This document shows positions 1 through 64,000 of a stretch of DNA of 64,000 nucleotides, in pieces. Below the pieces are notes generated by a model, which ran no database searches, was not told the origin of the DNA, and saw only the letters and a list, made by a program, of their open reading frames with translations. This DNA is from Deferrisoma camini S3R1. Lineage in GTDB: Bacteria > Desulfobacterota > Deferrisomatia > Deferrisomatales > Deferrisomataceae. The stretch is from positions 2,257,014 through 2,321,013 of the forward strand of contig NZ_JAFN01000001.1 in NCBI RefSeq assembly GCF_000526155.1, in the 5' to 3' direction. The stretch's first letter is position 1, and every line of letters starts with the position of its first letter. The translations under genes were made by a program, and so were the position numbers.

Positions 1-1053
1 ACGGCGGGGGTGGGGTCCAAGGCGTTCACCTATGCCGCGGCCGCGGCCGACTACGACAACGACGGGTACTTGGACCTGTACCTGGCCAACTACGGCGTGG
101 GCGCCAAGAACCAGCTGTTTCACAACAACGGGGACGGAACGTTCACCGAGGTCACCGACCAGGCGGGCGTGGGCGACCGGTCGTGGTCGTGGATGGCGGT
201 GTGGGCCGACGTGAACGGGGACGGGTGGCAGGACCTGTACGTGGTGAACGGCCGGTACCCGGCTGGCGAGCCGAACCGGCTGTACCTGAACAACCGGGAC
301 GGCACGTTCCGGGAGGTGAGCCGGGAGGCCGGCGTGGCGGACGCCAACTGGGGCCTGGGCGCGGCCTTTGCCGACGTGGACTCGGACGGCGACCTGGACC
401 TGTTCGTGTCCAACTATGTCGGACCCAACGCCCTGTACCTGAACGACGGCACCGGTCGGTTCACCGAGGTGGGGGCCCAAGCCGGTCTGGCCGACGAGGG
501 GTGGGGCAAGGGCCCTGCTTTCGGAGACATCGATCACGACGGCGACCTGGACCTGTACGAGGGCGACTGCAAGGTGGCGAACCAGCTCTACCGCAACAAC
601 GGGGACGGTACCTTCACGAACATCGCGGACCGCAACCCGGACGTGCGGTGCGAGACCGTGCGGACCAAGGGCACGATGTTCGCCGACGTGGACTCGGACG
701 GGGACCTGGACCTGTACGTGGTGAACTGGGGCGTGGAGAACCGGCTGTTGCGCAACACGCTCGACGACGGCAACTGGCTCAAGGTGCGGCTCGTGGGCAC
801 CCTGTCGAACCGCATGGCCGTGGGCTCCCGGGTGTGGGTGCGCCGGGAAGGCAAGTTGGTGGGCATGGCCGAGCTCCCCACGGCCTCCGGATTTTGCGCC
901 CAACCCCCCCAGGAGCTCCTCTTCGGGGTCCAGGCCGGCAGCACCTACACCGTAGAGGTGCGGTTCCCGAGCGGGGCCCGCAAGGTCCTCACTGGGATCA
1001 CTCCCGGCCGGGTGCTCACCATCGAGGAGCCGCGTGAGCTCGCTTCCCGCTGA
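1..1053 (+). CDS. FG-GAP/VCBS repeat protein with ASPIC/UnbV C-terminus (5' partial)
   Basis: The frame is open to the first base of the window, so the N-terminus and any signal peptide are missing. Tandem repeats of roughly 40-50 residues carry the calcium-site signature DxDxDGxxDL (DYDNDGYLDL, DVNGDGWQDL, DVDSDGDLDL twice, DIDHDGDLDL). Such repeats fold as blades of an integrin-alpha-like beta-propeller. The last ~75 residues (from NRMAVGSRVWV to RFPSGARKVLTGI) match the ASPIC/UnbV module that usually closes these proteins. Family members are extracellular, and no precise function is established. The gene overlaps the next one by 20 bases, and a strong hairpin with a T-run follows its stop. 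The family call is firm; the role is unknown. Confidence 0.85.
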   Translation, partial: TAGVGSKAFTYAAAAADYDNDGYLDLYLANYGVGAKNQLFHNNGDGTFTEVTDQAGVGDRSWSWMAVWADVNGDGWQDLYVVNGRYPAGEPNRLYLNNRDGTFREVSREAGVADANWGLGAAFADVDSDGDLDLFVSNYVGPNALYLNDGTGRFTEVGAQAGLADEGWGKGPAFGDIDHDGDLDLYEGDCKVANQLYRNNGDGTFTNIADRNPDVRCETVRTKGTMFADVDSDGDLDLYVVNWGVENRLLRNTLDDGNWLKVRLVGTLSNRMAVGSRVWVRREGKLVGMAELPTASGFCAQPPQELLFGVQAGSTYTVEVRFPSGARKVLTGITPGRVLTIEEPRELASR

Positions 1054-3460
1054 GCGGGTGCCTCGAGCGGAACCAAGCAGGGCTGCCCAGGGGCAGCCCT
1101 TTTGTTCGTCCGCAGGGGGGCTGGCGCTTCTGGCCCTGTCGGCCGGGGTGCTGGCCTATGAGCTCCTCCTGCTGCGGCTGTTCTCGGTGCTCATGTGGTA
1201 CCACTTCGCCAGCCTCACCATCGGGGTCGCGCTTCTGGGGCTGTCGGCCGGAGCGGTCTGGGTGGGCCTGGTGCGGCGCCCAGGCCCGGCGCTGGTTCGA
1301 TGGGGCGCCGCCGGGTTCGGCGTGGGGGTGCTGGGGTTCCTGGCTGGGCTCGTGGCCGTTCACTTCAGCCCCCGCCTCGCGGCCTGGGCCCTGGCGCCGT
1401 TCCACCAACCGTTCTTCCAACCGTTCGCGCGCACCCTGGCCGCGCTTCCCGACTCCGGCATCGGGTGGAGGGTGGCCGCCCTGGCCGGGGCCGCGGGGCT
1501 TCCGTTTTTGGGGGCCGGCGTGGCACTGGCCGCGGCGCTCTCGGCAGGGAGGGGCCGGATCCACCGCACCTATGCCTGGATCCTGGGCGGTTCCGGGATC
1601 GGGGCCGCGGCCGTTCCGGCGGCCCTCACGGTGTGGAGCGCGCCGGCTGCCTTGGCCGCGGTGGCGTCCCTGGCCTTCGCCGCTGCCGCAGGGCGAAGAC
1701 GCGCCCCGCCCGGTACGATCCTCGTGCTGCTGGCCGGGTGCGCCCTGGCCTGGGGCCTGGACGCCACCGGCGCAGCCGAGCTGCCCCTGGCCCGGGGCCG
1801 GTACGAGCCGGGCCTGCTGGCCGTGCGGTGGAACCCCATGAGCCGGGTGGCCGCTTACCCTTTGGCCCCGGGCGAGGCCGCCCGGCCGTTCGGGCTCTCG
1901 CCGAGGTACCGGGGTCCCCACCCGCAGCAGCTCGGGCTCGTGGTGGACGACTCAGGCTACACCAACCTGTACGAGGGGGGTGCCGCCCGGGCCAACCCGG
2001 ACTACTTCCGCCAGAACCTGGTGGCTTTGGCATGGCACCTGAGACCCGGGGCCCGGACCCTGATCGTGGGGCCGGGCGGGGGCAAGGACGTGTGGGTGGC
2101 CCTGTCGTTCCCCGGGACCCGGGTCCAGGCCGTGGAGATCAACCCCGGGGTCGTCGAGATGGTGGAGGAGGTGTTCGCCGGGTTCACGGGCCGCCCGTAC
2201 TCCGATGCCCGGGTACGCCTCGCGGTGGCCGACGCCCGGGCCTTCACGGCGCGGGACCCGGCCCGGTACGACGTGATCGAGGCCTCGGCCGTGTTCGGCC
2301 GGATGCCGCCGGCAGGCGGCGTGTTCACCTTGTCGGAGGACTTTCTCCACACGCGGGAAGCCTTGGAGGCGTACTGGCGACGCCTGTCGCCCGATGGCAT
2401 CCTGTCCATCACGCTGTTCGCCCACGAGCGCAGGGCCCCCCGGTTGGTGGCGCTCGTTCGCGACCTGTTGGACCGCCAGGGGGTGGCGGCGCCCCAGGCC
2501 CACGTGCGGGTGGTGGGGGACCGGGCCGTGGCCAACGTGCTCGTGAGCCGGAGGCCGTTCACCCCGCAGGAGGACCGATCGCTCCGCGAGCGGGTGAAAG
2601 CTGCCCGATTCCGGATGCTCTACCCGCCGGAGGGGGGAGACAACCTCCTAGCTCGGATCCTGGAAGCCCCGGACCTTTCGTCTACGCTGGACCGATTGCC
2701 CTACGACCTGTCTCCTCCCACGGACGACCGGCCGTTCTTCTACTACACATTGAGGCTCCGGGACTTTCTGCAGCCTGGGTCCCGGGCCGTGGGGTTCGAC
2801 AACCAGGGAGTGCTGCTGCTCCGCTCCGCCTTCCTGGTGCTGGCGCTGCTCACCCTGGTCGGACTGGTGGCGCCGGTGGCGCTGCGCCACGCGCTTCCCC
2901 GGGGGGGCGGGCCGGCGCTCGCCTATGCAGCGGCCATCGGGCTGGGGTACATGCTGGTGGAGATCGGCATTTTGAAGCGGCTCGTCCTGTTCCTGGCCCA
3001 CCCCGTCTACGCCGCCGCCGCCGTGCTGGCCGCGTTCCTGTGCGGCAGCGGTTTGGGAAGCCTGCTGGCCCCTCGGATCGCTCCGAATCCCAGGCGCCTG
3101 ACGGGGGTTCTGCTGGTGGTGGCCGCCGGGGTCTGGGCCTGGGCCCTCCTGGCCCCCGGGTGGTTCCGGCCCGATCACCCCTGGGGCCTGGTCGGTCGGG
3201 CCGCCGTGGCCGTTGCGGCGCTCGCTCCCCTGGCGTTTCTCATGGGCATCCCATTCCCCTCCGGCATGGCCCTCCTCGGGCAGGCGGCTGGGGCCAGCCT
3301 GCCCTGGTGCTGGGCCCTCAACGGCGCCGCAGGGATCCTGGGATCGGTGGGCGCGCTGCTCGTGGCGCTGCACTTCGGATACACCGGCACCCTGGTCGCG
3401 GGCGCGGCGGTGTACGCGAGTGCGGCGATCCTAGTACCGCGGCTGGGTGGGGGCCGGTGA
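1034..3460 (+). CDS. Membrane-fused spermidine-synthase-like methyltransferase
   Basis: 808 residues. The N-terminal ~230 residues form several hydrophobic helices (starting LALLALSAGVLAYELLLLRL). A soluble Rossmann domain with spermidine-synthase features follows at about 280-560: LIVGPGGGKDVWVAL is the nucleotide-binding Gly motif, and VEINPGVVEMVEE carries the acidic residue after strand 2. A second group of helices fills the C-terminus. This is the architecture of 'fused MFS/spermidine synthase' proteins, whose substrate is generally unknown, so polyamine synthesis should not be assumed. GTG 1034 is the furthest start and GTG 1058 is an alternative. An intrinsic-terminator-like hairpin lies within the first 25 codons. 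The stop overlaps the next GTG (GTGA), suggesting translational coupling. A paralogue of the same design lies at 21268-23526. Confidence 0.85.
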   Translation: MSSLPAERVPRAEPSRAAQGQPFCSSAGGLALLALSAGVLAYELLLLRLFSVLMWYHFASLTIGVALLGLSAGAVWVGLVRRPGPALVRWGAAGFGVGVLGFLAGLVAVHFSPRLAAWALAPFHQPFFQPFARTLAALPDSGIGWRVAALAGAAGLPFLGAGVALAAALSAGRGRIHRTYAWILGGSGIGAAAVPAALTVWSAPAALAAVASLAFAAAAGRRRAPPGTILVLLAGCALAWGLDATGAAELPLARGRYEPGLLAVRWNPMSRVAAYPLAPGEAARPFGLSPRYRGPHPQQLGLVVDDSGYTNLYEGGAARANPDYFRQNLVALAWHLRPGARTLIVGPGGGKDVWVALSFPGTRVQAVEINPGVVEMVEEVFAGFTGRPYSDARVRLAVADARAFTARDPARYDVIEASAVFGRMPPAGGVFTLSEDFLHTREALEAYWRRLSPDGILSITLFAHERRAPRLVALVRDLLDRQGVAAPQAHVRVVGDRAVANVLVSRRPFTPQEDRSLRERVKAARFRMLYPPEGGDNLLARILEAPDLSSTLDRLPYDLSPPTDDRPFFYYTLRLRDFLQPGSRAVGFDNQGVLLLRSAFLVLALLTLVGLVAPVALRHALPRGGGPALAYAAAIGLGYMLVEIGILKRLVLFLAHPVYAAAAVLAAFLCGSGLGSLLAPRIAPNPRRLTGVLLVVAAGVWAWALLAPGWFRPDHPWGLVGRAAVAVAALAPLAFLMGIPFPSGMALLGQAAGASLPWCWALNGAAGILGSVGALLVALHFGYTGTLVAGAAVYASAAILVPRLGGGR
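1080..1106 (+). terminator. Intrinsic-terminator-like hairpin inside a 5' coding region
   Basis: Stem GGGCTGCC (1080-1087), loop CAGG, stem GGCAGCCC (1092-1099), then TTTTGTT. It lies 26 bases after the stop of the FG-GAP/UnbV gene but inside the first 25 codons of the next gene. It could end the upstream transcript, act as an attenuator for the methyltransferase-like gene, or be coincidental. Confidence 0.6.
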
Positions 3461-4497
3461 GAGCGGTGATCCTCGGCATCGCCCTCGTGGCGATGGGGTG
3501 CTCCGCCCCAGCCGGCCCGGGAACGGTGGAGGGCACCGTGAAATGGGACGGTCGGGGCGTCGCCACAGCCCTCGTGCAGGCCTACCCGCGGCCCGATCTT
3601 GACCCGACCGTGGAACCGCTGGCCGAGGCGGCCAGCGACGAGGCCGGCCGGTTCCGGCTGGAACTGCCCGCCGGCACGTACTGGATCTGGGCCCGGGCCA
3701 CCGCGGAGCGCGACGGCAGGTCGGTGCGGCTCCGGGGGGAGGCGTCGCCCTCGCCGGTGCGGGTGCAGGCCGGGCACACGGCCCGGGCGGACGTTGTGCT
3801 GACCGATCCCTCGGCCCTGGGGTCCTCGGGCGTCGGCTCGGGGATCCCGGTGGAGGGGATCGTGCGGGGGGCGCCTTTCGCAGAGGTCATGGTGTACGCG
3901 TACCCCGGCCGGCACCGGCGGCCCACCGGCCCCGGGTTTGCCGCGGCCGCGGCCCCGGACACGGCCGGCCGGTATCGGCTCGGCCTTCGGCCGGGAACGT
4001 ACACACTGGCCGCCCGGTGGCGCCGGAGCGGGGAGCCCCACGGCAGCCTGGTGCCGGGGGACAAGGTGGCCGAGACCGTGGTGCAGGTGCCCAGCCGTGG
4101 CACCGTACAGGCCCCGCCTCTGGTGCTGCGCCCACTGGACCCGGGCATTTGGGGCCAAACCCTGCGGGCCTCCCCCAAGGGCGACACCTGGGTGGAGGGC
4201 ACGGTGGTGGACCCCGGCGGCCGACCTGCCGAGGGGCTCTACGTGTTGGCGTTCACGGACCCGAGAATGGTGGGGAAACCCGCAGCCATGGCGCCCCCAA
4301 CCGGTCCATCGGGCGAGTTCCGAATCTATCTGCCGGGCCCCGGCACGTACTGGCTGGGCGCCCGCAGCCGGATCGGCGGCCCGGCCGAGCCAGGGGAACG
4401 GGTGGGGGCGTTCCGGGGAGACGACGGGGCCGGCGTGCGGGTGACCCCGGGCGCCCCGCTGCGCGGGGTTCGCATCGTGGTGGAGGAGATGTGGTGA
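3457..4497 (+). CDS. Secreted/lipoprotein with three carboxypeptidase-regulatory-like modules
   Basis: 346 residues. The start is the GTG overlapping the previous stop. The N-terminus VRAVILGIALVAMGC is a short export signal with a possible but weak lipobox Cys, since the -3 residue is Ala. Three beta-sandwich modules follow, each with the turn G(T)Y(W/T)(I/L)xAR: GTYWIWARAT, GTYTLAARWR and GTYWLGARSR. Each has an upstream GxVxWDGR / GxVxDPGGRPA-type strand, as in the carboxypeptidase regulatory-like (transthyretin-like) fold. The same modules recur in the next two genes and at 12625-13419, so this is a local paralogous family. The product is probably a cell-surface or periplasmic structural protein; no catalytic residues were seen. 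Confidence 0.75.
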   Translation: MRAVILGIALVAMGCSAPAGPGTVEGTVKWDGRGVATALVQAYPRPDLDPTVEPLAEAASDEAGRFRLELPAGTYWIWARATAERDGRSVRLRGEASPSPVRVQAGHTARADVVLTDPSALGSSGVGSGIPVEGIVRGAPFAEVMVYAYPGRHRRPTGPGFAAAAAPDTAGRYRLGLRPGTYTLAARWRRSGEPHGSLVPGDKVAETVVQVPSRGTVQAPPLVLRPLDPGIWGQTLRASPKGDTWVEGTVVDPGGRPAEGLYVLAFTDPRMVGKPAAMAPPTGPSGEFRIYLPGPGTYWLGARSRIGGPAEPGERVGAFRGDDGAGVRVTPGAPLRGVRIVVEEMW

Positions 4498-4529
4498 CGG
4501 GTAGCACGAACGAACCAGGTGGCCCGCCG

Positions 4530-5765
4530 ATGAAAAGCCCCCTCGCGCGAAAATGCGAGTCCCTTTGCCGCTGGGAGGCTGGGAGGCTGGGAGGCTGGGA
4601 GGCGAAGGCCCGTTGTGCAAACCGAGACGCGCCCCCTTCTCCCAGGCGACGCCCCGGAGGCCCCCCTCACCCCGGCCCTCCCTCCCTCGGGGGGAGAGGG
4701 AGGTGCGCCACCGCCGGGACTGCACGGCGATCGGTGGGAACCTTCCTGGCCGCGATCGCGGCCCTGGTTCTCACGGGCTGGGCACCCGGGGTTCTGGCGG
4801 AGCAGGGGATCCGCGGCCGGGTGAGCCTGGGGGGCACCCTGGTGGAGGGCCTGGTGGTGCGGGCCTACGCGTACCGGCCGGGCACCTTCGGCCCGTGGAC
4901 CGGAGAGAAGCCGGTAGGCGAGGCCCGAACCGCGACCGACGGCACCTACCGGATCGGGCTTCCCCCAGGCCGGTACGTGGTGGAGGGATTGGCCAAGGCC
5001 AACGGGAACACGGCCCCCCGGCCCGAGCCCGGAGACCTGTGGTGCCTGTACTCCGGATCCCCCGTGGTGGTGACCGCCGGGGCGTGGACCGCGGTGGGGC
5101 TGAACCTGATCCGGGTGCCCGAGGAACGCCGGAGCCGGTCCGAGCGCAGCCGGATCGAGGGCGTCATCACCTTCGACGGCGAGCCCGTGGAGAAGTGCTA
5201 CCTGTACCTATACACGGACCCGGGAACGGGCTTTCGCGGCCCGGCCCGTCAGACCGTGCCGGTGCGCACCGGCCGGTTCCGGGTGGCGGTGCCGCCGGGC
5301 ACCTATTACCTGGTGGCGCGCAAGCGGGCCCGGGGCGGCTCGTACGGCCCCATCGAGGTCGGCGACCGGTTCAACTTCTACGCCGGCAACCCCGTGCGGG
5401 TGGGCGCCGGTGAGGTGGTGCGGCTGGAGATCCCGATGGTGGAGCGCCTGAGCCAGCTCGAGGAGGACCCAGATGCCTACCACGGGCTCCCCGTCATGGT
5501 CACGGGCCAGGACGGCCAACCGCTGGCCGGATACCACGTGCTGGCCTACCCCGTGCCGACCCGCTCGGGCCCGCCCATGGCCGTGAGCTCGCCCACCGGG
5601 CCCGACGGCCGCACGTTCGTCCCGATCCCGCCGGGCACGGCCGCGTACCTGCGGGCCCGGAAGAGCCTGGGAGGCCCCCTGGCCGAAGGGGAGGCCTTCG
5701 GCGACGCCGACGTGGCCGAGGGGAAGACCGGTCCCGTGCCGATCCGGGTGGGGGCGGCGCGATGA
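4530..5765 (+). CDS. Secreted carboxypeptidase-regulatory-like protein with repeat-invaded N-terminus
   Basis: 411 residues from ATG 4530. An alternative GTG at 4734 gives a short signal (VGTFLAAIAALVL...GVLA) but leaves out the preceding Arg-Arg that looks like its n-region. The ~65 residues between ATG 4530 and that hydrophobic core are translated short-period DNA repeats (4571-4602 and 4660-4715). The true start is therefore uncertain, or repeats have been inserted into the signal-peptide region. The mature part has three modules: GRYVVEGLAKANG, GTYYLVARKR (followed by GPIEVGDRFNFYAGNPVRV), and AAYLRARKS (followed by GPLAEGEAFGDA). The fold is as in the preceding gene. The product is probably exported; the function is unknown. 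Confidence 0.7.
   Translation: MKSPLARKCESLCRWEAGRLGGWEAKARCANRDAPPSPRRRPGGPPHPGPPSLGGRGRCATAGTARRSVGTFLAAIAALVLTGWAPGVLAEQGIRGRVSLGGTLVEGLVVRAYAYRPGTFGPWTGEKPVGEARTATDGTYRIGLPPGRYVVEGLAKANGNTAPRPEPGDLWCLYSGSPVVVTAGAWTAVGLNLIRVPEERRSRSERSRIEGVITFDGEPVEKCYLYLYTDPGTGFRGPARQTVPVRTGRFRVAVPPGTYYLVARKRARGGSYGPIEVGDRFNFYAGNPVRVGAGEVVRLEIPMVERLSQLEEDPDAYHGLPVMVTGQDGQPLAGYHVLAYPVPTRSGPPMAVSSPTGPDGRTFVPIPPGTAAYLRARKSLGGPLAEGEAFGDADVAEGKTGPVPIRVGAAR
4571..4602. repeat. Four tandem copies of CTGGGAGG
   Basis: An exact 8-bp unit is repeated four times inside the predicted 5' end of the reading frame. The same unit and its variants (CTAGGAGG, CTGGGCGG) recur near 6795-6870, 9872-9917, 11521-11551, 12487-12620 and 58190-58590. 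A second low-complexity element at about 4660-4715 (CCCCTCACCCCGGCCCTCC... then GGGGGGAGAGGGAGG) follows and can fold as a C-rich/G-rich hairpin. Confidence 0.85.
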
Positions 5766-6799
5766 GAGGGTGGGCCGTGCTCCTCGTGGGGGCAATCCTT
5801 TCCGCCTGCGCCCCCCGGGCCGCCGTGCGGGGCCGGGTGATGCACGACAGCAGCCCGCTGGCCGGGGCTCGGGTACGGCTCGAGCCGACGAACGGGGGCG
5901 CGGGGGCCGAGGTTCGCACCGGACCGGACGGCCGGTTCGAGGTGCCCCACCTTCCGCCGGGCCCGTACCGGGTGGAGGCCCGGGGGCCGGGCCCCTTGGC
6001 GGCGATCCCCGGACAAAACCCGGTGTACCTGCCGCCGGGCCAACCGGTTTGGATCGGGCTCCAGGCTGTGCCTGCAGAGTCCCCGACGTTTGCTCCCCTG
6101 GCCGATGCCGAACCCGGGTTCGGGTCGATCGTGGGCAGGGTTCTCCACCGGGGCCGGCCCGTGGAAGGGGCGGTCGTCAGCCTGTATGCGGACGAAAGCC
6201 GGGGCCTGAGGGGACCGGGCATCCAGGACTCGTTTCCCACCGGTCCCGACGGCGGGTATGTGATCGAGGGGGTCTTGGCGGGCCGGTACTGGGTGGTGGC
6301 CCGCAAGCGGCTCCACGAGGGCGGCATGGGGCCGGTGCGCAAGGGCGACCTTTACGGAATCGCCCCGGCCAACCCCGTTCCGATCCGGGACGGCCAGGAG
6401 ACCCGGCTCGACATCCACCTGGTGCAGAAGGAACAGGACACGGCCCCCGACGCCGGCAGCATGGAGCTCACCGGCACCGGTGTCCGGGGCCGGGTGGTGG
6501 ACCCCCAGGGCCGGCCCGTGGCCGGGGTGTACGTGTTCGCCTATCGGAACCGGACCATCGGCCACGGCATGCCCGACTTCCGCACCCTTCCCACCGGCCC
6601 GGACGGCCGGTTCGAGCTGCCCCTGGGCGAGGGCGGTCTGTTCTACCTGGGCGGCCGTGAGAACTCCGGCGGCTCCCCCCGGCCCGGAGAGTGGTTCGGG
6701 TTCTACGAGGGCTCCCCGGACCACGGCCTGGTGGTGCCCCGGGGCCGGGTGCTGGAGGGGGTGGAGATCGTGGTGAAGAGGGTGTTGGATGACGGCTAG
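5762..6799 (+). CDS. Lipoprotein with carboxypeptidase-regulatory-like modules
   Basis: 345 residues. The start overlaps the previous stop (ATGA). MRGWAVLLVGAILSAC is a good type II signal with lipobox LSAC, so it is probably lipid-anchored. Three modules are visible. The first, near residue 30-95, has GPYRVEARGPGP. The second, near 110-215, has GRYWVVARKRLHEGG with GPVRKGDLYG and NPVPI. The third, near 235-340, has LFYLGGRENSGGSPRPGEWFGFYEGSP. The conserved surface loop GxxGPxxxGDxxxxYxGxPV is shared with the preceding gene and 12625-13419. The end overlaps the next gene by 11 bases. The product is probably a surface structural protein; no enzyme motif was seen. Confidence 0.75.
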   Translation: MRGWAVLLVGAILSACAPRAAVRGRVMHDSSPLAGARVRLEPTNGGAGAEVRTGPDGRFEVPHLPPGPYRVEARGPGPLAAIPGQNPVYLPPGQPVWIGLQAVPAESPTFAPLADAEPGFGSIVGRVLHRGRPVEGAVVSLYADESRGLRGPGIQDSFPTGPDGGYVIEGVLAGRYWVVARKRLHEGGMGPVRKGDLYGIAPANPVPIRDGQETRLDIHLVQKEQDTAPDAGSMELTGTGVRGRVVDPQGRPVAGVYVFAYRNRTIGHGMPDFRTLPTGPDGRFELPLGEGGLFYLGGRENSGGSPRPGEWFGFYEGSPDHGLVVPRGRVLEGVEIVVKRVLDDG

Positions 6800-7835
6800 G
6801 AGGCTAGGAAGCTGGGAGGCTGGGAGGCGGGAAGGCGGGAAGGCGAAGACGCTAGGATGCTGGGCGGCTGGGCAGCGGAAACCCCGTCACCCGTCACCCG
6901 TCACTCGTCACGGCCTTTCTGTCACTCGTCACCCGTCACGGCCTTTCGGTCACTCGTCACCCGTCATCCCCCTAGTCCTCCTCTTCCTCCTCCTGGCCGG
7001 ATGCCGGACGCCGGGGCCTGGTGTGCCCCCCACCGACCTCCACGCCATGCCCACCGAGTCGATCACGGGCCGCACCGAGTGGAGCGGCGAGGTGGTGCTC
7101 GACCGGATCGTGGTGGTGCGCTCGGGCGGGGAGTTGGTGATCGCGCCCGGCACCCGGGTGCGGTTCCGGCGGGTCGACTGGGACGGGGACGGCATCGGCG
7201 ACGCCGAGATCACGGTGGAGGGCCGGCTCACCGCGCGGGGCACGGCGGAGCGGCCCATCGATCTGGCCTCGGCCGAGCCCGAGCCCCGCCCCGGGGACTG
7301 GAAGTACCTGATGGTCAACTTCGCGTCGGGCGCGGAGCTGGAGTTCGTGCGGGTTCGGTACGCCTTCAGCGGCATCCAGGTCCACTACAGCCCTGCCACG
7401 ATCCGGAGGTGCGAGTTCGCCGACAACGTGGACGGTGTGCGGTTCTCCACGGCCGACCTCACCCTGGAAGGGTCGTGGATCCACCACAACACCCACGGGA
7501 TCCGGTTCGAGGAGCGGGGTCACCCGGCCCGGGTGGAGGGCAACGAGATCTCGGACAACGAGGTGGGCATCTTCGCGGTGACCCGATGCGGCGGCGGCAC
7601 CGTGTTCCGCTCCAACAACCTGCGTGCCAACCGGGTGCCGGTGAAGCTCGGCTGGGAGCAGGAGCGGGGCCTCCGGTTCCCCGGAAACTACTGGGGCGGG
7701 CTCTCGGCCGACCAGGTGGTGGAGGCCTCGCTGGACGGGCGGGAACGCCGAGGGGGCAGGGGCGTCGACGTGCGACCGGTCCTGCCCGGGCCCGTTCCGG
7801 TGCCCTGGCCGTTCCCGGGCCGGCCGCCGGAGTGA
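6789..7835 (+). CDS. Parallel beta-helix lipoprotein with repeat-derived N-terminal extension
   Basis: 348 residues from ATG 6789, which overlaps the preceding stop. The first ~58 residues are translated CTGGGAGG- and GTCACCC-type repeats. The hydrophobic core IPLVLLFLLLAGC is an ideal lipobox (LAGC) but has no ATG, GTG or TTG in frame immediately before it. The mature part begins with a polymer-like strand (VIAPGTRVRFRRVDWDGDGIGDAEITVEG) and continues with right-handed beta-helix rungs (NFASGAELEFVRVRYAFSG, IQVHYSPATIRRCEFADN, GVRFSTADLTLEGSWIHHN, GIRFEE..., VGIFAVTRC). It resembles NosD/pectate-lyase-like PbH1 proteins. The fold is shared with 18376-19812. The function is unknown; it is likely exported. 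Confidence 0.7.
   Translation: MTARRLGSWEAGRREGGKAKTLGCWAAGQRKPRHPSPVTRHGLSVTRHPSRPFGHSSPVIPLVLLFLLLAGCRTPGPGVPPTDLHAMPTESITGRTEWSGEVVLDRIVVVRSGGELVIAPGTRVRFRRVDWDGDGIGDAEITVEGRLTARGTAERPIDLASAEPEPRPGDWKYLMVNFASGAELEFVRVRYAFSGIQVHYSPATIRRCEFADNVDGVRFSTADLTLEGSWIHHNTHGIRFEERGHPARVEGNEISDNEVGIFAVTRCGGGTVFRSNNLRANRVPVKLGWEQERGLRFPGNYWGGLSADQVVEASLDGRERRGGRGVDVRPVLPGPVPVPWPFPGRPPE
6795..6968 (+). repeat. Composite CTGGGAGG / GTCACCC short-period repeat tract
   Basis: The first half (to about 6870) consists of CTAGGAGG/CTGGGAGG/CGGGAAGG variants. The second half (6883-6968) consists of the 7-bp unit GTCACCC or GTCACTC with the spacer GGCCTTTC occurring twice. The tract begins at the stop codon of one lipoprotein gene and ends directly before the lipoprotein signal core of the next. 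Confidence 0.85.
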
Positions 7836-7849
7836 TACCAAGTTGCGTT

Positions 7850-7892
7850 CAAACCAAGATCCATCCGGGGGGCCGGGGCAAGGGGCCTGGTT
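7850..7892 (-). repeat. Dispersed repeat, copy 1 (CAGGCCCCTTGCCCC ... GCAACTTG)
   Basis: Read on the minus strand, this begins CCAGGCCCCTTGCCCC and ends GAACGCAACTTGG. It matches the inverted copy at 9543-9598 and weaker copies at about 58466-58513 and 58651-58700. Copies 1 and 2 face each other around the IS4 element, so the IS has entered an older inverted-repeat structure. Confidence 0.6.
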
Positions 7893-7927
7893 CCGGCCGT
7901 GCGTGAGTGCAGCATCCGACTTACGCC

Positions 7928-9397
7928 CAATACTGTTCACTTTAAGATACGAACGTGTTCGCAAATGGGCTGCAGTCGCATGGGCGAGACCGTTTGGCGA
8001 TGCCGAGTCGGATACGGGGTCATCTTCCGCTTCACCGCTCGCGGGTTGCGTCGACCACGACTGGACACCACTCGCTCTTCCAAAATCTCCTCCAGCACCT
8101 GCGCATGGAACGCCGCCCTGTGCTCAGGGGGGAGTGGCGACGAAAGCGGGCAGTCTCCGACGCACCACCCGCACCGTGTGAACGAAGGAAAGTTCGTCAG
8201 GATCCACATCGCCCTTGCGGGCGGCTTCATGCATGAGTCCTCGTATCGCAAAATGCGCCATCAGGAACCCAAAGAACTCCTGTCGGACGAGCTCCGGGGT
8301 CTTGCTCCGGAGCACAATCCGAGCCCCTCGGAGGTGCGTTTTCAACTCGTCGAGTGCAGTCTCGATCTCCCAGCGTTCCTGGTACAGGGCGGCCAACTCC
8401 TCTGCCGGGGCATCTTCAGGGTCGAGGATCGTGGTCACCAACCGGTACACGTCCTCTGCGCCTGGGACTCCGTCCAGTGTGTACTCGATCACCCGGACCA
8501 TGACACCGCCCCGATCCTTTTGGCGAGCATAGGCGTTGGGATAGATCTTGCTCAGATAGGAACCATCGGACAGACGGCGGATGCACGGCAGGCGTGCGCT
8601 TGCCTTCACTCGCCACAGCAGATCGGCTCCGGTTGCGCAGGCCTGGGTCCACAAGGGCCAGGAGAAGAAACACCGATCGGCCAGACACAGCATCCCGGGC
8701 CGCAAGGACTCCACCACGTGCCGAGCCAACGCGACCTCGCTCGTGTGGTATCCACCCATGCGGGAGCCGAACAGCACGTGGGTTCCGTTCTCCACCAAGG
8801 AGACGAACCGGATCTGCGGATAGGCGCTCCGTCCCCGGGCGGCCTTGGGGCGTCCGAAGGCTTGTTCGTTCTCCTGAGTATCGGCCACATCCAAGGTGCT
8901 GCCGTCCAGGCTGACCAGCCGCCAGCGCCGGTACCACGCCCCTCGGGTGGCCGTTTCGGCGATCGGCCGGACGAGTTCGTTGTGCAGCCGTTCGATCGGT
9001 TCCGCCCCCAGACGGGACCGCGCTTGGGAGATGGCCGATTTTCCGGCAACGCGAACGCGTTCACGGGGCCCCATGAGCCACTGGAGACCTTCGAGCAAAC
9101 AGCGGAGCACCTCTCGTGTGGACACGCTCATGTACAACGCCAGTGCGATCACATAGTAGACCACGACATGGGCAGGTAAGGCGCGCTGTCGCTGGCTCGC
9201 CTTGCCTGTGGCTTGCAGCACCTCGTGCACCTTGGGCAGGGGGAACGTTTTTGCGATGACCCCCAGCGTGATGTAATCCGTGATCCGCGTGCCTTCGGGA
9301 AGCCCTGCTGGAGTTCGAGCCATCCTTCACCTCGCTTTCCATGAGTAAGGAAGACGAGAGAAGAATAGCACGAAGGCACACTAAGTGAACAGTATTG
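7928..9397 (-). mobile_element. IS4-family insertion sequence, complete ends
   Basis: A 1470-bp element with perfect 15-bp terminal inverted repeats CAATACTGTTCACTT (7928-7942) and its complement (9383-9397). It is flanked by the 10-bp direct repeat GACTTACGCC (7918-7927 and 9398-9407), a target duplication of the size usual for IS4-family elements. It contains one transposase gene on the minus strand. The intact ends and duplication indicate insertion recent enough not to have decayed. The target was the inner end of a pre-existing repeat rather than a gene. Confidence 0.93.
8124..9323 (-). pseudogene. IS4-family transposase, frameshifted near C-terminus
   Basis: DDE transposase of the IS4 group; 399 residues are readable. 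The first catalytic Asp is in SLDGSTLDVADT and the second in LCLADRCFFSW. The family signature Y(2)R(3)E(6)K is exact in YQERWEIETALDELK. A run of six G (8127-8132, plus strand) puts a stop after VATPP. With one base fewer the frame would continue as EHRAAFHAQVLEEILEERVVSSRGRRNP up to the IS end (the open frame to 7937), which is the expected C-terminal tail. The catalytic core is intact but the last ~50 residues are out of frame. Either the gene is disabled by a homopolymer indel, or it is a sequencing error, or a ribosome slips there. The protein resembles the 8124-9323 product alone if the tail is dispensable. Confidence 0.9.
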
Positions 9398-9407
9398 GAC
9401 TTACGCC

Positions 9408-9511
9408 GCACCCGGCACTCAGCCCTATGCTCCTTGGACGCTGGAAAAGCGAACGTTGACAAGGCATGTTCGGGATTGTCGCGAGGCAAACATCGGCTGA
9501 GTGCCGGGTGC
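9408..9511. repeat. 17-bp perfect inverted repeat with 70-base loop
   Basis: GCACCCGGCACTCAGCC (9408-9424) is exactly complementary to GGCTGAGTGCCGGGTGC (9495-9511). No reading frame of note lies between them. Together with the flanking dispersed-repeat copies it forms the older element into which the IS4 inserted. It may be a miniature transposable element or a structured non-coding repeat. Confidence 0.7.
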
Positions 9512-9542
9512 AGCGACTGTAGGAGCCACGCCCGGCGCTCCA

Positions 9543-9598
9543 CCAGGCCCCTTGCCCCGCCGGTTCAGAGGTCTGATGGCTTCGAACGCAACTTGCTA
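9543..9598 (+). repeat. Dispersed repeat, copy 2
   Basis: Begins CCAGGCCCCTTGCCCCGCC and ends GAACGCAACTTGC. It is an inverted partner of the copy at 7850-7892. The middle 20 bases differ while both ends are conserved. Confidence 0.6.
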
Positions 9599-9609
9599 TG
9601 CGGCGGCCG

Positions 9610-9846
9610 CTAGTGTAGCGTTTCCGAAATCTCGCGGTTTTCCCAGGGGATGGGGCTGGGAGCCCCTCCTTCGCTGAACGGCCTCGCAGGGGCCGCCTCG
9701 GCGCGGTCCGCTGCGGCGCGTGAGGGCACGCGCCGCGGTCGCTCCCCTGGCGCCGGGCGGCCCGGGCTGCTCGGCCGTCGCGCTTCGTCGGAGCCCCCAG
9801 CCCCATCCACGCAATCCGCATACGTTTTTGCGAAACGGTACACTAG
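9610..9846. mobile_element. MITE-like palindromic element
   Basis: 237 bp with imperfect 15-bp terminal inverted repeats: CTAGTGTAGCGTTTC at the left and the complement of CTAGTGTACCGTTTC at the right, with one mismatch. Further in, GGATGGGGCTGGGAGCC pairs with GGAGCCCCCAGCCCCATCC, so the whole element can fold on itself. It encodes nothing recognisable. The terminal repeats differ from those of the neighbouring IS4 element, so its mobilising transposase is not in this window. Confidence 0.65.
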
Positions 9847-9871
9847 TCGTCGGCTTTCAGCCGCTGGATCT

Positions 9872-9917
9872 CCAGCCTCCCAGCCTCCCAGCCTTCTAGC
9901 CTTCTAGCCTCCCAGCC
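9872..9917. repeat. CTGGGAGG/CTAGAAGG repeat tract at a gene 3' end
   Basis: On the minus strand this reads as CTGGGAGG and CTAGAAGG units. It overlaps the last codons and stop of the polyferredoxin gene: the terminal residues LGG-stop are encoded by CTGGGAGGCTAG. Confidence 0.8.
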
Positions 9918-11343
9918 AATGCCACAGCGCCGCCGCCAGCCCCCCGGAGACCAGGAGCCAGGAGGGCAGGTACCACAGGGCCTCCTGCCGGGTCTCTGGG
10001 TTGCGCCACCGGCGGACGAGCACCCGGGCTCCGCCCAGGATGCCCAGGCCGAGGATCCCGAGGGCCAGCCACCGGAGCACGGCCAGGGGGAGGAGGAGAT
10101 CGGGCTTCGCCAGAACCCGGGACACGTGCACGGCCAGGTAGGTCTCGGCCCCCAGGGGGTCGTACGCGAGATAGGGCAGATACCCCGCCTTGGCGTTCAG
10201 CTTGACTAGGGCGAGCGCCCCGTGGGCCCCGAGCACCGGCCCCACGAACGCCGCGAGGACCGACCTCCACCGGAACGGCCGCCCACGGGAGGCGTGCCCC
10301 GGCCGCACACCGGCGGGCGGCGATCCGGGGCGCCCCCCCAGCCGGAGCGCCATCCGGCCCAGGGCCGCGGGAACGGCCAGGAGGAGCGCCGGCACCGCCA
10401 CCCCCATCCAAGCGCTGCGCAGCCACGCGGGGGGCCGCACCCCCGGGGTGAGCGCCACCTCGGCCGCGGGCCAGGTCCGGTAGAGGGCCAGGGTCACCAG
10501 CCCCAGCAGGAGCCCCAGGAACACCGCCCGGGCCGGACCAAGATCCCCGGAAGAGGGCCGGCGGCCCCACCACAACGCCAGGTTCTCCCCGGGGCACCGC
10601 CGCAGGCACCGCAGGCACAGGAGGCACTCCGCAGCGTCCATGCGGCTCGGGTCCAGGGCCACGGGGCACCCTCCCCGGTCCCGGCGGTGGAACCACACCC
10701 ACCGGCCCCAGTCCGAGCGCCGCCACTGGGGATCCGTGGCCACGCAGGCCCGGCCGCACCCGGAGCAGGCCCCCGGATCCTTGGGCCCCACCGCCACCGG
10801 AGCATGCCGGCCGTACAGGGCGAGCACCGCGCCCACCGGGCACAGCCCCCGGCAGAATGCGCTGCGCCGCCACAGCAGGGCCGAGGCCAGGGCCAGGGTT
10901 CCCACCCCGGTCACGAGCACCGCCGTGGCATGGGGGCTCAGGTTCGCTTGCGTTCCCACCACCGCGCCCACGCCGAGCCCGAACACGACCAAGGCCCCCC
11001 ATCCCCGGGAGATCCACCGGGGCCACGGAAGCCCCACCCCCCGCCGGCCCACGGCATCGGTCACCCACCCCAGGGGACACACCCCGCACCAGGCCCGGCC
11101 GAGGGCCGGCACCACCAGGACCAGCCCCATGAACCAGAACACCCAGAACAAAAGCGTGGTGGCGTGGGTGTATGCCCGGGGATGCAGGTCGGGCACGCCG
11201 GGAATCGCGTCCCGCCCCCACCCCAGGGCCGCCAGCACCACGTACCCGGCCAGGAACGCGGCCCGCACGGCGGTCTGGGCCGCAGGCCGCAGGAACGGCC
11301 GGGTCAGGGGATGCCGGGAGAGATCAAGGGGACGGGTGGACAA
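9904..11343 (-). CDS. Membrane polyferredoxin (NapH/NosR/CcoG-like 4Fe-4S protein)
   Basis: An integral membrane protein expected to pass electrons between the quinone pool or cytoplasmic donors and periplasmic carriers. The cysteine motifs are WCGVCPLGW and FCRGLCPVG, typical of the NapH/YccM membrane family. Two ferredoxin-like clusters follow: CSGCGRACV and CLLCLRCLRRCPG. About eight hydrophobic helices flank them, and a long C-terminal region (to LWHWLGG) has no motif I recognise. The start is uncertain. The frame is open to 11517, but the first ~58 residues lack homology-like features. TTG 11343 has a GGAG nine bases upstream and is used here. The gene is third in a minus-strand set with the HEAT and module lipoproteins. 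Confidence 0.75.
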   Translation of the reverse strand: MSTRPLDLSRHPLTRPFLRPAAQTAVRAAFLAGYVVLAALGWGRDAIPGVPDLHPRAYTHATTLLFWVFWFMGLVLVVPALGRAWCGVCPLGWVTDAVGRRGVGLPWPRWISRGWGALVVFGLGVGAVVGTQANLSPHATAVLVTGVGTLALASALLWRRSAFCRGLCPVGAVLALYGRHAPVAVGPKDPGACSGCGRACVATDPQWRRSDWGRWVWFHRRDRGGCPVALDPSRMDAAECLLCLRCLRRCPGENLALWWGRRPSSGDLGPARAVFLGLLLGLVTLALYRTWPAAEVALTPGVRPPAWLRSAWMGVAVPALLLAVPAALGRMALRLGGRPGSPPAGVRPGHASRGRPFRWRSVLAAFVGPVLGAHGALALVKLNAKAGYLPYLAYDPLGAETYLAVHVSRVLAKPDLLLPLAVLRWLALGILGLGILGGARVLVRRWRNPETRQEALWYLPSWLLVSGGLAAALWHWLGG

Positions 11344-11520
11344 GGGTGTGGACTCCGTTTTGGAGACGGCGTGGCGGTTGGGCGGCTGAAAACCTTCTTG
11401 TTTCCGGCGCCATCCCCCGCCCCAACCCGCGGGGGGATCCCGATCACGGATCAGGACGAAGAGGACGGATGACAGAGAACCCCTGTCCTCTGTCTCATGT
11501 CCACTGGCCCCCGACACGCA

Positions 11521-11551
11521 GGCTGCCTAGCCGCCTAGCCGCCTAGCCGCC
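11521..11551. repeat. GCCGCCTA tandem repeat
   Basis: Three to four copies of an 8-bp unit (GCCGCCTA; minus strand TAGGCGGC) fill much of the gap between the HEAT-repeat lipoprotein stop and the polyferredoxin frame. The unit belongs to the CTGGGAGG/CTAGGCGG family. Confidence 0.8.
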
Positions 11552-11560
11552 CCGCTTTCC

Positions 11561-12631
11561 TCACCGATACACGTTGTCGGGAAGCCGCTCGCGGCCGGTT
11601 TCGTCCGGAAAGGTCTGGGGCGTCTTACGGATCAGGGCGAGGCTGCGGGCCGCCCACTCCCGCACCGCGGGCACGGGGTCGTCCCGGCGCAACCGGTCGA
11701 GGACTGCGTCTGCCCCACCGGCCTCCAGCACCCCCAGGGCCCGGGCCGCCTCCATCCGCACCCGCCAGTCCGGATCGGACAGCAGGGGGAGCAGGTCCGC
11801 AGCATGGGCGGGGTCGCCCAGCATGCCCAGGGCCCAGGCCGCGGCGGACCGGGTGGGCGGGTCGGCCAGGGCCTCCACCAGAAGGGGGCCGGCGCGCCGG
11901 TCTCGGATGTCCCCCAGGGCGAGCACGGCCTGGAGCCGGGCGGCGGGGTCGAGGCGCGGGGCCGCCTCAAGGATCGCGGGCACGGCACCGGCCCCCAGCT
12001 TCACCAGGGCCCGGGTGGCCTCCCGGGCCACATCCCCCCCTTGGGCCAGGGCGGACGCCAAGACCGGGGCCGCTCCGGGCCGGCCCAGCTCCCCCAGCAC
12101 CCAGGCCCCCACGTACCGGCGCGGGAACGACCGGTCCTCCAACGCTGCGGCCGCCTCGTCGGACGCCCAGGGCCACCCCCGGTTCCCGGCCGCCGCCAGG
12201 GCGTGCTCCCGGAGCACCGGATCCTCCGACCGGCACGCCTCGCGAATCCGAGCCTCCACCACCTCGTCCGGCAGGGCAAGAACGGCCTTGTACGCCTCGG
12301 ACCGGATCGCCTCGGCCCAGGGGCGCCCCATCCGCCCCACCAGGTCCGCGGCCGCGTCCGAATCCCCCGCCCGGGCCGCCCGGACCAACTCCTCCACGGG
12401 CACGGTCCGGGGCACCCCGCACGCGACGAGGAGAAGGAAAAGGAGGGTCGCGGGTCGCAGGTCGCGGGTCGTCCGTCGCGGGCCAGGCCTCCCAGCCTCC
12501 CAGCCTCCCAGCCTCCCAGCTTTACCGCCGTGACGAGTGACGGGTGACGGGTGACGGGTGACGCCTCCAGCTTCCCGGCTACCCAGCCGCCCAGCCGCCC
12601 AGCCGCCCGGCCGCCCAGCCTCTCCTACCAT
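11561..12631 (-). CDS. HEAT-repeat lipoprotein with repeat-derived N-terminal extension
   Basis: 356 residues from the ATG at 12631, which overlaps the stop of the upstream lipoprotein by 7 bases. As in 6789-7835, the first ~60 residues are translated CTGGGCGG/GTCACCC repeats. The apparent lipoprotein signal TLLFLLLVACG (lipobox LVAC) comes only afterwards, with no standard start codon just before it. The mature part is a chain of about seven HEAT/PBS-like helical repeats, for example VLREHALAAAGN, RRYVGAWVLGELGRPGAAPVL, ARLQAVLALGDI, RSAAAWALGMLGDPA and WRVRMEAARALGVLEAGG. These form a solenoid used for protein binding. The partner is unknown; the location is probably the periplasm or outer membrane. 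Confidence 0.75.
   Translation of the reverse strand: MVGEAGRPGGWAAGRLGSREAGGVTRHPSPVTRHGGKAGRLGGWEAGRPGPRRTTRDLRPATLLFLLLVACGVPRTVPVEELVRAARAGDSDAAADLVGRMGRPWAEAIRSEAYKAVLALPDEVVEARIREACRSEDPVLREHALAAAGNRGWPWASDEAAAALEDRSFPRRYVGAWVLGELGRPGAAPVLASALAQGGDVAREATRALVKLGAGAVPAILEAAPRLDPAARLQAVLALGDIRDRRAGPLLVEALADPPTRSAAAWALGMLGDPAHAADLLPLLSDPDWRVRMEAARALGVLEAGGADAVLDRLRRDDPVPAVREWAARSLALIRKTPQTFPDETGRERLPDNVYR
12487..12620. repeat. Composite CTGGGAGG / GTCACCC repeat tract
   Basis: Runs of CCCAGCCT (12487-12520), then GTGACGG units (12532-12564), then CCCAGCCG units (12575-12620). Read on the minus strand, this is the same order of repeat classes as at 6795-6968, again between a module-lipoprotein stop and a lipoprotein signal core. 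Confidence 0.85.
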
Positions 12632-13419
12632 ACCTTGTGCACCGTGATGTCCACGCCGGTGACCACCTGCCCCCCGGGCACGATCACGGCCGAGGGATCC
12701 ACGGTGCCCTGGTCGTACCGGCCGTACAGCTCGCCCACCTCGGGGGGGCCCCCGTACCGGTTGCGGGCGCACACATAGTAGGTCCCCCCCTCGGGCAGCC
12801 GGACCTCGTAGCGACCGTCAGGCCCGGTCTTGGCCGACACGAACTTGGGGCGCTCCGACATCTGGATGTGATCGTACACGTGCACCCGCACCCCCTCCAC
12901 GGGGTTCCCCTCGGCGTCCAGCACCCGGCCCCGGATCGCGGTGGTCCACCCCGCGGACGCACCGAGCGGTTGCTTGGCGTTGCCCTGCTTCACGTAGGCC
13001 AGCACCGGGAGGTCCAGGGGCTCGCCCGGCTCCACCCGCACCCGCACCGGGTCGCTCTTGAGGTCCCCGGATCGCACCGGCCCGGTCTTCTCTCCGCTCG
13101 CCCGGCGCCGCGCCACCAGCAGGTACTCACCGGGGGGCAGCTCGACCTCGAACCCGCCGTCGTCCAGGGGCCCCAACTGCAGATAGGGGGGGCCCCTCAG
13201 GTCCATGCCCGGCTTGTACACGTCCACCACCACCTGCCGGGCCGGCTCGTACACCGTGCCGCGGACCTGCGTGAGGGTACGGTCGTCTCCCCGGGAAGAG
13301 AAACACCCGACCACGCCGATCAGGAGGAGCATCCCCACGATCCAAGACCAGGCGCCCCTCTCGCGCCCCCGGTGCCCACACCGCGCGGTCAACTCAACCC
13401 TTTTTCGCTCGATTGCCAA
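12625..13419 (-). CDS. Lipoprotein with carboxypeptidase-regulatory-like modules
   Basis: 264 residues; the open start is TTG 13419. The signal region WIVGMLLLIGVVGC has a lipobox-like VVGC. Two modules follow. One has GEYLLVARRRASGEKTGPVRSGD and DPVRVRV. The other has GRVLDAEGNPVEGVRVHVYD, then GTYYVCARNRYGGPPEVGELYGRY, ending GVDITVHKVW. These match the modules of 3457-6799, so this is a fourth paralogue on the opposite strand. The product is probably a lipid-anchored surface protein. It is the first gene of a three-gene minus-strand set. No promoter was identified in the 295-base gap upstream. Confidence 0.75.
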   Translation of the reverse strand: MAIERKRVELTARCGHRGRERGAWSWIVGMLLLIGVVGCFSSRGDDRTLTQVRGTVYEPARQVVVDVYKPGMDLRGPPYLQLGPLDDGGFEVELPPGEYLLVARRRASGEKTGPVRSGDLKSDPVRVRVEPGEPLDLPVLAYVKQGNAKQPLGASAGWTTAIRGRVLDAEGNPVEGVRVHVYDHIQMSERPKFVSAKTGPDGRYEVRLPEGGTYYVCARNRYGGPPEVGELYGRYDQGTVDPSAVIVPGGQVVTGVDITVHKVW

Positions 13420-13441
13420 CGCATTGCTCCGGTGTCAGGTA

Positions 13442-13658
13442 CCCCCGGCAAAGCCGGGGGCTTGCGGTTGCTGGCCCCTCAAAGGGGCCTGATCGCAACC
13501 GGAAGGTCAAAACCCGTTGAGCCCAAACATATCGCTCGCCCTTAGCAACGTGGCCCCTGACGGAGCCCCAACCTCCGGCGAGTGAATCCGACGGAGAATG
13601 AACAACGGCATATTCCCGGAACTGTCAAACTTCGACTGTCCCCCGGCATAGCCGGGGG
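13442..13658. repeat. Pair of near-identical hairpins bounding a non-coding segment
   Basis: CCCCCGGC-AAA-GCCGGGGG (13442-13460) and CCCCCGGC-ATA-GCCGGGGG (13640-13658) are 180 bases apart. A third hairpin (GGTTGC...CCCC-TCAAA-GGGG...GCAACC) follows the first. Each outer hairpin is followed by CTT. The segment holds no convincing gene. Paired subterminal palindromes of this kind are known from IS200/IS605-type elements and palindrome-associated mini-elements, so this may be such a remnant. It is most of the 295-base gap before the RHH gene. Confidence 0.55.
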
Positions 13659-13714
13659 CTTACCCATGTTGGTTATCGTGCATTGCACAACACAAAGGCA
13701 GGAGGACACGCCGA

Positions 13715-13972
13715 ATGGGTTCCCAAATCACGGTCCGGCTGGACGACCGTCTGGCATCCGCGCTCAACACCGCAGCGGAGAAGACGGGGTTTCGGCGCTC
13801 CGACATCGTGCGTTTCGCCTTGGCCCGGTTCTTGGAGGAACGTTCCGAACCGGAGGAATCTCCCCTCTTCTCCCGGGTAAGAGACCTGTTGGGTTCGGTG
13901 GAATCCGGGGTCCCAGACCTGGGCGAAGCCCACAGAGAACACCTCGAACGACGGTTCCGGCGCCGTGGATAG
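13715..13972 (+). CDS. Ribbon-helix-helix antitoxin
   Basis: 85 residues. MGSQITVRLDDRLASALNTAAEKTGFRRSDIVRFALARFL is a standard ribbon-helix-helix DNA-binding domain: the strand ITVRLDD, then two helices separated by TGFRRSD. The C-terminal half is the part expected to wrap the toxin. The stop overlaps the PIN-domain gene by 8 bases. This arrangement is typical of a VapBC-like module in which the RHH protein binds its own promoter. AGGAGG lies a few bases upstream of the start. Confidence 0.85.
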   Translation: MGSQITVRLDDRLASALNTAAEKTGFRRSDIVRFALARFLEERSEPEESPLFSRVRDLLGSVESGVPDLGEAHREHLERRFRRRG

Positions 13973-14375
13973 AATGCTTTTGGATACGGGGGCCCTCGTG
14001 GCCTTGCTGGACCGGAGCGAGAGGAACCACCCCCGCTGCGTCGAAGTTCTCCGCCGGTTCCATGGGCAGCTCCTTACCACCGAACCCGTCCTCACGGAAA
14101 CCGTGTATCTACTCGGGCCGTCCTTCTACAACCAGGACCCCGCACTCCGATTTTTCCTTCTTGGAGGCGCAGAGCTCGTACCCTTGACCCCGAAGCGCCT
14201 CGCGAGAACCCGTGAACTCATGGAGCGCTACGCCGACGTGCCGATGGACCTCGCCGATGCAACGCTGGTGGCACTGGCCGAAGAACTGCGCATCTACGAT
14301 GTGTTCACCCTGGGTCGCCGTGGTTTCTCCGCGTACCGCGCCTCAAGAAACAGGGCGTTTCGCATCGTGCCGTGA
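13965..14375 (+). CDS. PIN-domain toxin (VapC-like ribonuclease)
   Basis: 136 residues. The PIN fold acidic residues are visible: LLDTGALVALLDRSERNH (first Asp), TTEPVLTETVYLL (Glu), then DVPMDLADATLVALAEELR (paired Asp), then the final FTLGRRGF strand. It is a predicted Mg-dependent endoribonuclease restrained by the overlapping RHH antitoxin. The GTG start is used; the ATG three codons later (MLLDTG) is equally possible. This is the first of several toxin-antitoxin pairs in the next 4 kb. Confidence 0.85.
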   Translation: MDRMLLDTGALVALLDRSERNHPRCVEVLRRFHGQLLTTEPVLTETVYLLGPSFYNQDPALRFFLLGGAELVPLTPKRLARTRELMERYADVPMDLADATLVALAEELRIYDVFTLGRRGFSAYRASRNRAFRIVP

Positions 14376-14391
14376 GATCGAACGTAAGAGC

Positions 14392-15390
14392 TCAAAGCCT
14401 CGCCCCGGCATCCGCGGCAACCCGCGCCTCTCCCCCCGATCTCAGCCTCTCCCCGGGCACCAGCCAGATGCGCACCGGCTCGGCCACGGCGTTGTGATCC
14501 TGGCTGACCCCGTCCAGAAGCGCGATCCCCACCGGGTACACGCCGCCCGGCTCCAGCGCCACGTCTCCCGGATCCGCCCCCTGGAGGGCCCGGCTGAACG
14601 TCACGCTCCACCAGCCGGCGGTCCACCTGCCCACGGCCTCCACCTCGGTACGACCGGAAGGGGGGGCCCGGTCCAGGAAGGCCGGAGCCCGGGCCCCGGG
14701 CTCCGGATCCGGGGCCTCCACCGGCCCCCCCGCCTCCGGCACCCGGTTCTCCACGAACCGCTCGCCCGGCACGTCCGGCTCGCGGCCCCCTGGGGCCAGG
14801 AACAGATCGTCGGCAGCCCCGTCCAGGCTCCCCCACCCGGCCTTCCACTCCCACAGATCCAACCGTCCCCAGCCCTCGGGCGAGGCCATCCGGTAGTCTG
14901 CAAAGGCCCGGGGTCCGGCCATGCGAAAGTCCGCCAGGTGGCAGGCCTTCACGCAGGTGAACCCTTCCACGCCGGCCCCCCAGAGCACCGCGACCCCGTC
15001 CTGCCCGCTCGGCCCCCGCCGCCACGAGCTTCCATCCCAGCTCCACCCCGGCCCCCGGTGCAGCGTCGGGTCCGACCAGGTGATCCGTAGATACACGCGC
15101 TCCGGCGTGTAGAACGCCCGCACCTCCAGGTCCACCGGCGGGGCCTGGGTGCCGTGGTGGCACGAGGCCGTGGCCTTGTGCACCGCATCGGCGTCCACCG
15201 AGGCCTCGTCCGCCCGGGTCGTGCGCCCCCCCTTCGCCTGGGCGCGCAGGGGCACCGCATTCTCCCAGTCTGACTCGGTGGGGGGGTGGTCCAGGGGCAG
15301 GGCAAACACCCGGTCAACGGGCGTACGGCACGCCGTCGGTGCGAACGCCGCTGCCAACAGCAGCATGGCGAGAAGAGTTCGAATCCACAC
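14392..15390 (-). CDS. Ethylbenzene-dehydrogenase-related haem-domain lipoprotein
   Basis: 332 residues with a GTG start. MWIRTLLAMLLLAAAFAPTAC is a type II-like signal. The body matches the EB_dh-type domain of c/b-type electron carriers. The strand VDLEVRAFYTPERVYLRITWSDPTLHRG is the characteristic opening, followed by DGVAVLWG and a late GVYPVGIALLDG. FTCVKACHLADFRM contains CVKAC-H, a CX3CH spacing. With the earlier SCHHG it could bind a haem, although neither is a canonical CxxCH. It is likely a periplasmic redox protein. It sits alone between two toxin-antitoxin modules, which is an odd position for a respiratory gene. Confidence 0.7.
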   Translation of the reverse strand: MWIRTLLAMLLLAAAFAPTACRTPVDRVFALPLDHPPTESDWENAVPLRAQAKGGRTTRADEASVDADAVHKATASCHHGTQAPPVDLEVRAFYTPERVYLRITWSDPTLHRGPGWSWDGSSWRRGPSGQDGVAVLWGAGVEGFTCVKACHLADFRMAGPRAFADYRMASPEGWGRLDLWEWKAGWGSLDGAADDLFLAPGGREPDVPGERFVENRVPEAGGPVEAPDPEPGARAPAFLDRAPPSGRTEVEAVGRWTAGWWSVTFSRALQGADPGDVALEPGGVYPVGIALLDGVSQDHNAVAEPVRIWLVPGERLRSGGEARVAADAGARL

Positions 15391-15414
15391 GGGTAGGGGT
15401 ACCTGGGAAGGGGA

Positions 15415-15792
15415 TCAGGGGTTACGGGAAAGGGGCGGCCACACCCAGAGGACCTCTTCCCTCAGCACGCGAGCGAACCGACCGCCACGTCGACCGACGG
15501 CCTTCCACTCGGCCTCTGTGTACACCAAAAGATCTACGGGCACCGGCAGAACTTCAGTGCTCCAGGAAAGGCACCGGCGCTCGAACGGTTCCCGGGAGGC
15601 CCGCACCACCGCCACCAGGTCCAGATCGCTCCCGGGCCCCCAATCCCCCCGAACGTAGGATCCGAAGCACCCCAGCCGCACCAGCTCCGGGTGTCGGGCG
15701 GCCTCGTCCCGTACCCACCGGTCGAGTGCCGTGAGCACCTCCTCAGGCCGAGGCCATCTGAGCACGGGCGAACGCAACGATCTCACGGGCAT
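15415..15792 (-). CDS. MNT-type minimal nucleotidyltransferase
   Basis: 125 residues from ATG 15792; GTG 15765 is an alternative that overlaps the HEPN gene less. The catalytic motif GSYVRGDWGPGSDLDL fits GSX10DXD of the pol-beta superfamily. VDLLVY supplies the third acidic strand. Such proteins paired with HEPN partners act as antitoxins by AMPylating the toxin. The HEPN gene lies just upstream on the same strand and overlaps. It is unusually long at the C-terminus (WKAVGRRGGRFARVL) but remains in family range. Confidence 0.8.
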   Translation of the reverse strand: MPVRSLRSPVLRWPRPEEVLTALDRWVRDEAARHPELVRLGCFGSYVRGDWGPGSDLDLVAVVRASREPFERRCLSWSTEVLPVPVDLLVYTEAEWKAVGRRGGRFARVLREEVLWVWPPLSRNP

Positions 15793-16132
15793 AGTCCACC
15801 GCCGGGCCGCTGTGGAGCGGGCCGTAGTGTTCCGCCGGCGCCCCGGCCGGATGGCCGTTGGGATACCGGGTCGGAATGTAGTAGCCGTCGAGCACCTTTG
15901 CCTTCTGCACCAGGTCGTCCGGCACGTCCGTCGGGAGCTCCTTGAGCAACCGTGCCACCACGTGCCCCCACGCATCCTGGCCGCACCACAGGTGCAAGGC
16001 CTTCACGGCCTTTTCCGCGGCCTGCTGGGCCACGAAACAGGCCCACTCGTGGCGCTCCATCCGGGCGGCCTGCACCGCCATCTCCAGATCCAGCTCGGCC
16101 TGGGTCAACCAATCCTCAGAGCGGTTCGGCAT
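15743..16132 (-). CDS. HEPN-domain protein (toxin partner)
   Basis: 129 residues. WLTQAELDLEMAVQAARMERHEWACFVAQQAAEKAVKAL is the classic HEPN helix pair (PF05168). GHVVARLLKELP, in the position of the R/H catalytic region, follows. HEPN proteins of this kind are ribonuclease toxins neutralised by a neighbouring nucleotidyltransferase; here that gene begins within this one. The catalytic Arg is less clear than in the HepT at 17948-18379. Confidence 0.8.
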   Translation of the reverse strand: MPNRSEDWLTQAELDLEMAVQAARMERHEWACFVAQQAAEKAVKALHLWCGQDAWGHVVARLLKELPTDVPDDLVQKAKVLDGYYIPTRYPNGHPAGAPAEHYGPLHSGPAVDYAREIVAFARAQMASA

Positions 16133-16141
16133 TCTTGCCCC

Positions 16142-16543
16142 TCAGGCCCCACACCCCTGTTCCGCGAGATTCCGCAACCGCCGCACCAACTCTGCTGCGC
16201 GCGGCAGCCACGGCCGAACGTCCTCTACCGGGAAACGGACCAAATCGGCGTAATCCCCCCTCTGCCGGCTGTCGAAGAGCTGGTCATAGAACTGTCCGAA
16301 CGCCACTGGCAGCAAACCGGGTCGCACAAATTCGCGGTGCAACAACGAACGTATTCCCGAGTGCTTTGGGCTGCTGAATCCCTTCGCCAGAAGCGCCGCC
16401 GAGGCCGCATAGAATACCGCGTAGTACAGCCGATTCACCGCCGAGGTTCCGTAGCCCGCCCCCAAAAGAAGCTCGGCTTCCTCTAGCGCCTCACTCGAGC
16501 GTTCCAACCTGTACCTGACCAGTGCCTCGACTTCGGGGCTCAT
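16142..16543 (-). CDS. HEPN-domain protein of a second MNT/HEPN pair
   Basis: 133 residues from the ATG at 16543, which overlaps the upstream nucleotidyltransferase stop by 4 bases. A longer frame to 16609 would enter that gene. VRYRLERSSEALEEAELLL and GTSAVNRLYYAVFYAASAALLAKGF are the HEPN core. HSGIRSLLHREFV is the conserved post-core loop of this subfamily. It is probably a ribonuclease toxin or an RNA-binding partner of the upstream nucleotidyltransferase. Confidence 0.8.
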   Translation of the reverse strand: MSPEVEALVRYRLERSSEALEEAELLLGAGYGTSAVNRLYYAVFYAASAALLAKGFSSPKHSGIRSLLHREFVRPGLLPVAFGQFYDQLFDSRQRGDYADLVRFPVEDVRPWLPRAAELVRRLRNLAEQGCGA

Positions 16544-16866
16544 ACGATACGGCCCTCTCGCTCCACATTTTGCACGAACGGCATGGCCTGAAAGACGGGG
16601 CTTTCCCACCGCTCACGCGACTCCGCGAACACCGTGATCACGGCACCCGTATCGAGTTCAACCGGGTAAACGGCGGCCCGGATCCGCTGTTCCCTCGCGA
16701 GATCCACCGGTCCTTCCAACAACACGAGCAGGTCGTAATCCGAATCGTCCCTGGCGTCGCCGCGAGCCCTCGACCCGTACAAGACCACCCGTGCCCCGGG
16801 CTCCACGTTCTGGATCAAGGCTTTACACCGGGAGAGAACGGAATCGACAGTCCCCTTTTTGCTCAT
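16540..16866 (-). CDS. MNT-type nucleotidyltransferase (antitoxin)
   Basis: 108 residues. VVLYGSRARGDARDDSDYDLLVLL is the GSX10DXD active site of the minimal nucleotidyltransferase family. The C-terminal VFAESRERWESPVFQ is a conserved feature of these proteins. It forms a 4-base overlap with the HEPN gene downstream. The gene order (MNT then HEPN) is opposite to the pair at 15415-16132. Confidence 0.85.
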   Translation of the reverse strand: MSKKGTVDSVLSRCKALIQNVEPGARVVLYGSRARGDARDDSDYDLLVLLEGPVDLAREQRIRAAVYPVELDTGAVITVFAESRERWESPVFQAMPFVQNVEREGRIV

Positions 16867-16961
16867 CGAAACCCCCTTCTCTCAAAGGGCTTATGTACCG
16901 GGATCACGAGGAGCACCGCGGGAACCGACAGGCTTTCGATGCGGTTCCCCATGCTCGGCCT

Positions 16962-17216
16962 TCAGCGATACACATCGCGCCGGTGCCCCACATGGAGCAC
17001 CACGACGACACCCTGCTCGTCGTCGATCTCGTAGATCACGCGGTAGGACCCGATTCGCACCCTCCACCCATCCCGGCCCACGAGCTTTCGAGCCTGGGTG
17101 GGTCGCGGGTTTTCGGCTAACGCCCGGATGGCGTCCCGCACCGCCTCGTAGCTCTTCGATGGCAACCCGGCGAGTTCCTTCTGGGCGCGACGGAGGATCC
17201 GGAGCCTGTACCTCAC
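16962..17216 (-). CDS. relE: RelE/ParE-family toxin
   Basis: 84 residues. MRYRLRILRRAQKELAGLP is the family's opening strand and helix. LVGRDGWRVRIGSYRVIYEIDDEQGVVVVLHVGHRRDVYR is the diagnostic C-terminal sheet, with the basic catalytic-type residues R, R, H and R. It is a predicted ribosome-dependent mRNA interferase. The start overlaps the antitoxin stop by 4 bases. Confidence 0.9.
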   Translation of the reverse strand: MRYRLRILRRAQKELAGLPSKSYEAVRDAIRALAENPRPTQARKLVGRDGWRVRIGSYRVIYEIDDEQGVVVVLHVGHRRDVYR

Positions 17217-17419
17217 CCCCCCCGTCTCTCCTCGATCTCTTGCACTGCCGCCTCGAAATCCACGGTCTCGTCCCCCGATGCTTTCGCGGCATCGTAAGCG
17301 CGGATGCTTTCCAGCTCCTCTAGAGCCTCCAGCATCCGGCGGTAGTCACCCAGCGAAACGATCACGGCAACCGGATTCCCTTGCTCGTCCGTCACATACC
17401 GCGCCGGTTTCCCACCCAT
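17213..17419 (-). CDS. RelB/Phd-type antitoxin
   Basis: 68 residues from the ATG at 17419, chosen because GGAGGT lies a few bases upstream. The longer open frame to 17497 has no such site. RYVTDEQGNPVAVIVSLGDYRRMLEALEEL is the Phd/YefM-like N-terminal fold. The acidic C-terminus (ETVDFEAAVQEIEE) is the toxin-binding tail. It probably represses its own promoter, which would lie in the short divergent gap shared with the MntA-like gene at 17518. Confidence 0.85.
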   Translation of the reverse strand: MGGKPARYVTDEQGNPVAVIVSLGDYRRMLEALEELESIRAYDAAKASGDETVDFEAAVQEIEERRGG

Positions 17420-17517
17420 GCCACACCTCCCGCCCCCGCCCTTGGTTCTCTGCCGAGCAGCCGTATTATACTGCCTACCGAGCACGACTGACACCACACG
17501 TCCAGGGAGTTCTCCAC

Positions 17518-17955
17518 GTGGGTCCCCCGCACGACATCGAAACCATCCGCCGCGCCGTTGTCGAGGTGGTGGGCGACGACCCCGACGTGGTGGCCGCGTA
17601 TCTCTTCGGCTCGCGGGCCACCGGGCGGGAGAAGCCGGGAAGCGACGTCGACGTGGCGCTCCTCATGCGCGAAGGCTTCGACTACCTCGCCCACTACGAT
17701 CACATCCTCCGGGTCATGGGCGAACTCGAGGACCGGCTCGGCACCCGGGTGGACGTGGTGTACCTGAACCGGGCCGACCCGGTGCTCCAGCGCGAGGTCC
17801 GGATGAAGGGCCGGCTCCTGTGGGAGCGGGACCGCAGCGCCCGCATCGCCTGGATCGTACGCAGTCGAAAACTCTGGCTCGACGGCGAGCACCGCCGCCG
17901 GATCTACCGGGAGGTGCGCGCCCGGAAGGCCAAGGAGGCACTACATCATGGTTGA
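17518..17955 (+). CDS. mntA: MntA-like AMPylating antitoxin
   Basis: 145 residues from GTG 17518, with AGGGAG about 10 bases upstream. AYLFGSRATGREKPGSDVDVALLM fits GSX10DXD exactly. RVDVVYLNRADPVLQREVRMKGRLLWERD is the conserved second half of MntA proteins. Family knowledge: MntA adds AMP groups to a tyrosine of HepT and blocks its RNase activity. The stop overlaps hepT by 8 bases. Confidence 0.9.
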   Translation: MGPPHDIETIRRAVVEVVGDDPDVVAAYLFGSRATGREKPGSDVDVALLMREGFDYLAHYDHILRVMGELEDRLGTRVDVVYLNRADPVLQREVRMKGRLLWERDRSARIAWIVRSRKLWLDGEHRRRIYREVRARKAKEALHHG

Positions 17956-18379
17956 CGTGGCGCTGGCCCACCGCCTGCTCGCCCTCATCGAGGGATACCT
18001 TGGAGACCTCACCGTGCTCGGCGACCTAACGTTCGAGGAGTACCGGGACGACGTACGCACCCGCCGGTTCGCGGAGCGCACGCTCCAGATCGCCATCGAG
18101 GCGTGCCTCGACCTTGGCCAGCACATCCTCGCCGACGAGGGGTGGGGCGAACCGCAGACCAACCGGGAGGTGTTCCGCCTTCTCACGAAGCACGGTGTCC
18201 TGGACGAGGACCTGGGCCGCCGCATCGAGCCCATGGCGGGATTCCGGAACCTTATCGTCCACAACTACGGCGACATCGACGACTTCCTGGTCTACGGCAT
18301 CCTGCGGGACCGCGTCGGAGACATCCAGCGGTTCTGCCGGGCAGTGCGGCGTTTTCTGGAGCGGGGGGAGGAGCGGTGA
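17948..18379 (+). CDS. hepT: HepT-like ribonuclease toxin
   Basis: 143 residues. The catalytic RX4H of HepT is visible as FRNLIVHNYGDID. The Tyr in HNY is the position that MntA modifies in characterised systems. FAERTLQIAIEACLDLGQHILADEGW is the HEPN core. It is encoded directly after MntA with an overlap. The stop overlaps the GTG of a secreted beta-helix protein (GTGA), which is unusual because the downstream gene has no link to toxin function. Confidence 0.92.
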   Translation: MVDVALAHRLLALIEGYLGDLTVLGDLTFEEYRDDVRTRRFAERTLQIAIEACLDLGQHILADEGWGEPQTNREVFRLLTKHGVLDEDLGRRIEPMAGFRNLIVHNYGDIDDFLVYGILRDRVGDIQRFCRAVRRFLERGEER

Positions 18380-19812
18380 GGCGCTTCGTGATTCTCCTTT
18401 CGTTCCTCGTCGCCGTCTGCGCCCGGGCCGAGGATACCCAGATCCGCTGGAGCGGGCGCGTGGCGCTCGATGCGCCGCTGACCGTCACGGCCGACCAGAT
18501 CCTCGTGGTCGAACCCGGCACGGAGATCGCGGCCGGCCCCGGGGGCACCGTGCTCGTGCAGGGCAAGGCCTACCTGCTGGGCACCGCGGAGTCGCCCGTG
18601 CGGATCACCGGCACCCGGGAGGCCCCTCAGCCCGTGTTCCAGGCCAACACGCCGGAGGCCGTGGTGCGGCTCCACCGGGTCGAGGCCGAGGGCTGCGGCA
18701 CGGTGGTCGGGGCCACGGCCGGCACGGTGGTGGCCACGGAATCGGCCTTCCGGAAGAACGCCACCGCCCTCAGGCTCCAGATGCGCACCCGCGCCGTCCT
18801 GGGGGACGTCGCGTTCGAGGAAAACGACCTCGGGCTCGCGGCCGACAACGGGGCCCTCGTCACGGTAGACGGGGCAGCGTTCCGAAAGAACACGGTGGGC
18901 GTGGGGGCCGGAAACTCGGTGCGGCTCACGCTGCGGGGCTGCCGGTTCGAGGCGAACGAGACCGGCTACAGCCAGACGAACGGGGCCGACACGGCGCTGG
19001 AGGGCTGCTCGTTCACGGGCCACACCGGCGCGGCCGTGTTCCTTCGCCAGTCGCGCCGCAGCCCCCGGATCTCGTTTTGCCGGTTCGAGGAGAACCGGGC
19101 GGCCGTGGTGGCCCGGTCGACGAGCCACCCCCTGGTCGAGGCGAGCGCGTTCCGGGGCAACCGGGTCGCCTTCGACGCCAAGGAGTTTTGCGGACCGCTC
19201 CTGCGGTTCAACGCGTTCGAGGGGAACGCAGAGGCCGTGCGCCTGGACCACAAGTCCGGGGCAAAGATTCGGGGAAACCGATTCGAACGGAACGGCACCG
19301 CCCTGTTCCTGGACTTCTCGTCGTACCCGGAGGTGCGTCGAAACCGGTTTGCCGACAACGACTGGCACGTGAAGCTCGGCCGGTTCATGTCGGCCGACTG
19401 GGAACGGCGTCAGGGGTCTGCAAGGATCACGTTGGGGAAAGCCCGGGAGCGCAATACCCGCAACCCCATGATGCTTCGCGGAACGCTGCCCGGAGCAGCC
19501 GGCGTGGTGGACGTGAGCGAGAACGACTGGGACGAGGAGACACGGTCCGAGATGGAGGCCGGCCCCGAGGCAAATCTCTCACGCATCTGGGACGGCCGGG
19601 ACGAACCGAAGGTGGCCTATACCAACTGGGGAACCGGCCAGGAAAAGTTCACCCTCGACCGAGTGCGATTTTCCCCGCCTTTGACCGCCTCGCCGGCCGT
19701 GGGACCGGAGGCGTGGATTCCGCTGGACACCGAACTTCCGACGAAACCGATAAAAAGGGGGCCTGGAGCTCCTCCCGCCCCCCCCGCCCGTCCCTCCCAT
19801 GGGGAACCGTGA
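18376..19812 (+). CDS. Secreted right-handed parallel beta-helix protein
   Basis: 478 residues from the GTG that overlaps the hepT stop. VRRFVILLSFLVAVCARAED is a Sec signal. Mature rungs of ~22 residues alternate (SAFRKNATALRLQ, VAFEENDLGLAADNG, AAFRKNTVGVGAGN, CRFEANETGYSQTNG, CSFTGHTGAAVFLRQ, CRFEENRAAVVARS, SAFRGNRVAFDAKE). Each contains (C/S/A)xFxxN and is read as a PbH1 coil. No polysaccharide-lyase active site was recognised. The opening WSGRVALDAPLTVTADQILVVEPGTEI matches the start of 6789-7835 (WSGEVVLDRIVVVRSGGELVIAPGT), so the two are paralogues. It is probably a surface or periplasmic protein. Confidence 0.8.
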   Translation: MRRFVILLSFLVAVCARAEDTQIRWSGRVALDAPLTVTADQILVVEPGTEIAAGPGGTVLVQGKAYLLGTAESPVRITGTREAPQPVFQANTPEAVVRLHRVEAEGCGTVVGATAGTVVATESAFRKNATALRLQMRTRAVLGDVAFEENDLGLAADNGALVTVDGAAFRKNTVGVGAGNSVRLTLRGCRFEANETGYSQTNGADTALEGCSFTGHTGAAVFLRQSRRSPRISFCRFEENRAAVVARSTSHPLVEASAFRGNRVAFDAKEFCGPLLRFNAFEGNAEAVRLDHKSGAKIRGNRFERNGTALFLDFSSYPEVRRNRFADNDWHVKLGRFMSADWERRQGSARITLGKARERNTRNPMMLRGTLPGAAGVVDVSENDWDEETRSEMEAGPEANLSRIWDGRDEPKVAYTNWGTGQEKFTLDRVRFSPPLTASPAVGPEAWIPLDTELPTKPIKRGPGAPPAPPARPSHGEP

Positions 19813-19928
19813 GCACCCCCCTTCCGCCCCCTTACCTTGTGGTGTAGGGTGACTCTGAAACGCGTACCACGCGCAAGGCCATTGGCATACCAAAGCGCTG
19901 GCGTCTTGTGTGAGGAGGGAATGTGGTC

Positions 19929-21230
19929 ATGAAAAAGCGGTCGTGGCACGGGGCCCTAGCCGCAATAGGGATAGCCAGTCTGCCTTTGTTGGGAGCGTGC
20001 GCGGCATCCTCCGGCGACGGTGATGAGGTCGGCGGGTCCGCGGGGGGAACCGTGATGGGCACCGTCGACGTCTCAGGTCTGGGGCGGCTGCCGGGAATCC
20101 GGGTCACTCTCGGAGATCAGGTTTCCACCCTTACGGATGCGGAGGGCGCGTTCCGTTTTTCCTTCGTGCCCCAAGGTGTGCACGAGGTCACCGCCCAGTA
20201 CCGGGCCTACCGGTACTCCGGCACCGCCTGGGCGCGCTTGGAGGGCGACGGCGTGCCCATGATGGTGAACTTGACCCTCCAGCCCAACTCCTCCGTCGGC
20301 AAGACGGTCGGGGTGCTGACACCGGAGGATATTCCCGGGGTGGACGCGATCAACATTCAGGACGTGGTCGGCCACGAAGGCATCGTTGTCCTTTGCGACG
20401 TGGAAAACGGGTTCGAGGTGGTCGACGTGTCCGACCCAACCGCGCCCGCCTTCATCGGGGGCGTTTTGGGGGACCGCAACTGTGAGGCCGCGGCCCTCGA
20501 CTGGCCCCTTTTGTATTGTGGTTGGAACCTCACATCGTTGCAGGAAGGGGGAGTTGCGGTCTACTCCCTGGCCGATCCGACCAGCCCGGTGAAGCTCGGC
20601 GAGACAGTCACGGACAACCGCGTGTACGGGATATCGCTCGATGGCACGGCTCTGTACGCCATCGGAGACGCGGCGTTCCAGGTGTACGACGTGACGGATC
20701 CGAAGGCGCCCTCGCTCCTGGGAAGCCTTCCCATGGCCGGCGAGGGCGTCGAGCATCGCAGCGGCTACGCTTTCGTGGCGACGGACGGCCCCGTGCTGAC
20801 CGTGGTGGACGTGCGAGAGCCGTCCAGCCCCGTGGTGGTGTGGCAGTCAGCCGAAACATCGAGCGCGGTGGACTGCGCCATCGACGGCACGTATGTGTAC
20901 GTGGCTGCGGACCGGCTGTACCAGTACGATGTTCGCGACCCCACCGACGTGCGGCTCATAGGCGTGACCGACGCGGACGACCTGGAGGCACAAGGTGCGA
21001 AGTTGGGGAGTGGCCTCAACCTGGAAGGGCTCTCCGCAAGCCGGGGAAGCGTGTATCTGGGGGCCATGTTCGACGGGATGGTAGTGGTGGACTACAGCGA
21101 CCCACACCGCCCCCGGTTTGCATGGCAGAGCGACGAGATGGTCCCGTTCGCGATGAATGTATACGTCAACGGTGCTTACGCCTACACCGCGAGCTGGACG
21201 GAAGGCCTGCGCGTGGTGAGGAGAAAGTAG
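19929..21230 (+). CDS. LVIVD-repeat beta-propeller lipoprotein
   Basis: 433 residues. ATG 19929 lies about 11 bases after AGGAGGG; GTG 19923 is two codons earlier. MKKRSWHGALAAIGIASLPLLGAC is a type II signal (LLGAC). A short carboxypeptidase-regulatory-like module (VDVSGLGRLPGIRVTL, GAFRFSFVPQGVHEV) is followed by LVIVD-type blades: FEVVDVSDPTAPAFIGG, VAVYSLADPTSPVKLGE, FQVYDVTDPKAPSLLGS, LTVVDVREPSSPVVVWQ, LYQYDVRDPTDVRLIG and MVVVDYSDPHRPRFAW. Six or seven blades suggest a propeller. The function is unknown; it is likely displayed on a membrane. It is convergent with the next gene. Confidence 0.85.
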   Translation: MKKRSWHGALAAIGIASLPLLGACAASSGDGDEVGGSAGGTVMGTVDVSGLGRLPGIRVTLGDQVSTLTDAEGAFRFSFVPQGVHEVTAQYRAYRYSGTAWARLEGDGVPMMVNLTLQPNSSVGKTVGVLTPEDIPGVDAINIQDVVGHEGIVVLCDVENGFEVVDVSDPTAPAFIGGVLGDRNCEAAALDWPLLYCGWNLTSLQEGGVAVYSLADPTSPVKLGETVTDNRVYGISLDGTALYAIGDAAFQVYDVTDPKAPSLLGSLPMAGEGVEHRSGYAFVATDGPVLTVVDVREPSSPVVVWQSAETSSAVDCAIDGTYVYVAADRLYQYDVRDPTDVRLIGVTDADDLEAQGAKLGSGLNLEGLSASRGSVYLGAMFDGMVVVDYSDPHRPRFAWQSDEMVPFAMNVYVNGAYAYTASWTEGLRVVRRK

Positions 21231-21244
21231 CGGCCGCGGGCCAC

Positions 21245-21262
21245 CGCCGTCTCTGGACGGCG
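21245..21262. terminator. Hairpin between convergent genes
   Basis: Stem CGCCGTC, loop TCTG, stem GACGGCG, between the stops of the LVIVD lipoprotein and the minus-strand methyltransferase-like gene. There is no proper T-run, so termination efficiency is doubtful. It is placed to serve both strands. Confidence 0.45.
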
Positions 21263-21267
21263 CTCTC

Positions 21268-23526
21268 CTATCGAAGCCGCTCTTGCCGATCCACGAGCAC
21301 AGCGTGGGTGAGCATGTGCCGGGCCGTGCGGAAACTCAACACGGGACGATCGTCGGTGTTGAGGGGAACCTCCTCGGTCAGGTCACGCGCGGTTCGAGGC
21401 CCTGCGTAGGCCTGTCGGTTCGCTGCGGGGAGGCGCGAGGAAGGGGCCCGGCCCCGGTCGGGGGCGAGCAGCAGCAGATCCCCCCGCTGAGGCACCCAAA
21501 GGGACCATTCGGGGAAAACGCGGGCAAAGGTGGCCTCGAATATCGCCAAGTCCCTGGGGGCCGTTCCGTATGTCTGGAACCACTGGACCATCAGCCCGCC
21601 CTCCGCCAGTCGGTCCCGGCACATCGTCAGGAACTCTCGGGTGAACAAGGCCCAGGAAAACCCCACCCACGGGTTCGAGGGCTGGGAGACAATAATATCG
21701 AAAGGCTCCCGGCCCGAAGCAAGGAAGTGGCGAGCGTCATCAACGACCAGGGTGAGCCGTGGGTCCTGAACGGCCCGGGCGTTCACGTCTCTAAACCACG
21801 GAGCCGCCCGTACGACCTCGGGCGAGATCTCTACGCACACCACCTCCCGGACCGGGTAGCGCAAGATCTGGTCAACCGTCTGACCACTTCCCCATCCTAT
21901 GACGAGCACCCGCTTCGCATCGGGCTTCAGTGACATGGGCAACCGGGCCAGCATCCGCTGGGTTGGGCTATCGAGCAACGTGTTGGAAGCCGGCTTTCCA
22001 TCGATGATCAGATAGCGTTGCGCCCCCTGCTCCACCACCAGTACCGTGCCTATTGGCCCCTCGATCACGGCCAACAGCTGTGAGCGTCGCCCGGCTGCCA
22101 CGGCTTGCATTGGGGGAGAGAAGGCAAGATTTTTTGCGTATCTCGGGGCCGCCCAGTACACTCCGGAGTGCACCGTCAAGGGCGATGGCGACGGGGCGGC
22201 GACCAGCAGCAGTCCCGCCGACACCGCCAACACCAGGAACGGCATCGGTACGCGCCATCGGAGCTTCGGCAACAACGCCGCACCGACCAAGACATACCCC
22301 CCCGCCATCGTCCGGTACGCGCCATCCACGCCCACCTGCCCTACGAGTAGGCTGTTGACGATCACCGGCCCAAACACCGCCCCCAGGGTGTTCGCCGCCA
22401 CCAACACACCGGTCTGGTGCCCTCCCGGGCCACCGACGGGAGCTGACATGGCGAGCACCAGGGGGAAAAGAGCCCCCAGCGCAACGGCCCCCGGGTACAA
22501 CACCACCATGGCACACAAGCCCTGGGCCGTCAGCAGATCGATCCATTGCACCCCTGCCGGAGGCAAACGATCGGCCAGCCACACCACGGTCCAGGGAAGC
22601 TGGGGTAAGGTCCACGGGAGAAGCGCCAGCAGCCCGGCCGCTGAGGCCGCGATGGAGGAAGACCACCGCGAGGCATTGGGGGCCACACGCGCGGCCAGCA
22701 GGCTTCCGGTACCCAGACCCAACAAAAAAGGCACCACCGTGCCGGCCAAAGCGTAGATGCTGAGCCCCATGATGGGGGTCAAAGCTCTCACGGCTGCCGT
22801 CTGCAAGCCAAGCCCCAAGAACCCCAGAGAAAAAGCTATGACGATCCACCGTACGGCGGTTCCCGCGTGGCGAGCCGAGGCTGGCGGGGATGAGGGCTGC
22901 CCCCGCCGCACAGCTCCGCCCGTGCCGAGGAACAGACCCGCCAACACGACGGAGGCCGCTGCGGACCAGCCGGCACAGGCACGTGCGCCCAGGAGTTCCA
23001 GCCCCAAGAATGAGACGAGCACGGTGCCGGTGGCCGCACCCAGGATGTTGAGGCCGTAGAGCAAGGCCAAGTGAGGTGCCCGCCGGCCGCCGCTGGGCAG
23101 CACAGCGGCCAGCACAGGAAACATGCCGCCCACTGGTGCGGCCACGAGAACCATCACGACAAACGCCATGACCCGGCGGGCGGCCGGAGAGAACCACGGG
23201 GGCGCGGGGACGACGGGGAAGAACAACATCAAAGCCAACCCCGTTACCCCCACCAGCACGTGGAGGGCAGCGAGAGCCCGGCCGGGCCTCCTGGCCCCAT
23301 ACCAGCCCCACCGCCCCCCCAACCATGTGCCGGCCGCGAGCCCCCCCATGTACCCCGACAGCAGAACAACAACCGCTGGTGCGGATGCGCCCACGACCAG
23401 CTCCAGGGCCCGGAACCAGAGGATCTCCAGGCTCAGGGCCACCACGCCGGAAGCGAAGTAGAGCGCCCCAGCAATCCGGATGTCCAACAACGCTCGCCCC
23501 GACCACAGCCCCCAAGCGGGGCGCAT
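21268..23526 (-). CDS. Membrane-fused spermidine-synthase-like protein (second copy)
   Basis: 752 residues from ATG 23526, which has GAGG six bases upstream; a TTG at 23562 is the longest frame. About eleven hydrophobic segments precede a soluble domain. RVLVIGWGSGQTVDQIL is the nucleotide loop, VVCVEISPEVVRAAPWF the second strand, and DIIVSQPSNPWVGFSWALFTREFL the post-motif characteristic of spermidine synthases. Domain order differs from 1034-3460, which has membrane segments on both sides. This is the 'fused MFS/spermidine synthase' family; the true substrate is unknown. It is last in the long minus-strand block, directly downstream of the 20-residue peptide gene. Confidence 0.85.
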   Translation of the reverse strand: MRPAWGLWSGRALLDIRIAGALYFASGVVALSLEILWFRALELVVGASAPAVVVLLSGYMGGLAAGTWLGGRWGWYGARRPGRALAALHVLVGVTGLALMLFFPVVPAPPWFSPAARRVMAFVVMVLVAAPVGGMFPVLAAVLPSGGRRAPHLALLYGLNILGAATGTVLVSFLGLELLGARACAGWSAAASVVLAGLFLGTGGAVRRGQPSSPPASARHAGTAVRWIVIAFSLGFLGLGLQTAAVRALTPIMGLSIYALAGTVVPFLLGLGTGSLLAARVAPNASRWSSSIAASAAGLLALLPWTLPQLPWTVVWLADRLPPAGVQWIDLLTAQGLCAMVVLYPGAVALGALFPLVLAMSAPVGGPGGHQTGVLVAANTLGAVFGPVIVNSLLVGQVGVDGAYRTMAGGYVLVGAALLPKLRWRVPMPFLVLAVSAGLLLVAAPSPSPLTVHSGVYWAAPRYAKNLAFSPPMQAVAAGRRSQLLAVIEGPIGTVLVVEQGAQRYLIIDGKPASNTLLDSPTQRMLARLPMSLKPDAKRVLVIGWGSGQTVDQILRYPVREVVCVEISPEVVRAAPWFRDVNARAVQDPRLTLVVDDARHFLASGREPFDIIVSQPSNPWVGFSWALFTREFLTMCRDRLAEGGLMVQWFQTYGTAPRDLAIFEATFARVFPEWSLWVPQRGDLLLLAPDRGRAPSSRLPAANRQAYAGPRTARDLTEEVPLNTDDRPVLSFRTARHMLTHAVLVDRQERLR

Positions 23527-23743
23527 GGTCGACCTCGCGGAGTGAGTAGATGTAGGAAGCAAGGGTGTCCGTCCCCGGTCCTGCTTCGCCCTCGGGAGGA
23601 AGTACCGGTTGCATCACACGCGGGTCAAACGGGCCCGTGCACCGCCCGGACGAGATTCCCGCCCGTTGCCCCCGGTTCCGTGGGGGGGCGCCGAGGCGCG
23701 GCCCCTCCGTCCGTCCATTTGGGGAGCGCACGGGAGTCCAACC

Positions 23744-23778
23744 GGAAAGAGGGCCGGCAAACCGCCGACCCTCTTTCC
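23744..23778 (-). terminator. Long hairpin 20 bases after the peptide stop
   Basis: GGAAAGAGGG pairs with CCCTCTTTCC (outer stem), with CGGC/GCCG inside and a short GGTTT loop. It is a very stable structure. No T-run follows, so it may be a Rho-independent terminator of reduced strength, an mRNA-stabilising stem, or a processing site. Confidence 0.55.
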
Positions 23779-23798
23779 GAACCTCGTGCCGTGCTTCT

Positions 23799-23861
23799 TC
23801 AGCAGGGATGCACGCTGGAGGTCCCCACGATCTTGGGCTTTACGTAGGTCGTCCTCTTCAT
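23799..23861 (-). CDS. 20-residue peptide gene, candidate precursor or signalling peptide
   Basis: The ATG at 23861 has an excellent ribosome-binding site (AAGGAG, six bases before it). It encodes a 20-residue peptide that starts MKRTTYVKPK and ends SSVHPC before TGA. It lies 70 bases downstream of the 1064-residue Big protein gene and upstream of the methyltransferase-like gene, all on the minus strand. A strong hairpin follows the stop. The Lys/Arg/Tyr/Lys-Pro leader and Cys-terminal end resemble very short modified-peptide precursors, but I do not recognise the family. No maturase (radical SAM or other) is in the window. It could be a real micro-gene or chance; the ribosome site favours a real gene. 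Confidence 0.5.
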   Translation of the reverse strand: MKRTTYVKPKIVGTSSVHPC

Positions 23862-23884
23862 GGCTCGCTCCTTGGTCTGAGACC

Positions 23885-23953
23885 AGTGACAAGTGACCGG
23901 TGACGCGTGGCGGGTGCCCGCGCGCCCCGTCCTAACGTCCTAACGTCCCAACA
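23885..23953. repeat. GTCACCC-type and GTCCTAAC-type repeats
   Basis: GTGACNN units (23885-23910) lie in the leader of the 20-residue peptide gene. CGTCCTAACGTCCTAACGTCCCAAC (23930-23953) lies across the stop of the Big protein gene. The second class recurs only at 35164-35196, at the equivalent place in the paralogue. Confidence 0.8.
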
Positions 23954-26900
23954 TACTCGTTTTTCCACACGTCCTCGTCGATCTCCACGTACCCCAAGGT
24001 GTCGCCGAGCTCCACCCGGTCCCGGCGGTGCTTCACCTCTCGGACGAACACCCCCTTCTCCGGCGACGCGAGCGTCCAGGTGGTCTTGCGGCCCTCCAGC
24101 ACCACCAAGGGCTGGCCCTTCTCCATCTCGTCCCCCGGCTCTACCAGCCACTCCGCCACCCGGATGCGGTCCCGCTCCTGCCGCTCCTCGAGCCGCGGCA
24201 CGAACACCGTGCCGTACACCCGCCGGAGTTCCTCCTCCGTGGGCGCCCGACTCGTGTGCCGCGCCTCCACGATCACCGTGCCCGTTCGCCGACCCGCCCG
24301 GAACGTGACTACGGCCTCGCCGTTCCGGTCCGTTTGCGCACTCTTCGGCGTGACGGATCCCGATCCTTCCAGAACCGTGAAGAGGACCGGCACCTCGATG
24401 TTCGGGTTGTCGTGGATGTCCGTCACCCGCACCGAGAGCTCCGCCGTGCTCCGCCCGTCCGCCGGTAGCCGCGTGGTCGAGGCAACCAGATCGATCTTGG
24501 CCGGGGCGTCGGCCCGGAGCTCGATCTGGAGCGCCTGGGTCACGCCCCAGTCCTCGTTCGCCGCCGTGATCGTAACGAACCCGGCCACCGTGCCCGCCCG
24601 GTACTCGGCCTCGGCGATGCCCCGCTCGTCCGTGCGCCCACCCCGCAGCACCCGCAGCCGGCCGTTCTCGTTCCCCAGCGCAAACCGAACCCGCGCCCCC
24701 TCGATCGGGTTCCCCTCGAGGTCCACGAGCTTCGCCTGGATCCGGCTCGTCGAGCGGCCGTCCGCCGTGAGCCAGGCCGGTTCCGCCGACATCGTGAGCA
24801 CGGCCCGGTCCACGAGCCCTCTCCGGGCCCGGGGCACAAGCTCGATCGCCACCGTGGAGGCCACGTAGGTGTTGAGCCACCCCGCGCCCACGTCCCCCGT
24901 GGTCAGGTCCTTGGCGACGATCAGCGCGGTCTTCGCCGCAAACCCCGCCGTGTAGGTCGCGGCGACCTCCCCAAAGGCGTCCGTCACCCCGCCCCACTTC
25001 ACCTCCACGTCGTCCACGTCGTCGATCCTGGCCTCCCGATCCTCGAGACGGCCCCCGCCCACCACCCCCGTGTACTCCTCTGTCGTAGACAGGGTAAGCA
25101 CCAGCTCGTGGCCGCTTACCGGGTCGCCGTTGGCGTTCTCGGCCTTTACCGCGAGCCGCGTGCTGCTCTTTTGGTCTGCCGGAAGGAGCGTGTCCCGGGC
25201 CGTCACCACGAGCCGCACCCGGGTGTCGAAGCTCACCGGCCGACCCGCCGCCTGGGTGGACTCGTTCCCGGCGTCGTCCGAGAGGTGCACCACCACCGGC
25301 ACGTCGGTTCCCTGGTCGTCCCAGCCCACGGTGTAGGTGCCCCGATAGGTTCCTGGCTCCACCTCGGTCATCGGGATGCCCTGGGCCACCCCTTTGATGT
25401 CGAAACTCGCGTATCCCCCGGGCTCACCTTCCATGGTGACCGTAAGGACGTCGCCGGCCACCAGCTTGCCGCTGAAGCCCACCGCTGCAAAGGAATCGTT
25501 CTCGGCCGAAACGATAACCGGGGGGGTAGTATCGTTCAAGGCGTCCAAGCCCACTACGGCCACCTCCGGCCCGGCCCGGTCGGCTGACCCAAAAGCGTCC
25601 GCCACGTGGACCACTACCCGGTGAAGGGTTTTGGTCGGGCCCACGTCCGCGTCGGTCACGGTGTAGGTGCCCGTGTATCGGCCCGTGCGCCCCGCCTCCG
25701 TCAGGGGAAGACCCGCCGCCAGGGTGCCGAGATCCGCCGTCACGGTGGCCCCGCTCTGGCCCGTCACCGTGATCGTTACGGTCTCGCCGGGCTTCACCGG
25801 TTTCCCGAAGGGCTCCACCGTGACCCCGGTGATGGCCGGGCCTTCGCCCGCAACCGCCTCGGCCGAAACGATGTCGCTCGCCTCGCTTCGGTTCCCCGCC
25901 CGGTCCACCGCCACCACGGCGTAACGGTATTCCAGCCCCGCCACCACGGCGGTGTCCGTGAACGAGAGCTTTCGGGTGCTCTCGTAGGGATCGGCGGACA
26001 GATCCGGGTCGGCCCCCTCACCCCGGTAGATCTCGTAGTGGTCCACGTCGGCCGAAGGGCTCGCCTCCCACGTGACCTCGATCTCCCCAGGCCACGGTGA
26101 CGTGGCCAGAATCCGCCCCGCCGGCACAGGGTCCGGAGCCGTGGTGTCGATCGTGATTGTCGGGCCTTCTAGGGTCGCCGCCTCGCCCGTGGCCGGATCC
26201 GTGAGGGTGCCCGTGAGCGCGAAGTCGCCGTTCGCACCCTCCGGCACGGCCACCTTGCCCACGTACACCCCGTCGTCCACCTCGGTCATGGCCACGTTCT
26301 CGGCCACCCCAGCAATCGAAAACGCCGCCGCCTTGTCCGGCGCCCCCCGCAGGGTCACGCTGATCTCCTGGTCTGCACCGTAGAGGGATTTCTCGGCTCC
26401 CAAAGCGACTACGGCAGCTCCGGTCCCCGACCCCAGGTCCTCCCCGAAGGAGTCCCCCACCCGGAAGTCCACCAGGGATGATGCCAGCTGCGACCAGGCT
26501 CCCCGCGGGAGCTCCCGATCCGTCTCTGCTCCGATCACCAGATACCGGGCCTGTCGAAGCAATGCGATGAAGTTTTCCATGTTGCCCCCCGTGCCCGCCC
26601 CAAGATCCACTCCGTTCACGTTCAAGGAGATCTGCCCTCTCCTCCACCTCAGCACCACCCTCACCCGGTCCCCGACCCCAACCGGCTCTGGCAACGGTAC
26701 GAAAGCGTCCGGAAGGATCCTAGCCCCGAAATCTTCCAGCCGCAGCTCCGGCACCGGTTCCCACCAGTGGACCTCGAACACCAGCATCCGGTGCCACGAG
26801 GCATCGGCCAAACTGAACAGCGCCTCGGTCTCAGACTCGTTCCCCCGGTAGAAGGTGAGTGCGATCACGCCTTCGTCCGGGTTCAGCGGTGTCTTCTCCA

Positions 26901-27126
26901 GATCGAAGTACAGGTACTTTCCGCCCCTTGTCACGTCTCCCCCCCGCGGGGCGCGCCACGTCTTCCCGGGGGCCCCGAAGTCCCCCTGGGGACCACCTTG
27001 AGACGCACCATCAAACCGGACCGAGGCATTGCGGGCGTCCAGCACCACCCGCGCCCCAGCCGACCCAGCTGCGGCACAAATCACCGCAGCTGCCGTAAGA
27101 CCCGCGATCCATCGGACGGTCTTCAT
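23932..27126 (-). CDS. Giant secreted LamG/FN3/Big protein with C-terminal lipoyl-like domain
   Basis: 1064 residues; ATG preceded by GGAGG. Signal MKTVRWIAGLTAAAVICAAAGSAGA. Residues ~28-235 look like a concanavalin-type lectin/LamG domain. A Big-like sandwich (~240-330) and an FN3 domain (~335-430, EIEVTWEASPSADVDHYEIYRGEG) follow. Two extracellular sandwiches lie at ~435-650. Invasin-type Big_1 repeats (~655-965) carry the marker ADGRSTSRIQAKLVDLEGNPIEGARVRF. The last ~65 residues (WLVEPGDEMEKGQPLVVLEGRKTTWTL...VELGDTLGYVE) match a biotinyl/lipoyl domain, with Lys1014 in the modified position. It is encoded 22 bases downstream of the largest cytochrome. It is probably a surface scaffold; the role of the lipoyl-like domain is unknown. 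Confidence 0.85.
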   Translation of the reverse strand: MKTVRWIAGLTAAAVICAAAGSAGARVVLDARNASVRFDGASQGGPQGDFGAPGKTWRAPRGGDVTRGGKYLYFDLEKTPLNPDEGVIALTFYRGNESETEALFSLADASWHRMLVFEVHWWEPVPELRLEDFGARILPDAFVPLPEPVGVGDRVRVVLRWRRGQISLNVNGVDLGAGTGGNMENFIALLRQARYLVIGAETDRELPRGAWSQLASSLVDFRVGDSFGEDLGSGTGAAVVALGAEKSLYGADQEISVTLRGAPDKAAAFSIAGVAENVAMTEVDDGVYVGKVAVPEGANGDFALTGTLTDPATGEAATLEGPTITIDTTAPDPVPAGRILATSPWPGEIEVTWEASPSADVDHYEIYRGEGADPDLSADPYESTRKLSFTDTAVVAGLEYRYAVVAVDRAGNRSEASDIVSAEAVAGEGPAITGVTVEPFGKPVKPGETVTITVTGQSGATVTADLGTLAAGLPLTEAGRTGRYTGTYTVTDADVGPTKTLHRVVVHVADAFGSADRAGPEVAVVGLDALNDTTPPVIVSAENDSFAAVGFSGKLVAGDVLTVTMEGEPGGYASFDIKGVAQGIPMTEVEPGTYRGTYTVGWDDQGTDVPVVVHLSDDAGNESTQAAGRPVSFDTRVRLVVTARDTLLPADQKSSTRLAVKAENANGDPVSGHELVLTLSTTEEYTGVVGGGRLEDREARIDDVDDVEVKWGGVTDAFGEVAATYTAGFAAKTALIVAKDLTTGDVGAGWLNTYVASTVAIELVPRARRGLVDRAVLTMSAEPAWLTADGRSTSRIQAKLVDLEGNPIEGARVRFALGNENGRLRVLRGGRTDERGIAEAEYRAGTVAGFVTITAANEDWGVTQALQIELRADAPAKIDLVASTTRLPADGRSTAELSVRVTDIHDNPNIEVPVLFTVLEGSGSVTPKSAQTDRNGEAVVTFRAGRRTGTVIVEARHTSRAPTEEELRRVYGTVFVPRLEERQERDRIRVAEWLVEPGDEMEKGQPLVVLEGRKTTWTLASPEKGVFVREVKHRRDRVELGDTLGYVEIDEDVWKNEYVGTLGR

Positions 27127-27148
27127 GCCAGCCTCCGAGCCTCCCCTC

Positions 27149-30100
27149 TCACCAGGGGGTTACTTTGTTCCACCCCGGCCCGTACTTCGTTCCGGAGCCG
27201 CCCGCGCCAGTCGCCTCTGCGGGCCCCCGACGGTGACAGTTTTGGGACGTCGTCCAGTTTGCCAACCGTTCACCGTTTGTCAGCGATCCCGAGTTCGTAT
27301 CTATCTGATAGAGGTCCTGCCAAGTGTTGTGATTGGTGTCCAGGCAGTTGGTGATCATCAGCTTCGGCAGCCGGGACGCGTGGGGGTTGTGGCACTTTCC
27401 GCAGTTGAACGTATGGAACTGGATCTGGAGAGTGGTATCGTCCACCGTCAACTCGACCGTGCCTGTCGCGATCTTGGGCGTGCTTCCGCCGGCGCTCGTG
27501 CCCCACTCGAAACTCTTGTACGCATAAGCCCGGGAGGCGGGGTTGGTGGGAGGGTTGTAGCCGTAGCCCCACGAACCCCTGTACGAGTACCCCCTGCCGG
27601 TCTCCTCGGCCAGCCCCATGGACTGATCGCTTCCGCTTCCCGCTGGCTTCGCATTGCCACCGCGCCACGTGTTCCGGAAGATGTTCACCGCCTGCGCCCC
27701 TGTTCCCCCGATCACCGCGTTGGAGTGGCCGTTGGTTCCCACCCAAAGGCCCTCGCCCGTGGTGTAGTCCATGTTGTCTACGTCCGTGCCGTGGCAAAGG
27801 GTACACAGACCCGCTGTGGTCGAGAGGGTCTCCCCGTTGTTCGGGTTGCCGCTGTTCTGGTCGATCCAGTACCCCCCCACCCCGTTGTTGTTGTTCGGAT
27901 CCGCGCTGCCGCGGGGAACAAAACCGTAGCGGTTCGTCCCGGTCCAGTTTCCGTCCATGCTGCTCTGGGGGGCCCCGTCCTCGTTGTACGGGTTCCCCTT
28001 CCAAGTACCTCGCAGATACGGCTGCCCCGAAACGGTATCGCCGCTCGCCTTGTTCAGGTCGTGCACGTCATGGCAGTAGCTACACCGGATGTCCGCCACG
28101 TTGTCCACGGTCTCACTCATCCCTCCGGTCGCGTAGGGAGTGCCCGACACAGCGGCCGTGCCGTTCGTAAAATTCACCGAGTGGGTGGACTGGATGGCTG
28201 CCGTCTTGTATGAGAATTCGGGCACCGCGCTGGTCCAGGTCGCGATGGTCCAATTGGAAACATCCAGGCTTCCGTAGTCGTAGGAGAGCCCTCCGGTGTT
28301 GGCGTTGTTGTTCACCCCCCACTCCGACACCCCGTTGCTATCGTGGCAGTTCCAGCAGATCTCCGCCTCGGTGGTGCCGCTCGTGGCGCTACCCCCCAGG
28401 TGGATCCCCCCGTGAGAGGTGTAATCAATACCGAGCTGGGTTTGCATATTGAGGTTTTGACCGCTGCCATCGCTGCGGTTGTTCCAGCTCGTGGGGGGAA
28501 GAGGAATGTCAACCCCCCCAGCCGCCCCGACATGCCCCTTGTGACACGCTGAGCAGTCCCCGGCCGCCCATGTGGTGCCAGCCCCATCTGCATCCGTGTG
28601 GGAGCTCGTCGCGTTTACTTGCGGCGCGCCGCTCGCGCCTCCGTCGTCGTGGCACGAGCCGCAGTTGACGCTCGGCACGTCCCCGGAAACCGTCTCCAAC
28701 GTCCAAGCGGTTGTGACGAAGGAGTGCTTGCCCGGTACGGCGCCGTCGTAGGCCGCGTGGCACGCGCTGCACCCAGACAGGCCAGCCCCGTCGCGAGCGA
28801 ACGAGGTCCCATTGGAGTTCAGAGTGATCTGGGCGTTTCCATGGTTCGAGGTCTCTCCAGAGGCCTGGTTCCAGTCACCCGTCCCGCTCGTGAACATGTA
28901 CCCTGTGCTTGCCTCCAAGGCGTGACAGTCCTTGCACTCGTAGTTCGTACCCGTGGCATGGGCCCTCGGACCGCTGTCGGTGCGATGCGTCACGCCTGCG
29001 TTCCACCCGTTCGTCCAGTCGCCGTGGCACCCGGCACACTCGGCCCCCGTGGTTGCCGCCGCATTCTCGTGCCACAGACGCGACCAACTCTCACCCACGG
29101 TCTGTTCCAGGTGACACCCTGTCAGGCTGGGAGCGCAGGTGGGGGGGGTACCGTCGGTAAACCCCACGTCCGCCGCGAACTGGATGGTGGGTGCACTCAG
29201 GTCGGCCGTGCCGTCCATGTGGGCGCTCGACGGCGTCGTCGTGTGGCACGTGGTGCAGTCGGCCGTGCTCGTCCCGCCGTTGTACGGGAAGCTGTCGTCG
29301 TGCTGCACTCCGGATACCGTGGGGACCACATCGTGAAGCCCCGTGGTGGGATTGGCGAACCCGCCCGCATGGCCTCCCGGCGTGTGACACATGGTGCAGG
29401 TACTGGTGCCGGTATCGTACCAGCCGAAGGTATTGTCCGTGGTGAGCTTGTTGTTGTGGCAGTCCACCGTGGCACAAGTATCGGCCACGTTGTCGTACGC
29501 CGCATCCGTGTCGGTGCTTTCCGTCCCCACCACGATCGTGGTCCAGATCGGGTCCACGTACCCGGTCACGTTGGCGGTGCCGTTGTTGTGCAGCGTCGCA
29601 AACGAAGAGCCCCGCGGATCCTCGTGGCAGTAAGCGCACATCTCCTTCTGCTGCGCATCGGTATAGGGGCTGGCATACCCCAGCTTCCCGGCGATACGGG
29701 AGATGTGCTTCGCGTGGCGGCCCGCCCGGTCCGGGGTGGCCGTGCCGTCGGGCCAGTAGGTTCCGGCCGCGGGATCGCCGTGACACCCGGTGCATGACGG
29801 GCTGAACGCCTTATTGTGCGGGTGGCAGTCCGAGCAATCGCCCGGGTTTCCGGTGCCGCCGGGGTGGCTGCCACCGGATGCGCTGGTGTCGTCCACAAAT
29901 ACGTAGGGCGTGTCCGTGCCGGGCGTGCCCTCGTGGCACTCCTGGCAGATGCTCGAGTACGGGGCGTCGCTGTCCGCGTAGCTCGTGCCCGCCGTGCTCT
30001 GGCCGGTTGTATCGTCGGTAAACGCAAGTCCTGTCTGCTCGGTGGGCTCCGCCGGGGGCGGGCCGGCAGGCAGGCCGAACTGCGCCTTGTCGTAAAGCTC

Positions 30101-33100
30101 GCGCTGGACCATGGACAGATTCGAGCCGTCTCCGTGGGGATCGTGGCAGTTCACGCACTCGGGCGCGAAGCTCCACGTGTACTTTGGCGTGTACCCCGAG
30201 TTGGACATCTCTGCAGACGAATGGGTCTTGAACGTGGAGATGTCGAGCCCCGTGGCCGGCCCGATCGTGCCCGAGGCGTGGCACCCCGTGCCGGTGTACG
30301 AGCACGAGAACTGCACCCCGGCCGTACCGGTGTCCTGATCCTTCAGCCGGAACGGGTTGGTCCCGTCCAAGGTGTGGGGTTGGAGGGCCTGGGTATAGGA
30401 GTTGTGGGGCACGGTGCTGTCGTGACACGCCGCACAGGCCAGCCCCTTGGCGCCGTGGCCGGAAGAGTTGTAGTCGGTCTGGTTGATCTTGGACTGGGCC
30501 CCGGTGTTGTCCCAAAGGAAGTCGTTCACGTCCGCCGTGGCGGCCGCCCCGCCGGTGGTCGCGTGGCACACGTCGCAGGTGAAGTTGCCGTTGGTGGCCA
30601 CGTCGTAGTCCCACGCGACGTTGCTGCGGCCGCCGTGGCAGTTGGCCGTGGAGCACGTGCCGTTCACCCCCCCCGTCCCGGCGGTGAACGTGAAGTACCC
30701 CAAATCCGCCGTGGTGAGCGCCGGGTCCACGTCCACGTTGTACTGCATGTTCACGTGGGTCGCCGGGTTGAAGCCGCCGCCCTTGCCCTTGACCGTGGTG
30801 TAGTGGCATGCGCCGCAGTCCGAGTAGAGGTTCTCGCCCACGTGCTTCTCGTGCTTGTTCCCCTTAGGCGTGCCGTCGATGTCCTGGAGATCGGCGTAAT
30901 CCGGCCTGGACCCGTGGCACTTGGAGCACGAGCCGTTCGGGTTGTCCCAGGTGATCGGGGTCCAGGTGCCGCTCACCCCCTTCTGGCGCGTGTAGGTGAA
31001 CTCGCCGAACGGGGGCACCCGGTCGTTCCCCTGGCTGTGACAGTAGGTCTGGGTGCAGGCCCCATAGCCCGACCCCACAGCGGTGTCGCCGTTGTACGTG
31101 CTGTTCGCGTCGAGCCGCGGGTCGCTCGTGTCGAACGCCACTTCTGCCGCGCCGTTGGCATGCGTGGGGTAGTTGAGCGTGGACCCGTCCGGCGTGGTGG
31201 CCACGTGGCAGAGGTTACAGCCGTACCCGTACTCGTTGGCCGAGGTGTGCTTCAGATGGGCATTGCTCCGGGGCGGCACCGCAGCCGTGGCTCCGTGACA
31301 CGTGCCGCAGGCTCCGGTGCTGGCGTTGTTCCATTCGGGCGTGGTGTCGGATCCTCCGTTGTTCGCTGGGAACGTGGCTGCATCGTCCCCGTGACAGTAC
31401 AGCGTGGTACAGGTTCCGTAGGTGGTGGTGTCGTTGGGCCGACTTCCCTTGGCCAAGCTGTAGGTCCCGTTGGGGTTCAAGGCATCGAACACCACGTCCA
31501 CGTTGTTCCGGATGGTGCCCGGGCTCGTGCTCATCAGGTTGTTGAACTCGGTGGCGTTGGTCACGCCGGTCTCGTTGTGGGTGCCGGCGTTCTGATGGCA
31601 CTTGCCGCAATCGAACCCTGCAGTGGTCACGTGCTTGGCGTGGGCGTTGGTGGCCGGCGGGAACCCGTGGCAGCCGTCACACTGGAGCGGCATGAACCCG
31701 TCGGCCGTGCCGCCGGCGTCCGAGTCGTAGTCGTGGGAATGACACCCGGTGCAGTCGTTACCCTGCTCGTTGGAGGTGTAGTCGTTCAGCTCGATGTGGT
31801 TGCCGTCGGTGTTCGTCATGGCCGTGGAGCTGCCCGGACGGTTGGCGTCGATGTGGCAGGCCACGCACATGTTGTCGTTCTGAGTCAGCCCGTCGTCGAA
31901 GGAGTTCGTCCCCGTCTTCGCCTCGAACACCACTGAGACCGTTGTGGTGCGGTCGGCACCCGTTGTGGGCTCCGAGTAGTTCTTGATCTCCACAGACGGC
32001 CGGATCATGTAGATGTTCGCGTTGCCGCCCGTGTTCTGGGTCAGGCCGTGGGGCTCGTGGCAGGCCTCGCAGTTGTAGGCGAAGCTCTCCGCGTTGGCAT
32101 CGTGGGTCGTGCCCGAGGTGAACGAAGTGTTCAGATTGCCGTGGCTCGACACCTGGGCCTGGGCGGGCGTGCCGACCGTGGTCTGGTGGCACGCCCCGCA
32201 CAGCCCGCTCACGGTCGACCCGGTGGCCACCGTGTTCACCGTGGCCCGGAGACGGTTGCCCGCAAAGGTGGTGTCGTCGGCGTTGTTCACGTGGGTCGAG
32301 GCGGTGTCGTGGCAGTCGTCGCAGACCTTTGCGGCGGCTGGATTGCCTGACCCAGCGTACGTACCGCTCGCCAGGTTGTGCCCGGTGACCTCGGCCCCGT
32401 AGGTGGTGTCGTCGCCCAGCACATCGGGGGCCGTGCGGCCCGTGCCGTCGGCGAGCGAGGTCCCCGGGTCGGTCCCGTTGTGGCAGTTCACGCACGGGAT
32501 CGTGTTCGTCGTGGCCCAGTAGCTCTTGGCCAGATCCCGGCCCACCTGACCGTTGATCGAGGCCGTGGAGTGGCAGTTGTCGCAAGCGCTCGTCGCGGCG
32601 AGCTGCACGTCGCCCACGAAATCCACGTTGCCATCCACATGGGTGGGGCTGGGCGTGGTCGCCCCCGGTCCCAGTGCCCCCTCGCTCCCAGAACCGTGGC
32701 AGGGGGAACAGTCCGCCGAGAAGTCAGCGATGCTGTTGTGGCACGAGCTGCAGCCCGGAGCCGTGCCCCCGTGCCCTTCCACGATCGCCGGCCCGTGAGC
32801 CGCGGTGTAGTGGGTCGGATGGTTGTTCGAAGTAACCGCCTTCTCCGGAACCGATGCGTTCGCTGGATCCCCGAACACCCCGTGGCAGGTACCGCAGTCC
32901 CCGGTGGTATCGTCCGTCCACACCGGCGACTGGGTGACCCCTCCGTTGTTGAGCGTGGCGCCATGGCAATACACATTGGTGCAGGTCGAGCTCGCGTTCG
33001 TGAACGTTTCGGTGCCGGTGACCGGAAGCCCCGCCTGGCTGAGGTCGAAGTTCACGAGCGCAGGATCGGTGAGGCTTCCCTTGGCATGGTCGGGGCTGTA

Positions 33101-35074
33101 GGCATTGTTCGTGGAGTCCTCGCCCGCATGGCAGGTGCGGCACGGGTAGTTCTTCTGGGGCGCCGTGGGGTTGTCGTGGGCGTAGTGGTTGCCGCCGTCC
33201 GGATTGGAGGAAAGCGAGTTCAGGTGACAAGCCTCGCACTCCTCCCCGGTGTCGCCGATCTCCCAAGTCCCACCGTTGGCCGGATACCCGTTCCGGGTCG
33301 TCTCGGTGCTGGCCGTGGTCTTGTATGCGTCGATCCACACGGGCGCGGATCGCGTGGTCTGGCCCCCGTCCCCCTTCCCCGTGATCCCGATCGTAGGGTC
33401 GTCAGGGTTGTGGCAGGTCAGGTTCGAGCACGTGTTCGTGCCGGTGTCGTAGGTGCCGTCCGGGTTGAACGCAGGGTTGAACGCCACCTCCACGTTGGCC
33501 GAGGGCACGGCGGTGCCCTGGTCCGAGCCCCACCCGCTCTGGTTGTGGTTGTTCCCGTAGTGGCACTCGGAACACCCGTAGCCCATCTTGTTCACGTGGG
33601 TGTCGTGCACCCCCACGGCGTCCGGGTTGTCGGGGTGGGTGTCCGACGCGCTCGGAGGAAACCCATGGCACGTGTCGCAGGCCTGGGCCGCGGCAAAATT
33701 CGTAGACGAGCTGTGCCCGTCGTGGCAGCCGGTGCCCGAGGCGCAGGTGGTGGAGGTCAGCGGCCCCCCCAGGTGGTTGGTGCCCCCCGCGCCGTTGTCG
33801 TTGAGGCTCTGGCCCGAGGGAATGGCACTGTGGCACGCGGTGTTGTCACAGGTTCCGTTCGTTGCCCCGAAAAGGTACCAGTCGCCGTTGTATTTGACGT
33901 CGTCGTCGGGGAGCTGGGTGTCCTCCCCTGCCAGCATACGGCGGATCATGGTGTCGTTCTGGAAGGTGGAGTCCGCGGCCGTAGTGCCGTGCTGGTCGTG
34001 GCAGTCGAGGCATCCGGCGCTGCGGCCGGTGCCGGCGTCACCCCCGTCTGCCGGAGTGGGCGTGTGGGGAGCGTGGCCGGCGTGGCAGTGCCGGCAGTTG
34101 GAGTAGAAGTTGGTGCCGAAGGAGGACGTGCCGGCCGTGGTGTCCTCGGCCAGGGTGGCCTTGAGCCGGGGCGCGGGATCGAACACCCCGTCCCCGTCCA
34201 CGTCGTGGGACAGCTCGTGGCAGGTGTCGCATCCGACCCCCATTTTTCCGTGGCCGTACAGGCCGTAGTTGTCCGTCAGCCCGCCGTTCTCGTCCTTGGT
34301 GTGACACACGTCGCACTCGGTGAGATTGACGGTCTGATTGGTGGCCGGCTGGCCCGAGTGGCCCGAGGTGTTCTGGAGCACCAGAAGACGCTCCCCGTCC
34401 ACCGAGTTGTGCTTGCCGTGGCACCGGGTGCAGTAGATCGGATTCTCGGCCACGGCCACGTCGTTCAGGGTGATCTTCGTATTGTCGGCCCCGTGGGCCG
34501 GGGGCGCGGAGTAGCCGTTGAGGGTCGTGCCGGTGGCGCTGTGGCAGTTGGTGTTCTGGCAGGTCTTGGTGGAGAGCTCCGCGTCGGAGAGGTCCGCAGG
34601 GTTTCCGATCAGGGTCGTGTTCACGGCCAGGGTGGTCTGGGACGCGTCCACCCCGTGGATGTTGGCGTTTCCGGCCCCGTCCGCGGTCATGCCGGACACG
34701 GTGTGGCAGTCGAGGCAGTCGAAGGCCGTGGAGTCCTGGGCGAACGTGCCCTTGGTCACGTCCACCGGGTGCTTCGACAACGACGTGGCGTCGAAGTCGT
34801 GGTACACGCCCTTCATCCGGTCGCGGTTCTGCACGGATACGGCGTTCTCCTCGTGGCAGAACAGGCACCGAACCGTGGGATCGGTGTCGGTGATGCCCAG
34901 ATCGATGGTCTTCTGCGATGCCCTCAACAGATGGGTCCCGGCGACCATCTTCCCCGCGCTCACGGCATGGCAGTCGTAGCACAGGGCCCCCGGCGGATAA
35001 TGGGTGGCCAGGGCCGGCCCGGCCCACAGCATCCACCCCACCACGATGGCTCCGACCCAAAATCTTCGACTCAT
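27149..35074 (-). CDS. Giant multihaem c-type cytochrome (about 57 haem sites)
   Basis: 2641 residues; ATG with GAGG eight bases upstream. Signal MSRRFWVGAIVVGWMLWAGPALA; the mature start is THYPPG. By eye I count about 46 CxxCH sites, eight CX4CH (for example CQNTNCH, CDNTACH, CTTLYCH), one CX5CH (CASGTGCH) and two CX6CH (CSYTGTGCH, CAPSLTGCH). The CX4CH sites usually precede a CxxCH by ~30-40 residues, then NAHxKH. This is the 'CxxxxCH...CXXCH' unit defined in Geobacter sulfurreducens cytochromes. The role is predicted extracellular or outer-membrane electron transfer. N-terminal residues 1-~420 are closely similar to 38829-43823. The last ~100 residues have a CLDTNHN...NCHRR pair with no plausible haem spacing. 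Confidence 0.93.
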   Translation of the reverse strand: MSRRFWVGAIVVGWMLWAGPALATHYPPGALCYDCHAVSAGKMVAGTHLLRASQKTIDLGITDTDPTVRCLFCHEENAVSVQNRDRMKGVYHDFDATSLSKHPVDVTKGTFAQDSTAFDCLDCHTVSGMTADGAGNANIHGVDASQTTLAVNTTLIGNPADLSDAELSTKTCQNTNCHSATGTTLNGYSAPPAHGADNTKITLNDVAVAENPIYCTRCHGKHNSVDGERLLVLQNTSGHSGQPATNQTVNLTECDVCHTKDENGGLTDNYGLYGHGKMGVGCDTCHELSHDVDGDGVFDPAPRLKATLAEDTTAGTSSFGTNFYSNCRHCHAGHAPHTPTPADGGDAGTGRSAGCLDCHDQHGTTAADSTFQNDTMIRRMLAGEDTQLPDDDVKYNGDWYLFGATNGTCDNTACHSAIPSGQSLNDNGAGGTNHLGGPLTSTTCASGTGCHDGHSSSTNFAAAQACDTCHGFPPSASDTHPDNPDAVGVHDTHVNKMGYGCSECHYGNNHNQSGWGSDQGTAVPSANVEVAFNPAFNPDGTYDTGTNTCSNLTCHNPDDPTIGITGKGDGGQTTRSAPVWIDAYKTTASTETTRNGYPANGGTWEIGDTGEECEACHLNSLSSNPDGGNHYAHDNPTAPQKNYPCRTCHAGEDSTNNAYSPDHAKGSLTDPALVNFDLSQAGLPVTGTETFTNASSTCTNVYCHGATLNNGGVTQSPVWTDDTTGDCGTCHGVFGDPANASVPEKAVTSNNHPTHYTAAHGPAIVEGHGGTAPGCSSCHNSIADFSADCSPCHGSGSEGALGPGATTPSPTHVDGNVDFVGDVQLAATSACDNCHSTASINGQVGRDLAKSYWATTNTIPCVNCHNGTDPGTSLADGTGRTAPDVLGDDTTYGAEVTGHNLASGTYAGSGNPAAAKVCDDCHDTASTHVNNADDTTFAGNRLRATVNTVATGSTVSGLCGACHQTTVGTPAQAQVSSHGNLNTSFTSGTTHDANAESFAYNCEACHEPHGLTQNTGGNANIYMIRPSVEIKNYSEPTTGADRTTTVSVVFEAKTGTNSFDDGLTQNDNMCVACHIDANRPGSSTAMTNTDGNHIELNDYTSNEQGNDCTGCHSHDYDSDAGGTADGFMPLQCDGCHGFPPATNAHAKHVTTAGFDCGKCHQNAGTHNETGVTNATEFNNLMSTSPGTIRNNVDVVFDALNPNGTYSLAKGSRPNDTTTYGTCTTLYCHGDDAATFPANNGGSDTTPEWNNASTGACGTCHGATAAVPPRSNAHLKHTSANEYGYGCNLCHVATTPDGSTLNYPTHANGAAEVAFDTSDPRLDANSTYNGDTAVGSGYGACTQTYCHSQGNDRVPPFGEFTYTRQKGVSGTWTPITWDNPNGSCSKCHGSRPDYADLQDIDGTPKGNKHEKHVGENLYSDCGACHYTTVKGKGGGFNPATHVNMQYNVDVDPALTTADLGYFTFTAGTGGVNGTCSTANCHGGRSNVAWDYDVATNGNFTCDVCHATTGGAAATADVNDFLWDNTGAQSKINQTDYNSSGHGAKGLACAACHDSTVPHNSYTQALQPHTLDGTNPFRLKDQDTGTAGVQFSCSYTGTGCHASGTIGPATGLDISTFKTHSSAEMSNSGYTPKYTWSFAPECVNCHDPHGDGSNLSMVQRELYDKAQFGLPAGPPPAEPTEQTGLAFTDDTTGQSTAGTSYADSDAPYSSICQECHEGTPGTDTPYVFVDDTSASGGSHPGGTGNPGDCSDCHPHNKAFSPSCTGCHGDPAAGTYWPDGTATPDRAGRHAKHISRIAGKLGYASPYTDAQQKEMCAYCHEDPRGSSFATLHNNGTANVTGYVDPIWTTIVVGTESTDTDAAYDNVADTCATVDCHNNKLTTDNTFGWYDTGTSTCTMCHTPGGHAGGFANPTTGLHDVVPTVSGVQHDDSFPYNGGTSTADCTTCHTTTPSSAHMDGTADLSAPTIQFAADVGFTDGTPPTCAPSLTGCHLEQTVGESWSRLWHENAAATTGAECAGCHGDWTNGWNAGVTHRTDSGPRAHATGTNYECKDCHALEASTGYMFTSGTGDWNQASGETSNHGNAQITLNSNGTSFARDGAGLSGCSACHAAYDGAVPGKHSFVTTAWTLETVSGDVPSVNCGSCHDDGGASGAPQVNATSSHTDADGAGTTWAAGDCSACHKGHVGAAGGVDIPLPPTSWNNRSDGSGQNLNMQTQLGIDYTSHGGIHLGGSATSGTTEAEICWNCHDSNGVSEWGVNNNANTGGLSYDYGSLDVSNWTIATWTSAVPEFSYKTAAIQSTHSVNFTNGTAAVSGTPYATGGMSETVDNVADIRCSYCHDVHDLNKASGDTVSGQPYLRGTWKGNPYNEDGAPQSSMDGNWTGTNRYGFVPRGSADPNNNNGVGGYWIDQNSGNPNNGETLSTTAGLCTLCHGTDVDNMDYTTGEGLWVGTNGHSNAVIGGTGAQAVNIFRNTWRGGNAKPAGSGSDQSMGLAEETGRGYSYRGSWGYGYNPPTNPASRAYAYKSFEWGTSAGGSTPKIATGTVELTVDDTTLQIQFHTFNCGKCHNPHASRLPKLMITNCLDTNHNTWQDLYQIDTNSGSLTNGERLANWTTSQNCHRRGPAEATGAGGSGTKYGPGWNKVTPW

Positions 35075-35097
35075 CGACTCTGCCTCGGTTGGTTGAA

Positions 35098-35196
35098 TCG
35101 GTGACGAGTGATCCGTGACGGGTGACTGGTGATCCGTGACGCGTGACGGGTGACGTTCCCCCGTCCCAACGTCCTAACGTCCCAACGTCCCCACGT
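35098..35196. repeat. GTGAYSS and GTCCYAAC repeat tracts between cytochrome and Big gene
   Basis: 35098-35157 holds GTGACGAGTGATCCGTGACGG-like 7-bp units. 35164-35196 holds CGTCCCAAC/CGTCCTAAC units that cover the stop codon of the second Big protein. The arrangement is the same as at 23885-23953, so it was either duplicated with the gene pair or reinvaded both sites. Confidence 0.8.
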
Positions 35197-38100
35197 ACTC
35201 GTCCTTCCACACGTCCTCGTCGATCTCCACGTACCCCAGGGTGTCGCCCAGCTCCACCCGGTCCCGCCGGTGCTTCACCCGCCGCACGAACACCCCCTTC
35301 TCAGGGGCCGTGAGCGTCCAGCTGGCCTTCCGGCCTTCCAGGATCACGATCGGCTCCCCCTTCTCCACCTCGTCCCCTGGCTCCACCAGCCACTCGGACA
35401 CCTTGATGCGGTCCCGCTCCTGCCGCTCCTCCAGCCGCGGCACGAACACCGTCCCGTAGATCCGCCGCAACTCTGCGTCCGTCGGCTCCCGGCTCGTGTG
35501 CCGCGCCTCCACGACCACCGTGCCCGGCCGCCGCCCCGCCCGAAACACCACCCGCGCCTCCCCGTTCCGGTCTGTCAGCACCGTGGCCGGCCCCACCTCC
35601 CCATCGCCCCGCAGCACCGTGAACGCCACCGGCACCTCGTGGTTCGGGTTGCCGTGGATGTCCGTTACCCGCACCGAAAGCCCCGTCTCGCTTCGGCCGT
35701 CCGCCGGAAGCCGCTCGGCCTCCGCCACCAGGTCGATCTTGGCCGGGGCGTCGCTCATCAGGACGATCTGCACCGATCCCGTCACTCCCCACTCCTTGGC
35801 CGATGCCGTGATCGTGACCGTGCCGATCGCGGTACCCGCCCGGTACTCGGCCTCGGCCAACCCCCGCCCGTCCGTGCGCCCCCCCCGCAGCACCCTAAGC
35901 CGCCCGTTGTCGTTCCCCAGCGCAAACCGAACCCGCGCCCCCTCGATGGGGTTCCCCTGAAGGTCCAGCAGCAGGGCCTTGATCCGGCTCGTCGAGCGGC
36001 CGTCCGCCGTGAGCTTCGCCGGCTCCGCCGTCACCCGCAGCACCGCCCGGTCCTCCATGCCCTTCCGCGCCCGGGGTACAAGCTCGATCGCCACCGTGGA
36101 GGCCACGTAGGTGTGGAGCCACCCCGCGCCCACGTCCCCCGTGGTCAGGTCCTTGGCGACGATCAGCGCGGTCTTCGCCGCAAACCCCGCCGTGTAGGTC
36201 GCCGTCACCTCACCAAACGCGTCCGTCACCCCCCCCCAGCGCACCTCCACGTCGTCGGCGTCCTCCATGCGGGCTTCCTTGCCCTCGATCCGTCCCCCGC
36301 CCACCACGCCCGTGTACTCGCTCGTGGTCGACAGTGTCAGCGCCAGCTCGTGCCCCGACACCTCGTCCCCGTTGGCGTCCACGGCCTTGGCCACGAGCCG
36401 GGTGGTGCTCTTCCGGTCCGCCGGCAAGAGCGTGTCCCGCGCCGTCACCACGAGCCGCACCCGGGTGTCGAAGCTCACCGGCCGACCCGCCGCCTGGGTG
36501 GTCTCGTTCCCGGCGTCGTCCGCCAGCCGCACCATCACCGGCACCTCGGTGCCCTCGTCGTCCCACTCCACGGTGTAGGCGCCCCGGTAGGTCCCCGGCT
36601 CCACCTCGGTCATCGGGACGTCCGCGGCCACGCCCTCGATGGAGAACGAGGCGTACCCTCCCGCCTCCCCCTTCATCGTCACCGTGAGCACGTCCCCCGC
36701 CACCAGCCTCCCGCTGAAGCCCGCCACCGAGAAGAAGTCGTTCTCCGCCGATGCGATCACCGGCGGGGTCGTGTCGTTCAGGGCGTCCAGGCCCACCACC
36801 GCGAGCTCCGGCCCCGCACGCTCCGACGACCCGTAGGCGTCGGCCACGTGCACCACCACCCGGTGCAGCGTCTTGGTCGGGCCCACGTCCGCGTCGGTCA
36901 CGGTGTAGGTGCCCGTGTACCGGCCCGTGCGCCCCGCCTCCGTCAGGGGAAGACCCGCCGCCAGGGTGCCGAGATCCGCCGTCACGGTGGCCCCGCTCTG
37001 GCCCGTCACCGTGATCGTTACGTTCTCGCCGGGCTTCACCGGTTTTCCGAAGGGCTCCATCGTGACCCCGGTGATGGCCGGGCCTTCGCCCGCAACCGCC
37101 TCGGCCGAAACGATGTCGCTCGCCTCGCTTCGGTTCCCCGCCCGGTCCACCGCCACCACGGCGTAACGGTATTCCAGCCCCGCCACCACGGCGGTGTCCG
37201 TGAACGAGAGCTTCCGGATGCTCTCGTAGGGATCGGCAGACAGATCCGGGTCGGCCCCCTCGCCCCGATAGATCTCGTAGTGGTCCACGTCGGCCGAAGG
37301 GCTCGCCTCCCACGTGACCTCGATCTCCCCCGGCCACGGTGACGTGGCCAGGATCCGCCCCGCCGGCACGGGGTCCGGAGCCGTGGTGTCGATCGTGATT
37401 GTCGGGCCTTCTAGGCTCGCCGCCTCGCCCGTGGCCGGATCCGTGAGGGTGCCCATGAGGGCGAAGGAGCCGTTCGCACCCTCCGGCACGGCCACCTTGC
37501 CCACGTACACACCGTCGTCCACCTCGGTCATGGCCACCTCGGCGGCCAGCCCCTCGATCGTGAACGTGGCCGTCTTGTCCGCCGCGCCCCGCAGGGTCAC
37601 GCCGATCTCCTGGCCTGCGCCGTAGAGCGCCTTCTCCGCCCCCAGCTCCGCCACCGCGAGGTCCGCCACGGTCACCGTGACCTCGGGCGGGTATTTGCTC
37701 TCCACGTCCCCGCCCCTGCCGTCGCCGAACACGGCCGTCACCGAGTAGCGGTAGGTCTTCCCCTGCTCCGCCGTGGTGTCGGTAAAGGTCAGGTCGTACA
37801 CCCGTTCCGGCGTGAGCTTCTCGAATCGACCCGCCCCTTCTCGCCGGTACACCCAGTACCCTTGGTTCACCCCCCGCTTCTCTGGCGGCTCCCACGTGAG
37901 CTCCACCCCCTCCGGCCCCACCGACGCCCGCAGGTCCCGGGGGTCGTACTCCGGCCCGTGCACCGCCGAAACCGGCACCGCCGCCTCCCCCACCGCGATC
38001 ACGAAGTTGTCCAGCACCGCGTTGGCCAGCGGTGAGGTCGCCTCTTCGTCCCCAGGGCTCCAGTTGATCCCGAACCGGAGGGTCTTCGCCCGCTCCAGCA

Positions 38101-38773
38101 GGTCCCCGAAACGGTGCGGCACGTAACGCGGCGGCCGGCCCTCCCGAACCTCCACCTGGTTCGTGACCTGCCGGGGATCCGGATCGATATCTTTTTGCAC
38201 CGCGTCGTAGAACTTGGGTGTCGTGTCCTGGAGCCGGCCGTTCACGTACAGCTCGTACTTCGAGGCATCGTCGTCCCATGTCAGTTCCACGTGGATCCAC
38301 TGCCCCGCCTCCACCGGCTCGTCCAGCAGGATCCACGGGCTCCACCACCCGATTCCCTCTTCGAAGTACGGCCCTCCCGTCAAACGAAGCATCGGCAGGG
38401 TTGGATCGTAAACCGATGTCCAGTCGATCTGGACAAGTAGCAGCTTTTGGCCAGCCGCATCCTCCAGCAAAAACACGCTGCGTTGGTCTCTCTCCAGATC
38501 CGCATCCACACGCTGAAGATCAAACGCAATCACCCCCCGGGCAGCCCTCTGGAACGGGACCCGCCTCTCTACCCGCACAGGGTTCCGGACTCGAAAATTG
38601 GTGCCCGGGTAGGACCACCCTTCTCCGTCCCACCCCTTCACCGTACCCGCCGCCTCCACCTTCTCGAACCCTTCCCGCACCGCCTCCGAGGCCGGCACGG
38701 CCTGGGCCAGCATCAACAGGCCCAGACACAAGAGAGCCAGCGCGATCCCTTTTGAGCATCCTTGCTTCTTCAT
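35174..38773 (-). CDS. Giant secreted Big/FN3 protein with C-terminal lipoyl-like domain (paralogue)
   Basis: 1199 residues from ATG 38773, chosen for AGGAG seven bases upstream and signal MKKQGCSKGIALALLCLGLLMLAQAVPA; the frame runs to 38827. An N-terminal lectin-like region (VREGFEKVEAAGTVKGW ... DPTLPMLRLTGGPYFEEG) differs from 23932-27126. An extra FN3-like module (DLRASVGPEGVELTWEPPEKRG) follows. From ~400 to the end the two proteins share Big/FN3/Big_1 modules. The C-terminal lipoyl-like domain has WLVEPGDEVEKGEPIVILEGRKASWTL, with Lys1149 at the modified position. It is encoded 55 bases after the 38829-43823 cytochrome, mirroring the other pair. It is predicted to be surface-exposed. 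Confidence 0.85.
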   Translation of the reverse strand: MKKQGCSKGIALALLCLGLLMLAQAVPASEAVREGFEKVEAAGTVKGWDGEGWSYPGTNFRVRNPVRVERRVPFQRAARGVIAFDLQRVDADLERDQRSVFLLEDAAGQKLLLVQIDWTSVYDPTLPMLRLTGGPYFEEGIGWWSPWILLDEPVEAGQWIHVELTWDDDASKYELYVNGRLQDTTPKFYDAVQKDIDPDPRQVTNQVEVREGRPPRYVPHRFGDLLERAKTLRFGINWSPGDEEATSPLANAVLDNFVIAVGEAAVPVSAVHGPEYDPRDLRASVGPEGVELTWEPPEKRGVNQGYWVYRREGAGRFEKLTPERVYDLTFTDTTAEQGKTYRYSVTAVFGDGRGGDVESKYPPEVTVTVADLAVAELGAEKALYGAGQEIGVTLRGAADKTATFTIEGLAAEVAMTEVDDGVYVGKVAVPEGANGSFALMGTLTDPATGEAASLEGPTITIDTTAPDPVPAGRILATSPWPGEIEVTWEASPSADVDHYEIYRGEGADPDLSADPYESIRKLSFTDTAVVAGLEYRYAVVAVDRAGNRSEASDIVSAEAVAGEGPAITGVTMEPFGKPVKPGENVTITVTGQSGATVTADLGTLAAGLPLTEAGRTGRYTGTYTVTDADVGPTKTLHRVVVHVADAYGSSERAGPELAVVGLDALNDTTPPVIASAENDFFSVAGFSGRLVAGDVLTVTMKGEAGGYASFSIEGVAADVPMTEVEPGTYRGAYTVEWDDEGTEVPVMVRLADDAGNETTQAAGRPVSFDTRVRLVVTARDTLLPADRKSTTRLVAKAVDANGDEVSGHELALTLSTTSEYTGVVGGGRIEGKEARMEDADDVEVRWGGVTDAFGEVTATYTAGFAAKTALIVAKDLTTGDVGAGWLHTYVASTVAIELVPRARKGMEDRAVLRVTAEPAKLTADGRSTSRIKALLLDLQGNPIEGARVRFALGNDNGRLRVLRGGRTDGRGLAEAEYRAGTAIGTVTITASAKEWGVTGSVQIVLMSDAPAKIDLVAEAERLPADGRSETGLSVRVTDIHGNPNHEVPVAFTVLRGDGEVGPATVLTDRNGEARVVFRAGRRPGTVVVEARHTSREPTDAELRRIYGTVFVPRLEERQERDRIKVSEWLVEPGDEVEKGEPIVILEGRKASWTLTAPEKGVFVRRVKHRRDRVELGDTLGYVEIDEDVWKDEYVGTLGR

Positions 38774-38828
38774 CGTTGTACTCCTGGAGCGGTCGGCTCC
38801 AGTGCGCCTCACCCGCATCGATTCCACC

Positions 38829-41800
38829 TCACTGCTGCGGCGCCAGCCGGTTCCACCCCGTGCTGTTGCTCTCTTTCCGGTGGCAGTTGTTCGCCTGCTG
38901 GATGCTCGGGTCCGAGTTCACCGTGCTCCAGTTGCTCACGTTCTTATCCAGGCAGTTCGTGATCAGAAGCGCCGGCAGCCCGGTCGCGTGGGGGCTGTGG
39001 CACTTCGAACACGTAAACTTGTGCGCCGTGGGGTTCACCCCGTCGTTGCCCACACCCCCTGCGCTGTACCACACGGAGTACTGGCTCCCCTTTGTCGTGC
39101 TCCCCGGCGTGCCGCCGTACCACCCAGTGTTCCGGGGCGGCGCGAACTCGCCACCGTTCTCCGCCGGTTTGTCGTTGCTGAAATCCCCGGCGAACGGTCC
39201 GCTGTTGTCCGCCCCGCTGTTGTTCCCGTACTCGAACACGTTCACCCCGTCCTGGTGGGCCATGAACAGCCAGGTGCTCTGCCCGCGACGGGCGTCGAAC
39301 AGGTCCACACCGTTGATTCCGGTTCCTCCGAGGGTCGAGTTGGAATGGCCGTTGGGACCCCGCCATAGGTTCGAGCCAATGTAGTAGTCCATGTTGTCCA
39401 CGTCCGAGCCGTGGCACAGCGTGCACAGCCCGGCCGTCTCGGCCAGGGTGTCGTAGTTGGGATCGTCCGTGGGCCGGCCGGAGTTGGCGTCGATGAAGTA
39501 CCCGCCCTTGTTCCGGGAGGTGGCGTCCGCCCACAGCCTGGGCACGGCGTCGCTGAAGGACAGGTTGGTCGGCTGAGTGGTGGAGAACCGGTTCCCCACA
39601 CTCAGCGGACCCGGCCCGCCGGTGGTCGGGTACGTGTAGCCGTTCAACGGCGGCATGTCCGGGGGGTAGGGGTTCCCCATCCACGTTCCCCGCAGGTGCG
39701 GCCGGCCCGACTGGGTGTCGTTCACGGCCTTGTTCAGGTCGTGCACGTCGTGGCAGTACGAACACCGGATCTGAGCGCTGCTCTCCAGGGTCTGGGCCCC
39801 CGTTGTGCGGATCACGTTGCCGTTACCGTCCACGTTGTTGGCCACGCTCGAGCCCGGGTTCGAGCCCACGGTGAAGTCCACCGAGTGCACCGACGAGATC
39901 CGCCGGCTCAGGGCGTAGCTCGGAGTGGTGTTGGGGTCGTGCTGGTAGCCGTCCTTGCGGTACATGCCGTTGCCAGACGCATCCACCCAGTAGGGGGTGA
40001 GCGTGGTCCACCCCGAGTCGGAGTACAGCCACCCGTAGTTGTACGAACCGGCCGTGTTGCCGTTCACGTCCGGGATCTGCACCACCGGCCAGCTCGTCCC
40101 GTTCGTATCCGCGTTCGTCCCCCACTCGTTGATCTGGTCGTTGGTGCCGTGGCAGTTCCAGCAGATCTCCGCCTCGGTCGTGCCGCTCGTCGCCGTGCCG
40201 CCCAGGAAGATCCCGCCGTGCTGGGTGTAGTCGATGCCCAGCTGCGTCTGCATGTTCATCGTGGTGCCCGAGCCGTCGTCCCGGTTGTTCCAGCTCGTCG
40301 GCGGCAGCGGCACCGTCACCGGGCCCGAGTGCCCCGTGTGGCACTTGTTGCACTGCGCATCCCAGTCCGTCGCCCCCGACAGGGTTTCGCCGGTCGACGC
40401 CTTCAGGTGGGAGCCGTAGACCGTGGTCTTGCCCGTGGCGCTCCCGTCCTCCCACAGCACCTGGGGCGCGTTGGGATCCGTGGTCCGATCCGTGCCGTGG
40501 CACAGCATGCACGACGCCCCGAACTCCTTGGTGTGCTTGTGGCAGTCCGTGCACCGGCTCGTGCTGTTGTGGCCGTCGCCCGAGGTGGAGGTGTAGTGGG
40601 CCGTGGTCGTGTGGCACACCTGGCAGATCCCGTCGTAGGGGGCCGCGCTCTTGGCGTAGTCCGTGCCGGTGGTGTTGTTCGTGAACGTCGGCGTCACGGT
40701 GGTCTGCGGCACCCCGTAGGTCCCGTCCGAGACCTGGGTCACCGCCCTCTGCACCATGTAGATGTTGCCGGTGCCGCCGCTCGTGCGGTCGCCGTGCGGG
40801 TCGTGGCAGTCCCAGCAGAACGCTCCGCCGTCCGTGGTCTGGTCGTGCTTGGCGCCGTAGTGGTTCGCGTCCACGTTCAGGGTGGAGTTGATGCTCGCGT
40901 ACCCCGTGCTCGCCCCGTCCGGGTCGTACCCGGACCCGGCCGTGCTGTGGCACACCAGGCACACGTCGTTCCAGCCCCCGTCCTCCGTGGTCCCCCGGCC
41001 CAGCGTCCCCTTGTTCGCCAGCCGAAACGGGTTCGCGGCCGTGCCGTGGGTCACACCGAAGTCGTGGCAGTAGCCACACCCCTCCGGGTCCGACGCCGGC
41101 CCGGAGAACGCGGCCGCCGCGTTGAGCGACACATCGTACGAGCCGGACGCCTTGCCGTGGCCCGAAAAGCCCCACTCGTCCGAGCTAAGCACGGCCGTGG
41201 TGCCGTTGTCGTACGTGAAGTCATCCACGTCCGAGGTGCCCAGGTGGCAGTCGGTGCAGCTCAGGGTGCCGCCCCAGGTGGCGCTGCCGCCCCCGTGGCA
41301 CGAGATGCTCGAGCAGCTCGTGGGCACAGTGAGATCCCCGACGGTGCTCACCGTAAAGCTCACGCCCGCGCCGGTGTCCGGTGCCAGGTCGAAGGTCACG
41401 TCCGCGTGCTGGGCTGGGGTGGTGATGCTGGTGCCCGTGGTCGTGGTCGGCTGGTGGCAGGTCTGGCAGCCGTAGTTCGAGTGCTTCGGGTGGCTGTTCT
41501 TCTTGGTGCCCGCCTCGATCGCGGTGTCGTTGGCATACGATGGGCCGAAGTCGTGGCAGGTAGAGCAGTCCACGGTGGTCGAGTCCCACGACGCCGCGAC
41601 CCGGGGGGCCGTGTTCGTTCCGTTGAACGGGGCCGTCCGATCGAGCCCCTGGCTGTGGCAGTAGGTGTTCGAGCACGCCCCGTACCCCGAGCCCACCGCC
41701 GCGTCGCCTGCATAGGCGCTGTTCGCGTCCAGCCGGGCTTCGGCCGTGTCGAAGGCCACGTCGGCCTGGCCGTTCACGTGGGCCGGGTAGATAACGCTCA

Positions 41801-43823
41801 CCCCGTCGGCCGTGGTGTTCACGTGGCAGGTGTTGCAGGGGAACGAGTACCCGCCGGTGCTCCCGGCGTGGGTGGGGTGGGCGTTCGACCCCGGCGGGGC
41901 CGTAGCCGTGGCCCCGTGGCAGGTGCCGCAGGCCGCGGTGGCCGCATCGTTCCACACCGGCGTGGTGTCCGTCCCCTGGCTCGCGGCCGGGAACAGGGTG
42001 GTGTCGTCGCCGTGGCAGTACAGAGCCGTGCAGGTGCCGTAGGTGGTGGTGTCGTTGGGGCGGCTCCCCTTGGCCAGGCTGTACGCGCCGTTGGGGTTCG
42101 TGCCGTCGTAGGGCAGGTCGATGTCCACGTTGTTGCGGATGGTGCCCGGGCTGGTGGCCCAGGTGTTGTCGAAGTCGGTCTTGTCCGCGATGCCGGTCTC
42201 GTTGTGGCTCGTGCCCCCGCTCCCCCCGAGCTTTCCGTGGCAAGCCTCGCAGGCGAACCCGGCCGTGTCCACGTGCTTCTGATGGGCATTGGTGGTCGGC
42301 GGGAACCCGTGGCACCCGTCGCACGAGGCCGCCCCCATCGTGGTCCCCTGCTTGCCCGCCTGCAGATGGGTGGCGTGGCACCCCGGCCCGGTGGCGCAGG
42401 TGGTGTCGGCCAACGCGCCGCCCTTGTGGTCGGTCTGGAGGTCCGTGGTGAGCGAGGTGTGGCACGCCACGTTGTCGCACACCCCGGTGGTCACCGCCGG
42501 GCTCCCTGCCCCCGGGTTGAACCAGTCGCCGTCGTAGGTGTCGCCCGTGCCGTCCGGCGGCGGGGCACCGATCAGGGCCAGGTCGCCCGGAAGCTGCGCA
42601 TCCTCTCCCTGGATCGTCCGGCGGATCATGGTGTCGTTCTGGAACGTGGTGTCCGCCGCTGTGGTTCCGTGCTGGTCGTGGCAGTCCATGCACCCGGCGC
42701 TCCGTCCCGTACCCGGGTCCCCTCCCGCGTTCGGTGTGGGCGTGTGGGCCGCGTGGCCTTGGTGACAGGCCCGGCAGTTTCCGTAGAAGTTCGTGCCGAA
42801 CGTGGAGGTCCCGGCGGTGGTGTCCAACGCCAGGTTCGCCTTCAGCCGGGGGGCCGGGTCGAAGGCGTTGTCGCCGTTCGTGTCGTGCCGCAGCTCGTGG
42901 CACGTGTCGCATCCACCCAGGATCCTACCGTGGCCGTAGGCGTAGTAGTTGTCCGTGAGCCCGCCGTTCTCGTCCTGGGTGTGGCACACGTCACACTCGT
43001 TCAGGGCCACCGTCTGGTTGGTGGCAGCCTGGCCGTTGTTCCCCGAGGTGTTCTGGAGAACGAGGAGGGCCTCCCCGTCCACGCTGCCGTGGGCCCCGTG
43101 GCACTTGGTACAGTAGATCTGGCCCGAGGCGTCCGCGTCGGCGCTCCCTGAGACCACGGCCACGTCGTTCAGGCTGAGCTTGGCGTTGGAGGCCGAGTGC
43201 TTCGGCGGGGCGGTGTATCCGTTCAGGGTTCCGCCGTCCGCGTCGTGGCAGTTGGCGTTCTGGCAGGTCTTGGTGGAGATCTCGGCGTCCGAGGTGTCGG
43301 CGGGGGCACCCACCAGGGTCGAGTTCACGGCCAGCAGGGTTTGGGACGCGTCCACGCCGTGGATGTTGGGGTTGGCCGGGTTCGTGGTGTCGAACCCGCT
43401 CACGGTGTGGCAGTCGAGGCAGTCGAAGGCCGTCGCGTCCTGGGTGAAGGTGCTCTTCGTCACGTCGATGGGGTGCTTCGAAAGGGCCCCCGCCCCGAAC
43501 AGGTGATCCACCCCCTTCATGCGGTCCCGCGCGATTCCGGAGGGGTTCGAGGCCGAGCGGAACGCCTCGTGGCAGAACAGGCACCGGATCGTGGGATCGG
43601 TGGAGGTGATCCCCAGGTCGAAGGTCTTCTGGCTCTGCTTGATCAGGTGGGTGCCGGGGACGATCTTGGAGGCGCTCACCGCGTGGCATTCGTAGCACTT
43701 CCATCCCGGGGGGTAGTGCGTGGCCCGGCTCTCCGTCGCCAGGCCCGCCACCAGCAGGACGGCGGCCACAACGAACCAACCCGCGCTCCGAAGATATCCC
43801 ATGGATCCAACTCCGAATCCCAT
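38829..43823 (-). CDS. Giant multihaem c-type cytochrome (about 32 haem sites)
   Basis: 1664 residues from ATG 43823 (AGAGGA upstream); ATG 43805 is an alternative and the frame extends to 43874. Signal MGYLRSAGWFVVAAVLLVAGLATESRA; mature start THYPPG as in its larger paralogue. By eye: about 26 CxxCH, five CX4CH (CQNANCH, CDNVACH, CTALYCH, CSNTYCH, CSSISCH) and one CX5CH (CATGPGCH). It shares the first ~420 residues, the NAHxKH units and the closing TTEAEICWNCH / CSYCHDVHDLNKA blocks with 27149-35074. The larger protein looks like an expansion of this plan. It is probably an outer-surface electron-transfer protein. Confidence 0.92.
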   Translation of the reverse strand: MGFGVGSMGYLRSAGWFVVAAVLLVAGLATESRATHYPPGWKCYECHAVSASKIVPGTHLIKQSQKTFDLGITSTDPTIRCLFCHEAFRSASNPSGIARDRMKGVDHLFGAGALSKHPIDVTKSTFTQDATAFDCLDCHTVSGFDTTNPANPNIHGVDASQTLLAVNSTLVGAPADTSDAEISTKTCQNANCHDADGGTLNGYTAPPKHSASNAKLSLNDVAVVSGSADADASGQIYCTKCHGAHGSVDGEALLVLQNTSGNNGQAATNQTVALNECDVCHTQDENGGLTDNYYAYGHGRILGGCDTCHELRHDTNGDNAFDPAPRLKANLALDTTAGTSTFGTNFYGNCRACHQGHAAHTPTPNAGGDPGTGRSAGCMDCHDQHGTTAADTTFQNDTMIRRTIQGEDAQLPGDLALIGAPPPDGTGDTYDGDWFNPGAGSPAVTTGVCDNVACHTSLTTDLQTDHKGGALADTTCATGPGCHATHLQAGKQGTTMGAASCDGCHGFPPTTNAHQKHVDTAGFACEACHGKLGGSGGTSHNETGIADKTDFDNTWATSPGTIRNNVDIDLPYDGTNPNGAYSLAKGSRPNDTTTYGTCTALYCHGDDTTLFPAASQGTDTTPVWNDAATAACGTCHGATATAPPGSNAHPTHAGSTGGYSFPCNTCHVNTTADGVSVIYPAHVNGQADVAFDTAEARLDANSAYAGDAAVGSGYGACSNTYCHSQGLDRTAPFNGTNTAPRVAASWDSTTVDCSTCHDFGPSYANDTAIEAGTKKNSHPKHSNYGCQTCHQPTTTTGTSITTPAQHADVTFDLAPDTGAGVSFTVSTVGDLTVPTSCSSISCHGGGSATWGGTLSCTDCHLGTSDVDDFTYDNGTTAVLSSDEWGFSGHGKASGSYDVSLNAAAAFSGPASDPEGCGYCHDFGVTHGTAANPFRLANKGTLGRGTTEDGGWNDVCLVCHSTAGSGYDPDGASTGYASINSTLNVDANHYGAKHDQTTDGGAFCWDCHDPHGDRTSGGTGNIYMVQRAVTQVSDGTYGVPQTTVTPTFTNNTTGTDYAKSAAPYDGICQVCHTTTAHYTSTSGDGHNSTSRCTDCHKHTKEFGASCMLCHGTDRTTDPNAPQVLWEDGSATGKTTVYGSHLKASTGETLSGATDWDAQCNKCHTGHSGPVTVPLPPTSWNNRDDGSGTTMNMQTQLGIDYTQHGGIFLGGTATSGTTEAEICWNCHGTNDQINEWGTNADTNGTSWPVVQIPDVNGNTAGSYNYGWLYSDSGWTTLTPYWVDASGNGMYRKDGYQHDPNTTPSYALSRRISSVHSVDFTVGSNPGSSVANNVDGNGNVIRTTGAQTLESSAQIRCSYCHDVHDLNKAVNDTQSGRPHLRGTWMGNPYPPDMPPLNGYTYPTTGGPGPLSVGNRFSTTQPTNLSFSDAVPRLWADATSRNKGGYFIDANSGRPTDDPNYDTLAETAGLCTLCHGSDVDNMDYYIGSNLWRGPNGHSNSTLGGTGINGVDLFDARRGQSTWLFMAHQDGVNVFEYGNNSGADNSGPFAGDFSNDKPAENGGEFAPPRNTGWYGGTPGSTTKGSQYSVWYSAGGVGNDGVNPTAHKFTCSKCHSPHATGLPALLITNCLDKNVSNWSTVNSDPSIQQANNCHRKESNSTGWNRLAPQQ

Positions 43824-43899
43824 TGCGATTCCTCTCCGCCTAGCGCGCACAGGAGCCTTCCGTGGCGCTGCCACCGAATACCGAGGGGGCCGGTGAGGG

Positions 43900-45705
43900 T
43901 TACGGCCCGCCGGTGGCCGCCGTTTGCACGCCCAGACCGTCCGTTCCCAGGAAGATCTTCCCGTCCTCCGGCCAAACCGAAGTCACCCGTCCCCCCTGCC
44001 AGATCCTGCGAGCGCCGGCCGGATCCCAGAGCCACAGCCCCCGGTTCGTCCCCAGCCAGATCCTATCGTCCCCCCACGCCCAGGAGGTGAACTGCTCCCC
44101 CCGTTCCAAGGGCACCGTCGGTCCCGCCTCCGCGACGTCGAAGACCCGTACGGACCTGGGTTCCAGGCCCCACACCCCGGCCCCGGCGGACCGCACGTGC
44201 AGCGCCATCGCATCGCCTTCGGCCACCCGTGCCCACCCCGTCCCCCCGTCCTCCGAGCGGTACACGGCGCCGCCGCCGGCCGCCCAGACCCGACCCGGCC
44301 GGGCCGGATCGGCCGCCACCACCCACCGGCCGGCCGCCGGAAGCCCCTGGGACACGTGCCGCCAGGGCCCTTCGGCCTGCCGCCGGACGATCCCCCCCTC
44401 GGTTCCGGCGTACAGGGCTTCGCCGTCCCAGGTCAGAGAAAAGATCGTGTTGGCCGTACCCAAGCCCTGGGAGACGTCCTCCCAACGGCCCTCCCCCGGC
44501 AGCCATCGGAACACGCCCCGCCCCCCCGTGCCGGCATAGAGGAAGGATCCGGCCCGGAGGAGAACGTTCACCGAGGCCCCCGGTAGCCCCCGTTCCCGGG
44601 CAACCCAGGTTCTTCCCCCGTCCTCGGAGCGGAACACGCCGTTGGTGTCGCCGCACCAGAGGCTCCCGTCCGGTTCCCGCAACAGCGAAAGCACGCGGGT
44701 GGCATCCAGCCCTTCGTTCTCCGCCCGTTGAGGGGCACCGTCCGGGCCTAGGCGCCAGACCCCGTCGTGGGCCAACCCCGCGAGCCACCCATCCCCCACG
44801 GGCAGGAGCACCCGAACCTCGGCGGTCTTCCAGACGCCCAGGACCCGAGGCCGAGGCTTGCCCGACGCCACGAGCCCTTCCCCCGCGAAAAAAGCGAGCC
44901 ACCGCCCCCCCGGGGCAACGGCCACGGCCCCAACCATGCCGAAGAATCCCTTGCGAACCCGCCTCCAGGTGGCCCCAGCGTCCCGGCTCTCCCACAGGCC
45001 GAACCCGCGGGTGGCCAGAAGGAGATGCTCCGGCCTTCCGGGCTCGGCGGCGATCCGCCGGACCCGAAGCCCCGGCGGCATCCCGCCCACCGCCTGCCAC
45101 CCCTCGGCGGTCCAAGAGAACAGGCCGGCACCGTCGGTGCCCATGAGCAGGGGCCGGGCCCCTTCGGACGGCAGGATCGCCGTAACGTGAAACGCGGGGG
45201 GGGATTGGGCCTCGAGGCCCTCGTCCAGGCGCGTCCAGGTGCGCCCCCCGTCCCGGCTCTCGAAGAGCCCCTGCCCTGCCGAGCCCAGGTACACCCTCCG
45301 GCCGTCGGCAGGGTCTTGCGCGAGGCAGAGCACCTCCCGCACCCGGGTGGCCATGGGGGTCTGGAGCCCCTCCTGCACCCGCTCCCAGGTGGCGCCGTCG
45401 TCAACGCTGCGCCAGAGGCCGTTTCGGTGCTCGGCCGCCAGCACCGCGCCGCCCGCCCGGGCGAGGGCCGTGACGTGCCGGGCGGCCCAGAACGCGACGC
45501 GCTGCCATCGCCCCCCCTCGAAGCGAAACAACCCCCGCTCGGTGCCGGCCCAGTCGGGAGCCCGGGCGGATTCGTCCAGGAACAGGGTGGTCACGGATCC
45601 GCCGAAGGGGCCGACAGCGGACGCGGCCGGCGCAACCACGCACGCCAGCCCGACCGCCACAGCGACCCGGGCGATCCGCCGGCCCCACACCGAGGCCCAC
45701 CTCAC
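43900..45705 (-). CDS. Secreted BNR/sortilin-like beta-propeller protein
   Basis: 601 residues from the GTG at 45705, which overlaps the upstream stop (GTGA) and has GGAGGGG just before it; the frame runs to 45735. Signal region RIARVAVAVGLACVVAPAASA. Repeated Asp-box/BNR elements SxDxGxTWxxV occur throughout: SVDDGATWERV, SRDGGRTWTRL, SRDAGATWRRV, SEDGGRTWVAR and SEDGGTGWARV. This makes a ~10-blade (Ycf48/sortilin-type) propeller. It probably docks another exported protein, possibly a cytochrome. It is paralogous with 45702-48110; the two are translationally coupled. Confidence 0.85.
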   Translation of the reverse strand: MRWASVWGRRIARVAVAVGLACVVAPAASAVGPFGGSVTTLFLDESARAPDWAGTERGLFRFEGGRWQRVAFWAARHVTALARAGGAVLAAEHRNGLWRSVDDGATWERVQEGLQTPMATRVREVLCLAQDPADGRRVYLGSAGQGLFESRDGGRTWTRLDEGLEAQSPPAFHVTAILPSEGARPLLMGTDGAGLFSWTAEGWQAVGGMPPGLRVRRIAAEPGRPEHLLLATRGFGLWESRDAGATWRRVRKGFFGMVGAVAVAPGGRWLAFFAGEGLVASGKPRPRVLGVWKTAEVRVLLPVGDGWLAGLAHDGVWRLGPDGAPQRAENEGLDATRVLSLLREPDGSLWCGDTNGVFRSEDGGRTWVARERGLPGASVNVLLRAGSFLYAGTGGRGVFRWLPGEGRWEDVSQGLGTANTIFSLTWDGEALYAGTEGGIVRRQAEGPWRHVSQGLPAAGRWVVAADPARPGRVWAAGGGAVYRSEDGGTGWARVAEGDAMALHVRSAGAGVWGLEPRSVRVFDVAEAGPTVPLERGEQFTSWAWGDDRIWLGTNRGLWLWDPAGARRIWQGGRVTSVWPEDGKIFLGTDGLGVQTAATGGP

Positions 45706-48110
45706 CACTCCCCTCCCAGTGCGCGCAGGAAGCACCCTCCACCTCCACCGCCGCCACCGCCGGGCGACGAAGCGCCCGCCCCTCCCCCCCCGGGCGGGGG
45801 TTCCGTGCCATCCCCGGGCGGCTCACCGCCTCCGGGGGGAGGCACGGCTGGGACCTGAACGACCACCTGATACGTGGCGGACTCGCGCCCCGACGGCCCA
45901 CGCAATCGCACGTACACCGGCCGCACCCCACCACCCGAGACCGAGTAGGCCAGCTCCCCAGCGACGGCCTCCTCTCTCCAGTTCACCATGTCGGAACTCA
46001 GGAGCACCGCCTCCACTCGCCCGACGGTCTCCAGCCCGAGAACCACCTCCCCAGAGGATTCGACCGAAACCACCGAGATGCGCCCTACCGGCACTTCCGA
46101 TGGGGGGAGCAGATCCACGAACCATAGTCCCCGGTGTCGGAGCGCCGCCACGAGCCGGACCCCGCCCGGCTCAAACCGAAGCCGGCGGACCGAGGGCATC
46201 GACCCGTCATCGCTCAGGCACCCCTCGTCCGGGACACCGGCCCAACTCGCCCCTCGGTCCGTGCTCACGAACACGCCCTTGTCCTGAACGAACGCGGCCA
46301 AGCCCTCCTCGTCCGAGTCCGACACCGCCACGGCACTCACCGGGAACCCCTCGGGCACGTCATCCACCCGAAGCCAGGACTCACCTCCGTCGTCAGAGGA
46401 CCACAGCCCCTCTGCCGTTCCGGCCAGCACCCGGCCGGTCCCGCGCTGCGAGGCGGCCAGGCACAGAACGGGCGGGATTGCATCCTTCAGCAGGACCCAG
46501 CTTTCCCCCCCGTCATCGGACGCGTAGATCCACCCAGATAGGCCGTTGCCGCCGCCGGCCAATAGCCGGATTCCCTCTTGAACCGGAACTGCTGTGACCG
46601 CCCACGGCTGCTGGCTAGTCTCCGGGAGTCCCTCCACCCGAGCCCATTCGAGCCCCCCCGCGGTTCCCAGGAAAAGGCTGGGGCTCGCCCCTGCCAGGAG
46701 CCGGTCGGGTTCCGCCGGATGGAACAAGAACGACCCTATCGACCGCCGGTCACTGGTCGCCGCAAATCCGGCCGAGCGGTCCTCCCAGGAACCGGCCCCC
46801 GGGGCCCACCGGTACAAGCCCAAGGCGTCGATGAGCGCCCAGGCCTCCCCCCCGCGGTAGGCCACCCCTCTACCCGACCCGGCGGGAAGGCCGTTGCCCG
46901 ACCATCGTACCCACTGCCCCACCGCAGGGTCCCATCGGGCCACGGTACCGTTGCCGGACCCCCGCTCTGCGGCTCCTCCGGCGAGCAAGGCACCGCTCCC
47001 CGTGGGATCGAAGGCGAAGTCCGCCACGTCAAAGGCCCGCAGCCCCACGCTCGCGTGGACGAACTCGGCCGAACCGGCGGGGCGCCAGAACACGCCTGCC
47101 TCGTTCGTGCCAAGCCACTCGCCCCCCGCGTCCACCAGAAGCGAAACCACCTCCAAGCCCGGCTCCGGCAACTCCAACGGGGACGGGGCCGCTACCGGGC
47201 CGGAGGCGTCCAACTCGTACAGCGTGGGGGTCACGTCGCTGACGAAATACAGGATCCGGCCCGGCACGTCCGGGTCGGCCGCCACAGCCTCCGCGAACCC
47301 AGGGTCTTGACCGAGGGCAAAATTCGTCATCTCGCGGGTGGGTTCTGCCCCGTCGGGATCGACCACCCTCAGACCGTCTCCCCCGAAAGTGGCGATCAGT
47401 CCGGCCCCGGCAAGGACCATGTCGGCCACGCCGACCCCTTCCGGGTGGCGGTACAGCAGCGTTGCCCCCGGTCCGGGGACCGAGACGCGAACGATCTCGC
47501 CGGCCTGGGTGCCTAACGCAAAACCACCCCCCCCCAAAGGAACGAGCCTCGTCACCGGAGCTTGAGCGCCCCGGTCGCTCCAAGTGGTGCCCCCGTCCGC
47601 CGTGGAGAACACCCGGTCCTGAGAGGTGGACCATGGCCCGGCCACGAGGAGCCGGTTGCAGTCACCATCGTCCACCGCCACGGCGGCGAACGCCTCGACG
47701 CGCCGGCCCTCCACCACGAACGACTCGGACTCCACCAGTGACCATGTGTCTCCCCCATCGGCAGACACAAAAAGCCCCGAGGAACTGGCGGCCCAAACCG
47801 TTGCAGGGGCCCCACGGCACACGGCCAGATCGTTCACTTCGATACCGGCCAGGCCGGCGGGGATCCACGCCTCCCCCTCCGAACCCCGCCGATAGACCCC
47901 GCCGGCCGTGGCGACCCACAGAACCCCGTCGGACCCGCCTACCAAGCGGCGCGCCGATCCCCCCCAAGGTCCACCGACCCCGGGGGGGTACGGCTCCCAT
48001 CGGTCGGTTGCGGCCCCGCTGTCCCCAGCCACCGAGCCGACAGCGACCGCCCCGGCGACGAGGACCCCTATCCAACGCCGGAGGAGGGGGAAACGAAAAG
48101 CCCGGGGCAA
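45702..48110 (-). CDS. Secreted BNR beta-propeller protein with Gly-rich Cys tail
   Basis: 802 residues; TTG start at 48110 with GGA about 10 bases upstream, so the start is uncertain. Signal RRWIGVLVAGAVAVGSVAGDSGA. Asp-box units (SADGGDTWSLV, TADGGTTWSDR, SDDGGESWVLL, SDDGGESWLRV, STDRGASWAGV) repeat across ~650 residues. A separate beta domain (~670-760, ISVVSVESSGEVVLGLET) follows. Then come a Pro/Gly linker with a run of eight or nine Gly, and the end GGCFLRALGGEW. A single Cys after poly-Gly at a C-terminus recalls known sorting tails but is not identical to one. It is first of two propeller genes, between the cytochromes. Confidence 0.8.
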   Translation of the reverse strand: MPRAFRFPLLRRWIGVLVAGAVAVGSVAGDSGAATDRWEPYPPGVGGPWGGSARRLVGGSDGVLWVATAGGVYRRGSEGEAWIPAGLAGIEVNDLAVCRGAPATVWAASSSGLFVSADGGDTWSLVESESFVVEGRRVEAFAAVAVDDGDCNRLLVAGPWSTSQDRVFSTADGGTTWSDRGAQAPVTRLVPLGGGGFALGTQAGEIVRVSVPGPGATLLYRHPEGVGVADMVLAGAGLIATFGGDGLRVVDPDGAEPTREMTNFALGQDPGFAEAVAADPDVPGRILYFVSDVTPTLYELDASGPVAAPSPLELPEPGLEVVSLLVDAGGEWLGTNEAGVFWRPAGSAEFVHASVGLRAFDVADFAFDPTGSGALLAGGAAERGSGNGTVARWDPAVGQWVRWSGNGLPAGSGRGVAYRGGEAWALIDALGLYRWAPGAGSWEDRSAGFAATSDRRSIGSFLFHPAEPDRLLAGASPSLFLGTAGGLEWARVEGLPETSQQPWAVTAVPVQEGIRLLAGGGNGLSGWIYASDDGGESWVLLKDAIPPVLCLAASQRGTGRVLAGTAEGLWSSDDGGESWLRVDDVPEGFPVSAVAVSDSDEEGLAAFVQDKGVFVSTDRGASWAGVPDEGCLSDDGSMPSVRRLRFEPGGVRLVAALRHRGLWFVDLLPPSEVPVGRISVVSVESSGEVVLGLETVGRVEAVLLSSDMVNWREEAVAGELAYSVSGGGVRPVYVRLRGPSGRESATYQVVVQVPAVPPPGGGEPPGDGTEPPPGGGGAGASSPGGGGGGGGGCFLRALGGEW

Positions 48111-48128
48111 CGGCGGGTCCTTCGCCCG

Positions 48129-48875
48129 TCAGTGACAGGCTTCACACAGGGTGTTGTCGTAGTCGCGTAGCCGGAGGAGTGCGTCGCCCGACTCGCGGGC
48201 CACCAGATCCGTATCGACCTGCTCCTCGGATCCCACACCGGCCAGGTACCCGTAGTGGGGGTTGTGGCAGGTGGTGCAGGTGACCACGTGGGGCTCCTCG
48301 ACCGTCTGCCCGTCCACCGTCTCCACCACCGTCTCCAGGGGGAGGCGGGCCACGAGCTCCCGCCCCCCGTCGGGAAGGTTCCGGAACTCCAGGACGTCGG
48401 CCCGCCCCTCCTGCGGAGGAGCGTATCGGGTGTACACCTCCTGGCCGTCGGCGGGCCTCACGATGCGGTCGGGGACCCCGTCGTCGTCGGTGTCCTTCTT
48501 GTAGGTGGGATGGTGCGCCCCGGGGCGGCGCTGGTCGCCATGGCAGATCCCGCAGAGTTCGTCCACCGGCCGGCCTGCCCCGCCGGCCACCAGGAACGCC
48601 TCACCGCCGGTCTCCGGACGGTGGCATCCCGTGGGACGGCCGTCCTCGCCCAGCGTGCCGGCACACGAAACGCTGGGATGGCCCTGGACCGGCTTCGCAC
48701 CGAACAGGCGGGCCCAGAACCCAGGGGGCTCCGGCACCACCTTGGGTGCCTCGGCCGGCCCCTGGCCAGCCGTGTGGCAGGCCTTGCAGTCCGCCCCGCT
48801 CCCGGGGTGCTCGGCCGCCCCGGCGACCCCAGCCGCCAGCGCCGCGCCGACCACGAGAATCCAAATCCGTCTCAT
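48129..48875 (-). CDS. Small multihaem cytochrome (4-5 haem sites)
   Basis: 248 residues from ATG 48875, chosen for AGGGAG five bases upstream; the frame runs to 48926. Signal MRRIWILVVGAALAAGVAGA. Haem sites CKACH, CGICH, CTTCH and the C-terminal CEACH, which ends the protein. A fifth possible site is CAGTLGEDGRPTGCH, spacing CX12CH. The ending LLRLRDYDNTLCEACH is nearly the same as that of 48953-52831. It is a likely periplasmic electron carrier in the same operon as the propellers. Confidence 0.85.
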   Translation of the reverse strand: MRRIWILVVGAALAAGVAGAAEHPGSGADCKACHTAGQGPAEAPKVVPEPPGFWARLFGAKPVQGHPSVSCAGTLGEDGRPTGCHRPETGGEAFLVAGGAGRPVDELCGICHGDQRRPGAHHPTYKKDTDDDGVPDRIVRPADGQEVYTRYAPPQEGRADVLEFRNLPDGGRELVARLPLETVVETVDGQTVEEPHVVTCTTCHNPHYGYLAGVGSEEQVDTDLVARESGDALLRLRDYDNTLCEACH

Positions 48876-48915
48876 CCGCACTCCCTGTAACTTTGAGCCT
48901 TCGGCCCGCCCCTCG

Positions 48916-48950
48916 TCAGCCGTCACCCGTCACTTGTCACCCGTCACCGT
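48916..48950. repeat. GTCACCC-type repeats
   Basis: Units GTCACCC, GTCACTT, GTCACCC and GTCACCG, between the stop of the 23-haem cytochrome and the small cytochrome gene (coded on the minus strand). It is the fifth site of this 7-bp class in the window. Confidence 0.75.
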
Positions 48951-48952
48951 CC

Positions 48953-51900
48953 CTAATGACACGCGGTGCACAGGGTGTTGTCCGTGTCCCGCAGCCGCAG
49001 CATGTTGTTGTCGGGGATCTCGGTGTACGTTCCGCCGCCTCCCGACCCCACGTCCACGGCCAGATCGGTCCCGTGGGGCTGGTGGCAGGTGGTGCAGGCC
49101 AGCTCCACGGCCTGGCCCGGGAAGATGTCGTCCAATCGGGGCAGGTCCACCTGGGTCGGGTTTCCGACGGCGGTGTAAGTGGTGTCGGACCAGTACATGA
49201 CGAACTCGTCCACGTCCCCCTCGCCGCCTGCGGGCACGTCGTAGTTCACCCCGGTGGGCTCGTTGTAGGCCCGGGTGAACGAGATCCCTGAGGGGTGGTG
49301 AAGGGGGTTTCCGTTGGGAGCCGTGTCGTTGTAGGCGGTGTGGCAGCGGGTGCACAGGCCACTCACATCGTCGGCGGCCTGGAGCGTCTGGGTCCGCAGG
49401 CGTTGAAGCGTTGCCGAGGCCGCCGGAAAATGGGGGAGCGTGTTGTCGTGGCAGGCGGTGCAGTCGATGGGCGTGGTCACGCCGGGGGCCGAGTCGATGA
49501 ACGGGTCCTCGGTCTGGATCGCGGCATCGCCGTGACCGCCCCGCGAGTACCCCGAGGGTGTGGCGTAATACACCCGGGCCGCGTCCGGGGCGAGTTTGGA
49601 GGTGTACACGGCCGTGTCGTTCCGGTCATACAGCCGGATCTCGGCCTGGCTGTCGAGCCCGTCGTGGCACCCCGCGCAGGCCTGGCTCCGGCCCAACCCG
49701 TCGGAGTCCCCCGTGCCGTCCCCGGCGGAAGCCAGGTTCCAGTGGAGCCCCTCTGCGCTGGACGGATTGCCGTGGCAGTCCACCCCGGTGCAGGTGCTGT
49801 CCGCCGGATCCACCGCGTCCCCCGGCGGCGTGGTGGGCAGGGGGTTCCCGCCGTAGGCGCCCGTGGCCGGATCTCCTGTCATCCCGTCCCAGGAGCTCAG
49901 GGTCCGCGGCTTCAGGTCCACGAAGGCCCGGCTCAGAATGCTCCACGTCCCGCCCAGTTCACCCGACTGGGCGTGGTTGTTGCCGGAGCCGGCATCGTCC
50001 CCGTGGCAGGGGCCGCACAGCTCCTTGGCGTTATCCGACGCGGGGAACTTGCCCAGGAGGAACCTCACGTGCTCGATATGGGCCCCGCCCCCGCCGGTGT
50101 AGTTCTCGGCCACCAGGTTCGGATCCCCCCCTTCCAGCGCCCGGGCGGCCGGGGCCGGGGGGAACCCGTGGCAGCCGTTGCAGGCGGCCTGGGGGAACCC
50201 GATCAGGCCCTGGTTCGTGGTGCCCTGCCCCTTCTTGCCCCCGTGCCGATGGCACTGGGTGCAGTTGTTCCCCACCTGGTGGTCGGTGGACAGACTCTGG
50301 CTCCGGTAGTTGTGGGACACGTTGTCGGCGCTGTTCTCCGTGGGGTTCTGGTGGCACACCGTGCACAGGTCGTCGGTGTTGTCCGTGTCGGGCTCGTCGA
50401 AGCTGTCGGTGCCCGTGGTGTTCTGGAACACGACCGCGCTCCACCAGCTCGTGTTCTTCACGTCCGCCTCGGAGTCGGTGGGGGCGTGCTTGATCTTCTT
50501 CCGGATCATGTAGATGTTGTGCTGTCCGTCGTCCGGGTCGCCCTGCCCCGAGCCGTGGGGATCGTGGCACTCCACGCAGTCCTTGAAGAAGTTCATCTGG
50601 GACTTCAGGTCGTTGCCCGCGCAGTCCGTGAGCCCGACGCTGCCCTCGTGGGTGTACACCCAGCCGTAGGTGTCCTGGGTTCCGTCGGTGCTCTGGTCGT
50701 AAAAGTGGCAGGCGTTGCAGAACCCGATCTTGGTGGTCGTGTTCTGGGCATCTTGATTGCACCAGAGCTCGGTCGACACGTCCGTGTTGTCGTGCATCTC
50801 GCCCGAGGTCCCGAAATGGGTCGTCACCCCGTCGGGGGTTTGGATCGTTCCGGTCTTGTAGTAGGTGGACCAGGGGGTGGTGTTCAGGTAGTCCGACATG
50901 TACCACGACCGGAAGTAGTTCCGGATGGGGGTGATGTTGCCCAGCCTGGGGTTCTGGGCCGGATCCGTGTAGTCGGTGTAATCGATCTCGGTGGAGTCCG
51001 CCACGCCGCCGATCGTGAACTTGATGCCGACGGTCTCCCGGGGGTACGTGGCCCCCTTCACCACGTGGCCCACGCCGTCCGCGGTCTGCCGGTCGCCGGG
51101 GAGGAGCTTGTAGGCGGTGGAGCCGTGGTAGAGGTGGCACTCCAGACACGGAACCCGGGGCTCCGGGTTGCCCGACCAGGGGAAGCTCCCCGTGATCAGC
51201 CCGTTGCCCCGGCCGTGGCCGGCCTCGAAGAAGTAGCCCCGGTTCCAGGTGCTCCCCAGGGGGTTGTTGATCTTGGGGGGAAGCCGGGTGCCCGACGGGA
51301 AGGTGACCGTTCCGTAGGTGGGATCGGTGAGGTCGAAAGAGAAGTTGATCGTGAACTCCACGTCGGTGCCTGCCCCGTCGTGGCACGACAGGCAGAACTG
51401 ATCGTAGTACTTCAGGCTTTCTCTGGTGGAGAACGTGGTCCCCCGCGAACCGGTGTAGAAGTTGCCGTCATCGTCCTTCAACATCGCGTTCGTGGGCCCG
51501 CCCCGGGTGTCGTGGCACTTGAGGCACCCGTTGTTGTCAGGAACCGTCATGTCCTGGGTGACGTCGTAGTTGATGGTGTGGAAGCTCAGGAGGTCGTTGC
51601 CCAGCACCGCCCCGATGTGGCCGAACTCGCTGTCCACGTGGTCCACGTTCGCCAGGCTCGCGGCCGAGTTCGGGTCCCGGCCGGTGGAGTGGCAGTCGAG
51701 GCATCGGAAGAAGTTGGTGTTGTGGGGGCCTTGGTGGCAGCCGCCGTTTTTCTGGAGGCAGTTCTGGCTGGTGTTGCCCACGTTGGCGTGGACGTCCGCG
51801 TGGAACGGAAACACCGGCGCGGTGGTCGCGGGATCGGGCGGGGTCACCCCTTCCACCGTGTAGGAGCCGTTGTGGCAGCCGTAGCAGACCACCCGATCGT

Positions 51901-52831
51901 TCGTCCCGTCGTAACCCGTGGTCGAGAAATTGCTCGTGCCGTAGGGGTTGGCCGGCGTGTCCGCCCCGTTGATGATCAACGCCTTGTTGTTCGCGCCGGC
52001 GCCGGCCGCCGCATGGGGATCGTGGCAGTCGTAGCACGGCAGCTTCCCGGTCAGGTTGCCCCGGGCGGCGAGGTTGTGGCCGCCCCCCGGCTGGTTGTAG
52101 GCGGTGGCCACGTCCGTCGCCGTGATCCCGGTGGAATACGGCGGGCTGGGGCTCCCGTCGTGGCACACGAAGCACAGAAGATCGCTGGACGTCAGCGTGG
52201 CCTTGGTCCAGTCCACCCCGCCCCCGCTCGAGGTGGCGCCGCCGTTGGGGCCGTACGGAGCCGTGAGCCGCGGGGGGTTGTCCGCCAGATTGTTCGCGCC
52301 CGGGTCCACCGCGCCGATCACGATGCTGTGGTGGTTGGGGTAGCCGTCGGTCGGGGACTTGGTGCACTCCGTGGCCGGGGTCAGGTCCGGTCCGGGATTC
52401 GTGGCGTTGTCCGTGTCGCCGTTGTGGCAGTCGTTACACAGGATCCGGGTGGAGATCGGGTAACTGGCGCTGTCCCCCCCCACGTCCACCGGGTGGGCGC
52501 TCCCGTTCACCCCGCCGGCCGCGGCAGCGATCTCGTTGGCGATGTCGCCCGTGGAGCTGTGGCAGTAGGAGCAGTCCAGGGGCTCTCCCCCGTTCCACTG
52601 GCCGCCACAGTAGAAGTCCGTCTGGTACAGGGCATCCTGGACATTGTCGCTCAGGATGTTCCGGGAGCCGGGAACCACCTTGGTGGAGCGCAGGGCGTGG
52701 CACGACAGGCAGGGTCGGCCGAGGGAGTGGTCGGCCCGTGCGGTTCCCGCGTAGCCCACGAGCGTCGCCAGCACTCCCCAAGCCACCACGGCCCCGCGCC
52801 CAACGGGGAAGATCCGGAGGATCCGGTTCAT
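48953..52831 (-). CDS. Large multihaem c-type cytochrome (about 23 haem sites)
   Basis: 1292 residues. Signal MNRILRIFPVGRGAVVAWGVLATLVGYAGTARA. By eye, 21 CxxCH plus CTGVDCH (CX4CH) and CLQKNGGCH (CX6CH). The last site is CTACH at the very end, in LRLRDTDNTLCTACH. Motifs such as CLSCH, CSYCHSS and CYDCHDPHA are typical of multihaem proteins of the CXXCH/doubled-CXXCH families. It lacks the N-terminal THYPPG block of the two giants, so it is a different lineage. It is likely periplasmic or outer-surface electron transfer. Confidence 0.9.
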   Translation of the reverse strand: MNRILRIFPVGRGAVVAWGVLATLVGYAGTARADHSLGRPCLSCHALRSTKVVPGSRNILSDNVQDALYQTDFYCGGQWNGGEPLDCSYCHSSTGDIANEIAAAAGGVNGSAHPVDVGGDSASYPISTRILCNDCHNGDTDNATNPGPDLTPATECTKSPTDGYPNHHSIVIGAVDPGANNLADNPPRLTAPYGPNGGATSSGGGVDWTKATLTSSDLLCFVCHDGSPSPPYSTGITATDVATAYNQPGGGHNLAARGNLTGKLPCYDCHDPHAAAGAGANNKALIINGADTPANPYGTSNFSTTGYDGTNDRVVCYGCHNGSYTVEGVTPPDPATTAPVFPFHADVHANVGNTSQNCLQKNGGCHQGPHNTNFFRCLDCHSTGRDPNSAASLANVDHVDSEFGHIGAVLGNDLLSFHTINYDVTQDMTVPDNNGCLKCHDTRGGPTNAMLKDDDGNFYTGSRGTTFSTRESLKYYDQFCLSCHDGAGTDVEFTINFSFDLTDPTYGTVTFPSGTRLPPKINNPLGSTWNRGYFFEAGHGRGNGLITGSFPWSGNPEPRVPCLECHLYHGSTAYKLLPGDRQTADGVGHVVKGATYPRETVGIKFTIGGVADSTEIDYTDYTDPAQNPRLGNITPIRNYFRSWYMSDYLNTTPWSTYYKTGTIQTPDGVTTHFGTSGEMHDNTDVSTELWCNQDAQNTTTKIGFCNACHFYDQSTDGTQDTYGWVYTHEGSVGLTDCAGNDLKSQMNFFKDCVECHDPHGSGQGDPDDGQHNIYMIRKKIKHAPTDSEADVKNTSWWSAVVFQNTTGTDSFDEPDTDNTDDLCTVCHQNPTENSADNVSHNYRSQSLSTDHQVGNNCTQCHRHGGKKGQGTTNQGLIGFPQAACNGCHGFPPAPAARALEGGDPNLVAENYTGGGGAHIEHVRFLLGKFPASDNAKELCGPCHGDDAGSGNNHAQSGELGGTWSILSRAFVDLKPRTLSSWDGMTGDPATGAYGGNPLPTTPPGDAVDPADSTCTGVDCHGNPSSAEGLHWNLASAGDGTGDSDGLGRSQACAGCHDGLDSQAEIRLYDRNDTAVYTSKLAPDAARVYYATPSGYSRGGHGDAAIQTEDPFIDSAPGVTTPIDCTACHDNTLPHFPAASATLQRLRTQTLQAADDVSGLCTRCHTAYNDTAPNGNPLHHPSGISFTRAYNEPTGVNYDVPAGGEGDVDEFVMYWSDTTYTAVGNPTQVDLPRLDDIFPGQAVELACTTCHQPHGTDLAVDVGSGGGGTYTEIPDNNMLRLRDTDNTLCTACH

Positions 52832-52851
52832 GGTCTACGCCACTCCCTCGC

Positions 52852-54144
52852 TCAGTAGCTCTTCTCGAGCCGATTCAACCCGTTGGCCGTCCCCACCCAC
52901 ACCTCTTTGCCCTTGACGAACAGGCTGGTGATCCGGTCGTCGGTCAGTCCGTCTTCCGAGTAGAAGTTCGTGAACTCGAACCCGTCGAAGAGGGCCAGCC
53001 CCTTCTTGGATCCGAACCAGACCAACCCCCCGTCCACCGCGATCGCGTTCACCGTGGAGTGGGGCAGGCCCTCGGCGATGTCGTAGATCTTCCACGAGCC
53101 GTTCTCATACACGCTCACCCCGCAACATCCGCCCAGGTAGCAGGTGCCCCCTCGTACCGCCAGGGTGTACACGAAGTTGCTCGCGATGCCGTCGGCCACC
53201 GTGAAACTCTTCCACCCCTTGCCGTCGAACCGGTAGACCCCCCGGTTGGTGGTGCCGATCCACAAGGTGCCGTCCGAAAACGCAAAGTCGGACACGTTGT
53301 TGAGCACGGTTCCCGGCTTGATCGTGCTCTTGTCCTTCCATCTCTCCCCGTCGAACGTGAGAAGCCCGCCGTGCATGGTGCGCGCCGCCACCCAGAGGAG
53401 ACCTTCGTGGATACGAAACACCGTGTTCACCAGCTTGACCTTGCCCACCTTGTCCTCGGTCCTCCAGGACACCCCGTCCCAGATGCTGATGCCCTCCTGG
53501 GTGCCCACGAACACGAGCCCCCGGTACTTGATGATGTCGGTGACCCGGTTCGAGGCGAGGCCGTCCTCCACCTTGGTGATGATCCAGTTGCCCTCCTCGA
53601 AATTGAGCCGGGCCACGCCGGCGTCCGCCGTGCCCACCCAGGCGTCCGTGTCGTCCACGTAGAGCGCGGTGATCCGGTTCGAAGGGAGCCCGTTTTCCGT
53701 GGTGTACCGCTGCACGACCCGCACATCCGGAACCGCCGCCGCCCTCTCCTCCTCGGGCTCCCCAGCGGCCTCGGGCTCAGCCCGCGCGCCCCCGGCCGCC
53801 TCTGCCGCCGGGGGAGGCGCCGGCTCCTTCCGGGGCTTCGGCTGCCGAACCTCCTCGGGTATGGGCGGGGGCAGGACCCGCGCGATGTCCTCCTGCACAA
53901 CGGGCTCCAGCCGGCGGGCCCTCCTCAGAGCCTCCTCCCACAGGTCGGCCCGCGTTCTCCCCGCCGGGGGGGGAGGCGGTTCCAGCCGAGGCTTCTCGGG
54001 GGCCTCCCGGACCTCCTTCGGCGCCGCCGCGGCAGGCTTTGGTTGGGCGGAAGGCTCCTGTTGCAACGACGGCCGAAGCCCCCCTGCACACCCCAGGAGC
54101 CCGACCGCAACTCCCACAACCGCAATCCTCAGGCGAATTCGCAT
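52852..54144 (-). CDS. Lipoprotein beta-propeller with proline-rich stalk
   Basis: 430 residues from the ATG at 54144; the open frame to 54279 lacks a signal. MRIRLRIAVVGVAVGLLGC is a lipobox signal. A Pro/Ala/Glu stalk (~25-165: QQEPSAQPKPAAAAPK, EKPRLEPPPPPAG) leads to a two-component-regulator-type propeller (~165-430). Its repeats are of the kind (T/S)xxxGLPSNRITALYVDDTDAWVGTADAGVARLN, GLASNRVTDIIKYRGLVFVGTQEGISIWDG and GIASNFVYTLAVRGG. Such propellers are found outside the membrane in sensor proteins. No kinase domain is present, so this is probably a surface binding protein placed beside the cytochrome operon. Confidence 0.85.
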   Translation of the reverse strand: MRIRLRIAVVGVAVGLLGCAGGLRPSLQQEPSAQPKPAAAAPKEVREAPEKPRLEPPPPPAGRTRADLWEEALRRARRLEPVVQEDIARVLPPPIPEEVRQPKPRKEPAPPPAAEAAGGARAEPEAAGEPEEERAAAVPDVRVVQRYTTENGLPSNRITALYVDDTDAWVGTADAGVARLNFEEGNWIITKVEDGLASNRVTDIIKYRGLVFVGTQEGISIWDGVSWRTEDKVGKVKLVNTVFRIHEGLLWVAARTMHGGLLTFDGERWKDKSTIKPGTVLNNVSDFAFSDGTLWIGTTNRGVYRFDGKGWKSFTVADGIASNFVYTLAVRGGTCYLGGCCGVSVYENGSWKIYDIAEGLPHSTVNAIAVDGGLVWFGSKKGLALFDGFEFTNFYSEDGLTDDRITSLFVKGKEVWVGTANGLNRLEKSY

Positions 54145-54257
54145 GGCCACTTCGTTTCCCCGGGCTCCGCCGCCTTCCGCGCCCCCTCCCCACGGAAACG
54201 CGGGCCGCCGCATGCCGGTCCCGTCCTCGAGAGAGCCTCGACGTTCCGTTCCCAGCT

Positions 54258-55097
54258 CTACAGATGGCACTTCAGGCACAGCTCGCTATCTTCCTCGTAC
54301 GACATCACGACATACTGCTTCTGGTCCGTCGGCATGTGGCGCGTGTGGCAGGTATCGCACGTCACATATTTGTCATCCAGAAGATCAAGTCCTTCCGGCT
54401 TTTGGTAGGCTCCCTTATACTCCGCCAGGTCCAGCTTCGGGATGACCTCCATGTTCATTCCGTCTGGATGCGTGTCTTGATACCGGATCTTGCTGTAGGT
54501 CTGTTTTCTCAGACCGAGCATCATGAGCTTTTCCTTGTATTCTTCCACCTGATCCTCCGGCACCACGATCCCCCGCAGATCCTTACCGGTCTTGACCACG
54601 TCCTCATAGGTAGCCGTTTCGAGGCAGGGGTTGGTGTCGTGGCACGCGGTGCAGTACCGATCCACCTCGGAGGACGGGAGGGGCTCGAGGCGGAGCTCGA
54701 GCTCCTCGTCCTCCCGGGGGTCCGCGATCACGATGTCGAACTTTTCGCCGTCGGAGGCCGCAACCGGGTAGAACCGCACGGGCACGTCCACGGTCACGCA
54801 CCCGATGATCAGCCCCGACTTGCTGCGCACCCGCAGGCTCACCTGGGCCGTGTGCGTGAGGGGAACCTTCTCGAACACGAACCTGCCGTCACAGTCCGTG
54901 GTGGTCACCTCGTACAACAGGCTCACCGAAACGCCGGGCGCCGGCTCCCCGGTTTCCCCGTCGACCACCCGGCCGCGCACGTCGCGGTACAGGGCCCGTT
55001 CCGGAGGCACCGCCGGCTCCGAACCAAAGGCCGTGACAGCGGCCAGCAAAAGCAGCAGCCCCCCCGCGCCCCACACCCACGTGCCGCGTCGCCCCAT
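54258..55097 (-). CDS. Three-haem cytochrome with N-terminal carboxypeptidase-regulatory-like domain
   Basis: 279 residues; GAGGTG before ATG 55097. Signal MGRRGTWVWGAGGLLLLLAAVTAFG. The first ~90 residues form a regulatory-like beta sandwich (DVRGRVVDGETGEPAPGVSVSLLYEV ... GRFVFEKVPL). Haem sites are CTACH, CDTCH and CLKCH, the last ending CHL at the C-terminus. The middle region (EYKEKLMMLGLRKQTYSKIRYQDTHPDGMN) is unfamiliar. It joins the module class of 3457-6799 to haem binding, which links the two halves of the window functionally (inference). Confidence 0.85.
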   Translation of the reverse strand: MGRRGTWVWGAGGLLLLLAAVTAFGSEPAVPPERALYRDVRGRVVDGETGEPAPGVSVSLLYEVTTTDCDGRFVFEKVPLTHTAQVSLRVRSKSGLIIGCVTVDVPVRFYPVAASDGEKFDIVIADPREDEELELRLEPLPSSEVDRYCTACHDTNPCLETATYEDVVKTGKDLRGIVVPEDQVEEYKEKLMMLGLRKQTYSKIRYQDTHPDGMNMEVIPKLDLAEYKGAYQKPEGLDLLDDKYVTCDTCHTRHMPTDQKQYVVMSYEEDSELCLKCHL

Positions 55098-55214
55098 GGT
55101 TCACCTCACTCTGGAAAAACCGCTCCGTCCCAAGAGCCCCGCTCGCCCACTCCCCCACCGGAGGCGCGCCCCATCCCGCCTGCGCCGCCGGAACGTGGCC
55201 GTCTCACCGCCCGT

Positions 55215-55745
55215 TCACTGCTTCGCCAGCAGCTCCCGAATCCTCGTTTCGAGAACCTTCTCGTCCCCCGGCCGGTAGCCCCCCTTCAACAGCGCGATGG
55301 TCCCGGCCCCGTCCACCAGCACCAACGCGGGCGTGAACGAGAAGCCGAACAACCCCGGCGTCTTGAACTCCGGATCGTGGAGAAACGGGAACTGGAACCC
55401 GAAGTGCTCCCTGTAGCGCTTTACCCGGGCGGGACTGCCCGAGTCCACGCTGATGGCCACCACCCGGATGCCGGGATATCTCTCCCGGAGCTCCTTCAGG
55501 GCCAGCAGCTCCTTGCGGCACGCGGCGCAGGAGGTCTGCATGAACACCACGGCGCCCACGCTCCCCGACAGGTAGTCCTTCACGTCCACGGTGCGCCCCC
55601 CTTCCACGTCCGGCAGATTCAGGGAGGGGAACGCCTCCCCTTGCGCATACCGCTCCGCGGCCGGGGCCGTCGCCACCCCGATCGTCATGCCCGCCAGAAG
55701 GACCACCACCCAGCACCACAGGACCCTCGCCGTTCTCTTCTCCAT
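55215..55745 (-). CDS. TlpA-like thioredoxin-fold protein (CAAC)
   Basis: 176 residues from the ATG at 55745. Membrane/export signal MEKRTARVLWCWVVVLLAGMTIGVATA. AVVFMQTSCAACRKELLAL carries the redox motif CAAC in place of the usual WCxxC. VVAISVDSGSP and FSFTPALVLVDGAG are the standard beta-strand and cis-Pro (TP) elements. The predicted role is periplasmic disulphide exchange, probably keeping cytochrome CxxCH cysteines reduced for haem ligation. It lies between two cytochrome genes. Confidence 0.85.
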   Translation of the reverse strand: MEKRTARVLWCWVVVLLAGMTIGVATAPAAERYAQGEAFPSLNLPDVEGGRTVDVKDYLSGSVGAVVFMQTSCAACRKELLALKELRERYPGIRVVAISVDSGSPARVKRYREHFGFQFPFLHDPEFKTPGLFGFSFTPALVLVDGAGTIALLKGGYRPGDEKVLETRIRELLAKQ

Positions 55746-55764
55746 CCCGATCTCTCCCGCCCGC

Positions 55765-57369
55765 TCAGTGGCTGTGGCACTCGCTGCACAGCGGATCCAG
55801 ATAATCCCAGCTCGTGGGGAACTTCCGGAGCATGGCCTGGGTGTTTTCCGTGGCCGACGGGGGATTCGGTGCGACTCCCCCCTTGTAGTCCCAGTGCGTG
55901 GTCGCCGTCCCGTGGGGATCGTGGCAGGTGAGGCACATGACCCAGCTGGAGCCCAGGGTCGGCCCGTACACCCGCTGCTCGATCGCACCGCTCGTCCCGT
56001 TGTAGAACGGGAGGATCCCCGACTCCGCGTACGCGTCCGGCGGGGTGCCCGCGCCGTTGGGGTCGCTGAACGGGTTTGCGATGTCCATGAACCCCGAGGT
56101 GTACTCCCTCCACTGGCTTATGCCCACGCCCGCGTTCGCGTGGAGCGGCTCGGTGCTCCCCGTCCAGCTGCCGTGGAAGAAATTCTTCGCCAGAATGGAG
56201 TTGTTCGGGTCCCCCAGATCCGCCTCCATGTGGCACCCGAAACAGACGCTCATCGCGAACTCGGTGGCGGTGTCGACCCCCGCCCCGAACAGCCCGTCGA
56301 TCAAGAACCGGTTCTTGGTTCCGTGGGGGTTGTGGCATCCTTGCCCCGCGCCGCCGGCCAAGCAGGTGACGTCCATCTGGTTGCCCTCGATGCTCGTGGC
56401 GTAGCCGTGACCGTTGGTCTCGTAGTAGTCGAAAAAGGGCGGTGCGTTCGTGTAGGGGGCCCCCGCGTTGACGTCCTTCGGCGGCACGGCAGGCACGACC
56501 CAGGGCGCCGCTGTCTGCTGGGTGGACGGATCGGACCGGTCCGAAGGGCCGACCTGGCCCGCGGGCACCGGCCCGTTGAACTGCTGGAACGAGGCGTTGG
56601 CCGCACCCTCGTCCACCCCGTCGTGGCACGACAGGCAGAAATCCTGATACGCCGAGTAATCGCCGGAGCGGGCCACCGGATCCCCCGCCACCTTCCCGGT
56701 GGCCGTGCGGTCGTCTGGATACACGAGAAAGGCGGCGTCACTGGGGTGCTTGGTCCCGTTGCCGTGGCACTTCTTGCACTCGTTCAGGCTGGCGTCCTCC
56801 GGCGTGTTGAAGTCGCCGTCCACCTGGTAACGGATGTTGTGCTGACTCAGGATGGTGGAGTCGTTCACGGCCCCGATGCCGTTGAAGAACCGGTCGACCT
56901 CGAAGCTCGCCTCGGTGGTGTCGTCGAACAGCCCGCCGTTGGCCGAGGTGGTGTGGCACACCAGGCAGTCGTCGTTGGGGATGACGAACGACTTCTTGTG
57001 ATCGTGGCAGGTGCTGCAGTTGTCGTACTTGGTGTCGGTGGTGTGAGGATAGGGAGGAGGCACCACCCCGGTCACCGAGTCCCAACCGCCCCCGGTGGGC
57101 AGGGTGCCGTCGTGGCAGTCCATGCACAGCCGCGCGGGATACGTCGTGTACCCCGTGTTTCCCACGCGCGCCCACAGCCGCTGATCCTGCGCTCCGTGGG
57201 GCACGTGGCACTCGGCGCACACCCCGCCGCCCGTGAATCCGTTGTCCACGAAGTCATGGGGGCTTCCGACCATGGCGGCGGGCGCGGGGGCGGCGAAGAG
57301 CCCGGCGAGAACGAGGGGGGCCCAAAGCCCCATCCGGAGAGGTCGCGGCTGCCGCTGGCCTGTTCCCAT
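55765..57369 (-). CDS. Multihaem c-type cytochrome (about ten haem sites)
   Basis: 534 residues from ATG 57369 (GGAGG upstream); the frame runs to 57426. Signal PLVLAGLFAAPAPAA. Sites CAECH, CMDCH, CSTCH, CLVCH, CKKCH, CLSCH, CFGCH, CLTCH and CSECH (CxxCH), plus CLAGGAGQGCH (CX8CH). The last site is at the end (CSECHSH). GVCAECHVPHGAQDQRLW is a typical start of doubled-CXXCH cytochromes. It is the first cytochrome of the long minus-strand block. Confidence 0.9.
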   Translation of the reverse strand: MGTGQRQPRPLRMGLWAPLVLAGLFAAPAPAAMVGSPHDFVDNGFTGGGVCAECHVPHGAQDQRLWARVGNTGYTTYPARLCMDCHDGTLPTGGGWDSVTGVVPPPYPHTTDTKYDNCSTCHDHKKSFVIPNDDCLVCHTTSANGGLFDDTTEASFEVDRFFNGIGAVNDSTILSQHNIRYQVDGDFNTPEDASLNECKKCHGNGTKHPSDAAFLVYPDDRTATGKVAGDPVARSGDYSAYQDFCLSCHDGVDEGAANASFQQFNGPVPAGQVGPSDRSDPSTQQTAAPWVVPAVPPKDVNAGAPYTNAPPFFDYYETNGHGYATSIEGNQMDVTCLAGGAGQGCHNPHGTKNRFLIDGLFGAGVDTATEFAMSVCFGCHMEADLGDPNNSILAKNFFHGSWTGSTEPLHANAGVGISQWREYTSGFMDIANPFSDPNGAGTPPDAYAESGILPFYNGTSGAIEQRVYGPTLGSSWVMCLTCHDPHGTATTHWDYKGGVAPNPPSATENTQAMLRKFPTSWDYLDPLCSECHSH

Positions 57370-57477
57370 GCTCACCCATCCTCCACCATGCAAGCTGGAG
57401 CCGGCCCCACCCCGTTTCGGGCGCACAAAACCCCGCCGGGTGACCGTGAATCACCCCGCCGTCCGACGCCTCCCCAG

Positions 57478-58134
57478 CTACAACCGGATGCCGGCCCGCT
57501 CCGCCCCCACGTACAGCACCGAATTCCGCCCCCCGAAGCCGTCGGGGATGATACCGGGCGCGTTGGGATCGGGCAACCACTTGGTCCCGTCCACCACGAA
57601 CGAGTACTGGTAGCGGCCGGGCTCGAGGCGCAGCCGGAACACCCACCGGTCCCCCTGCCGCACGGCGTCCACCGGGCCGGGGGTCCGGCCCCAGTCGTTG
57701 AAGTCCCCCACCAGACGAACCTCTCGCGCGTCGGGGTCCGCGAACTCAATGACCACCACCTGTCCCCGCTCGCCGAGCACGGCGTTCAGGCGGTGGACCT
57801 CGCGGGCCAGGAGCCCCACGAAGAACGCCAGCACCAACGCGGCCAGGGTGGTGGCCGGCCGAAGCGCCGGAAATCGCCCCCACCACCGCCTCCACCGGCC
57901 GGGGCGGGGAAGCTCCCGGAGCCGGGCCTTGACCCGGGCGGCCAGGTACGGCGGCGGCTCCGGCCGCTCCTCGCCCAGGGCCTCCAGCGCGTGCTCAAGG
58001 CGTTCCAACCCGTCCGCCAGCCGAGCGCACCGGGCGCACGCAGCCCGATGCATCTCTGCCTCTTCCCGCTCCGAGGGAGCGGCCGTCCCCTCGATCACCC
58101 GGAACCACAACGTTTCGAACCGATCACACCCCAT
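57478..58134 (-). CDS. Anti-sigma factor-like zinc-finger / CBM48 fusion
   Basis: 218 residues. MHRAACARCARLADGLERLE supplies HxxxCxxC, the ZAS zinc finger of anti-sigma factors. One transmembrane helix is at ~95-112 (TTLAALVLAFFVGLLAREV). The C-terminal ~90 residues are a carbohydrate-binding early-set domain: EVRLVGDFNDWGRT, GDRWVFRLRLEPGRYQYSFVVDGTKWLPDP, as in AMPK/glycogen-binding and CBM48. Such fusions occur beside ECF sigma factors. The sigma factor with its small secreted neighbour is at 58813-59960, so the three genes may once have been adjacent. Confidence 0.85.
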   Translation of the reverse strand: MGCDRFETLWFRVIEGTAAPSEREEAEMHRAACARCARLADGLERLEHALEALGEERPEPPPYLAARVKARLRELPRPGRWRRWWGRFPALRPATTLAALVLAFFVGLLAREVHRLNAVLGERGQVVVIEFADPDAREVRLVGDFNDWGRTPGPVDAVRQGDRWVFRLRLEPGRYQYSFVVDGTKWLPDPNAPGIIPDGFGGRNSVLYVGAERAGIRL

Positions 58135-58812
58135 ATCTCCCCCGTTCCTCTTCGGGCCTTAGGCCCGCTAGGCGGCTTCCATGTAACTTCTGCTAGGATG
58201 CTGGGAGGCTAGGACGCTAGGACGCATGAAAACCTACTTGATTCCAGAGTGTTCCAAGTATGGCCCCGCCTCTTTGGCGCCACCTCACGGTCTCGGGAGG
58301 CATGGGGTCTGCTGGAGAGCCGCGTGCGGCCCCTTGGCTCGCCGCGCAGCGCCTCCACCGCTTGCCCCGTGAAATCGCTCGTGTCGGCCGCTCTCCTTAT
58401 GAAGCCACCGCCGGTGCCCCGTGCCTGCGCGGCGAATCTCAATGCCCGGCTTCGCGCGCGGCCGGAAGCAGGCCCCATGCCCGCCGCCGGCAATGGCCCC
58501 GGACCAACGCACGTTACCCTTCTCCGTTGTAGGGTCACGCAGCGGCCGAAGGGGGCTTCCATGTAACTTCCGCTAGGAGGCTAGGACGCTTGAAAACCTC
58601 CAGGATTCCCGAGCTTTCTAGTCTCTAGTTTCCAGTCTCTAGTCGGCCGGAAGCAGGCCCCATGCCCCGCCGCCGAAACGGTGCGGGGATCGGTGCAAGT
58701 TGCTTCTTCCAAACCCGCCGCCCCGTGGCCCAGCGGAGCTCCCACGCGTTTTCCTGCATGGAGGAAATGCGTAGTCTCTACCGGAGCCGCGGCAGGGGGT
58801 TACGCCATCCCC
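58135..58812. other. Gene-free gap with several direct repeats
   Basis: 678 bases, no credible gene. A 25-base unit beginning GGCTTCCATGTAACTT occurs at 58174-58198 and 58554-58578; both copies are followed by CTAGGACGC units and GAAAACCT. A 23-base unit beginning GGCCGGAAGCAGGCCCCATG occurs at 58460-58482 and 58645-58667. The second of these includes the dispersed-repeat type seen at 7850 and 9543. A TCTCTAGT/TTCCAGT tract lies at 58618-58643. The gap separates the anti-sigma-like gene from its likely sigma factor. Confidence 0.7.
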
Positions 58813-59382
58813 TCACCGGGGGCGCTTCGAGCGGCGGAAGGCGATCCGCACGTCGGGCAGGCCTCCCCCGAGGGGCCGGTCTTCCCTGACGGACCGGAGG
58901 ATGCGAGAGGTCTCCGCCCCCGCCCACAGGGCATCGGCCACCATCTCCACCGCGGTGAGCCGGTCGGCAGGGGGAAACCCTTCCAAGGTGAGACGGTCCA
59001 CCAGGTCGGCCGCCCGCCGCAGGGTCAGGGTGCGGCGGTCCAGCGCCCGGAGGATGGCGTCGGCCCCCGCCCGTTTCGCCACCCCCTCCCGGAGCTTGGA
59101 CAACAGGTCCCGGTCGGGGAGCCCGGCCACCCGCGCCCGGGCCAGCAGCAGCAGAACCCTTGCCGTCTCGGACGACGAGAACCCAGCGTCCTCACACGCC
59201 TGCTCCGCCTGCCGGATCCGGTCCTGCGAGAGCCCTGCAGCCCGGGCCTGGAGACGCACCTCCTCCAACGTGCCGGTGAGACGCCCCGGTCCCAGCCGCC
59301 CCACGGCCGGCTCCCCCGCCGGGGTCCACCCCGCCGGCCATCCCAGGAGCACGAGCAACCCCACGGCCATCCACCGTTTCAT
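58813..59382 (-). CDS. Small secreted protein next to ECF sigma factor
   Basis: 189 residues from ATG 59382, which has GGAAGG just upstream and overlaps the sigma-factor stop by 4 bases. Signal MKRWMAVGLLVLLGWPAGWTPA. The remainder is helical: LTGTLEEVRLQARAAGLSQDRIRQAEQACEDAGFSSSETARVLLLLARARVAGLPDRDLLSKLREG. I do not recognise a named family. It is probably a periplasmic or cell-surface partner of the sigma/anti-sigma system, given the coupling. Confidence 0.75.
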   Translation of the reverse strand: MKRWMAVGLLVLLGWPAGWTPAGEPAVGRLGPGRLTGTLEEVRLQARAAGLSQDRIRQAEQACEDAGFSSSETARVLLLLARARVAGLPDRDLLSKLREGVAKRAGADAILRALDRRTLTLRRAADLVDRLTLEGFPPADRLTAVEMVADALWAGAETSRILRSVREDRPLGGGLPDVRIAFRRSKRPR

Positions 59383-59960
59383 GGTCCTTCCCCGTCGAGC
59401 AGCCCCAGCCGCCTCAAGATCATCTTCTTCGCCCGAAAGATCCGGATCTTCACGTTGTTGAGCGAGATCCCCACGATGTCGGCGATCTCCTGGTAGGGCA
59501 ACCCCTCCAGGTAACACAGGACGAGGGGGGTCTTGTATTTCTCGGGCAGGTCCCGAAGGGTTCTCATCAGCCGGCTCCAGTCCTCCCGCCGGAGCAGCTG
59601 GTCCAACGGGTCGGTCTGGGGCCGGTGTGCGAGCAGGGCAAGGGGGCTCACGCTGTCGCTGTCGACCTCGTCCCTACGTACTTTGTCCCGGTGCCGGTCG
59701 ATACACTGGTTTCGTGCGATGGTGAACAGCCAGGTGGCGAACCGCCGGGACGGGTCGTAGGTGTGGAGGAAGCGGTAGGCCCGCAGGAACGTGTCCTGGG
59801 TCACGTCCTCGGCCCGGGAGGGGTCCTGGAAGAAGTGCAGGGCGAACCGGTAGATGGGCCCCTGGTACTTCTCGATCAGGGAGCCAAAGGCGTCCCGGTC
59901 CCCGTTCAGGGCCCGGACCGCCAGCTCCGAATCCGTGTCGAAATACCCGTGCGAGTCCAT
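59379..59960 (-). CDS. ECF-type sigma-70 factor
   Basis: 193 residues from ATG 59960, chosen for GAGG a few bases upstream; the frame runs to 60116. Region 2 is in EDVTQDTFLRAYRFLHTYDPSRRFATWLFTIARNQCIDRHR and region 4 in MRTLRDLPEKYKTPLVLCYLEGLPYQEIADIVGISLNNVKIRIFRAKKMI. It directs RNA polymerase to a regulon that might include surface cytochromes, but no target promoters were identified. It is coupled to a secreted protein, and a ZAS/CBM48 anti-sigma-like gene is 1.2 kb away on the same strand. Confidence 0.92.
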   Translation of the reverse strand: MDSHGYFDTDSELAVRALNGDRDAFGSLIEKYQGPIYRFALHFFQDPSRAEDVTQDTFLRAYRFLHTYDPSRRFATWLFTIARNQCIDRHRDKVRRDEVDSDSVSPLALLAHRPQTDPLDQLLRREDWSRLMRTLRDLPEKYKTPLVLCYLEGLPYQEIADIVGISLNNVKIRIFRAKKMILRRLGLLDGEGP

Positions 59961-60278
59961 GGACCTCGTGTGCGTCGAAACACCCTCGTCAGCGTGAAAC
60001 CGCGCAGTCCGGCACCGAGGAGGGTCGTTCGTTCCAGAATCCTCCCCCCCGGCAGAGGCTGCAGCAACCCTCGTGCCGCCTCGGGGGTAAAGCCCCGAAC
60101 CGCACCGGCCGATCAAGGGAACATCCGGTCAAAGTCCGCCCATTTGACTTTGGTTTCCCGCTTCGCCAAGCTAAGCCGACCCCCGCGGCACGGTGCTTGC
60201 TGGCGGGGGTGGAGTTTCGGTCGGCCCCTTCACCCGCGTGGCGAGGGGCACAACCCTTTTCTTCCACGGAGGAGCACC
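59961..60278. other. 318-base gap between divergent genes
   Basis: Upstream of both the sigma factor (minus) and the first thioredoxin (plus), so it should hold both promoters, but I could not assign a -35/-10 pair. Short inverted pieces (GGGGGTAAAGCCCCG, and CCGGCAGAGGCTGC) are present. No tRNA, gene or convincing riboswitch was recognised. Confidence 0.4.
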
Positions 60279-60806
60279 TTGCGGTTTCTCTGCACGATCC
60301 TCGTCGCGCTGCTCTGTTTCGCCCAACCCGCCCTGGCCCTGTTCGGTGCGGGCAAGAAACCCCAACCCGGCTCGGACGCCCCCACGTTCAACGCCCCCCT
60401 TCTGCAGGGCGGAGACTTCGACCTCGCCCCCTATATCGGCACCAACGCGATCCTTCTCGACTTCTGGTCCATCTACTGCGTCTCGTGCATCCAGGAGATG
60501 CCGCACCTGGTGGACATCTACAACCGGTACAGGGATCAGGGGCTGGTGGCCGTGGGGGTGGACCTGGACAGCTTCGGAACCCGACGGGTCAAGAAGTTCG
60601 TGAAGGGGCTCGAGTTCAAGGTGACCTATCCGATCGTGATCGACAAACGCCGGGAGGTCGCGGCCAAGTACGGCGTGAGCGTGCTGCCCACCACCGTGGT
60701 GATCGGCAAGGACGGCAAGGTGATCTTCTACCACGTGGGGTACTCGCCCGGCGACGAGGAAGAGATCGAACAGAAGGTGAAGGAGGCCCTGGGCGCAGGG
60801 CAGTGA
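60279..60806 (+). CDS. Periplasmic TlpA/ResA-like thioredoxin (CVSC)
   Basis: 175 residues. The start is TTG 60279, preceded by GGAGGAG. Signal LRFLCTILVALLCFAQPALA. The redox site DFWSIYCVSCIQEMPHL holds CVSC in place of the WCxPC of TlpA. GVSVLPTTVVIGKDGKV supplies the cis-Pro (LPT) strand, and PGDEEEIEQKVKEAL the C-terminal helix. The predicted function is thiol exchange in the periplasm, possibly reduction of apocytochrome cysteines. It is paired with the next TlpA-like gene. Confidence 0.85.
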   Translation: MRFLCTILVALLCFAQPALALFGAGKKPQPGSDAPTFNAPLLQGGDFDLAPYIGTNAILLDFWSIYCVSCIQEMPHLVDIYNRYRDQGLVAVGVDLDSFGTRRVKKFVKGLEFKVTYPIVIDKRREVAAKYGVSVLPTTVVIGKDGKVIFYHVGYSPGDEEEIEQKVKEALGAGQ

Positions 60807-60839
60807 TCCCCCAACCCCCTCGGCAAGGAGTCACGCGCG

Positions 60840-61412
60840 ATGAAGCGTTCCTTGATTTCTCTGGTGATCGCGGCCGTGCTGGCCGCCACGGTCGCTCCCC
60901 TGACCCCTGCGGCCGCCGCTGAGGCCACGGCCCTGAAAGGGAAGAAGGTGGACTCCAACGGCCTGCTGGCGGTGGGGTCCGAGGCGTTGCCGTTCACGCT
61001 GAAGGATCTGGACGGCAACACGGTGAGCCTGGAGCAGTTCCGAGGCCGGAAGGCGGTGCTCCTCACCTTCTGGTCGTTCTTCTGCGGCCCGTGCCGCGAA
61101 GAGATCCCCCTGCTGGACCAGATCCTGAAAAAGTACCAGGATCAGGGCTTCGAGATGTTGGCCATCAACCTCGACGGCCCCAAGCTCGCCAAGGCGGTCC
61201 GCCGGTACGTGGACTCCAACGGCTTCTCGTTCCGCGTGCTGTGGGAGGAGATCGAGGGGGTGAACTACAAGACGGCCGACGCCTACGGCGTCGCCGGCAC
61301 CCCGAGCCTGGTGCTGGTGGGCAAGGGGGGCAAGGTGCTGTGGACCCACGTGGGTCGGGAGGAGCCGGAGAAGATCGAGGCCGTCATCCGTAAGGCCCTC
61401 GGCAAGGGCTGA
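60840..61412 (+). CDS. Periplasmic TlpA/ResA-like thioredoxin (CGPC)
   Basis: 190 residues; signal MKRSLISLVIAAVLAATVAPLTPAAAA. LTFWSFFCGPCREEIPLLDQIL has the canonical CGPC. AGTPSLVLVGKGGKVLWTHVG is the cis-Pro strand. The fold is complete. It is 33 bases after the CVSC thioredoxin on the same strand, with an intrinsic terminator downstream. It probably shares a role in cytochrome c maturation, given the cytochrome-rich neighbourhood (inference). Confidence 0.88.
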   Translation: MKRSLISLVIAAVLAATVAPLTPAAAAEATALKGKKVDSNGLLAVGSEALPFTLKDLDGNTVSLEQFRGRKAVLLTFWSFFCGPCREEIPLLDQILKKYQDQGFEMLAINLDGPKLAKAVRRYVDSNGFSFRVLWEEIEGVNYKTADAYGVAGTPSLVLVGKGGKVLWTHVGREEPEKIEAVIRKALGKG

Positions 61413-61441
61413 GGGCCCTGCGCCCCCCGCACCCACAGAAG

Positions 61442-61474
61442 AAAAGGCGCCGCTCCCGAGGGGCGGCGCCTTTT
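61442..61474 (+). terminator. Intrinsic terminator after the thioredoxin pair
   Basis: GGCGCCGC with CCC pairs with GGG and GCGGCGCC around a short GA loop. AAAA precedes and TTTT follows, so it can serve either strand. It lies 30 bases after the CGPC thioredoxin stop and just before the tRNA-Gly gene. Confidence 0.85.
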
Positions 61475-61481
61475 ATCGTCG

Positions 61482-61557
61482 TGGAGCGGGCGACGGGATT
61501 CGAACCCGCGACTCTCAGCTTGGGAAGCTGATACTCTACCAGCTGAGTTACGCCCGC
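61482..61557 (-). tRNA. tRNA-Gly (anticodon CCC), CCA encoded
   Basis: A 76-base clover leaf on the minus strand. The acceptor stem GCGGGCG pairs with CGCCCGC; the anticodon stem TCAGC/GCTGA encloses loop TTCCCAA (CCC at 34-36). The T-arm contains GGTTCGAATCC. Discriminator T is followed by genomic CCA. Confidence 0.95.
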
Positions 61558-61630
61558 GCCGCTGGGAAGGTTGATGATTATAGGCATCCGCCCACCCGTG
61601 TCAACGCCAAAGTTTGTCCCCCGGTACGCC

Positions 61631-61825
61631 ATGACCGACGAGTCCTCGTTTCGCCCCGCCGGAACCCTTCCCGGCCGGCTGTACGTGCCGGCCGGCGGGG
61701 GCCCCAAGAAGCACCCCTGCCCCGAGTGCTACTGCTGCCAGTGGTGCCCCGAGGTCCGGTGCCAGGCCTGCCGCTCCTGCCCCAAGGCCGGCCCCGATCC
61801 AGAGGATCAGGCCACGAACAGGTAG
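61631..61825 (+). CDS. Cysteine-rich mini-protein
   Basis: 64 residues from ATG 61631; no clear ribosome-binding site is seen. Nine Cys lie in ~22 residues: KKHPCPECYCCQWCPEV and RCQACRSC (CxxC, CC, CxxC, CxxC). The pattern suggests a zinc or iron-sulphur knuckle, and short proteins of this type are known in related bacteria. It overlaps the glycosyltransferase stop by 19 bases convergently. No function can be assigned; it may be a real conserved small protein. Confidence 0.55.
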   Translation: MTDESSFRPAGTLPGRLYVPAGGGPKKHPCPECYCCQWCPEVRCQACRSCPKAGPDPEDQATNR

Positions 61826-62763
61826 TCCTGCCCTTCCTGCACGCCGGCCGGCACACACCGTCGCACCCGGTCGCGCACCGCGGCAGCCCCGAAGCAAAAC
61901 AGCGCCACCCCCTCCCACCGCACCTCTGCGTGGCCCGGTTTCCACTCGACCCCCCGGACCCCCAGGCCCCGGGATCCCAGGGCCCGGGTCCAGGCGGCCA
62001 GAGTCTGCCCCCGGCCGAACACCGTGGCGTGCCCGATGCCACGGGAGGCCAGCTCGGCGGCCAGGTGACGGGCCTTCACGGCCCGGAACGCCCCGGCCCC
62101 CATCCGCGCCGACCGACGGGTCTCGCGACCCGGGTGCTCCCGCCACAGGTACAGCACCCGGGGCACCTTGCCCACCCGGTATCCGAGGCGGTGCCACCGC
62201 AGCAGGAGGTCCAGGTCTTCGGGGCCGTCTCCCTCCCACCACCCGCCACCCGCCACCAGGGCCTCCGTGCGGACCGCCAGGGTGGCATGGGTCACGGTGC
62301 ACTCCACGTACCGCTCCCGCGCGATCTGCTGGGGAAGGACCAGACGGTTCTGCCACCGCAGGTACGAGGCCATGCGCTCCGACACCCGGACGACCGGGAA
62401 CAGCCGCACCCGGCTCCCCACCGCTTGCCAGGAGGGGTTCCGGCCGAGGGCGTCCATCAACGCCTCCAACCGGTCGGGGTGGCACAGGTCGTCGGCGTCC
62501 ATGCGGGCCACCACCGGCGCCGACACCTCCTCCAGGGCCCGGTTCAGGGCGGCCGCGACCCCCCGGCCGGGCCCGGGGACCAGGGTCAACCTCCGGTCGC
62601 CCTCGGCCGCCCGGACCAGAACCTCGGCCGAGGCGTCGCGGCTGTGGTCGTCCACCGCGATCAGGCGCCAGTCGGGGAACCGCTGACGCCGCAGGCTCTC
62701 CCAGGCCTGGGCGATCCACGGCCCGGCGTTCCGGAACGGCATGAGGATGTCCACGGCGGGCAC
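61807..62763 (-). CDS. Family 2 glycosyltransferase
   Basis: 318 residues from GTG 62763 (GGAAGG upstream); the frame runs to 63228 through the next gene's promoter region. VDILMPFRNAGPWIAQAWESL and RLIAVDDHSRDAS are the GT-A nucleotide-binding elements. PVVARMDADDLCHPDRL is the DxD metal site. GGGWWEGDGPEDLDLLLRWHRLGYRV is the acceptor-side ED motif. It probably transfers a sugar to an envelope glycan. It is isolated from other polysaccharide genes here. Confidence 0.88.
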   Translation of the reverse strand: MPAVDILMPFRNAGPWIAQAWESLRRQRFPDWRLIAVDDHSRDASAEVLVRAAEGDRRLTLVPGPGRGVAAALNRALEEVSAPVVARMDADDLCHPDRLEALMDALGRNPSWQAVGSRVRLFPVVRVSERMASYLRWQNRLVLPQQIARERYVECTVTHATLAVRTEALVAGGGWWEGDGPEDLDLLLRWHRLGYRVGKVPRVLYLWREHPGRETRRSARMGAGAFRAVKARHLAAELASRGIGHATVFGRGQTLAAWTRALGSRGLGVRGVEWKPGHAEVRWEGVALFCFGAAAVRDRVRRCVPAGVQEGQDYLFVA

Positions 62764-62860
62764 GCTTGCCTTCCCCAGGGGCTGTGGTAGCGTAGGGTCA
62801 CGCGTTCGCCCGCGTCCGTGACGCGGGCGCGGGGGCACCGAGACGCGAGGGGGTGTGCGA

Positions 62861-63853
62861 ATGAGCGACACGATCCTGTACGTGGAGGACGAGCCCGGTC
62901 TCGTCCGGCTGGCCGAGGCGGTGTTTCGGAAGATCGGTTTCGGGGGGCGCATCGTACCGGCCGGCAGCCTGGCCGAGGCCCGGCGCGCCCTGGCCAGGAT
63001 CCGCGAAGGCGGAGCCCTGCCCAAACTGGTGGTGACCGATCTCGGGCTCCCAGACGGCTCGGGGCTCGAACTGGTCCGCCAGATCAAGGAGGACCCGAGC
63101 CTGCGCGCCGTTCCCGTGGTCGTGCTGTCGGGCTCGGCCAGCCCCGAGACCGTGACCGAGGCGTACGCCCTGGGGGCCAACGCGTTTCTGTCGAAGACGC
63201 CCGCCGCCGGGGACCTCCTGTCGGCCATGGAGGGGCTGGTCCGGTGCTGGCTTCGGGAGGTGGAGCTGCCGAGCCCTCGGATCGGCGACCGGATCCAGTG
63301 GGACCTGACCCGGGCCGTGGGCTACGAGACCCGGGTGGCCCAGATCTATCTGGAGCTGGCCCGGCGGCTCCGGGCGGACCCCGCGGCCCTTCGGTTCTGG
63401 CTCGACCTGGCCCTGGCCGAGGGCAACCACGCCAACCTCCTTCGGTTCTTCGAGTCCCTGGTGGAAGCCTGCGACGCGCCCGCGCCCGTGCTCGACCGGC
63501 TCGAGGACCAGCTCGCCCAGGTGGAGACCTGCGTGGCCGGGATCGAGATGGGCCTCGGGGCCCGGCCCGAGATGGACCGGGACGGGGCCCTGGAGATCAC
63601 CCTGCGCATCGAGGAGTGCCCCAGCGAGGAACTGATCCTGGCCGGCCTCGGGATCCTCCTCCCCTGGGCGCCGGCGGCGGTGGCCACCCTGGCCGAGAGC
63701 TTGGCCGACCATGCGGCCCACATCGCGGACGGCGTCCGGAGGCTGACCCGGAGGCAGGACCTGTGGGCCCGGGCCCAGGCCTTCCTCACCCGGGCACGGA
63801 CCGTGCGGGACCGGTTCGCAACGGGACTGACCGACGCCCCCCCCGCTCCGTGA
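62861..63853 (+). CDS. Receiver domain fused to ferritin-like helical domain
   Basis: 330 residues from ATG 62861 (GAGGG upstream). The first ~120 residues are a response-regulator receiver domain: YVEDEPGL (acidic pocket), VVTDLGLPDGSG (phosphorylation Asp), VVVLSGSA (Ser), and FLSKT (Lys). No DNA-binding domain follows. Residues ~145-325 are helices with YETRVAQIYLELARRL and FWLDLALAEGNHANLL, the ExxH-like spacing of rubrerythrin/ferritin-type four-helix bundles. LETCVAGIEMG... continues the helices. It may sense oxygen or iron, or store metal in response to a kinase; the fusion is unusual. Confidence 0.75.
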   Translation: MSDTILYVEDEPGLVRLAEAVFRKIGFGGRIVPAGSLAEARRALARIREGGALPKLVVTDLGLPDGSGLELVRQIKEDPSLRAVPVVVLSGSASPETVTEAYALGANAFLSKTPAAGDLLSAMEGLVRCWLREVELPSPRIGDRIQWDLTRAVGYETRVAQIYLELARRLRADPAALRFWLDLALAEGNHANLLRFFESLVEACDAPAPVLDRLEDQLAQVETCVAGIEMGLGARPEMDRDGALEITLRIEECPSEELILAGLGILLPWAPAAVATLAESLADHAAHIADGVRRLTRRQDLWARAQAFLTRARTVRDRFATGLTDAPPAP

Positions 63854-63875
63854 GGCGACGGCAGCCCCCGCCGCC

Positions 63876-64000
63876 TCACCCCGCCAGATCGAGCCCCTCC
63901 ACGAGGACCGGCGGGGCCCCGAAGCCGCCGTGCGCCTCCAGGTCCGTGCCCACCACGGCCACCCGCAGCAGCAGCTCCCCCACGGTCCCCGACAGGGCCG
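63876..64000 (-). CDS. pmbA: PmbA/TldE C-terminal end (5' partial)
   Basis: Reading from the window edge to TGA (63876-63878) gives ALSGTVGELLLRVAVVGTD, then LEAHGGFGAPPVLVEGLDLAG. This is the closing strand set of PmbA (TldE), the inactive partner of the TldD metalloprotease that processes small peptides and modified toxins. Only about 41 residues are in the window; the rest is outside. Confidence 0.75.
   Translation of the reverse strand, partial: ALSGTVGELLLRVAVVGTDLEAHGGFGAPPVLVEGLDLAG

Follow-up and report, generated by a model that had tools for sequence, protein, structure and literature searches.

A conserved family of ultrashort HPC peptides as probable substrates of the GeoRSP radical SAM system

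The 64,000-nucleotide stretch of the Deferrisoma camini S3R1 genome analysed here (the window) contains an open reading frame of 20 residues behind the gene of a Big protein, and it raises the question whether so short a frame is a gene at all and, if so, what its product serves. A sequence-only reading had proposed a micro-gene with a strong ribosome-binding site, and the ORF, its start, its stop and the AAGGAG six bases upstream were all verified; the ATG is at 23861 on the minus strand and the TGA stop occupies 23799-23801 (Table 1). The neighbours named in that reading (cytochrome, Big protein and membrane methyltransferase-like gene) were also as described, all on the minus strand. The long hairpin said to follow the peptide gene was present as well; its 17-bp stem scored z = -3.9 against shuffled sequences and was retained in two congeners. 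The lack of a T-run sets it apart from a canonical terminator, and it probably marks the 3′ end of the mRNA or separates the peptide gene from the next one. An ATG with such a ribosome-binding site occurs in no more than four of the window's ORFs of 10-40 aa, which, taken alone, is mildly suggestive of a gene. No Pfam or NCBIfam model matched the peptide in our model scans, and it carries no signal peptide.

Table 1. Features of the HPC peptide locus and its neighbourhood in the window
Feature	Position	Strand	Basis or remark
HPC peptide gene, 20 aa MKRTTYVKPKIVGTSSVHPC, stop TGA	23799..23861	(-)	ORF reading, family matches
Ribosome-binding site AAGGAG, 6 nt 5′ of ATG	23868..23873	(-)	
Predicted leader motif Y6-x-x-P9-x-I11, predicted binding site for PqqD-like RRE	23829..23846	(-)	invariant Y/F and P
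Predicted core G13-TSS-V17-H18-P19-C20, terminal Cys abutting stop	23802..23825	(-)	VHPC-stop in family
17-bp hairpin 3′ of peptide gene, without T-run	23742..23780	(-)	genus-conserved
Big_1/Invasin-D3 protein with lipoyl-like tail, 70 nt upstream of peptide	23932..27126	(-)	
Giant multiheme cytochrome, 2641 aa, 46 CxxCH, C-terminal GWNKVTPW	27149..35074	(-)	
MFS/spermidine-synthase-like membrane protein, downstream, outside the proposed system	21268..23562	(-)	association genus-limited

The ORF in the window is a real, conserved and previously unannotated micro-gene and a member of a widespread family. Gene callers miss it, as had been anticipated, and its reality follows from family matches and codon-level constraint. 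The peptide was retained in sister genomes, the point on which the sequence-only reading had staked its claim, with matches in 14 of 59 related genomes (E 2.5e-9 to 1e-3, 1-5 copies per genome), and a whole-genome search returned a second copy in the same genome with 75% identity. The family consensus, M-K-K-x(0-2)-[YF]-x-x-P-x-[VI]-x-G-x-x-x-V-H-P-C-stop, describes peptides of 17-20 residues encoded by genes of 51-63 bases. The loci are standalone ORFs amid unrelated flanks, nearly all with a Shine-Dalgarno-like sequence (a 4-5-base word of this kind in 119 of 135), and VHPC followed immediately by the stop forms the C-terminus of nearly all loci that were read. When the GTDB species genomes were scanned with a DNA pattern, at least 118 stretches matched, and the matches listed came almost all from Desulfuromonadales/Geobacter relatives, Deferrisomatales and Nitrospirota. 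The culturable species Geomobilimonas luticola, Pelotalea chapellei and Geothermobacter hydrogeniphilus are among the carriers. Because this pattern contains VHPC by construction, the invariance of the motif rests on the searches performed without a motif filter. An HMM search of 395 genomes required neither the stop nor the exact motif; the strong matches read out from it ended in VHPC-stop with Y/F, P and G conserved upstream, and a single degenerate LHPC copy was the exception among members found in this way. One contig (G007:C69; loci L004, L027) carries three copies within 2 kb, one of them degenerate (GKPKVVGTSSLHPC), which suggests local duplication and decay.

Mean entropies at codon positions 1, 2 and 3 of the family were 0.48, 0.35 and 1.30 bits, and the constraint therefore acts on amino acids. 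This bears on the idea of a cis-acting translated leader or tail, or another mRNA element, whose coding look would be secondary: the position in a 3′ region and the conserved hairpin behind the window copy would suit such an element, but the entropies, and amino acids conserved in distant genomes with unrelated flanks, leave it hardly any probability. The TGA behind the cysteine could be imagined to encode selenocysteine, given that 85 of 138 loci, the window copy among them, end in TGA and that a transporter of the YedE-like 'selenium' family is encoded in the operon described below. However, TAA (51 loci) and TAG (2 loci) occupy the same place in 53 of 138 loci, and the sequence 3′ of the stop is not conserved. 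Because other stop codons replace it, the TGA is a stop rather than selenocysteine; the conserved in-frame TGA of a selenoprotein was not found, and the probability of a selenopeptide is close to nil.

To what system might the peptide belong? The second copy in the same genome, MKKIPYVKPRIAGTSSVHPC (G000:C1:3098483-3098542), lies directly 3′ of a GeoRSP-type radical SAM gene which is itself preceded by a PqqD-family gene; a search for paralogues beside radical SAM maturases, recommended from the sequence, was thus answered positively. The best NCBIfam match of this radical SAM protein was GeoRSP_rSAM (TIGR04303); its 394.5 bits fall short of the curated cut-off of 400 by 5.5, and the next-best family, the mycofactocin maturase, followed 180 bits lower at 213.7. 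The PqqD-like protein matched best the GeoRSP PqqD chaperone (TIGR04302), with 67.5 bits well under the cut-off of 100. No GeoRSP SPASM gene was present beside this pair, and the sole match to GeoRSP SPASM (TIGR04304) in the genome was the SPASM part of the radical SAM gene itself; the SPASM protein, considered as a marker, did not discriminate in this order. The radical SAM protein scored above 400 in 20 of the 26 enzyme-positive genomes of the phylum sample and in 14 of 14 of Nitrospirota.

A fuller gene order was seen in Malonomonas (L132), where beta-helix proteins, PhnD-like, TPR, YedE-like and PqqD (100.3 bits) genes are followed by the radical SAM gene (445 bits), the HPC peptide, the SPASM protein and a cysteine-desulfurase-like gene, and the core of this order recurred in many loci. 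In many Desulfuromonadales the peptide gene is inside the operon, between the radical SAM and SPASM genes (the adjoining SPASM protein matching TIGR04304 with 93.7 bits, cut-off 300). A short peptide gene adjoining or co-occurring with RRE and radical SAM genes is the arrangement of an RRE-dependent radical SAM RiPP precursor. The YedE-like transporters of these operons (e.g. L132:3618-4799, L003:8421-9911) scored below the YedE of non-GeoRSP genomes against the selenium YedE model and look like a distinct, divergent branch. Together with the PhnD-like and cysteine-desulfurase-like genes they hint at sulfur or selenium supply; a tight link to selenium was rejected, as full-strength selenium YedE is widespread without GeoRSP and the operon member looks divergent.

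The peptide and the enzyme were also found together across genomes. In the sample of 395 genomes of the phylum, peptide and GeoRSP enzyme occurred together in 25; the enzyme stood alone in 1 and the peptide alone in 3, and the other 366 had neither (Fisher p 3.5e-35; the peptide was counted at E < 1e-6, and four matches above 0.02 were excluded). Among 246 Nitrospirota genomes the peptide was detected in 17, comprising all 14 that were enzyme-positive and 3 with peptide only, and a GeoRSP radical SAM gene or fragment was present in 38 of 42 genomes picked solely for the peptide (E <= 1.7e-58). In 11 of the 25 genomes with both, the enzyme gene is followed on its own strand by a copy no more than 200 nt away. 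The exceptions, most of them drafts or MAGs, were one enzyme-positive genome with no detectable peptide (G003, 92% complete) and six peptide-positive genomes of the two phylum samples in which no enzyme was detected. GeoRSP PqqD matches in two peptide-only genomes (G249, G362) were apparent only, with no radical SAM gene seen beside them. A Desulfuromonadales-like HPC peptide locus also occurs on contig JAABXR010000011.1 (L082), filed as a Phycisphaerae MAG, whose genome is without GeoRSP; this contig is probably mis-binned. Shared ancestry could account for part of the co-occurrence. From adjacency and co-occurrence we infer that the HPC peptides are very probably ultrashort precursors and the substrates of the GeoRSP system.

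The predicted structure of the PqqD-like partner pointed in the same direction. The AlphaFold2 model of the PqqD-like protein (pLDDT 95) had as its nearest solved structures the lasso B1 RREs with leader peptides bound (Z 10.4-10.8), PqqD being also among the matches, and the closest solved relative of the radical SAM enzyme was PqqE. Lasso RREs recognise the leader motif [Y/W]xxPx[L/V/I/F/A] (PMC13381572), and [YF]xxPx[VI] of the HPC peptides has the same spacing, so that an RRE-type partner and a matching leader were found at the level of fold and motif. The leader would then be the N-terminal half, and GxxxVHPC would be the core shown to the SPASM radical SAM enzyme. That the modification falls on the C-terminal VHPC is moderately likely; as speculation, thioether chemistry or C-terminal decarboxylation is plausible because of the terminal cysteine and the nearby histidine.

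Where the copies away from the enzyme are located was equally instructive. At a distance of 20-220 nt they follow genes for giant multiheme cytochromes or for other proteins, most of them exported. At 136 distinct loci the upstream gene was a radical SAM gene in 28, a multiheme cytochrome in 42, a protein of the window's Big/lipoyl-tail type in 8, an FG-GAP protein in 6, an HD-domain protein in 5 and another ORF in 35, and 12 had no callable upstream neighbour. The class of other ORFs holds carboxypeptidase-regulatory-like proteins, propellers and some spurious ORFs, and also the window locus, for which an overlapping false frame was taken as neighbour. Cytochromes upstream of the peptide had 2-51 CxxCH motifs and a median gap of 68 nt, and were the commonest neighbour type, at 42 of the 96 non-radical-SAM loci with a callable neighbour; at about one third of the dispersed loci the neighbour is of another kind or could not be resolved. 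Since cytochromes make up 2.1% of the proteins in Geobacter genomes (PMC2825233), the excess corresponds to a binomial p of ~3e-44, which is indicative only because loci of one genome are not independent. The peptide-cytochrome link is positional. In many of these cytochromes a WNxx[TS]PW motif is conserved at the C-terminus or close to it, beside the last CH motif. A mimicry of the peptide tail GTSSVHPC by the cytochrome tail GWNKVTPW was considered and dropped, as WNxxTPW is often internal and is missing from other client proteins.

In the window, the giant cytochrome (46 CxxCH) comes first, then the Big protein and then the peptide. On the minus strand, the block 23932-48110 is apparently an extracellular electron-transfer locus: a pair of giant multiheme cytochromes, one with 46 CxxCH and the other with 26, is encoded there in one orientation with a pair of near-duplicate Big/Ig proteins that carry lipoyl-like tails and a pair of beta-propeller-like proteins. 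Short repeated units occur in the intergenic gaps of this block, 35075-35180 and 23862-23931 (GTCACC/GTCACT and ACGTTAGGACGTTGGGACG), and translations of ORFs at 15415-17497 on the minus strand resemble, by eye, HEPN/nucleotidyltransferase and RelE/RelB-type toxin-antitoxin pairs. The spermidine-synthase-like gene on the other side of the peptide, which the sequence-only reading had listed among the neighbours, adjoins it in the same genus only, and because of this restriction the proximity is taken as a local accident and the gene is unlikely to be the maturase.

Such tight linkage behind multiheme cytochromes and other exported-type proteins could also be expected of a microprotein that stays unmodified and is an assembly partner or chaperone of the upstream-encoded exported proteins, the radical SAM genes merely occurring in the same hosts. 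This is improbable, as the peptide has no signal peptide, has a copy within the radical SAM operon in many genomes, co-occurs near-perfectly with GeoRSP and carries an RRE-type leader motif. We prefer the GeoRSP precursor reading, which has a high probability as a whole. The messenger of a large exported protein would carry the peptide gene at its end, with a separate ribosome-binding site for its translation. On binding to the PqqD-like RRE chaperone (TIGR04302), the N-terminal YxxPx[V/I] segment of the peptide would dock as a strand. The chaperone would in turn bring GxxxVHPC at the C-terminus to the radical SAM/SPASM enzyme (TIGR04303), and the modification would most likely fall at or near the terminal cysteine. 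The product may then serve the upstream-encoded exported cytochromes or Ig-like proteins as a small cofactor, a metal or redox ligand or a maturation aid. That the modified peptide acts with extracellular electron-transfer proteins has about an even chance. A bolder proposal, which we offer tentatively, is that GeoRSP makes the HPC peptides into a new cofactor or tag for giant extracellular multiheme cytochromes and their Ig-like companions, with a precursor copy at the 3′ end of each client gene; if true, those proteins would depend on this cofactor or tag for their assembly, anchoring or electron transfer.

The peptide had been suggested to be both modified and exported. The first part probably holds, and a paralogue does adjoin a radical SAM gene. 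The second found no support, as the conserved GeoRSP operon revealed nothing that resembles a peptide exporter or a protease for the leader. The same operon bears on a secreted RiPP antibiotic or signalling peptide, with which a short ribosomal peptide having a maturase, an RRE and several copies per genome would agree. Bacteriocin cores diversify, whereas the HPC core is almost invariant across two phyla, and the conserved operon showed no recognisable sensor, immunity gene or exporter with a peptidase domain; a secreted antibiotic or signal is thus very improbable. A redox cofactor of the PQQ/mycofactocin type, in which the modified C-terminal residues are excised as a small diffusible cofactor and the remainder is scaffold, is possible though doubtful. 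It agrees with the mycofactocin maturase as second-best family of the enzyme (213.7 bits), with PqqE as its best solved relative, with hosts that are largely respiratory metal reducers, and with one near-invariant core and an invariant C-terminus in all copies, features described for mycofactocin (PMC3023750); against it, neither a dedicated dehydrogenase family nor a peptidase was seen in the operon, and the partners of the copies are structural, cytochrome or Ig-like genes and not oxidoreductases. This is a sub-case of the GeoRSP precursor reading and not a contradiction of it.

Nothing on GeoRSP peptides or TIGR04302-04304 was found in the literature searched, subscription papers lying outside the search. 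The HPC peptides supply a probable substrate for the orphan GeoRSP radical SAM system from genes that annotation pipelines skip, and they tie it, for the first time in the literature searched, to the giant cytochromes of metal-respiring Desulfuromonadales, Deferrisomatales and Nitrospirota. The function of GeoRSP is now directly testable with one synthetic 20-mer.

Compared with known systems, the geopeptide system (maturase TIGR04280) is likewise a radical SAM peptide system of the same genome, but with another maturase family at other loci. Two full-strength TIGR04280 maturases were found (L032 and L033; G000:C1:1490105 and 1898190), and a 34-aa ORF with a ribosome-binding site, MGEQEIQILEEGKDVREVAASGDCCKTGPQNLRT, just upstream of one of them is a candidate geopeptide; with no HPC peptide near either locus, this maturase was rejected as the partner. 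Leader recognition by lasso B1 proteins of the TbiB1 and FusB1 type is similar in the YxxPx[V/I] motif and is the closest in RRE fold. The HPC core is too short for a lasso ring, and neither the B2 protease nor the C cyclase (macrolactam synthetase) was recognised in the conserved L132 operon by NCBIfam scan or in the nine-protein operon table. Mycofactocin (MftA/MftB/MftC) and PQQ (PqqA/PqqD/PqqE) share with the HPC peptides an RRE and a SPASM radical SAM enzyme acting on a short peptide with a conserved C-terminus. The HPC peptides differ from both in having 17-20 aa, ending in VHPC and being scattered in several copies that follow cytochrome or Ig-like genes, and no redox enzyme partners of the mycofactocin type were seen around them. 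Membership in either system was rejected: the enzyme stays at 213.7 bits against the cut-off of 265 of TIGR03962 and at 119.2 against 381 of the PqqE model TIGR02109, and the peptide has no Glu, whereas the PqqA core is Glu/Tyr. It is in the GeoRSP system (TIGR04302 PqqD family, TIGR04303 radical SAM/SPASM and TIGR04304 SPASM protein) that the same enzymes adjoin or co-occur with the peptide; the substrate peptide, outside the NCBIfam and Pfam models, is what the present analysis proposes to add.
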